Part shown: positions 1-23,258 of the stretch, in pieces
How positions within the stretch are numbered: the stretch's first letter is position 1
How the letters are laid out: each line of letters begins with the position of its first letter
IMG/VR virus record: IMGVR_UViG_3300022074_000392
Coordinates: 1-23,258 of that record
Source: a virus
Strand: one strand, 5' to 3'
Length of the DNA stretch: 23,258 bases
Notes under the pieces: model-generated
What the model saw: only the letters and a program-made list of their open reading frames with translations
What the model was told of the DNA's origin: nothing
The model's database searches: none
Program-made: the position numbers and the translations under genes

Positions 1-373
1 GTTCGAGGTCAGGCCGGGCGTAAAACTCCGGGCTGCGCCGTTCCGATAACTTATTTATGCCACACGCCGCAGAAAAAAACACGCGCCGCTGATCAATGGC
101 GACGCGGGCGAGGATGTCATACACACGCTGATCGGGTCTGGTCTTCTTATCGCGGCCCGATCCAAGCTGGTGGTGGTAGGTCAGCGCGCCGCGATCTCGC
201 TGCTTCCGCAGACGGGCGCTTTTCACTTGCACCCGCATGAAGTCGTTGTCATGCCACGCGACCACATCGATCCCGTCCATCGGCGCATGCCCTGCCTTCC
301 ACCCAAGATCAAGGATCGCGGCGAGCGCTATGTACTCGCCTTGCAGACCCGTCGTTGTGGCGGACGGTGGCAC
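1..373 (-). CDS. PD-(D/E)XK-type nuclease, partial (runs off left edge)
   Basis: The frame is open from a GTG at 373 to the window edge, giving at least 124 residues, so the C-terminus is missing. Visible nuclease motif set: a Glu in LQGEYIALAAI (about residues 10-20), an Asp in APMDGIDVVA (about 31-40), then VQVKSA (about 50-55), matching the E...D...(E/Q)xK layout of the PDDEXK_5-like family. Members of that family are often annotated as group I intron-associated endonucleases; that is family knowledge, not proof here. GTG starts one base after the TAA of the preceding gene, consistent with coupling; the Shine-Dalgarno is weak. The absence of an early ATG makes the gene easy to miss. Alternatives: a Holliday-junction or repair nuclease, or a restriction-like enzyme. 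A group I intron in the capsid gene of the same window makes a homing role worth testing. Confidence 0.75.
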   Translation of the reverse strand, partial: MPPSATTTGLQGEYIALAAILDLGWKAGHAPMDGIDVVAWHDNDFMRVQVKSARLRKQRDRGALTYHHQLGSGRDKKTRPDQRVYDILARVAIDQRRVFFSAACGINKLSERRSPEFYARPDLE

Positions 374-374
374 G

Positions 375-833
375 TTACTGATTTTTGAGGAACGTCACAA
401 AAAAGTAGAGAGCGCCAGCACCGGCAATCAGTATCACCGGCAGCACGGTCCAAAGGATGATGGCGTCTCGCACTTTGGCGCGCCGCTCTAGTTCGTCTTT
501 TTGTATCTGACGCTGCCGGGCGATCTCAGCTTGCAGGCGCTCCCACGCGCCGGGCTTGCCATACAGTTGGAAGATCGACCGCATCTCTTTACGCAGATTA
601 TCAAGTTCCTCTTTGCGGAAAAACTCATCGATGCCTGATTGCTCTGCGCCACTCATCTTGCTGAAGATGCTTTTCTTCTTTCGCGCCGCACCGAAGTTCA
701 GTTCCGCCTCAGCCTTAGCATAGCGCGAGATCGGACCCGAAAGTGACGACAGGTCTTTGCCCGCCTTGATGGAGCCACTGATGGCCCCAGCGGCGCTGCT
801 GATCATGCTGAAAGCTGAGATCGGGTCGATCAT
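375..833 (-). CDS. Phage protein with C-terminal membrane anchor, function unknown
   Basis: Protein of 152 residues. The N-terminus (1-30) is small-residue rich (ISSAAGAISGSIKAG). The middle is charged and probably helical or coiled (about 65-122, rich in E, R, K and Q). It ends with one clear transmembrane segment (about 126-148, ILWTVLPVILIAGAGALYFF) and a short tail. Similar proteins with this layout occur next to small holin-like genes in marine phages, from memory. The ATG overlaps the TAA of the preceding micro-gene (TAATG). A role in lysis (spanin-like) or as a membrane-associated virion protein is possible; I cannot decide between them. Confidence 0.8.
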   Translation of the reverse strand: MIDPISAFSMISSAAGAISGSIKAGKDLSSLSGPISRYAKAEAELNFGAARKKKSIFSKMSGAEQSGIDEFFRKEELDNLRKEMRSIFQLYGKPGAWERLQAEIARQRQIQKDELERRAKVRDAIILWTVLPVILIAGAGALYFFVTFLKNQ

Positions 834-910
834 TATCGCCTCGCCAGCATCACGATTGCGACGACTATCAGCGTGGTCTGTATCAGATCAATCATCGGCA
901 CTTGTATCAC
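833..910 (-). CDS. Tiny transmembrane peptide (25 aa)
   Basis: A 25-codon frame starts with GTG at 910, overlapping the TGA of the upstream gene (GTGA), and ends with TAA at 835-833, overlapping the ATG of the next gene (TAATG). A good Shine-Dalgarno (AGGAG) sits about 8 bases before the GTG, which favours it over the internal ATG at 895. The peptide is one hydrophobic helix (LIQTTLIVVAIVMLARR) with two terminal arginines, a typical single-pass inner-membrane micro-protein. Its place between small membrane proteins suggests a lysis or holin-modulating role, by inference only. Confidence 0.6.
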   Translation of the reverse strand: MIQVPMIDLIQTTLIVVAIVMLARR

Positions 911-1104
911 TTGTAAATCTCCTGCTCTGGGCCCACCTTAACTGGCAGGCACACCGCTGTCACGTCTTGGCCTTGTGCGTGGAGCCGCTTTGCGAAGTAG
1001 ACGCATCGGTCCACGCTCTCGAAAAACATATCGTCGCTGACCTTCCTCTTGTCGTCATTGAGGCCGATCCATACCGTCAGCACAAAGGCGTGGACAATCT
1101 CCAC
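907..1104 (-). CDS. Small conserved phage protein, putative membrane/secreted
   Basis: Protein of 65 residues starting with GTG at 1104, just after the upstream TGA (1108-1106). It begins with a short hydrophobic stretch (about 3-14, IVHAFVLTVWIG), then a charged segment and a region with DRCVYFAKRL (about 33-42). Two cysteines (about 34 and 51) could form a disulfide if exported. Short proteins with this layout (hydrophobic start, then a CVYxA(K/N)RL-like motif) are common beside holin-like genes in marine phages, from memory. The stop overlaps the GTG of the next micro-gene. No enzymatic motif is visible; a lysis accessory role is a guess from context. Confidence 0.75.
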   Translation of the reverse strand: MEIVHAFVLTVWIGLNDDKRKVSDDMFFESVDRCVYFAKRLHAQGQDVTAVCLPVKVGPEQEIYK

Positions 1105-1105
1105 A

Positions 1106-1270
1106 TCAGTCGCGCCCCGTCAGTCGCTTTACCGTCTCAGTTTCCCATATGCGGATTAACACCCAGACGCCAGTGATCAGAGCCACGGCGTTGGGTGCCA
1201 TATCCATCATCGCGGCAGCAGTGCCTGTACCCGCCGCAACATCAACAAAGATTTTCTGCTCTTCGGGCAT
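1106..1270 (-). CDS. Putative holin-like membrane protein
   Basis: Protein of 54 residues (MPEEQKIFVDV...). The ATG at 1270 is fused to the previous stop (TAATG); the frame is open further upstream but this junction decides the start. An N-terminal amphipathic part is followed by one hydrophobic helix (about 25-42, APNAVALITGVWVLIRIW) and a charged end (TETVKRLTGRD). Proteins of this size and layout in tailed phages are usually called holin or holin-like. No endolysin lies in the window, so a lysis role rests on shape and position. Alternative: another small membrane protein of the virion or cell takeover set. Confidence 0.65.
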   Translation of the reverse strand: MPEEQKIFVDVAAGTGTAAAMMDMAPNAVALITGVWVLIRIWETETVKRLTGRD

Positions 1271-1554
1271 TATGGTGTCTCTTGTGCATCCATAGCTTGC
1301 TGATACGCAGTCTTCACACTGTCGCTCCACACGGCATTACAGATGGCTTGCACCTCAGTGCTTTCGCCGCTGATGTCTGTATCGCCCCAAGTGTCGCCTG
1401 ACTTGGTGCTGCATTGCAGCGCATGACGATGAAAGCTGCGGCTAATCTCTACGCCATCTTTCTTGATAACGGTTGCAGTGCGTATTTGCACAGCCTTGTA
1501 GTCGCCGACGACCTCAATCTTGTCTTGTAGTGTTTCTTCTGTAAGCGTTGCCAT
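1270..1554 (-). CDS. Conserved phage protein of unknown function (94 aa)
   Basis: Soluble-looking 94-residue protein with a strong Shine-Dalgarno (AGGAG) before the ATG at 1554. The N-terminal half reads as beta-strands (KIEVVGDYKAVQIRTATVIK, about 12-31) and contains a charged SRSFHRH motif (about 38-44). The C-terminal half is helical (EVQAICNAVWSDSVKTAYQQ, about 67-86). I recognise this as a family repeated in marine phage genomes between tail fibre and lysis genes, but no function is known to me. A structural or fibre-associated role fits the position. The 53-base gap to the fibre gene holds the SD and a short direct repeat (ACTGTCC twice on the plus strand), nothing else. Confidence 0.8.
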   Translation of the reverse strand: MATLTEETLQDKIEVVGDYKAVQIRTATVIKKDGVEISRSFHRHALQCSTKSGDTWGDTDISGESTEVQAICNAVWSDSVKTAYQQAMDAQETP

Positions 1555-1607
1555 TTTTATCTCCTATGCTTGGACTGTCCGACCCTCACTGTCCAGCGGG
1601 GTTATTA

Positions 1608-2591
1608 TTATGCTCTGTAAACAGCAACGAGCCTCAAATCTGCGTTGAGATTAGTTGCTACGCCTGAAGTGGTACCTTGAATGGCTCCACCATCAGCTTG
1701 TTTGTAAAATGCAAGATTTGTTTGATTTTTAAGAGCCAACCATTGCGTATTAGCATCAGAAGTCCAGAACCCACCATTGTAGGTAAAAAAGGCTCCGTAT
1801 TGGTGGTCAATGCTACCGCCAGTGATAACTGTGAATGGCAACCCCCCTACATAGATGTGGTCACCGTTCTCAGTGCCGCTGTTGGCTCGTAAATAAATAG
1901 AACAAACAACTAATGACCCAATTTTTACATAGGTGCCTTGTTGGACGGAATATCCGGGTGATGTAAGCCCCATCTGAAAATGTGGCGTAAACGTGCCAAT
2001 TTCATAATCGTCGAGGATTTCATGAGTTACAGTGCCGCTGGAATTGGCAGTCGCTGAGAAATCAATCCCGTACCCATTATCAAGCACCAAGTTACCGGCT
2101 GAAAGGTCAAGGCCACCGCTGTCAAGGATGCGTAACCGTTCTGAGCCACCCGCCGACAAAATGATATGGTTCGTGCCTGCAATTTGTGAATTTGCACTGG
2201 GAAAACTAAAAGTAGTATTTCCAGAAACACCCGCAGCCCTTTGTATAATCAAGGCATCACTAGACGACGGTTGATTAATGACTGTTTTGGCCGACATGCT
2301 CGTGACGCCGATGCCCACATTTTCTGAACTATCAATTGTGATGGCGTTGGCATTGGCATTGTCATCTATGCCCGGAGATGTAAACGCGCCGCCGACCGTC
2401 GCCGCGCCAGTTACGTCCAGCGCATCAATCGCATCCGTTCCATTCGCGAAAGCGCCAAGCTGCTTAGTCAATTCTCGCATTGAGTTATTGACGGCGCTGG
2501 GAAGCATGCCCTCCGCAATGGAGATGCCGCCGATGTCGGTGTTGTTCCCGGCGGTGGTGCCGTCGTAGTCGGCGATTTTATCTTTCGACAT
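1608..2591 (-). CDS. Tail fibre-like protein B (shared N-terminal domain)
   Basis: Protein of 327 residues. The N-terminal ~45 residues (DYDGTTAGNNTDIGG, then EGMLPSAVNNSMREL) closely match the N-terminus of the upstream fibre, so both probably dock to the same virion site. The middle is repeat-poor beta-structure with short glycine turns, typical of trimeric fibres (LRILDSGGLDLSAGNLVLDN). The C-terminal third (about 190-327) begins YEIGTFTPHFQ and looks like a receptor-binding or head domain seen in phage fibres. It lacks the S74 chaperone present in the upstream gene. The start is coupled by TAATG. Base composition looks more AT-rich than the head genes, common for exchanged fibre tips. Confidence 0.8.
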   Translation of the reverse strand: MSKDKIADYDGTTAGNNTDIGGISIAEGMLPSAVNNSMRELTKQLGAFANGTDAIDALDVTGAATVGGAFTSPGIDDNANANAITIDSSENVGIGVTSMSAKTVINQPSSSDALIIQRAAGVSGNTTFSFPSANSQIAGTNHIILSAGGSERLRILDSGGLDLSAGNLVLDNGYGIDFSATANSSGTVTHEILDDYEIGTFTPHFQMGLTSPGYSVQQGTYVKIGSLVVCSIYLRANSGTENGDHIYVGGLPFTVITGGSIDHQYGAFFTYNGGFWTSDANTQWLALKNQTNLAFYKQADGGAIQGTTSGVATNLNADLRLVAVYRA

Positions 2592-3949
2592 TATGCGTTC
2601 TCCAGTGCGGTCAGTCGTGTTTCAATGTCACCAAGCCGCTGCTCAGTAGCTGCGCCAATAAACGCCAGCAGTTCAGCGTAGCGCACTCCAAGACGGGTGC
2701 GTTCTGTTGCGCCATCTGGTGCTTCGTCGGCTGTCTGATATGTGTCGATGCGGGTGTAAGCGTCCTGCGCCTCAATGCCAGCTTCCTCGTCAGCCTCAAC
2801 AGCCGCCACCTCTGTGCTAGCTTCCCACCAAGTATCGCTGCACCAGAACGCATAGTTGCTTGCGTCTAAGCCAGCGTCAGTCATTGCTGCTTGCACTTCC
2901 TGTGCAATCACACCGGCATGTGTACGGGCTGCATCACCTTTGGCTGCAACTTTGTCGTTCCACTTGAAAGTCTTGAACAGCTTGCTGATAGCTTTTGCTG
3001 CTGTAATTTCGGCAGTGGTCAGGCTGGCAATCTGCTGTTTTTCGTTTTGGTCGGATGTTTGAATTGTGCCGTTGGTAGCAAAAACATCGTCAAATCTAGC
3101 CCCGCCAGCACCTAAATCAATAGTGTTATCACTCTGTGCGCCGCCCCTACGAGGCACAATAACATCTGTTCCGAAAGTCAAACCAGAGTGATTGGTGCTA
3201 GTGCAATCTATACTGAGATTATCACCATCAGTTACTTTAAACTCTGAAATCTTTGCAGTGTCTTTATAGAGTTGTACTATTGTGCCATCACTTGATTTTC
3301 TTACACAAATCAGCGGACCATTACCATCAGCCGTAGCCCACAGACTACCGTTGCCTTTCGCCTCGACGCCTACACTTTGATAATTCGTGGCGGTCTTGCC
3401 CACCATTAATATGCCGCTGCTGTCGATGGTCATGCGGGTTGCTGCGGCGGTACCCACTGTCAGTTTCTGTGTGCTTTGATTGTAATTTAAATAACCGTCA
3501 TATTCTCCGCTTCCAGACGTAGCGTCAGAAAAGTACAAACTGCCCGATGACGACGCACCGCTGCGAATTGTAATGCCAGCATGATCTGTATCTGCAACAG
3601 TTAAGGTGTCGGCGTAATCAGCAAACCCTTCTGTAGTCGTGCCAATCATTACATTGCCCGACGCAATAATCGTATCGCCAGTACCATCAGGGTCTAGCGT
3701 GATGTCACCATTCGTGTCAGTGCTTGAGATGGTGTTGCCGTCGATGCGTATGTTGTCGACGTTAAGCTGATCTGCCGCTGGCGTCTCAAGCGCCACCGCG
3801 CCGGTGCTGACGTTCTTCAGGTCGGTCATGATTTCACGCAGCGCGTTATTGATCCCACTCGCGGCGCAGCCTTCGGATATGTCAACCGACTGCACGTCGG
3901 TGTTGTTGCCGGACGTTGCGTCGTAATCGCGGATCGAGTTTTTGGCCAT
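2591..3949 (-). CDS. Tail fibre/spike protein A with C-terminal S74 intramolecular chaperone
   Basis: Protein of 452 residues. Residues 1-45 form the docking domain shared with the downstream fibre. Residues ~60-290 are beta-rich fibre shaft with GxIxLDPDGTGD-like and (L)MVGKTxTNY turns typical of marine phage fibres. From about 299 the S74 chaperone begins: Ser299-Asp300 ... Lys304 (consensus SDxxxK), then RTHAGVIAQEV (342-352), followed by a C-terminal helix ending RLGDIETRLTALENA that would trimerise. In characterised S74 proteins the chaperone drives trimer folding and cuts itself off at that serine; here this is inferred. SD (AAGGA) precedes the ATG; a 34-base gap separates it from the upstream gene. 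Confidence 0.85.
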   Translation of the reverse strand: MAKNSIRDYDATSGNNTDVQSVDISEGCAASGINNALREIMTDLKNVSTGAVALETPAADQLNVDNIRIDGNTISSTDTNGDITLDPDGTGDTIIASGNVMIGTTTEGFADYADTLTVADTDHAGITIRSGASSSGSLYFSDATSGSGEYDGYLNYNQSTQKLTVGTAAATRMTIDSSGILMVGKTATNYQSVGVEAKGNGSLWATADGNGPLICVRKSSDGTIVQLYKDTAKISEFKVTDGDNLSIDCTSTNHSGLTFGTDVIVPRRGGAQSDNTIDLGAGGARFDDVFATNGTIQTSDQNEKQQIASLTTAEITAAKAISKLFKTFKWNDKVAAKGDAARTHAGVIAQEVQAAMTDAGLDASNYAFWCSDTWWEASTEVAAVEADEEAGIEAQDAYTRIDTYQTADEAPDGATERTRLGVRYAELLAFIGAATEQRLGDIETRLTALENA

Positions 3950-3983
3950 CAGGTTGTTCCTTCGTTATCGTGCGTGCAGTTTA

Positions 3984-6047
3984 TCACATATCGAATGGGT
4001 TGGTTACACCCTGTGGGGCAGAAGGCGCAGACGGCGCATCCGGCGACGGCTCAGACGGGATACCCGGCCCCGACATACTGTCCCTAGCCATAGACATGCC
4101 GACGCCAGAGGCGTTGTTCAAGGCGTTTGCAACGAGAATAAGGTTTCTCTCGTTGAAGGCCCCCTGTCCTTTGCCGACAGCAATGTCCAGAAGCATGTCA
4201 ACCGAACCCTCATTAGTCATTACGTCCGCCAGCTTCCTGACGTTAGCATTTGAAAGTTGCCTGCTTGTCGCGTCCGAAAGAGCGCCCAAAACTCGCCACG
4301 GCGCTGCCGCAAACTGCAACAGTCCCGGCGCACCCAAGCTACCGACAAGTTCTTTGGCGCTTTCTTTCGCCGCAGTGTCTGAGCCGGTATATATGGCCCT
4401 AGACGCACCCTCCATAACGGTCAGAAGGTTTTCCATAGCCTTCATCTGATCGGGGCTTAATGCAGCTTGCAGGCGCTTGTAACCATCACCCGCGCCAAAC
4501 TGAGACCAGAACCGGGCTTGCGGCATCGCGCCGCGCAAGTCCGGCCTTCCCAACTCGCCTATACGGGGCTTGGACGCCTTCTCCCAGCTTTGCTCAAGAG
4601 CGCCCCGGACAAAGTTGTTCCATATATCCTGCCCACCATCAACCTTTAGAATGTTGTCTCGCGCGGCCTTGATTGCTGACGGGCTGGAATTGGTTAAAAA
4701 CCTCGCTCCCATAAATTCAAAATCTTTGTTTGTCGCCTTTGCCAGCGTCGGCAAGAGGCCGCCCTCAACATCATCGATGGGGCGGCTCAAGTCGCCCCAG
4801 ATTTTTCGTGCTGCGGCATACTCTGGGACTTGCCCATCCATTTCTTTAAGCAGGTTCCCCTGAACCTCTTTCAAGCGCATCGCCTCTTTGTTTCTGCCCG
4901 CCCTGCTGGCCGCGCCAATAAAGTCGTCCAGCAGTTCTTTTACGTTGTCCTGAACATACTCAAGGCTGACGCCTTCTTTTGACTTGTACCCAATGACCTT
5001 GCCCTCTTTGTTCGTCACTGGGTCGGCAATGTACTTAAGAGCCTGACGGAACTTGCCAGCAAGCCGAGGGTTTTTGTTAATTGCTTGCTCAAGGGACTTA
5101 ATTGTCCCGCTCACATCTATTGATGCACCCGCCTCAAACGCATCATCATAGGCTGGCTTGCCAGCACGCGCCCTAGCCATCGCCAAGTCAACCATAGACT
5201 GTTCGGCGGCCCCCGACATTTCCGCTCCTGCGGCCTCTCTGGACGTGAAAGTGGGGCCAATGTCTTCAAGACCCTGCGACAAAGCCCGACCAACCTCTGC
5301 CCCACGCTCCGCCGCAAACCGAGACATTGTCTCCCCGGTCCTTGGGTCGCCAGCTAAAGTCTTCTGCACAGCAATCATGTCGGCGTTGTTGGTCAATTCG
5401 GCAGCGCTGATCTTGATGTTTGTGCCATATGTCTTGTTGACCGCATCAAGGGTTCCCTGCAAAGCCTGAGACGCACTTTGACGGCCCTGATCCATAGCCG
5501 TTTTAAATTGTTTCGCCGCCGCAGTTACTGCGGCGCGGGTTAGCCCCTTGCCTATCAACATGCCAGCCAAAGACGCCGCCAAGTCAACGCCGCCTTCAAA
5601 TACAATCCGCCCCGCACTTACTTCCTGACCTGCGAGACCCTTTGCTATGTATTCCTTAGCAGCCTGACCAGTCATAGCGCCAGCAGTGCCGCCAACGGCT
5701 ATTCCCGCAGGCCCAAACGGGATGGAGGCAATACCGCCAACTGTCCCGCCGACAGCAGGGAACGACGGCCCTAAACCTTTTAAAAACCCACGCAAGGGTC
5801 CGGGTGAGACCGCCTGCGGTGGCAGGCCGGTGCCGGGCCTAGAGTATGCAATCTGTCCCTGTTGTATGCCAAACCTGTCTAGGGGTATACCCATTTGCTG
5901 CGAGTAGTAGCGCATCCGCGCGCGGGGGTCTTGGATAAGAGACGCGGCAGCGACGGTGCCGGGAGACGCGGCACGCTCAGTCCCCGTCTCAATTACTGGG
6001 ACACCCGACCCGGTCAACAAATTAAAAGGGCTTACAGCGTTGCTCAT
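3984..6047 (-). CDS. Large internal virion / DNA-ejection-like protein (687 aa)
   Basis: The ATG at 6047 overlaps the upstream TGA (ATGA) and has AGGAG eight bases before it; an upstream ATG at 6068 lacks this. Residues ~90-170 hold a glycine/alanine hydrophobic stretch (VGGTVGGIASIPFGPAG, AGIAVGGTAGAMTGQAAK, SLAGMLIGKGLTRAAVTAA), which resembles membrane-active segments of ejection proteins. The rest (200-690) is mostly helical and charged, with no enzyme motif seen. The Pro/Ser-rich C-terminus (PGIPSEPSPDAPSAPSAP) is low complexity. It is the third of three consecutive large genes, a layout like P22 gp7/gp20/gp16. The role of passing the cell envelope during DNA entry is inferred from size, composition and order. 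Confidence 0.6.
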   Translation of the reverse strand: MSNAVSPFNLLTGSGVPVIETGTERAASPGTVAAASLIQDPRARMRYYSQQMGIPLDRFGIQQGQIAYSRPGTGLPPQAVSPGPLRGFLKGLGPSFPAVGGTVGGIASIPFGPAGIAVGGTAGAMTGQAAKEYIAKGLAGQEVSAGRIVFEGGVDLAASLAGMLIGKGLTRAAVTAAAKQFKTAMDQGRQSASQALQGTLDAVNKTYGTNIKISAAELTNNADMIAVQKTLAGDPRTGETMSRFAAERGAEVGRALSQGLEDIGPTFTSREAAGAEMSGAAEQSMVDLAMARARAGKPAYDDAFEAGASIDVSGTIKSLEQAINKNPRLAGKFRQALKYIADPVTNKEGKVIGYKSKEGVSLEYVQDNVKELLDDFIGAASRAGRNKEAMRLKEVQGNLLKEMDGQVPEYAAARKIWGDLSRPIDDVEGGLLPTLAKATNKDFEFMGARFLTNSSPSAIKAARDNILKVDGGQDIWNNFVRGALEQSWEKASKPRIGELGRPDLRGAMPQARFWSQFGAGDGYKRLQAALSPDQMKAMENLLTVMEGASRAIYTGSDTAAKESAKELVGSLGAPGLLQFAAAPWRVLGALSDATSRQLSNANVRKLADVMTNEGSVDMLLDIAVGKGQGAFNERNLILVANALNNASGVGMSMARDSMSGPGIPSEPSPDAPSAPSAPQGVTNPFDM

Positions 6048-7441
6048 GATCTTGGCTCCTTGCTCCACATATCAATCGCCGTGGCTTCGTCTACGCCCTG
6101 CCCTACAAGTGAATTGACGTACTCGTGTATGTAGAGAGTTTTGCGCCCCCTCTTGATTGAAATTGGGTAGGTCTTTGCATCTGCTGCGGTGATTTTGTTT
6201 TCCTTCAAAATCTTTTCCGACCTGAACTTTGCCGCAGTCAACGTGCCAGTCATGTTGCGGAGTTTCACCTCATACTGAATAGGGCTGTCTCCACCAAACG
6301 GGTTGTTGGCCGTACCGGCGAAAGGTATCCAAGCCTTAGCCCTTGCGTATTCTCCCTGCGAAACAGCAGCGCCAGAAAGCCTGAGAAGCTGCTCTGAGAA
6401 TGTTTGAGCCGCACTTGCCATAAACTGATTGTACTCCATAGCCGCTTCGACGTCCTCAATAGATGGTTCAAACCCCATCTTCGACGCAATGTTTGTCGTG
6501 ATGTTCTGCCACCGCCCCGGCGTTGTCAAAAATTCTGGCTGAAAGTTGGCGGCGGCTTGATCAAGCGTCGCAAGCGTTGCGTCAATTTCGGCGATTGCAG
6601 TCTGCTGGTCTTTTATCACGCCTTTTTGAAGCGCCCCAGTTCCGTCTGTTACGCCCGTTGTGATGGTCGTCTCGCCCGTTGGGCTTGTCGTTATTTGCAT
6701 ACCCGGCGTTAGCCTTGGCAGCTTTGGGTCGCCAATCGACATTAGCCTGAACCCGCCGGGGGCGGTCGGATCGGCAACCGAAATGTTTTGCTGCGTTGCG
6801 CCGGGCATACCCTCAACGCCCGTCTGAACAAAAGTCGGCTTCTGAGGCGTCACAGGCGCACCCGGCAGAGGAATAAAGGTTGCGCGCCCGAAAACGTCTT
6901 GACCCATAGTGCCGGTCACGCCGCCCGAAGTTATCGTCTGCGGCTTCTCTGGCGCGCCAGCCGGACCGTAGTCAATGTCATATTTTTGGGTTGCAGGGTT
7001 GAACGCTTTGAGACGCATAGTTCTTGAGGCAGGGTCGTATATCTGCTTGGTTTCTGGGGGTTTGCCAGAGCGCTCAAATGCAGCCTTGGCCGCTGCTGTG
7101 GGATCAAGTTGCGCGTATAAAGACGGAAGAGCAGATGGCTTCGCAATAGCTATCTGGCCCATAATCTGAGACCGCCTGCGGGCCTCTGCCGCCTCAGTGC
7201 CTAGCTTTGCAAGGTTTGCCTCGGCAGTCTTAAATTGCAAGTCTTCAAGTTTTTTTGCTTGCCGCGCCTTCAGGGCGGCGTCATACGCCTGCACGCCCAT
7301 AGCGCCAGCGCGGCCAATAGTTTGGCCAAGAGATGTTGGCTGAAGGCTTGGGCCTCCCGCCTCCAAAAGCCCCATCGCCATAGCTAAATTGGCGCGGGTT
7401 CTTGGGTCGTCCATACCTGTACCGAGAAGACCTTTAATCAT
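6044..7441 (-). CDS. Internal virion / ejection-like protein (465 aa)
   Basis: Starts MIKGLLGTGMDDPRTRANLAM with an AGGGG Shine-Dalgarno six bases before ATG 7441. Residues 1-95 are helical (MAMGLLEAGGPSLQP, then a coil rich in K, A, E and Q: AKKLEDLQFKTAEANLAKLG). Residues ~130-270 are Pro/Gly/Thr-rich with beta character (PGMQITTSPTGETTITTG). The C-terminal ~180 residues are helical again (EDVEAAMEYNQFMASAAQTF). The N-terminal pattern is familiar from marine phage genes just after tail adaptor genes and usually carries no function name. I place it as a virion protein by position between two similar large proteins. The last four bases overlap the next gene. Confidence 0.6.
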   Translation of the reverse strand: MIKGLLGTGMDDPRTRANLAMAMGLLEAGGPSLQPTSLGQTIGRAGAMGVQAYDAALKARQAKKLEDLQFKTAEANLAKLGTEAAEARRRSQIMGQIAIAKPSALPSLYAQLDPTAAAKAAFERSGKPPETKQIYDPASRTMRLKAFNPATQKYDIDYGPAGAPEKPQTITSGGVTGTMGQDVFGRATFIPLPGAPVTPQKPTFVQTGVEGMPGATQQNISVADPTAPGGFRLMSIGDPKLPRLTPGMQITTSPTGETTITTGVTDGTGALQKGVIKDQQTAIAEIDATLATLDQAAANFQPEFLTTPGRWQNITTNIASKMGFEPSIEDVEAAMEYNQFMASAAQTFSEQLLRLSGAAVSQGEYARAKAWIPFAGTANNPFGGDSPIQYEVKLRNMTGTLTAAKFRSEKILKENKITAADAKTYPISIKRGRKTLYIHEYVNSLVGQGVDEATAIDMWSKEPRS

Positions 7442-7450
7442 AGTAATCCC

Positions 7451-8203
7451 CTAAAGAAGCCCCAGAAGGCCGCCACCGATTGCAAAGGCCGGGTTCACCG
7501 CAGCGCCCGGACCTGCCATCATCTGACCTATTTGAGCGCCACCTAAAGCGCCGCCAAGAGCAGACGCCGCAGGCTGACGGAATACTGGCTGCATTGATTG
7601 GCCGCCAATCGTGCCACCCCTAACCGTTGCCATATAGTCCGCCAGAGCCGCGCGCGGTGCCTCCTGCTCGAACTGATACCGCTGCATGCTGGACGCAAGT
7701 TCTGCCTGATCCTGCGCCTCGCGGGCTGCGCCGACCTGCGCCAGCGTCTGAAGGTCAGCCTGACCAAACTGGCGTGCGCCGGGTGCCTGTGCGATTGCGG
7801 CCTGCTGCGCCTGATACGCCATCGGCGCAAGTGCTTGGGTCATTGCAGCCTGCTGGTAGCCTGAGCCGTAGCGCCCGGCCTTTGATGCCTCGGCCTGCAC
7901 CGCCTCAATGGCTGGCCTGAACGCCGCCGCCATCAGTGGGTTTGTGCCGGTCAGGTTCTGCATCACTACGTCCTGAACCGCGCCGATAAAGGGCGAGCCG
8001 GTGATTGCCTGCTGCCGCAAGCCGCCCAGTGCCATCTCGCTCTCTGGCGAGAAGCCAACCGTTGTCGCGCCGGGGTAGAACTGCTGCGGCGAGCCGTACA
8101 TCTCTTTGGCCTCAGAAAGGCCAAACTCCAGAAACGGCTTCGCGTACTCTGGCGGCTCCGTCTGGCTCATCACCGTCCTTGTCGTGCTTCCGCCTTTACT
8201 CAT
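7451..8203 (-). CDS. Virion-associated Ala/Gln-rich protein (250 aa), ejection-like
   Basis: The ATG at 8203 sits inside the last codons of the upstream gene (8-base overlap); a GTG three bases earlier is also possible. The N-terminus (TTRTVMSQTEPPEYAKPFLE, then FGLSEAKEMY) matches a layout common in phage proteins placed just after tail connector genes. The middle is extremely Ala/Gln-rich helix (about 100-185: QALAPMAYQAQQAAIAQAPG). The C-terminus is a Gly/Ala/Leu hydrophobic patch (SALGGALGGAQIGQMMAGPG; FAIGGGLLGLL), which could insert in a membrane. Composition and position suit the smallest member of an ejection-protein trio. No catalytic motif is visible. Confidence 0.65.
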   Translation of the reverse strand: MSKGGSTTRTVMSQTEPPEYAKPFLEFGLSEAKEMYGSPQQFYPGATTVGFSPESEMALGGLRQQAITGSPFIGAVQDVVMQNLTGTNPLMAAAFRPAIEAVQAEASKAGRYGSGYQQAAMTQALAPMAYQAQQAAIAQAPGARQFGQADLQTLAQVGAAREAQDQAELASSMQRYQFEQEAPRAALADYMATVRGGTIGGQSMQPVFRQPAASALGGALGGAQIGQMMAGPGAAVNPAFAIGGGLLGLL

Positions 8204-8558
8204 CACTAAAATCCTTCATCAGTACCACCGCGCTCTCGCGGTAATCTTTTAATGTGCGAGACCAACCCCTACGCCCGATGATCTCCATCCCGTCGCACCC
8301 TTGCGTCTTGGCCCACGCACTGAGTGCAACCTCCGCTTGCATTAATTCGTCTAAGTCGCCGCCCGCAAGCCAAATCCGGCACATCGCCTTCTGCGGGTAG
8401 TCGACTATCTCAGTCACTATAGCAGACCTTGACAGAGGAAAGAACTGGGCTTTCCCCTCGGCTATAGCGACGGCCACGTCGTCTATCGTGTGCGACCCGC
8501 CAGCGTACTCCAGCGCGTCCTCGATGTAGCGCTTGCAGCGCTGCCAGTGTTCACTCAT
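8196..8558 (-). CDS. Conserved phage protein, possible GNAT-like fold (120 aa)
   Basis: Start chosen at ATG 8558 (MSEHWQRCKRYIEDALEYAG), since the frame further upstream overlaps the previous gene and lacks a signal. The order helix (RCKRYIEDALEY), strand (AQFFPLSRSAIVTEIVDYP), strand (AMCRIWLAGGDLDEL), helix (EVALSAWAKTQGC), strand (DGMEIIGRRGWSRTLKDYRE) recalls a small acetyltransferase-like fold with a GRRGWxRxLxDY signature in place of the usual acyl-CoA loop. I have seen this family among phage head/tail genes but no activity is established to my knowledge. Its location next to tail and ejection genes suggests an assembly or structural role. The enzymatic idea is weak inference. Confidence 0.7.
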   Translation of the reverse strand: MSEHWQRCKRYIEDALEYAGGSHTIDDVAVAIAEGKAQFFPLSRSAIVTEIVDYPQKAMCRIWLAGGDLDELMQAEVALSAWAKTQGCDGMEIIGRRGWSRTLKDYRESAVVLMKDFSDE

Positions 8559-8565
8559 CCTGTAT

Positions 8566-8883
8566 TCACCCGACAATAAGGTAGGCGAACTCCTGTGTGT
8601 GGCCGTGGTTCTTGTGTCCAATCTTCATCGTCCCGTCAGTTGATGTCGATTTGATAAACGGCTGATGATGCTCCGGCGACCCATTGATCGCCGTAAAAAA
8701 CACCACGCTTTCCTTTGAGAAGCGCGGGTCTGTCTTTGTTGTCTCGGTAACGCTGGCAGACAGCGTCACATAATCCCAACTATTCAGTCCGCCGTTAATC
8801 GTGCGGTTAAGTAGTTCGGCGATCTCTCGCGTTGTGGCAAGGATCGGGTTGAGGATGCGGAAGTTACTAACGCGCGTTGTCAT
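8566..8883 (-). CDS. Small tail-region protein of unknown function (105 aa)
   Basis: Begins at ATG 8883, overlapping the upstream TGA (ATGA). The protein opens with TTRVSNFRILNPILATTREI and a helix (AELLNRTINGGLNSWDYV), then strands (TLSASVTETTKT; ESVVFFTAING) and ends with a His/Gly-rich stretch (KIGHKNHGHTQEFAYLIVG). The size and the strand-rich profile fit a small connector, tail-tip or fibre-adaptor subunit. I do not recognise a named family. It lies between the large tail protein and the GNAT-like gene with 7 bases to the next start, so it is almost certainly co-translated. Confidence 0.7.
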   Translation of the reverse strand: MTTRVSNFRILNPILATTREIAELLNRTINGGLNSWDYVTLSASVTETTKTDPRFSKESVVFFTAINGSPEHHQPFIKSTSTDGTMKIGHKNHGHTQEFAYLIVG

Positions 8884-10340
8884 CGCCTGCCCACCTGCCT
8901 CGCCTCGACGTCCATACCCTGCGCGAATGACCACTGCCCGCTCAGGTTCATGCGCGCGCGGTGATACCGGCCCTGCGCCCTGAACGGCGCGAAGCCGTCA
9001 GTGTTTGGCGACTGCGCCGTCGTGAATGTCGTTGTGTCGGAGTGCAGGCCGCGCGTGCCGATCTGCATCGTGACGCTGCCGCCCTCGTGATACGGATAGA
9101 CGCGCGTGATCATATTGAACTTGCCAGTCGCCAGCCCCGCCTCAGCCGTCTCAATGGTTGCGGCCAGCGGGTCGCCGGTGAAGGTGTGTATTTTGTTTCC
9201 GACTGCGCCGCCGAAGATGAACTGCCCTCCCTTGTACAGCGCACTGTCAAGCGACGCAGGCAGCGCGTCGATGCTGGTGTTGATCGTGTCTAGCTGCTCC
9301 AGCGTGTAGGCTGGCGTAAACATCGGCGCAATCAGACCGGCCTGCACGTTGGCGGTAGACCAGCGCCCGATTGCGTAGTTGTAGATCAGCAGCTTGTCGG
9401 GCTTGGCGTCGGTGCTATTGTTTGACACATAGGACCAGACCGCGATCTGGTTCTGCGGGTCGACGCTTGATGTCATCCGGTCCTTGTGCGCGATATTGAA
9501 GTCGTCGAAGAAGAACTTGTCCACCTTCTCGGCCCCGATGTTCTGAGACCGCTGGCCGTCAAACGCATAGAAGCCGTCATCGCTCAGATAGAAGACAGTG
9601 TGGCCAATGTTGCAGATCGACCCCGGCACCTGACAGCCGCGCGCCGTCTCGACCTTGTCGAACTGGAAGATCAGCGGCGGGCCGGAGTAGGTGGCGCGGA
9701 CAATCGCGCGCTCCATCAGGATCGTGCAGTATTCACCGCCGACCATCCCGGTAATGTTGCCAGCGTCAGGTATGTCTTGGAAGTCGGACTGCTCGGTGCC
9801 AGCGGTCCAGCTTGTGATGTCGTTGAAGCCTGACCACTGGACGCGGTACGGCAGGCGGTTGCCCGACCCATCCTCGACGTTGCCCAGCCACACGAAATCG
9901 CGCACCACCGCAATGAAGTCAGCGTCCGGCGGTGAGCCAGCCAGATCGGCGAAGAGGCTGCTGGTGCCGAGCGTGTAGCGCTGTGGCGGCACACCAATGC
10001 CGCCGACTGCGATCACGTCAGTCCCAAACTGCACGAACCGCCACCGCTCTTCCGGCGCAGTCAATGTGTAGTTGCCGGACTTCGAGATATTGTCGAGGCT
10101 GCTGTCACTGCTGTCGAATTGATACAGCTTTGTGGTGTCGCCCGCAAACAGCTTGACGTTTCCGCTGTTATCCTTTGCAGCAAACACGCCATTTATGTCT
10201 GCGTCTGCCGCGCCGGAGTACGCAACGAACTCAGGCAGGCTGCGATAACCGCCAGCCGCAGGGATGACGTTCTCGGCTTTTGTGACGCCGGGGTTCGAGT
10301 AATCGGGCTGATCTGGTAGGAACTCGCCAAACTGTATCAT
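8880..10340 (-). CDS. Tail nozzle/hub-like structural protein (486 aa)
   Basis: ATG 10340 overlaps the upstream TGA (ATGA); a TTG 12 bases earlier is less likely. The start IQFGEFLPDQPDYSNPGVT followed by KAENVIPAAGGYRSLPEF is a hallmark of a widespread podophage tail protein. The body is almost all beta-strand with recurring aromatic turns (VFAAKDNSGNVKLFAGDTTK; VFYLSDDGFYAFDGQRSQN; LLIYNYAIGRWSTANVQAG), consistent with a propeller fold such as that of P22 gp10-type tail nozzle subunits. The C-terminal ~90 residues form another beta domain (ITRVYPYHEGGSVTMQIGTR). Family identity is from pattern memory. It follows the connector genes, the expected place for a nozzle. Confidence 0.7.
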   Translation of the reverse strand: MIQFGEFLPDQPDYSNPGVTKAENVIPAAGGYRSLPEFVAYSGAADADINGVFAAKDNSGNVKLFAGDTTKLYQFDSSDSSLDNISKSGNYTLTAPEERWRFVQFGTDVIAVGGIGVPPQRYTLGTSSLFADLAGSPPDADFIAVVRDFVWLGNVEDGSGNRLPYRVQWSGFNDITSWTAGTEQSDFQDIPDAGNITGMVGGEYCTILMERAIVRATYSGPPLIFQFDKVETARGCQVPGSICNIGHTVFYLSDDGFYAFDGQRSQNIGAEKVDKFFFDDFNIAHKDRMTSSVDPQNQIAVWSYVSNNSTDAKPDKLLIYNYAIGRWSTANVQAGLIAPMFTPAYTLEQLDTINTSIDALPASLDSALYKGGQFIFGGAVGNKIHTFTGDPLAATIETAEAGLATGKFNMITRVYPYHEGGSVTMQIGTRGLHSDTTTFTTAQSPNTDGFAPFRAQGRYHRARMNLSGQWSFAQGMDVEARQVGRR

Positions 10341-11245
10341 TGCTGGTGCCAAACCTCGCTGCCTACAGATACTTGCGACCAGACCTCAGAGCCTGCCGCG
10401 ATATCTGTCCAAGTCTCTGTGCCGTCGGCGACTTCTGACCAGTCCTCGCCCAGCACCTTGCCGCGCATTGTAGCAGACATTGATGCGTCAGCGGAACCGG
10501 ACATGACGAAAACGCCCACAGAAGCGCCTGTGGCGTCCATAGACACGCTTGCGCTACCTGTATCGAAGAAGACTGCAAGACACACGCCAGTGGCCGTCAC
10601 AGAGGCGCTGGCGGCACCGTCAAAGCCGCGTATGCGGTCGCTGTCGGATGCCACCGTAATCGCGACGCTTGCGGCTCCATCCATCCGCGCGATAAACGCT
10701 GCGGTGGCGGCAACAGACGCAGCGCCGGTGACTGATGCGTCGAACGGCCTGACGCGCCCAAAGGCTGCGGCGGTGGTGGCGGCAACAGATACCGCCGCAT
10801 CAAACCCGCGAAGCCGATCCGCGCCCGACGTTGTCGTGACCGCAGTGGAGGCCGCGCCGTCAACAAACTGGACGCGCTTGGCGTCGCCCGTTGTCGTGAC
10901 CGCGACGCTGGCGGAACCGGACATATGCTGGACGCGCTGCGCGTCTGTGGACTGCGTGATCGCAATCGCCGCAGCGCCGTCAAACGGGACGCTGAACTGG
11001 ATTTGCGCGTTGACGCTTGCCGCGCCGGTTACGCTGGCCGCGACAGAGAAGAAGTCAAACGATAGGCTGTCGAGATCGCCAAAGGTGTCGGCGTTGTCGA
11101 GGCTGCCGACAATGCTGTCCAGTTCTTCGAGCGTCGGCTCTTTGGTAAAGTCCGCACGAAGCAGATCAGCGTCCGTATCGAAAGAGCCGACAAAGGCGTC
11201 AATCGATCCGGTAAGCTGATCTAGGTTCGGCTTCGTGATCGCCAC
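10337..11245 (-). CDS. Repeat-built tail/fibre-like protein (302 aa)
   Basis: Starts with GTG at 11245 (VAITKPNLDQLTGSIDAFVG), preceded by an SD-like TAGGTG. Residues 1-86 are an acidic helical head. Residues ~87-266 are nine copies of a 20-residue unit, each opening FDG, MSG, VDG or similar near residues 88, 108, 128, 148, 168, 188, 208, 228 and 248 and continuing with alternating A/S/V/T (example GSASVAVTTTGDAKR). Residues 267-299 switch to an exact 10-residue repeat with Trp at 269, 279, 289 and 299 (DGTETWTDIAAGSEVW). Alternating small and beta-branched residues suggest a beta-solenoid or fibrous stalk; the Trp tail may be a docking strip. Position between two tail genes supports a virion role. 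Function is inferred. Confidence 0.7.
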   Translation of the reverse strand: MAITKPNLDQLTGSIDAFVGSFDTDADLLRADFTKEPTLEELDSIVGSLDNADTFGDLDSLSFDFFSVAASVTGAASVNAQIQFSVPFDGAAAIAITQSTDAQRVQHMSGSASVAVTTTGDAKRVQFVDGAASTAVTTTSGADRLRGFDAAVSVAATTAAAFGRVRPFDASVTGAASVAATAAFIARMDGAASVAITVASDSDRIRGFDGAASASVTATGVCLAVFFDTGSASVSMDATGASVGVFVMSGSADASMSATMRGKVLGEDWSEVADGTETWTDIAAGSEVWSQVSVGSEVWHQQ

Positions 11246-11253
11246 AACAGCAC

Positions 11254-11640
11254 CTACGCTGCTGTAACGTCGAGATCACCCGCTGCGATTTTCAGAACGT
11301 CGCCCGATGCGATTGTCTTCGCGGTGGTAAACGCGCCGTGAATAAGCAGGTTACCGGATGACGACGCATCGAAGATACCAAAATGGGAGACGCTACCCCA
11401 CGACCCTGTCGCCGCAGCGAACTCAATCGCCGAGGTGTTGTCAGTCGTGCCGCCAGAAGCCGCATCAAACGCAGCCGCCACACGGCTGTAGTTGCTGCCG
11501 CTCAGTTCGGTGCCGCTGTTGTCGTCAGCAAACGACCCGGTCGAAAGCCCGATGTAGACCGTCGATGGGTGGGTGTATGCCGTTGTTCCGAGAACGTGAT
11601 CTAGGATTTTGTTCTCTAAGTAATCACTCATTGCAGACAT
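11254..11640 (-). CDS. Phage tail/fibre-associated protein (128 aa)
   Basis: ATG 11640 has GGAG nine bases before it; an ATG nine bases downstream (SDYLENKILDHVLG) is possible but its spacing is worse. The pattern YLENKILDHVLGTTAYTHPS then TVYIGLSTGSFADDNSGTEL is a well-known small phage virion protein type, with a helix at the start, then beta-strands and Gly/Ser turns (VSHFGIFDASSSGNLLIHG). Homologues are usually annotated as tail or putative tail fibre proteins. The gene sits 3 bases after the adaptor gene stop. I am confident of the family, less so of the exact place in the particle. Confidence 0.75.
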   Translation of the reverse strand: MSAMSDYLENKILDHVLGTTAYTHPSTVYIGLSTGSFADDNSGTELSGSNYSRVAAAFDAASGGTTDNTSAIEFAAATGSWGSVSHFGIFDASSSGNLLIHGAFTTAKTIASGDVLKIAAGDLDVTAA

Positions 11641-11643
11641 TGT

Positions 11644-12288
11644 TTAACTCTCCACTGCTGCGTTTTGACGGGCGTAAATACTGCTGATTTGCAGCGAACC
11701 CGTGCCGTAATGCGCGCGCTGCTCATCGACCTTGATCTGCTCAAGGGCGAGGTTGAAGCGTTGCAGATACTGCGACGCACGCTGTTCATCAAGCAGGTAA
11801 GCATACGCCTCTGCGAGTGATCCGTATAGGTAGGCATCCGGCGAGCGGGTCAAGATATTATTTGTGGCGTTGCTGTCAGACAGCGCCGTGATAGACCCGA
11901 TATAGATAATCTCGGCGGTGTAGCTGTCGTCCGGCACAGGGCGCATCTTCATCTCGTCGCCGATAATGCTGAAGCCCTTTGGCTTGCCGACACCGCCGGA
12001 TGAGAAGTTGCTGTCGAGCGCGACCGGGCTGTAATAGGTCAGGACCGTCAGCGGTGTCGTGTTCAGCTTGACCTCGCGCACCTCGCGTAAGTCTGTTGGC
12101 AGCGCAATGTATTCATCGCCGCTGGTCAGCGTCGCCGTGGCGCGCTTCTCCTGTGACCGTGTCTCCAGTTCGCGAGACATCGTCGCCTCGGCAAGTTGGA
12201 TAAAGTCGGGGATGACGCTGGTCAAATCGTCACGCGCGAGGAAGTTGGCTATTGCCGTCTTCAATTCGGTGTAGGTCGAAATCGCCAT
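11644..12288 (-). CDS. Head-tail adaptor (connector) protein
   Basis: Protein of 214 residues starting MAISTYTELKTAIANFLARD and a helix DLTSVIPDFIQLAEATMSRE, a standard opening of podophage adaptor proteins (P22 gp4 / SU10 adaptor-like). A strand-rich centre follows (EYIALPTDLREVREVKLN; FSIIGDEMKMRPVPDDSY; AEIIYIGSITAL) and then two helices (SPDAYLYGSLAEAYAYLLDE; ASQYLQRFNLALEQIKVDEQ). Adaptors of this type form a ring under the portal and receive the nozzle. The ATG overlaps the previous TAA (TAATG). The order capsid, small protein, adaptor, tail proteins is the expected one. Confidence 0.8.
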   Translation of the reverse strand: MAISTYTELKTAIANFLARDDLTSVIPDFIQLAEATMSRELETRSQEKRATATLTSGDEYIALPTDLREVREVKLNTTPLTVLTYYSPVALDSNFSSGGVGKPKGFSIIGDEMKMRPVPDDSYTAEIIYIGSITALSDSNATNNILTRSPDAYLYGSLAEAYAYLLDEQRASQYLQRFNLALEQIKVDEQRAHYGTGSLQISSIYARQNAAVES

Positions 12289-12611
12289 TATAAATGTCCG
12301 CCGCCCGTTCTGAATGCCCGGTTTTCACTGTCGTTCAGCCAAGCCTTCCACGCCTTTGGATTTTCGCGCATCGGGCCAAACTTCTCCAGCAAGTGATTGT
12401 ACACCACGTTTGGGATTTCCGCCACATGCTGCATGTGACGCTGCGTGTTGCCGATCATTGAGCCGGGCTGGTAGTCACCCGACATCTGCTTGTTAAGTTT
12501 TAGCAGGCCGCCAAATTCCTGCCGCTGCTCAATAACAGAAGACCCGTCGCTGTTCTGCTGCAAGGTGACTTCCTTGCGGGTGCGCGGGTCGGTGTATAGA
12601 TATCTTTTCAT
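12288..12611 (-). CDS. Conserved structural-region protein (107 aa)
   Basis: Protein of 107 residues beginning with KRYLYTDPRTRKEVTLQQNS, then helical segments around EQRQEFGGLLKLNKQMSG, HMQHVAEIPNVVYNHLLEKF and NPKAWKAWLNDSENRAFRTG. This short family repeatedly sits directly after the major capsid gene in podophages; its function is not established to my knowledge. A head-completion or capsid-decorating role fits the position but is inference. A GC-rich hairpin lies between it and the capsid gene and may set its expression level. The end overlaps the adaptor start by one base. Confidence 0.75.
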   Translation of the reverse strand: MKRYLYTDPRTRKEVTLQQNSDGSSVIEQRQEFGGLLKLNKQMSGDYQPGSMIGNTQRHMQHVAEIPNVVYNHLLEKFGPMRENPKAWKAWLNDSENRAFRTGGGHL

Positions 12612-12628
12612 TCTGTCCTCATAGAGGA

Positions 12629-12650
12629 GAGGGCGGCCAAAGCCGCCCTC
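12629..12650 (-). terminator. GC-rich hairpin after the capsid gene (attenuator-like)
   Basis: A perfect 9-bp stem GAGGGCGGC/GCCGCCCTC with a 4-base loop, lying 9 bases beyond the capsid stop and 18 bases before the next start. On the transcribed strand it is followed by pyrimidines (TCCTCTAT) rather than a clean run of T, so it looks like a partial terminator or an RNA-stabilising hairpin that keeps capsid mRNA abundant while limiting read-through. Confidence 0.55.
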
Positions 12651-12658
12651 CCGCTAGA

Positions 12659-13896
12659 TTAGGAGCCGTTCAGATCAAGGATCATGCTATGCGCTTTGGG
12701 CGCAGTTGGCTTGAGCGCCCACTCGCACAGGATGTGCGTGTCGGTTGCGTCGCCAGTCTTGGCCAAATCTTCCTCAAGGAAGTTACGACCGTTCAGCGTG
12801 CAGAGCGACACAAAGTCTGGGTCGATCAGGAAGATGCGGTCGTTACCAAGCTGGCGAGACGGAGTTGCCTCAACAGTACCGAAGTCGCCGAGGAACACCG
12901 AAGTCGAACCGACATAGGTGACTTCCTTGGCAGCGGTCATGTTCACGTCATTGCTGACGAGGTTGCCGGAAGCAGCCAAATCCGAGAAATTGGCTTTATT
13001 CCCAGCCGACATGCACATCATCCGAGGGTTGCCGCCGTCGGTCCATGCGTCCTGCTGCGCGTCCTCAATGAGGGCAAGCGTCAGTGCGCGGTCAGTACCG
13101 CCGGTTACTGCGTCAGTACCGTCGCCAGTAGCGAAAGCGCCGTCGCCAGCACCAACAGAGCCGTTGGTGATCCAGCATGACAGAGACGCCGACTTGCGTG
13201 GCTCAGAAGAAGAGCGAGCAACGTCTGTGTCGCCAATCATCTTTTCGATGTCGCGACGCAACTCAAGGGCCTTACAATTTGTTACCGCCGACCTGTTTAT
13301 GATCGACTTCTACGGCTTGTAGTCAGGTTATACCGTAGTTCAGACTATATCTTCACTTTCGTGTTGGGCGCTCGTGGGCAGATTATTCTTTCGTCACCGC
13401 CTAGTCGTTGAACCTTCACCAGCCCTCAGCTTTCGCTTCCATCTGGCGCTTGGCTGCTGATTACCCGCCTCCGGGCTTCCCAGCAATTCACCCAATTTTT
13501 TTCCTGAACCAGTCAGACAGCAATCTGATTTAGAACAGGGGTGCCTTCGGAGAAAGAGTTAAGCACCTTCTGGTAGTTGTGTTCGCGCTCGCGACCTGCC
13601 GTATCTACAGCATCGAGGGTCCCACTCGTAGCGAAAACCTTTTTGCTGATCTGGTGATAATTTCCAACACGGCTGGTCGGCGTGGCCGCCGCAGTCGCTG
13701 TGTCTGCACCTTCGTTGTGATAGTTCGTGGCGCTGGCTGAAGCCAATTCCTGAACCTGCCACTCGGTGAAGATACCGTTGGAAGTTTCCTTCTTAACGTT
13801 TGAAAATATTGGCGTTTCAGCAGGGTCGATGCGATAAATTACATCGGCAAGCTGTTCACGTTCGCCGATTGCTGCGGCGGTTGCGAAGGTTGTCAT
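12659..13896 (-). CDS. Major capsid protein, split by a group I intron: join of 12659-13274 and 13562-13896
   Basis: The gene is in two exons (minus strand). Exon 1 is 13896-13562 (335 nt), exon 2 is 13274-12659 (616 nt); together 951 nt = 316 residues plus stop, with Leu112 split CT|T. The joined protein reads through NYQKVLKALELRRDIEK in one frame, as in SU10-type (DUF5309-like) HK97-fold capsid proteins. Exon 1 carries the usual start (IGEREQLADVIYRIDPAETP and TEWQVQELASASATNYHNEG); exon 2 carries QDAWTDGGNPRMMCMSAGNK and a beta-rich C-terminus (SVFLGDFGTVEATPSRQLGN). Unspliced RNA would give only a 127-residue product ending at 13513. SD (AGGAAAAGG) precedes ATG 13896. The cut falls in a conserved segment, as expected for a homing element. 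Confidence 0.92.
13275..13561 (-). ncRNA. Group I self-splicing intron in the capsid gene (287 nt, no internal ORF)
   Basis: The 5' exon end GGTGCT (13567-13562) pairs fully with the guide GGCACC (13545-13540), giving P1 with the diagnostic U-G at the splice site. P2: TCAGA/TCTGA (13528-13513). P3: TTGGGTG (13495-13489) with CGCCCAA (13370-13364). P4: TTGCTG (13486-13481) with CAGCAG (13459-13454). P5: CCCG/CGGG. Core strands are canonical: AATTGCTGGGAA (P), AATCAGCAGCCAAGC (Q), GTTCAACGACTA (R), AAGATATAGTC (S). P7: GACTA (13406-13402) with TAGTC (13347-13343). P8: CAC-GAAA-GTG (13363-13354). P9: CTACGG/CCGTAG (13338-13310). Extra sequence between P7 and P3' suggests P7.1, as in subgroup IA (T4 td-like). 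The intron ends in G (13275). It is too small for a homing endonuclease gene. Confidence 0.95.
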
Positions 13897-13918
13897 AACC
13901 TTTTCCTTTCTTTGCGGG

Positions 13919-14926
13919 CTACTTTCGGCCCATTAGATACTCAACAGCAGCGTCCACCGTTCCGGCGCTTTCAAAGCGCTTTCGGGCATCACGCTGAGAA
14001 CGGGTAGCAACTTCGCGCTTGGTCTTTGGTCGCCCTGCCTTGGCCATCTTCGGTGCTTTGCGGGTGCGTTTCTTGGCGGCGGGGGCTTTGTCTTGAAGCT
14101 GGTCCCAACGCCACGCCTTATAGAGAAGTTCGATCGCGCGCGCATCAGATGCGTTTGCAATCTCCTCTTCACTAAACCCGATCCGCTTTTGAGCGTAAGA
14201 AATCACTTCCTTGCGCTCTGCGTCGCGAGTGTCCTCATCCTGCCACGCAGGGATGCGGTTAAGCATTTCGCCACGCTGCACTTCTAAGTGCTGGCGCAGG
14301 CTCTGCTCTTGCTCGCGAGATTGCTCCGCCGCGATACGCTGACGTTCGACCTCGACCTGCTTCTGGTATTCCTTCTGCTGGTCCCAATCGGTCTTCGCCA
14401 GAAACAAATCACGTTCGGTCATCGTCTCGGCCAATGCTCTCCAGTCAGGTTCCTGATGGGTTACCTGATGGATTTGGGCAGCCACTTGATCAAGTTGCTG
14501 CGCGTAAGCGTCTCGAAGTTGTTTCGTCTCAGCTTGCTCTGCCTCAAAGGCTTTACGCTGCTCGGCTAACTCCATCGAACGCTTAGTGTACGCCTGCTGC
14601 CGCGAGTAACCACTCCGAAGTTCGTCAAGGTCTACCTCTAGTTCCTGACCGTCCACCTTCACGGTGTAGGTCTGGACAGGCTCCTCTTCGTACTCGTCAT
14701 CGTCATCCGCCTCGTAGGCGTCTTCGCCCTCATCGTCCTCCTCGTAATCCTCTTCGACGGTCGCGTCTGCGTTCTCCGCCTCCGGCTCATACGCCTCGGT
14801 CTCAGGCTGTTGAGGCTCTTGTGCCTCGACCTGCTCTTCTGTCACGGTGTCCTGTGCGGGTGTGTTCAGAAGAGAAACTGCATCATTAAAAGAAATAGGG
14901 CCGGTTCCTTGCGGATTGTCGGACAT
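13919..14926 (-). CDS. Scaffolding protein
   Basis: Protein of 335 residues with the classic scaffold layout. Residues ~28-82 are strongly acidic and disordered-looking (EEDYEEDDEGEDAYEADDDD). Then comes the motif VKVDGQELEVDLDELRSGYS (about 89-108) plus RQQAYTKRSMELAEQRKAFE, found in many podophage scaffolds. A long coiled region follows to about 245. The C-terminus is basic (PAAKKRTRKAPKMAKAGRP), the expected capsid-binding end. It lies directly upstream of the major capsid gene, as normal. A Shine-Dalgarno TAGGAG precedes ATG 14926. It would guide procapsid assembly and then leave the shell; this follows from the family. Confidence 0.85.
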   Translation of the reverse strand: MSDNPQGTGPISFNDAVSLLNTPAQDTVTEEQVEAQEPQQPETEAYEPEAENADATVEEDYEEDDEGEDAYEADDDDEYEEEPVQTYTVKVDGQELEVDLDELRSGYSRQQAYTKRSMELAEQRKAFEAEQAETKQLRDAYAQQLDQVAAQIHQVTHQEPDWRALAETMTERDLFLAKTDWDQQKEYQKQVEVERQRIAAEQSREQEQSLRQHLEVQRGEMLNRIPAWQDEDTRDAERKEVISYAQKRIGFSEEEIANASDARAIELLYKAWRWDQLQDKAPAAKKRTRKAPKMAKAGRPKTKREVATRSQRDARKRFESAGTVDAAVEYLMGRK

Positions 14927-14936
14927 AAAAAAACTC

Positions 14937-15215
14937 CTAGTTTACGCGGCTGTACCGCTTAAATTCGTCAAGCTGCGCTTGTGCCAGCTTACCATCCTCG
15001 ACAACGCTCTGGAAGTACCCCTTGACTGCGTTAAGTGCCTGCATCAGTTGGAATAGCTTCTCGCGTGCCTCTTCATCGTCGATGCCGGATGTCTTCCAAG
15101 CGTCGACAAACTGCTCGTCGAGGAACTCAAACGCCTCAACAAAAAGTTCGTTTCGCAGCAGTGCTGCGGCTTTTTCGGCGCGAGCCTGTCGCTGCCGTGT
15201 CTTGCCCTCGTTCAT
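14937..15215 (-). CDS. Small helical protein between portal and scaffold genes (92 aa)
   Basis: All-helical 92-residue protein: a basic start (NEGKTRQRQARAEKAAALLR), then ELFVEAFEFLDEQFVDAWKT, then REKLFQLMQALNAVKGYFQS and a charged end. The ATG at 15215 overlaps the upstream TGA (ATGA). Proteins of this size and helical type are frequent between portal and scaffold genes in P22-, Sf6- and SU10-like phages. An assembly-chaperone or scaffold-partner role is plausible but not shown. No catalytic motif is seen. Confidence 0.75.
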   Translation of the reverse strand: MNEGKTRQRQARAEKAAALLRNELFVEAFEFLDEQFVDAWKTSGIDDEEAREKLFQLMQALNAVKGYFQSVVEDGKLAQAQLDEFKRYSRVN

Positions 15216-16222
15216 CCCAGCAATGTGTACCCTGTCAGTTTCGGCGCGTTTGTATAATATTCTGGAGATATAGCACCTTGCTGACGGAAAGCAAGGTTCG
15301 CCGCGCCAAAGTCTGACGGTGTGCCAAAGCCTGCGCCGTAGCGCTCTTGGAAGCCCATCAAGCCCTCTGGGGCCACGTCTAGCAGTCCCATCCTCGCATA
15401 CTGCGCGCCGGGAACACCGGGCGCTGCTGGGGCGTCTGGCGCTGTTGTTGTGCCGCCGCGTGTGTCAAGGCGGCAGGCGTTGAGATCGGGATCGAATGTG
15501 TACCCGTCTGGACATTCCTCGCGACCTGTCGCCGGGTTGGTGACGGTTGGGACAACTTGCTCGTCATCATCACCGCCGCCATTAGCTTGAGCCTCAAGGG
15601 TGTCTCGCCCTGTCAGTCTGCCATACTGATCTCGGTATCCCGTCAGCCTGCCCGCTTGGTCATAGACCGGCTCAAACAAGTTTTGATCGGACAGAAACTT
15701 CTGGTATGCGTCGCTGTCACGCCCGCCCATTCTGCTCCCAAGGCCGGTCAAAAACTTCTCATTCATAAACCGGGTCGGTATCCCAAAAAGGCCGGGAGAC
15801 GCTGCGGCAATGTTTGCCCTAGCTGCGGCAGACGCATCGCCTAACACATCTTGGTATAAATCAAACCCTGCGCGCTGCGGGAAATAGCTTTGCATGATAG
15901 GGCTAACGCCCCTAGCCGCTTGAATTTGAGCGTCGGTCATTGGCGTGGCAACAGGGGTGACAGGCGGCATGTAGCCCGGCCCAAAGCCAAGGTCGGCTGC
16001 GCCGCGAGAGATTGCTTCAGCTTCGGCAGCGGCAGCGGCTGCCTCGGCTTGCTGCTCCATACGAACGGTGGCAGCAATCGCCGCATTTTCCCTGTTGGCG
16101 CGATCAACTTCAGCCTGAGAGGGACCGGGGTCGGCATACACATTCGCCATATGCTGATCTATTTGCGCTTGACTTGCGCCTCTTCCGCGCTCCCCAAATG
16201 ACATTCCGTAATGACCCGGCAT
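15212..16222 (-). CDS. Unassigned protein in the head gene cluster (336 aa)
   Basis: Begins PGHYGMSFGERGRGASQAQI at ATG 16222, with GAGG eight bases upstream; an ATG at 16204 is an alternative. Residues ~58-72 are an Ala/Glu helix (QAEAAAAAAEAEAISRG). A duplicated short phrase GRLTG occurs at 191 and 201. Residues 237-250 form a small Cys pair motif, CPDGYTFDPDLNAC, recalling disulfide-closed or Cys-linked loops in some marine phage structural proteins. The rest is Gly/Pro/Ala-rich and of low complexity (TTTAPDAPAAPGVPGAQ). I do not recognise a named family; a virion role is suggested by its place between portal and scaffold genes. Confidence 0.65.
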   Translation of the reverse strand: MPGHYGMSFGERGRGASQAQIDQHMANVYADPGPSQAEVDRANRENAAIAATVRMEQQAEAAAAAAEAEAISRGAADLGFGPGYMPPVTPVATPMTDAQIQAARGVSPIMQSYFPQRAGFDLYQDVLGDASAAARANIAAASPGLFGIPTRFMNEKFLTGLGSRMGGRDSDAYQKFLSDQNLFEPVYDQAGRLTGYRDQYGRLTGRDTLEAQANGGGDDDEQVVPTVTNPATGREECPDGYTFDPDLNACRLDTRGGTTTAPDAPAAPGVPGAQYARMGLLDVAPEGLMGFQERYGAGFGTPSDFGAANLAFRQQGAISPEYYTNAPKLTGYTLLG

Positions 16223-16224
16223 CT

Positions 16225-18267
16225 CTAAACCCTCGGCAAGTTAGTTGATATATCAGCATCGGTGACGGCCTTCGCGACGCGAAGTTCGGCCTCTGCCTGT
16301 AGTTCTTGGCGACGCAGTTCCATCTCCATCGTCATCTTCTCGCGCTGTAGCTGGATGTCCGCCTGCATCTTCTCGCGCTCAAGCTGCATGTCGGCCTGCG
16401 CCTTCGCGCGATCCATCTCGATTTCCTGCTGCATCTTGACCATCTCAGGGTCAGGCTGCGGTGCCTGCTGCTGTTGCTGCTGCATCATCATCTGCTGCTG
16501 GATCATCTGCGGCGAGTTGAAGAACTGATCCGCATCCTTGAACCCGCCGATCTCGGCAATCGAACGCAGCGTGTTGACGTACTGAGGCATCGACACAATC
16601 GGGTTCTGCGGGCCAAGCTGCATCAGGATTTGTTCCTGCTTGGCCGCGATCTGCGTCAGGAACGCGATCTTGGTCTCGTCGTCTGTGGTGCCAAGCCCGA
16701 CCTGCACAACCGTGTCAAACTGCGACTTCCACTCCGCCGGGTTAATCGGCACAAAGTTATTACGCAGGCGGAACACCCTCGGCTTGTTGTCGTGCTTCAA
16801 AACCAAGTGCAGGATGCCCTTAAACAAATCCTTCACGCCGGTCTCAGCCATTGTGCGGGCGTAACTCTCCAGCTTCACCTGAGCGCCGCGAACAGTCGCC
16901 GCGACTGCGCCAGCGGTCGAAGATTGCAGTGCGTCGGGTGACAGTCCCTGCGACGCCTTGGACATGCCGGTGCGCTGCTCTTTCACGCTGTCGAGATAAT
17001 CCATCAGCGGGCGTATCTCGCCGCCTACAGACGCGCCGGTGATCTGCTGAACCATACCGGGCTGGCGCGCGCGGATCACACCGCCTGCGGAGCCGTCAAG
17101 CAGGTCGTCCAGATTGACCTGACCCTCGACCGCGATCATGCGCGGCAGCGTGCTGCTGTACACGCTGTCAAGGTACTGGCGCATCAGCGTCGTCTTGATC
17201 ACCTGCAAGTCCTCGGTCAAGTCGTAGACCGAGCGGCCCACAAGACGGTGCGGCATCAGGATCGGCGAGCAGACCGCGAACGGCATGTGATCCCACGGCT
17301 CATTGTGAAGAATGTATGCGCCGTCAGAGCCAATCGCGCAGATGCGGCGACGCTCGGCAATGCCGTCGCCGTCGAAGTCAATGTTCATTATGCACTCGTG
17401 ATAAATCACAGAGCGCAGGGTCGGATCGGCGGGGTCAACCCCCGTTGCCGCCTCTAAGTCTTGGAAGCGGTTGTTGACTTCGCGGTCAGTGTCCAGTTCG
17501 TTTTCGCCGGCGTACTGCTCGATGATGTCGCGGTCGTAGCCCATCGCCACAAGTTCGCTCACAGTGAGCGACGTGCGGTGCGCCACGAAGTGCGCGTCCT
17601 CAAGGTTGCCGGTCGCGTGACGCGACACAAGAAACTCTTCGGGCGGCACGTTGATTGCCTTGATCTGGCCCGACTTGCGCTTCACCCGGACAGACAGGTC
17701 GTACATCACGTCGAGCGGAACCTCGACCCCGTCCTCGTCCATCATCGACTGCGTGACGGTCTCGCGCTGCTCCACGATCTCAATCGACGGGTCGTTCAGC
17801 AGCAACACCATCTCCGGCTCGGACAGGCCGTTATATTCCTCCTCGTCTACTTCTTCGACTTCCTCGTAGAAATACTTAATGACGCCCATACGAAACAGCA
17901 GCGCATCCTTGAAGAATGTGTGCAGCAGCTTGTATCCGTCGTTCTGGTTCTGGATTAGATAATTGACATAATCTGACGCCTGCTCGGCGGCTTCCATATC
18001 CTCGCCCGTGCGTCCGGCGAACCTCACATACTTATCGTTCGCCGTGAACACGCGCATAAGGTTCGGCATAATCGCCTCAACCGTGTCTGCGACCTCGGTG
18101 GCAATGACGGACGACCTACCCTCAACCTCGTTGCCGAGCGGCTCGCCCAGATAAAAGTCGAGCGCCCGGAGGCGGTCCTGCGTGTACTCGCTGTCGAAGT
18201 GGTTCAGCGCGTCGGTGATCTCGCCGCTGACAATCGACCCAAGCTGTACGTCGTCCATCTCTGACAT
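16225..18267 (-). CDS. Portal protein
   Basis: Protein of 680 residues, the right size for a P22-like or SU10-like portal. The N-terminus (SEMDDVQLGSIVSGEITDAL) leads to the conserved RSSVIATEVADTVEAIMPNL (about 51-70), VFTANDKYVRFAG (73-85) and DALLFRMGVIKYFYEE (121-136). The C-terminus holds a Gln run (about 590-601) and four 11-residue repeats (624-667: QADMQLEREKM, QADIQLQREKM and two divergent copies), a hendecad coil like a portal barrel helix. The portal forms a 12-mer ring at one capsid vertex through which DNA enters and leaves. The start overlaps the previous TGA (TGATG). Confidence 0.88.
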   Translation of the reverse strand: MSEMDDVQLGSIVSGEITDALNHFDSEYTQDRLRALDFYLGEPLGNEVEGRSSVIATEVADTVEAIMPNLMRVFTANDKYVRFAGRTGEDMEAAEQASDYVNYLIQNQNDGYKLLHTFFKDALLFRMGVIKYFYEEVEEVDEEEYNGLSEPEMVLLLNDPSIEIVEQRETVTQSMMDEDGVEVPLDVMYDLSVRVKRKSGQIKAINVPPEEFLVSRHATGNLEDAHFVAHRTSLTVSELVAMGYDRDIIEQYAGENELDTDREVNNRFQDLEAATGVDPADPTLRSVIYHECIMNIDFDGDGIAERRRICAIGSDGAYILHNEPWDHMPFAVCSPILMPHRLVGRSVYDLTEDLQVIKTTLMRQYLDSVYSSTLPRMIAVEGQVNLDDLLDGSAGGVIRARQPGMVQQITGASVGGEIRPLMDYLDSVKEQRTGMSKASQGLSPDALQSSTAGAVAATVRGAQVKLESYARTMAETGVKDLFKGILHLVLKHDNKPRVFRLRNNFVPINPAEWKSQFDTVVQVGLGTTDDETKIAFLTQIAAKQEQILMQLGPQNPIVSMPQYVNTLRSIAEIGGFKDADQFFNSPQMIQQQMMMQQQQQQAPQPDPEMVKMQQEIEMDRAKAQADMQLEREKMQADIQLQREKMTMEMELRRQELQAEAELRVAKAVTDADISTNLPRV
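16333..16398. repeat. 33-bp tandem repeat in the portal C-terminus
   Basis: Two adjacent 33-base units (16333-16365 and 16366-16398) share CATCTTCTCGCGCT at the start and differ at only a few positions. They encode the 11-residue coil units of the portal, so this is an in-frame coding duplication, not a separate element. Confidence 0.8.
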
Positions 18268-18488
18268 CAGTTTGCCTTTTTCTTATACGTTTTTTTCTTG
18301 GCGGACTTTTTCGGGACGTCCGCCACAGGACTGTCGCCTTGCATCAAGACGTTGCCCCTGCTGGTGTTTACATTCTTTGGCATCTTCTCGCGCACTGGCG
18401 GCTCATATGCGGGTCGCATCTTGCCCATAATGCACTTGTCCATTGTAACGCAGCGGCGCGGATGCCCGCAGTTTCCACAGTCAATCAT
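18267..18488 (-). CDS. Small Cys-rich N-terminus / Lys-rich C-terminus protein (73 aa)
   Basis: Protein of 73 residues with four cysteines at 4, 7, 13 and 19 (CGNCGHPRRCVTMDKC), a CxxC...C...C arrangement that could bind zinc. The middle is proline-rich (PPVREKMPKNVNTSRG) and the end is very basic (KKSAKKKTYKKKAN). The ATG at 18488 overlaps the upstream stop (ATGA) and the TGA overlaps the portal ATG. Function is unknown; a nucleic-acid-binding or small structural role is consistent with the charge. It is the last member of the tiny-gene chain that precedes the portal gene. Confidence 0.75.
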   Translation of the reverse strand: MIDCGNCGHPRRCVTMDKCIMGKMRPAYEPPVREKMPKNVNTSRGNVLMQGDSPVADVPKKSAKKKTYKKKAN

Positions 18489-18742
18489 GCCCTGCTACTC
18501 CTGCCGCGAGCGGCCTTGTAAATATCCTTGTCAGCGGTGCGCGCCTTGCCATTTCTTATATAAGAGTTTACCCGCCCCATAGACCAAGCAGCCATAGGTA
18601 CATTGCGCGAACCCGATGAGAGATACGCGCCCTGACCTCTGCGATATACTTTCGCAAGTTCTCCATAAGTCATATTCGCCTTTTCAGCTTTCTCGCGAAG
18701 CGTCTTTTTCGTCGCCTCAGATAGTGGTTTAGCTTTTGCCAC
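18485..18742 (-). CDS. Small conserved virus protein, DUF5824-like (85 aa)
   Basis: Starts with GTG at 18742 (AKAKPLSEATKKTLREKAEK), with GAGG about ten bases upstream, inside the end of the previous gene (14-base overlap). The core LAKVYRRGQGAYLSSGSRNV then PMAAWSMGRVNSYI and TADKDIYKAA is a pattern I associate with a small family (DUF5824-like) found in phages and also in large eukaryotic viruses: 'kvYxrGxgAYxxSG...wAMaRvnsfi...ADxDiy'. The biochemical role is unknown. The basic, compact nature suggests nucleic-acid or capsid contact. The family label is from memory and should be treated as provisional. Confidence 0.75.
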   Translation of the reverse strand: MAKAKPLSEATKKTLREKAEKANMTYGELAKVYRRGQGAYLSSGSRNVPMAAWSMGRVNSYIRNGKARTADKDIYKAARGRSSRA

Positions 18743-18938
18743 GCTTTTTCTTCCTCTTCGCTTGTGCGGCGCGCGAGGCGCTCACCTTCTTCACGTCGAT
18801 GTTGCGGCCTTCTTTGTAGGCTTTGGCGGTGCGCTTAATCTCCGCTGCCTTGCGGCGGCGAGAACGCGCACCGCGAAGGTACTTCTCCGGCAGGCCGGTG
18901 CGCTTGTCTTTCGGGACATTCGGGAGCCTCCGCGCCAT
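18729..18938 (-). CDS. Small very basic protein (69 aa)
   Basis: Protein of 69 residues, about 40% Lys plus Arg. It opens ARRLPNVPKDKRTGLPEKYL with RGARSRRRKAAEIKRTAKAY and ends AAQAKRKKKRGKS. The 'P-K-x-YL-x-G' phrase followed by a charged helix recalls short basic proteins in marine phages and some giant viruses, which have no known function. The ATG overlaps the upstream TGA (TGATG); its end overlaps the next gene by 14 bases. Charge alone points to DNA/RNA or capsid inner-surface binding. Confidence 0.7.
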   Translation of the reverse strand: MARRLPNVPKDKRTGLPEKYLRGARSRRRKAAEIKRTAKAYKEGRNIDVKKVSASRAAQAKRKKKRGKS

Positions 18939-19114
18939 CAGGCTTTCTTTTTCGCTTTTTTCTTGGCGGTGGCCGACAACTGGCCGAAGTGAAACAGCTT
19001 CTTGCTCGACGCAGTGTGCCGAGCGCCGCTGTGCAATTCGCCGTTCGGCATCTTGTGCGATCCGCCCATATGCCGTGTGCCATCGCGAAAGTAGTGTGCG
19101 ACGCTTTTAGCCAT
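18938..19114 (-). CDS. Small basic His/Gly phage protein (58 aa)
   Basis: Start set at ATG 19114 (AKSVAHYFRDGTRHMGGSHK), which overlaps the preceding TAA (TAATG). The protein continues with MPNGELHSGARHTASSKKLF and ends in a Lys-rich tail (KKKAKKKA). The phrase HYFRDG..H.GG.HKMPNG.LHSG..H is a recurring short family in marine phages, sometimes next to the 96-residue gene seen here. It has five histidines, which might bind metal. Role unknown; no fold can be named. Confidence 0.75.
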   Translation of the reverse strand: MAKSVAHYFRDGTRHMGGSHKMPNGELHSGARHTASSKKLFHFGQLSATAKKKAKKKA

Positions 19115-19191
19115 TAGCCGCAATACTTCCCAAGCACTTCGTTTGCGGCTTTGCCGCCCTTGCCCTTTTTCTTGCCCTTACCGTATCCCAT
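19114..19191 (-). CDS. Lys/Gly micro-protein (25 aa)
   Basis: A 25-codon gene reading MGYGKGKKKGKGGKAANEVL then GKYCG. ATG 19191-19189 is fused to the upstream TGA (TGATG), its TAA (19116-19114) is fused to the next ATG (TAATG), and GGAG lies eight bases upstream. Nine of the 25 residues are Gly and eight are Lys, with one Cys near the end. The double coupling and the SD argue for real translation despite the size. It might act as a nucleic-acid-binding tail or a leader for the next gene; no homologue is known to me. Confidence 0.65.
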   Translation of the reverse strand: MGYGKGKKKGKGGKAANEVLGKYCG

Positions 19192-19481
19192 CACCACTTC
19201 TCCTTGTTCGCCCAGTACGCCGCAGACATCTTGCCCTTGGCAATGTTTTGAGCGTGACGCGCCTTGAATGACTTGCGCCTCGCCCTCTCGGATGCTGTCC
19301 TCGGACTGCTGCCCGCACCGCTAACGCCCTGCTGGCCGAAGCGGATCAGCTTAACCTTGTCGCCCTCCTTCGCCACAACCACATGCGACTTGCTGGGGTG
19401 GTTCGGGGTGCGCTTCGGCTTATTGTAGCCGGAAACACCGGCGCGCGCTAGGCGTGGGTCTTTAGGGGCGCGTGGGGCCAT
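19191..19481 (-). CDS. Conserved small basic virus protein, DUF5872-like (96 aa)
   Basis: Protein of 96 residues: APRAPKDPRLARAGVSGYNK, KPKRTPNHPSKSHVVVAKEG, then KVKLIRFGQQGVSGAGSSPR and a C-terminus FKARHAQNIAKGKMSAAYWA. The SHVVVAKEGxKxKxIRFGQQGV and SFKARHxxNIAKGKMSAAYWANK blocks are strongly reminiscent of a widely spread phage family that also occurs in large DNA viruses (DUF5872-like, from memory). Its function is not known to me. A fold with a beta-core and basic surface, binding DNA or RNA, is plausible. The start overlaps the previous stop (TAATG). Confidence 0.8.
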   Translation of the reverse strand: MAPRAPKDPRLARAGVSGYNKPKRTPNHPSKSHVVVAKEGDKVKLIRFGQQGVSGAGSSPRTASERARRKSFKARHAQNIAKGKMSAAYWANKEKW

Positions 19482-21034
19482 TAAAATACATCTCCAAGCA
19501 GTCCGCGACGATACATCTCTGTAAACCTGTCCACATCGTCAGCGATCTCAGGTGTAATTTCTTGCAACACATTGCTGATCTCGGCGCTGCGGCGGTCGGA
19601 TGACATCGCTTTTTCAGCAGCGCGTCGATTAGCAAAAAACTCTGGGAATATTAAGCTGCGTGGCACCGGCATTTCAAGCGAGCCTAAATCCTCGCCGCTG
19701 ATGCCCTGACGATAGGTCTTGTGAAACACCGGAATGTTACCCTCGCCGCCAATAGGGGTCATAGGGTCTTCATCAAAACGCACGATCCTGCCGCCGGTCG
19801 GTGCCATCATCGCAGACGGATCGTTTACCCGATAAGCCATCTCAGGGTCAGCAACGACAGTACGAATAACAGACAGGTCAGGGAAACCCTCTTTTCTGTA
19901 GCTGGCCTTCTCCATAACGTCGGCAACCGCCTTGCGAGTGTTGCCACGGCCCGGATCATAAAGATAATCCTCTACCTTGTCGCTGAGAATGCCGGGGAAA
20001 TCCTTGTGCGGCCTTGTAATCTTGCCTGTGTCTTTGTTCTTTACCTCAATAGCCCTAATCTCATCGTCAAATCGCTTGATCTCAGACTTCGGTATCCAGT
20101 CCGCCTGCTTTGTCATGTCAACGACGATATCCGCCACATGATGCGAGAAGTCACCAGAGCGCGCGCCCATAGCACTGTAAACACCTAAAAGACCGGGATT
20201 TTCTCTGGCCTGCTTCGCATAACCGGATATGACAGTGGGGTCGGATGCCCAAACAAGGCCCAACTCTCTGGACAATTCTTCAGCAGAAAAGTCTTTCCCA
20301 CCTTGCATCCTGACCGGATTTTTCAGCTTTACACCCATAACGTGCGTGATTTGCTGCCCCGCCATTGTCATGTCGCCGGGCATCAACTTCGCCGTGTTCC
20401 CGATCAAGTTCTGAAGACTGACGGCAGGGCTGTCCATAACTGTGCCAAGGTCGCGGATCACCGTGTCGGCATCTCTTCCACGAATAAACGGCGCAACGAT
20501 GTTCTGAAAGCCGGGGTCAATCGCCACGTCCTCATCCAGCACACGCGCCTGAGCCGCGCCCAGATCATACGCGCGTTGCGGCAGCAAAAGCCCCTCACCG
20601 CTCTCTCTTGGCATCTGCATAGCTGCGCCAGCGCGATATAGAGCCTCTTCAGCAGGGGGCATCTCTTTGCTGCCGATATTGCCCTTCGCAATCTGCTGGT
20701 ATAGGGGCATATCCTCAAGCAAGCCGCCCATACCAAGCGAATTACTCGGTCGCGGCGCAAGCAAGCTGCCGCCGGTAAACGTCAGGCCAGCCTCAAGCAC
20801 ATCGTCATAAACATCTTGCGTCGGCATGCCCGTCTCAGTATCGACCGGCATACCCTCAAAAACCATACCACCAAGACGACCAGCGGCACGCACACCCTGA
20901 GCCGCGCCCTGAAGAAGACCGGGGAAGGACGGCACAAACTCGCCCTCCGGCGTCTCAGCAAACGGCAGTATCATCAACGGGTCCGAATAATCGCCCTCAC
21001 CGAGCAGCGACTGCATAAACCTATTTTCCGCCAT
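19481..21034 (-). CDS. Large protein of unknown function after terminase (517 aa)
   Basis: ATG 21034 overlaps the terminase TGA (TGATG); a GTG three bases earlier also works. The first ~110 residues are Gly/Pro/Met rich (FPGLLQGAAQGVRAAGRLGG). The core (about 210-350) contains MAGQQITHVMGVKLKNPVRM, a ...GLVWASDPTVISGYAKQARE phrase, then PGLLGVYSAMGARSGDFSHH and DKVEDYLYDPGRGNTRKAVA. Such phrases recall modules of large phage polyvalent proteins (internal proteins injected with DNA), by memory. No nuclease, kinase or protease signature is visible. The place between terminase and portal is not a usual one for an enzyme and suggests a virion-internal or host-directed protein. That is inference. 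Confidence 0.7.
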   Translation of the reverse strand: MAENRFMQSLLGEGDYSDPLMILPFAETPEGEFVPSFPGLLQGAAQGVRAAGRLGGMVFEGMPVDTETGMPTQDVYDDVLEAGLTFTGGSLLAPRPSNSLGMGGLLEDMPLYQQIAKGNIGSKEMPPAEEALYRAGAAMQMPRESGEGLLLPQRAYDLGAAQARVLDEDVAIDPGFQNIVAPFIRGRDADTVIRDLGTVMDSPAVSLQNLIGNTAKLMPGDMTMAGQQITHVMGVKLKNPVRMQGGKDFSAEELSRELGLVWASDPTVISGYAKQARENPGLLGVYSAMGARSGDFSHHVADIVVDMTKQADWIPKSEIKRFDDEIRAIEVKNKDTGKITRPHKDFPGILSDKVEDYLYDPGRGNTRKAVADVMEKASYRKEGFPDLSVIRTVVADPEMAYRVNDPSAMMAPTGGRIVRFDEDPMTPIGGEGNIPVFHKTYRQGISGEDLGSLEMPVPRSLIFPEFFANRRAAEKAMSSDRRSAEISNVLQEITPEIADDVDRFTEMYRRGLLGDVF

Positions 21035-22446
21035 CACACTACCCAGTTCGTTTTCGGCTTGACTACGCGGCTGCTATTGTAACCCCTTGAGTAGCCTCCG
21101 GCAACCGCACCTTGCCCCGCGAACGTCAGCACGAACGCATCCGCCGTGTCGGGCGAGCGCTGCCCGCGCTTCTTCATCTCGTCCTTGCTCTCAATCTTCA
21201 GCTTGCCGCTGCTCAAATACTTGTACCTGATCCCCGTCAACTCCGCGATCAGCGTGTCGTCCTCCGGCATGTGGCAGTCACGCGCCTCAAACCACTCGCG
21301 CGCAGACCAAAACAATTCATCGCGCAGGCGATTGAAGCGATCCTTCAGGGACGCAGTCTCACTGACCGCCACCGCAACCGCTGGCAAGTCCAACTCGCGC
21401 AGCCGGTCGGCGAGACCGGCTCCCAGCCCGATTGCGTCAATGTAGATCGCCTGCGGGCGCATGCTGTACGGCACGGCGTCATGCTCCGCCAAAACAATGC
21501 CCGCCAACTCCATCAAGTCCTTATTCTGCCACGTTTTGATCGGCTCAACCAAGACATTGCCTTGACGTTTCGCCAGCGCCGAGCGATCCGATCCGAAGCG
21601 CGCCACGTCCAAACCCCAAACCACGGGGGTGGTGGGGCCAGCCTCCACGTCGCGCTTCGTCGCGTCCTCCACCAAGTGCAGCGGCAGCAGCACGTCGTCA
21701 GACTGCGTCGGAAACTCGCCCAGCACGCGCACGCGGAACACATTGCTCGCCTCGCCATACTTCTCGGCCATATCGCCAATAAACTTCGGATCGACGTACT
21801 CGCCATCCTCGCACGACACAGTGATGCAGTGCCACTTCTCGCGGTCCGCGTGAAATGCGTCGTAAAAATACCCATCCGAGCGGGTCGGGTTACCGCACAT
21901 GATAATCTTCGCGCCGGGGGTGGACAGCGCACCCGACGCAGTCTCGAAAATCACGTTCGGCACGCCCGACGCCTCCTCGACCACAAACAGCATGTGCGGC
22001 GAGTGGAAGCCCGCGAGGCTCTCCGGGTTCTCCCGGCGGCTGGTCCGCGCGACGGCGAAGCTGTCCGGCGCACCCTTGAGCGCGATCTTGTCAGACTTAA
22101 ATTCGAGCAAATCCTTGAACGCCTTCGGCATGTTGCGCGCCCAGCGGTCGATCTCGGTCCACAGGACGTCACTTAGCTGGTGCGCGCTGTTGGCCGTGAC
22201 AGCGACTTTGCAGGGGTAGTGGGTCAGGAGCCACCACAACGTCACCCACGCCTCAAAGGCCGTCTTCCCGACGCCGTGACCGGACTTAATGGCGACTTTG
22301 TCGTGCGCCGCAATCGCGTCGAGTGCCTCGCCCTGCCACTTCTGCGGCGTCGCGCCGAGGACCGATTGCACGAAAAAACGCGGATCGTCGCGGAACTGCG
22401 CGATCATCGCCACAAGGTCATTTTTTTCGGCGGCGGATGGGGTCAT
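21034..22446 (-). CDS. terL: Terminase large subunit (packaging ATPase/nuclease)
   Basis: Start set at ATG 22446 (TPSAAEKNDLVAMIAQFRDD) because GGAG lies eight bases upstream; the open frame extends 29 codons further but without a signal. Length 470. ATPase: Walker A SGHGVGKT (55-62), Walker B LFVVEEA with Glu157/158, coupling motif GNP (185-187). Nuclease: Asp280 in WGLDVARFGSD, Asp337 in IYIDAIGLGAG, Asp433/Asp436 in SPDTADAFVL. All residues needed for DNA translocation and cutting are present. It pumps DNA into the procapsid through the portal and cuts the concatemer. It follows the small subunit after a 187-base spacer, and its stop overlaps the next start. Confidence 0.95.
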   Translation of the reverse strand: MTPSAAEKNDLVAMIAQFRDDPRFFVQSVLGATPQKWQGEALDAIAAHDKVAIKSGHGVGKTAFEAWVTLWWLLTHYPCKVAVTANSAHQLSDVLWTEIDRWARNMPKAFKDLLEFKSDKIALKGAPDSFAVARTSRRENPESLAGFHSPHMLFVVEEASGVPNVIFETASGALSTPGAKIIMCGNPTRSDGYFYDAFHADREKWHCITVSCEDGEYVDPKFIGDMAEKYGEASNVFRVRVLGEFPTQSDDVLLPLHLVEDATKRDVEAGPTTPVVWGLDVARFGSDRSALAKRQGNVLVEPIKTWQNKDLMELAGIVLAEHDAVPYSMRPQAIYIDAIGLGAGLADRLRELDLPAVAVAVSETASLKDRFNRLRDELFWSAREWFEARDCHMPEDDTLIAELTGIRYKYLSSGKLKIESKDEMKKRGQRSPDTADAFVLTFAGQGAVAGGYSRGYNSSRVVKPKTNWVV

Positions 22447-22633
22447 TGCGGTTACTCCGAAAGCGGGGTGGGGGTGGTAGGGGTATATATATTTACACCC
22501 GCCCCGCCGCGTGTGCGAGACGGGGGGGGTCAACCGAAATCTGGTTAATTCCTGTATAAATGTCGCATAACGTTCATTATGGAAGATTGCGGTTGAATGA
22601 TTTCAATGACTTAGCGATTGTCCCATTATATCC
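22447..22633. other. 187-base spacer between the terminase genes
   Basis: No coding frame longer than about 11 codons fits. The half near the small subunit is AT-rich and holds a weak minus-strand promoter-like pair, TTGAAA (22606-22601) and CATAAT (22581-22576), with 19 bases between; the score is low. The other half contains a run of G/C (about nine in a row near 22520) and a TATATA stretch, then the SD for terL. It is the largest gap besides the intron and a reasonable place to look for a promoter or packaging signal. Confidence 0.4.
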
Positions 22634-23125
22634 CTATATTATGTCGCTATCAGGACACTCATTCTGAGCGTTCTGACTGCGCGCGCGTACTTCTTCCGAT
22701 TGTGTGTCTCTCTCGTCTGTCAGCACTTCTTGAGCAGGCGTGTTGACCTGCGTCAGCGCCTCAAGATACGACCCGCCCTTTGACGGCGTCACCTCAAGCT
22801 GCTGCCTATCGCCATAAATCTTTGGTGTCATTCTGGCGACCTGCCACTTCGTTATGTCTGCCGCCAGCCTAAGACCGTGCGCGTCGCCCATACCCATCCT
22901 TGCGTCTCGCTTGATGTCCTCAAGTTCCTCCTGAAGCAGCATGCCCCTGAACTCTAACGCCAGACGATATTGCCTCTCGAACTCCGGCTCGGCTGCTAGC
23001 TTCCTTGATATTGATGTCCAGCTTGGCATCGACTTGTCTTTTACGATTGACGTGATCGTGCTGCCATTGGTTAGCCTCTCAAGAAACTCCGACCAAACAT
23101 CCTCAGATATCTTCGGCCTTGCCAT
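22634..23125 (-). CDS. terS: Terminase small subunit (Sf6 gp1-like)
   Basis: ATG 23125 overlaps the TGA of the upstream gene (TGATG), so the frame before it is not used. Length 163 residues. The N-terminal domain reads ARPKISEDVWSEFLERLTNG, STITSIVKDKSMPSWTSISR with KLAAEPEFERQYRLALEFRG: a helix-turn-helix-like 'G.S...i......Ps..tv..wl...pef...Y..A' pattern typical of Sf6-type small subunits, which recognise the packaging site. A coiled middle (LLQEELEDIKRDARM) and ARMTPKIYGDRQ (about 104-115) follow, then an acidic disordered tail that would contact the large subunit. The family call is from pattern; gene order next to terL supports it. Confidence 0.85.
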   Translation of the reverse strand: MARPKISEDVWSEFLERLTNGSTITSIVKDKSMPSWTSISRKLAAEPEFERQYRLALEFRGMLLQEELEDIKRDARMGMGDAHGLRLAADITKWQVARMTPKIYGDRQQLEVTPSKGGSYLEALTQVNTPAQEVLTDERDTQSEEVRARSQNAQNECPDSDII

Positions 23126-23258
23126 CACTCGTCCTCCAGCGTCAGCACATAGCTGACATCCTCGTCTATCTCCAACAGCGGCTTGCGACAAGCGCTGCAC
23201 ACTATCGTCTGCGTCTCTTCGTAGACCCTGCCGCGCGTTTGCATACCGCACCAGTCAC
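23125..23258 (-). CDS. Small Cys-containing protein, partial (enters from the right edge)
   Basis: An open frame enters at the window edge and ends with TGA at 23127-23125, fused to the terS ATG. Visible residues: DWCGMQTRGRVYEETQTIVC then SACRKPLLEIDEDVSYVLTL and EDE. The CSAC pair together with the earlier Cys resembles half of a zinc ribbon, with an acidic tail. If the start lies outside, a second CxxC may exist there. The tight coupling to terS argues that it is a real gene. Too little is present to assign a function. Confidence 0.65.
   Translation of the reverse strand, partial: DWCGMQTRGRVYEETQTIVCSACRKPLLEIDEDVSYVLTLEDE

Follow-up and report, generated by a model that had tools for sequence, protein, structure and literature searches.

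A PD-(D/E)XK endonuclease with a predicted homing-enzyme fold beside the lysozyme gene of SU10-capsid-type phages, and its probable independence of their capsid introns

Described systems and the locus

The described proteins that best compare with the phage nuclease considered here include: (i) I-Ssp6803I, the homing endonuclease of the Synechocystis tRNA-fMet intron (PDB 2ost), a PD-(D/E)XK class enzyme of 150 amino acids that presumably carries a QxK variant of the motif, (ii) the archaeal Hjc Holliday junction resolvases, which have a PD-(D/E)XK core and a motif that we take to be ExK, and (iii) F-CphI of cyanophage S-PM2, a free-standing nuclease found in one genome with a nuclease-less intron of psbA. 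F-CphI has an Endo VII motif, its gene adjoins the one that bears the intron, and the donor is protected by that intron (PMC6083498). Nuclease gene and intron are likewise adjacent in the known cases of such collaborative homing (PMC6083498; PMC10448857). Free-standing homing genes usually sit between conserved genes (PMC6083498).

The locus under study belongs to an IMG/VR virus record (IMGVR_UViG_3300022074_000392), which was analysed in full (23,258 bases) and is termed the window. The features of the window that matter here are as follows:

2..373, minus strand: PD-(D/E)XK endonuclease gene, with a GTG start at 373; codons 1-124 of about 141 are present, the rest lying past the contig end
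375..833, minus strand: PHROG 32327 gene of the same operon, upstream of the nuclease; hydrophobic C-terminus by eye, function unassigned in PHROG
12659..13274, minus strand: 3' exon of the major capsid gene; spliced frame continuous
13275..13561, minus strand: group I intron of 287 nt without an endonuclease ORF, at site C (capsid codon 112); boundaries set against intronless alleles
13562..13896, minus strand: 5' exon of the SU10-type major capsid gene; spliced frame continuous

The window nuclease and I-Ssp6803I are both of the PD-(D/E)XK class, differ little in length (about 141 versus 150 amino acids) and share a fold from end to end (TM 0.67), with a sequence identity of only about 14%; the likeness is one of predicted fold. 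Unlike I-Ssp6803I, which is encoded inside a group I intron, the window-type nuclease is a free-standing phage gene, placed between the PHROG 32327 gene and a lysozyme gene and found irrespective of capsid introns. The window resembles S-PM2 in that a free-standing nuclease and a nuclease-less intron occur in one genome. By contrast to F-CphI, the window nuclease and the intron-bearing gene are 13 kb apart, and most carriers of the nuclease are without a protecting intron. Hjc has the catalytic core in common with the window-type nuclease but is the weaker fold match, and the nuclease has QxK where Hjc presumably has ExK.

The nuclease gene and its fold

From position 373 to 2, the minus strand runs without a stop through 124 codons and encodes the motifs LQGEY, DGIDVV and VQVKSA. 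A nuclease gene starting with GTG at the left edge, hidden by the lack of an early ATG, had been proposed in the earlier note, and this gene call is confirmed: the earliest in-frame ATG is codon 32, the GTG follows the TAA of the 375..833 gene after a single base, and the relatives start with ATG, GTG or TTG at the aligned position, in support of the GTG start. The openness of the frame by itself is weak evidence for a gene, with 21 of 2000 base shuffles leaving it likewise open (61% GC). The gene is instead judged real because relatives of 73-100% identity are encoded on 29 IMG/VR contigs, the protein matches PHROG 5018, the starts align, internal stops are absent from all 42 diverse members, and the median Ka/Ks is 0.21 (218 pairs). 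These values point to a gene under purifying selection. More distant relatives, down to about 37% identity, retain the same ends and motifs. The full-length protein of the relatives is 141 amino acids, such that the window copy is missing the final 17 residues. As the window is a complete record, sequence beyond the contig end was taken from the relatives, which supply the C-terminus that the earlier note sought past the edge; it reads METRNG, and its coding sequence runs into a phage lysozyme gene, covering both the ribosome site and the start codon.

The family is recognised through its diverged members and its fold. Against Pfam PDDEXK_5 (PF11645; cut-off 26.1 bits), the window copy scores 15 bits, while the diverged orthologues of G046, G039 and G028 score 32.9, 30.8 and 27.3 bits, with most of the domain covered. 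Residues 6-107 of the window protein match PHROG 5018 (E 2e-10), a family without an assigned function that is matched by all eight diverse members examined. The NCBIfam search of the nuclease returned nothing, and neither single members nor the profiles A1, A2 and A4 found a real match in the PDB by sequence; the fold search alone was informative. For an AlphaFold (AF2) model of the nuclease (pLDDT 92.1, pTM 0.87), the top four PDB matches are to I-Ssp6803I, one for each of its four chains (E 3.7e-7 to 1.2e-4, TM 0.66-0.67). Chains of the SPARDA complex and Hjc resolvases score lower, the best Hjc matches being at E 2.5e-3 or worse with TM 0.38-0.48. Seven residues (G12, E13, D33, D36, R47, Q49 and K51) are invariant in an alignment of 44 sequences, and E13, D36, Q49 and K51 are the putative catalytic residues judging from invariance and fold (D33 is invariant too). 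The model, the PDB search and the invariant residues together provide the core fold and the E/D and QxK residues of the PD-(D/E)XK superfamily. Thus, the protein is predicted to be a free-standing, I-Ssp6803I-type PD-(D/E)XK nuclease in which QxK is invariant, and its modelled fold lies closer to that of the homing enzyme than to those of the resolvases. The family guess of the earlier note (the group I intron-associated endonuclease type) was a good one, and the resolvase match that would have spoken against it is clearly weaker than I-Ssp6803I. PHROG 5018, with its function unassigned, thereby gains a structural identity, the I-Ssp6803I fold.

The lysozyme junction and the probable role of the nuclease

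In the relatives, the nuclease gene is followed directly by a phage lysozyme gene (PF00959), then by a gene for a small holin-like protein (by eye) and more small genes. The coding end of the nuclease, from METRNG to the stop, includes GGAGACG and the lysozyme ATG. In the nuclease-less phage G011, GGAGACGCAAATGG is kept ahead of the lysozyme. A survey led by the lysozyme finds the nuclease in 69 of 79 junctions, as an optional gene between conserved neighbours. The ten junctions without it include three that are clean and empty (G011, L359 and L360), three of other arrangement and four with an unrelated small ORF. The unrelated ORF that fills the nuclease slot upstream of the lysozyme in L416, L424, L425 and L432 has about 75-115 codons and the motif SYHPETxEPCEVFLTGRGxKASDSPM. 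The nuclease is dispensable, since some junctions are empty or different (three cleanly without the gene and seven that differ at the slot). Nuclease distances correlate with those of capsid, terminase and portal (Mantel r 0.65, 0.69 and 0.74; p 0.001), and the mean amino acid distance is 0.44 for the nuclease versus 0.12-0.18 for the structural genes, a change about three times faster. The nuclease thus roughly tracks the phage backbone. No relative of the nuclease was found in a one-genome-per-species collection of bacteria and archaea. Of the named phages, C72C1 carries a clear homologue, and Vibrio phage phiKT1028 gives a match that is weak and only partial. The PDDEXK_5/PHROG 5018 nuclease appears to be a near-core gene in a clade of SU10-capsid-type phages of about 35 kb from environmental metagenomes.

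The preferred explanation, to which a probability of about 0.62 is given, is that the nuclease descends from a homing enzyme and is now a stably inherited late protein that is translated with the lysozyme and cuts DNA to the benefit of the phage. Its gene is flanked by the PHROG 32327 gene and the lysozyme in what would be the late operon, and the gene order suggests that the enzyme would be made late, together with the lysozyme. Cleavage of DNA would use a metal ion at the D36/Q49/K51 site. The work done would most likely be to cut or resolve DNA, either the phage's own or a competitor's, at about the time of packaging and lysis. The ancestry would be of homing type, with any dependence on, or specific service to, an intron now gone. 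Counting against this explanation, the gene is dispensable, no sequence test parts a DNA-processing role from site-specific cutting, and the nuclease evolves faster than the structural genes; the PDDEXK_14, PDDEXK_15 and YqaJ nucleases of these phages could also do the same work. If so, a nuclease of homing type can settle as a late gene that is inherited stably and is coupled to lysozyme.

The same junction may also be viewed as the target of a selfish, self-homing endonuclease that cuts the empty 32327/lysozyme junction, is copied in and has come near to fixation. The homing-endonuclease fold, the faster evolution than that of its neighbours and the existence of clean empty junctions are all in keeping with self-homing, as is the slot itself, since free-standing homing genes are usually found between conserved genes (PMC6083498) and this one has a conserved gene on either side. 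The distances, however, follow the backbone, no decayed copy occurs among the 42 members and the Ka/Ks is low, while an empty junction with the GGAGACG ribosome site is equally explained by deletion; self-homing is, on this balance, rather unlikely.

A Holliday-junction or branched-DNA resolvase that acts before packaging is distinctly improbable. In favour of this role, phages conserve resolvases, in some cases as late genes (e.g., T4 gp49), and the PD-(D/E)XK fold has Hjc among its weaker structural matches; in addition, the C72C1 homologue is downstream of genes for a Sak annealing protein and an SSB. I-Ssp6803I is, however, the better structural match, the motif is QxK and not the ExK that we assume for Hjc, and the PHROG resolvase family 6591 is matched by only one of eight members (E 0.11). 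Two other PDDEXK genes are, moreover, present in the early region of these phages. In L009, this pair (PDDEXK_15 and PDDEXK_14) is adjacent at 11846-12701, beside an SSB-like gene. PDDEXK_14 is undetected by tblastn in G011 and G075, two long records without the lysozyme-side nuclease.

Capsid introns and their relation to the nuclease

The capsid gene of the window, assigned to its family by the Pfam SU10_MCP match of a relative, has one group I intron by RF00028 (61.7 bits). Its boundaries are drawn from comparison of alleles and not from RNA, and the spliced frame is 99% identical to the intronless capsid of L036. That this sole intron of the window is without an endonuclease of its own, as noted earlier, is borne out, with no endonuclease ORF found within 13561..13275; the separation from the nuclease, estimated earlier at some 13 kb, measures about 12.9 kb. 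Capsid introns of relatives are at codon 23 (site A, 210 nt), codon 87 (site B, 266 nt) and codon 112 (site C); a 251 nt intron is at about codon 105 (site D) in phage C72C1, and C-type intron cores are seen near codon 93 too. Group I introns lacking an ORF thus occupy four or more sites in these capsid genes. The site-A introns are 92-99.5% identical and their 3' exons 69-93%. The window intron and that of G075 are identical at 285 of 287 positions, with exons that match at 264 of 335 and 529 of 616. Because the introns are near-identical across strongly diverged exons, the site-A and site-C introns must have moved recently between phages. A screen of 37 records for gene families that go with intron carriage turned up nothing beyond antisense ORF artefacts and some small, unrelated families.

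The partnership of nuclease and intron proposed in the earlier note was compared across 31 records that span both loci, with presence and absence scored by sequence similarity and most records being fragments; the sample is non-random, as some records were found via the nuclease, and the subset found via the capsid is the cleaner part. The nuclease is present in 12 of 13 records with a capsid intron (the window, G001, W01, G020, G042, G046, G052, G064, G067, G071, G080 and G086) and in 17 of 18 without (Fisher p = 1.0). The exceptions are G075, with the intron and no nuclease, and G011, with neither. The co-occurrence expected of partners is thus not seen, and what stands of the earlier proposal is the family call. 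Since 17 carriers of the nuclease have an uninterrupted capsid gene, unprotected from self-cutting, an enzyme that cuts at the capsid is hard to reconcile with the data. The nuclease of G001 differs from that of the window at one of 124 residues (I35V), and yet site C is uninterrupted in G001 and the intron is at site B. The site-A intron occurs alongside nucleases that are only about 42-55% identical. For G075, which has the window's intron, no such nuclease was found in its 28-kb record; this absence is best taken as supporting and not decisive, as a trans-acting donor enzyme could leave such recipients. The unprotected carriers are the stronger argument. The nuclease is probably not the partner of the capsid intron because its distribution is independent of the intron and it is widely kept beside the lysozyme. 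A plausible but unsupported partner is thereby struck from the question of what moves the ORF-less capsid introns.

A looser, many-to-one form of collaborative homing, in which the PDDEXK_5 nuclease or its PDDEXK_14/PDDEXK_15 siblings, unlinked and in trans, drive the multi-site ORF-less capsid introns, is very unlikely. Least likely of all is strict collaborative homing, in which the nuclease cuts the intronless capsid gene at the intron site and spreads the intron in trans: the I-Ssp6803I fold, the clear mobility of site-A and site-C introns that encode no nuclease, the few other visible candidates (HNH, GIY-YIG and LAGLIDADG were all absent from a Pfam scan of the proteins predicted in two genomes with introns) and the possibility that, in a trans scheme, a recipient like G075 acquires the intron alone are outweighed by the unprotected carriers, the open site C of G001, the shared site-A intron beside divergent nucleases and the unlinked loci without a co-occurrence signal.

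ORF-less capsid introns are observed in the window (12659-13896) and in L031, L142, L139, L318, L320, L327, L341, L346 and L460. The capsid genes of L454 and L458 apparently have two introns each, one at site A and another further downstream. In C72C1 (L031, OQ984150), the annotation divides the capsid gene at 1507-2708 into two 'major head protein' CDS, accompanied by small reverse ORFs, a split that is apparently due to an unrecognised group I intron.

Follow-up and report, generated by a model that had tools for sequence, protein, structure and literature searches.

We found that the major capsid protein gene in a virus sequence of 23,258 nt (IMG/VR virus record IMGVR_UViG_3300022074_000392, positions 1 to 23,258; hereafter the window, in whose numbering coordinates are given) is interrupted by what is almost certainly a complete, endonuclease-less group I intron able to splice. 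In the capsid gene family to which it belongs, introns occupy six sites (A to F; the window's is site B), and one and the same intron body is found at sites B and D behind two different guides. Introns in phage capsid genes are already in print; the part that is new to us is the population picture, with six sites and one body re-aimed. That the body occurs at a second site with another guide is invisible from the single sequence that was available for the initial annotation of the window. The interest of the system is raised by this natural pair together with the six sites in one essential gene, and it bears on the open question of how endonuclease-less group I introns reach new sites.

Splice anatomy of the window intron

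The capsid gene and its intron are on the minus strand of the window (Table 1). The initial annotation had placed the intron at 13275-13561, giving no strand, and both the match to the Rfam model RF00028 and the joined reading frame bear this position out. In a covariance search of the whole window, RF00028 matched 13537-13321 on the minus strand over all 253 model positions (61.7 bits, E 1.1e-13), which is above the gathering score of 50 and thus answers the proposed covariance-model check in favour of an intron; at gathering score the window was otherwise without any Rfam match. The P1 helix that had been suggested, with U-G at the 5' splice site, was found as GGUGCU and GGCACC with all six bases paired, and the same six of six pairs with U.G at the splice site were present in all 34 mapped introns (33 loci), as was the terminal G that the annotation had also named. 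The six-base guides differ between the sites, there being four guides for four sites (A GUGCGG, B GGCACC, C GCGCAA, D GGUUCC). The P10 pairing amounted to 3/6 in the window copy and two copies like it and to 4 or 5 of 6 in other B copies; elsewhere it was 4/6 in D, 5/6 in A, 1/6 in phage C72C1 and 2/6 in a hybrid intron of locus L098. If exon 1 is read unspliced, translation reaches a stop codon whose last base is nt 49 of the intron. As for homing, an endonuclease gene is absent from the inside of the window intron, as had been stated, and there is no room for one because the intron is 287 nt long with a stop at nt 47-49.

Table 1. Exons, intron and structural elements in the window, and intron sites in the capsid gene family
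Feature	Position	Strand	Length	Remarks
Exon 1, major capsid protein gene	13562-13896	-	335 nt	codons 1-111 and two bases of codon 112; PF17236 matches up to residue 111 and phrog_1328 up to 110, both resuming in exon 2
Group I intron	13275-13561	-	287 nt	begins UAACUC, terminal G; RF00028 61.7 bits; without endonuclease gene
Exon 2, major capsid protein gene, stop included	12659-13274	-		first bases UAAGG, possible P10 3' partner
P1, 5' exon half GGUGCU	13562-13567	-		last base U at splice site; 6/6 pairs with guide, U.G
Internal guide sequence GGCACC	13540-13545	-		intron nt 17-22; site-D copies have GGUUCC instead
In-frame stop TGA ending exon 1 translation	13513-13515	-		P3 start 18 nt further on
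P3 5' strand UUGGGUG	13489-13495	-		structure alignment
P3 3' strand CGCCCAA	13364-13370	-		structure alignment
P7 5' strand GACUA	13402-13406	-		covariance model and structure alignment
P7 3' strand UAGUC	13343-13347	-		covariance model and structure alignment
Extra hairpin after P7 5' strand, here named P7.1	13377-13401	-		one pair with compensatory change among variants
P8 hairpin CAC-GAAA-GUG	13354-13363	-		structure alignment
P9 hairpin	13310-13338	-		structure alignment
Second 3' hairpin, here named P9.x	13289-13305	-		two pairs with compensatory changes
Site A	after capsid-gene nt 68		intron 210 nt
Site B	after capsid-gene nt 335		intron 284-287 nt	the window's site
Site C	after capsid-gene nt 322		intron 251 nt	phage C72C1
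Site D	after capsid-gene nt 279		intron 283-285 nt
Site E	after capsid-gene nt 54			L267, distant relative with about 40% identical capsid protein; boundaries by eye
Site F	after capsid-gene nt 260			L266, which has site A too; boundaries by eye

Intron structure and covariation

The structure of the body was named from the fold of the window intron and scored on 10 aligned variants, which are B and D copies. All of its 65 pairs were paired throughout (650/650 cells), and the core helices, of which the initial annotation had listed P7, P8 and P9, were paired from P3 to P9 in 10 of 10 variants. Changes on both sides were seen in five pairs of this set, located in P5, P7.1 and the 3' hairpin P9.x, while P3, P4, P7 and P8 were invariant and give the structure neither support nor opposition. 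The percentage paired, the number of double-changed cells and the covariation score were as high in none of 500 shuffles and the number of double-changed pairs in 2 of 500; for the fifth measure, further pair types, all 500 shuffles of the 10-variant alignment were as high. Slid versions of the structure paired at 20-41%, compared with 100% for the unslid one.

The fold energy was only mildly better than that of shuffles, with z values of -1.84 for the window intron, -1.55 for a site-A intron and -2.53 for the C72C1 intron, and as these are weak, stand-alone fold energy was dropped as proof of an intron. Because fold energy is weakly distinctive, the case for the intron rests on the covariance model, the covariation and the relatives. 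Subgroup IA is marked by extra P7.1 and P7.2 hairpins between P7 and P3; one hairpin lies there in the window intron, for which the model used was the general RF00028.

At sites A to D, the in-frame stop that a ribosome would meet first is placed shortly before P3, which starts 16-18 nt further on (in A and C the P3 start was set by sequence analogy). This placement could keep ribosomes off the intron core. From the anatomy we propose that, after transcription, the guide GGCACC would pair with the six bases at the end of exon 1, a cut after the U would be made by exogenous guanosine, and the exons would be joined at the terminal G with codon 112 restored. A ribosome translating exon 1 would halt at the observed stop and may in this way allow the core to fold unhindered. 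The idea of the annotation that virion production is gated by splicing is speculation.

The interrupted capsid gene

When the exons are joined without the insert, codon 112 is restored and a frame of 316 codons without internal stop is obtained, in agreement with the 316-residue SU10-type capsid protein that had been predicted; the two exons share a reading frame only once the insert is removed. The joined protein matches PF17236 over profile positions 11-291 of 292 (E 9.2e-73), each exon alone matching its own part, and phrog_1328 with E 1.5e-76, and with a profile built from 13 relatives, almost the whole length of the solved capsid chain 9ny2_A is matched. By these profile matches, the interrupted gene is one that encodes an SU10-type major capsid protein. 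The other window genes include an SU10-type portal, an SU10-type adaptor and an Sf6-like small terminase. A protein with a Peptidase_S74 chaperone domain (PF13884), probably a tail protein, is encoded at 2591-3949 (minus), and two large frames at 3984-6068 and 6044-7441 (both minus) have relatives only in the record of L083 among 11 other genomes compared.

Among the relatives, L002 and L003 have proteins 99% identical to that of the window and an empty site without the 287 bases (GTGCT-GAAGG, compared with GTGCT-intron-TAAGG in the window), which is what the comparison with uninterrupted relatives suggested in the initial annotation was to look for. Of 375 relatives found when viral contigs were scanned with the joined protein, the best 80 were kept, and these comprised 69 uninterrupted genes and 11 interrupted at another place; the ratio is not a frequency, because the ranking favours uninterrupted genes. 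In bacterial genomes a first scan detected no capsid relative and a second detected one (40% identity, Comamonas testosteroni), both scans being seeded by short peptide patterns that can miss relatives. Compared with L161, the empty allele closest to it, the window has 28 synonymous and 1 nonsynonymous codon differences in codons 1-111, and 10 and 1 in codons 113-316. In eight other pairs synonymous differences outnumbered nonsynonymous ones in both exons, the least strict exon 2 being that of L084 compared with L083 (68 and 21). Judged by these substitutions, both exons are under purifying selection.

It could be argued that an inert insertion broke the capsid gene and that the contig represents a dead or chimeric genome. 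There are indeed stops in the unspliced frame, the window record is a metagenomic contig and the related record L098 looks chimeric. Yet the insert has all the parts of a group I intron and shows covariation, it is complete at the identical place in 11 other records, and purifying selection is seen on both exons, which leaves a broken gene hardly credible. We also consider it extremely improbable that no splicing occurs and that two separate proteins come together as a split capsid protein. Each part is an open frame that has a possible start, and the C72C1 record lists two 'major head protein' genes, but the splice-site pairing and the terminal G are kept in 34/34 mapped introns and the core helices in 10/10 aligned ones. 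Moreover, the break falls at residues L112/K113, which are invariant in 13 aligned proteins, and the exon-1 frame enters guide and P2 sequence for 15 codons that are partly different between copies. A spliced capsid gene is thus the reading we follow.

Six intron sites in one gene family

Searches with a 22-base core pattern gave 16 further records and with a 30-base pattern 20, 16 of which were common to both. Sites A to D were mapped in 33 loci with 34 introns, from 32 distinct records (L227 and L071 are the same record). The unspliced frame contains a stop in all 33 mapped loci, and after intron removal 32 of the 33 are open, the exception being L098. Introns of L228 and L230 are cut off by the contig end. 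In two later scans site A was found also in L254, L259 and L266, together with the new sites E and F.

The RF00028 gathering score was reached by all five later sources (L254, L259, L266, L267 and the psbA intron of L260). When whole records with mapped introns were searched, 17/17 matched, with one match each and two in that of L098. In a mixed set of 49 records the 14 that matched were those with full capsid introns; neither the L228 and L230 records nor any record with an uninterrupted capsid gene in this set gave a match. In L266 (5818-7241) one capsid gene contains group I introns at both A and F; the two are different, and each scores above the gathering score. In L098 (3584-4968, minus) a site-A intron is accompanied by a hybrid second intron, its 5' half like D and its 3' half like B; 57 nt of exon between B and D are missing there, and the joined frame has a stop. 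We make no claim that L098 is a recombinant, assembly through the identical body being equally likely.

Some capsid genes in the phage group of the window are annotated as two genes. An example is phage C72C1 (OQ984150.1, 8530-9731; L082), where two head protein genes are annotated along with three small antisense genes that lie between these two or overlap them, at the place of the 251-nt group I intron. A literature search for phage C72C1 found nothing related.

One intron body with two guides

The target sites B and D are 56 nt apart in the capsid gene. The bodies of the introns at the two sites are 97-98% identical on average, compared with host gene identities of 77% among B carriers, 72% between B and D carriers and 79% among D carriers. 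When 12 B copies were compared with 6 D copies, fixed differences were found only at columns 1, 16, 19 and 20 of 289, and the D copy of L086 and the B copy of L083 are identical beyond column 20 except for two added A near the 3' end. Because the fixed differences are confined to columns 1-20, the two kinds differ in the 5' end and not in the body. These first 20 alignment columns contain the guide for each target (GGCACC or GGUUCC). The B guide makes 6/6 pairs with its own target and 4/6 with that of D, and the D guide 6/6 with its own and 5/6 with that of B.

As a pattern, then, one body would have been re-aimed between the two sites via a swap of the 5' end of about 20 nt. Tentatively, and with more doubt than confidence, we suggest that the first 20 nt or so (P1 guide and P10 segment) act as a targeting cassette that can be exchanged while the ribozyme body stays the same. 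If true, this would give introns lacking an endonuclease a means of being directed to new sites in one essential gene of a phage population. The capsid gene offers a natural set for such work, with one body, two sites, two guides and empty alleles, all short enough for plasmid tests.

Probable movement between capsid genes

After identical spliced genes were merged, 227 aligned loci gave 130 alleles, L098, L228, L230 and L211 being left out. These were 105 empty alleles, 10 with B, 9 with A, 5 with D and 1 with C, in a set that the intron searches had enriched. A quick tree, from which the columns close to the sites were left out, required 16 changes for intron presence, 8 for B, 7 for A and 4 for D; counted only against other intron groups, B required 5, A 6 and D 4. 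Clustering went beyond that of shuffles only for B (11 of 500 as low, compared with 79 and 160).

In the exon flanks, the identity of diverged B pairs (n = 39) rises from 72% overall to 90% over the 35 nt that precede the site and 91% over the 30 nt that follow it, compared with 77% on both sides in empty pairs of like divergence (n = 4,879, of which 139 reach the B mean after the site). The D pairs (n = 9) are 94% identical in 270-300 compared with 75%, a value that 36 of 4,222 empty pairs reach. The pairs in these flank comparisons share sequences and so are not independent. At site A the comparison fails, the A pairs being closer overall than their matched empties (79% and 74%), and in the set of 130 alleles no private exon flank was found at that site. 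A synonymous 3' flank, TAAGGCNCTTGAGTT, which extends to +15, is present in 10/10 B alleles and 0/120 other alleles. The D allele L086 is the only non-B allele with the first T of this flank, the remainder being absent; we do not claim this T as the scar of a lost B intron, since the next bases are GAGCTT and in occupied alleles GAGTT.

The pattern is that of mobile introns, with a patchy distribution, near-identical introns on diverged hosts and co-converted flanks. Because synonymous exon flanks are shared and the distribution is patchy, these sequences indicate that the intron family has recently moved horizontally between the capsid genes of related phages. By analogy with T4 introns, for which short co-conversion has been described (PMC2988022, as far as accessible), we infer from the flanks DNA-level homing or recombination with short co-conversion, in which the family would replace short exon flanks as it moves.

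Endonucleases and routes to new sites

A domain search covered the records found before L254, L259, L266 and L267. In it HNH_3 was found in 0/49 records, LAGLIDADG_3 in 0/48 and HNH above cut-off in 0/48, and GIY-YIG in 4/49, all four without a capsid intron; many of the searched records are fragments. The GIY-YIG domains lie in long open frames (338-458 aa) in the records of L035, L041, L125 and L210, which have uninterrupted capsid genes only. A weak HNH match in L093 (9e-4, below the curated cut-off) was rejected, no clear endonuclease being seen in the 123-aa frame; this frame had relatives only in L086 and L095 among the loci then compared, and none in the window.

In the capsid gene of the distant relative L267, an intron core is 81% identical to the D intron over 131 nt. 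An HNH protein of 223 residues (phrog_8446, E 5e-25; PF01844, 23.6 bits with a cut-off of 21.4) is encoded directly 5' of its P3. The reading frame, at about 8741-9900 (minus), has its stop codon abutting the P3 strand of this intron, a relative of the window intron. The simplest history would be that an endonuclease was lost from the P1-P2 region.

How the introns reached their flanks and sites can be explained in several ways. The shared flanks at B and D could reflect convergent selection for P1 and P10 pairing instead of co-conversion, as P1 draws on the six bases at the end of exon 1 and P10 on a few at the start of exon 2, and 45 of the 120 alleles without a B intron already pair 6/6 with the B guide. 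This is unlikely when the private B flank runs past the stretch tested for P10 and the raised identity extends 30-35 nt on both sides, so that we continue with co-conversion. The introns could be mobilised in trans by an endonuclease whose gene lies at another place in the phages or in a co-infecting phage, as trans homing is known in T4-like phages (PMC2988022, as far as accessible) and the related core in L267 does carry an endonuclease in the same gene. The results of the domain search speak against it, as do the absence of the L267 endonuclease from the other 37 of 38 intron-bearing records searched and the lack, among frames of at least 60 residues, of any protein common to all 7 intron-bearing genomes and missing from 5 intron-free ones, several of these genomes being incomplete. 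We hold such help in trans to be a real possibility, if somewhat short of an even chance. The second site could also have been reached with no DNA break, if the free intron RNA was reverse-spliced into it and then reverse-transcribed, a route which would suit endonuclease-less introns with one body at two sites of one gene and the partial pairing of each guide with the other's target. According to the accessible part of a review, this route is without direct experimental evidence and related introns at two rDNA locations are the best circumstantial evidence for it (PMC3984707). The guide would be kept in reverse splicing, yet the first 20 columns differ, and although the route is possible we lean against it.

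Comparison with known phage introns

In mycobacteriophage LittleE, splicing of the capsid gene has been shown by RT-PCR and protein sequence (PMC3706429; this and the other reports compared here are cited from their accessible parts). The LittleE intron resembles the present ones in that it interrupts a major capsid gene and is probably of group I, with exon 1 ending in U and the intron in G, but it is an 819-bp insertion with an endonuclease reading frame, at one site and in another host group. The same report describes a tail intron of BAKA and Optimus that is likewise compact (265 bp), without endonuclease and in a virion gene. As 156 bp of it are almost common to it and the capsid intron of LittleE, it was already known that related phages can have related introns at different sites; in contrast to our case, those related copies are in two different genes. 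In crAss-like phages of the Delta and Zeta groups, group I introns have recurrently invaded the major capsid gene, in one case splitting it into five fragments (PMC7886860), whereas these are large gut phages whose introns were found via endonuclease domains. In the accessible part of that paper we saw no case of a single body at a pair of sites with a guide for each.

Three similar group I introns are present in one virion structural gene of phage Twort, the tail tube gene orf142 (printed as orf182 in PMC3073962; PMC11878797). All of the Twort copies are in one genome and exon skipping has been reported for them, whereas the similar copies described here come from different phages and occupy different sites. 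Jug phages have very many compact group I introns, averaging about 206 nt, and RNA reads support the splicing of 37 of 76 (PMC12363816); they differ in being huge gut phages, and the capsid gene is not named among the interrupted genes in the accessible part of the report. Our literature search, with most subscription papers being beyond reach, turned up no recognisable report of an intron in an SU10-type capsid gene.

Outside capsid genes, the window intron is 79% identical over 58 nt to the psbA intron of cyanophage S-PM2, and the site-A intron 77-78% over 163 nt of intron to the psbA introns of L257 and L260. The host gene differs, as psbA encodes photosystem D1 (Photo_RC by Pfam in L260 and by eye in L257), and the resemblance suggests that the capsid and psbA introns are of common origin. 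L257 and L260 are IMG/VR records of 64 and 111 kb, and in L260 the psbA intron has a LAGLIDADG reading frame downstream (PF14528, above cut-off).
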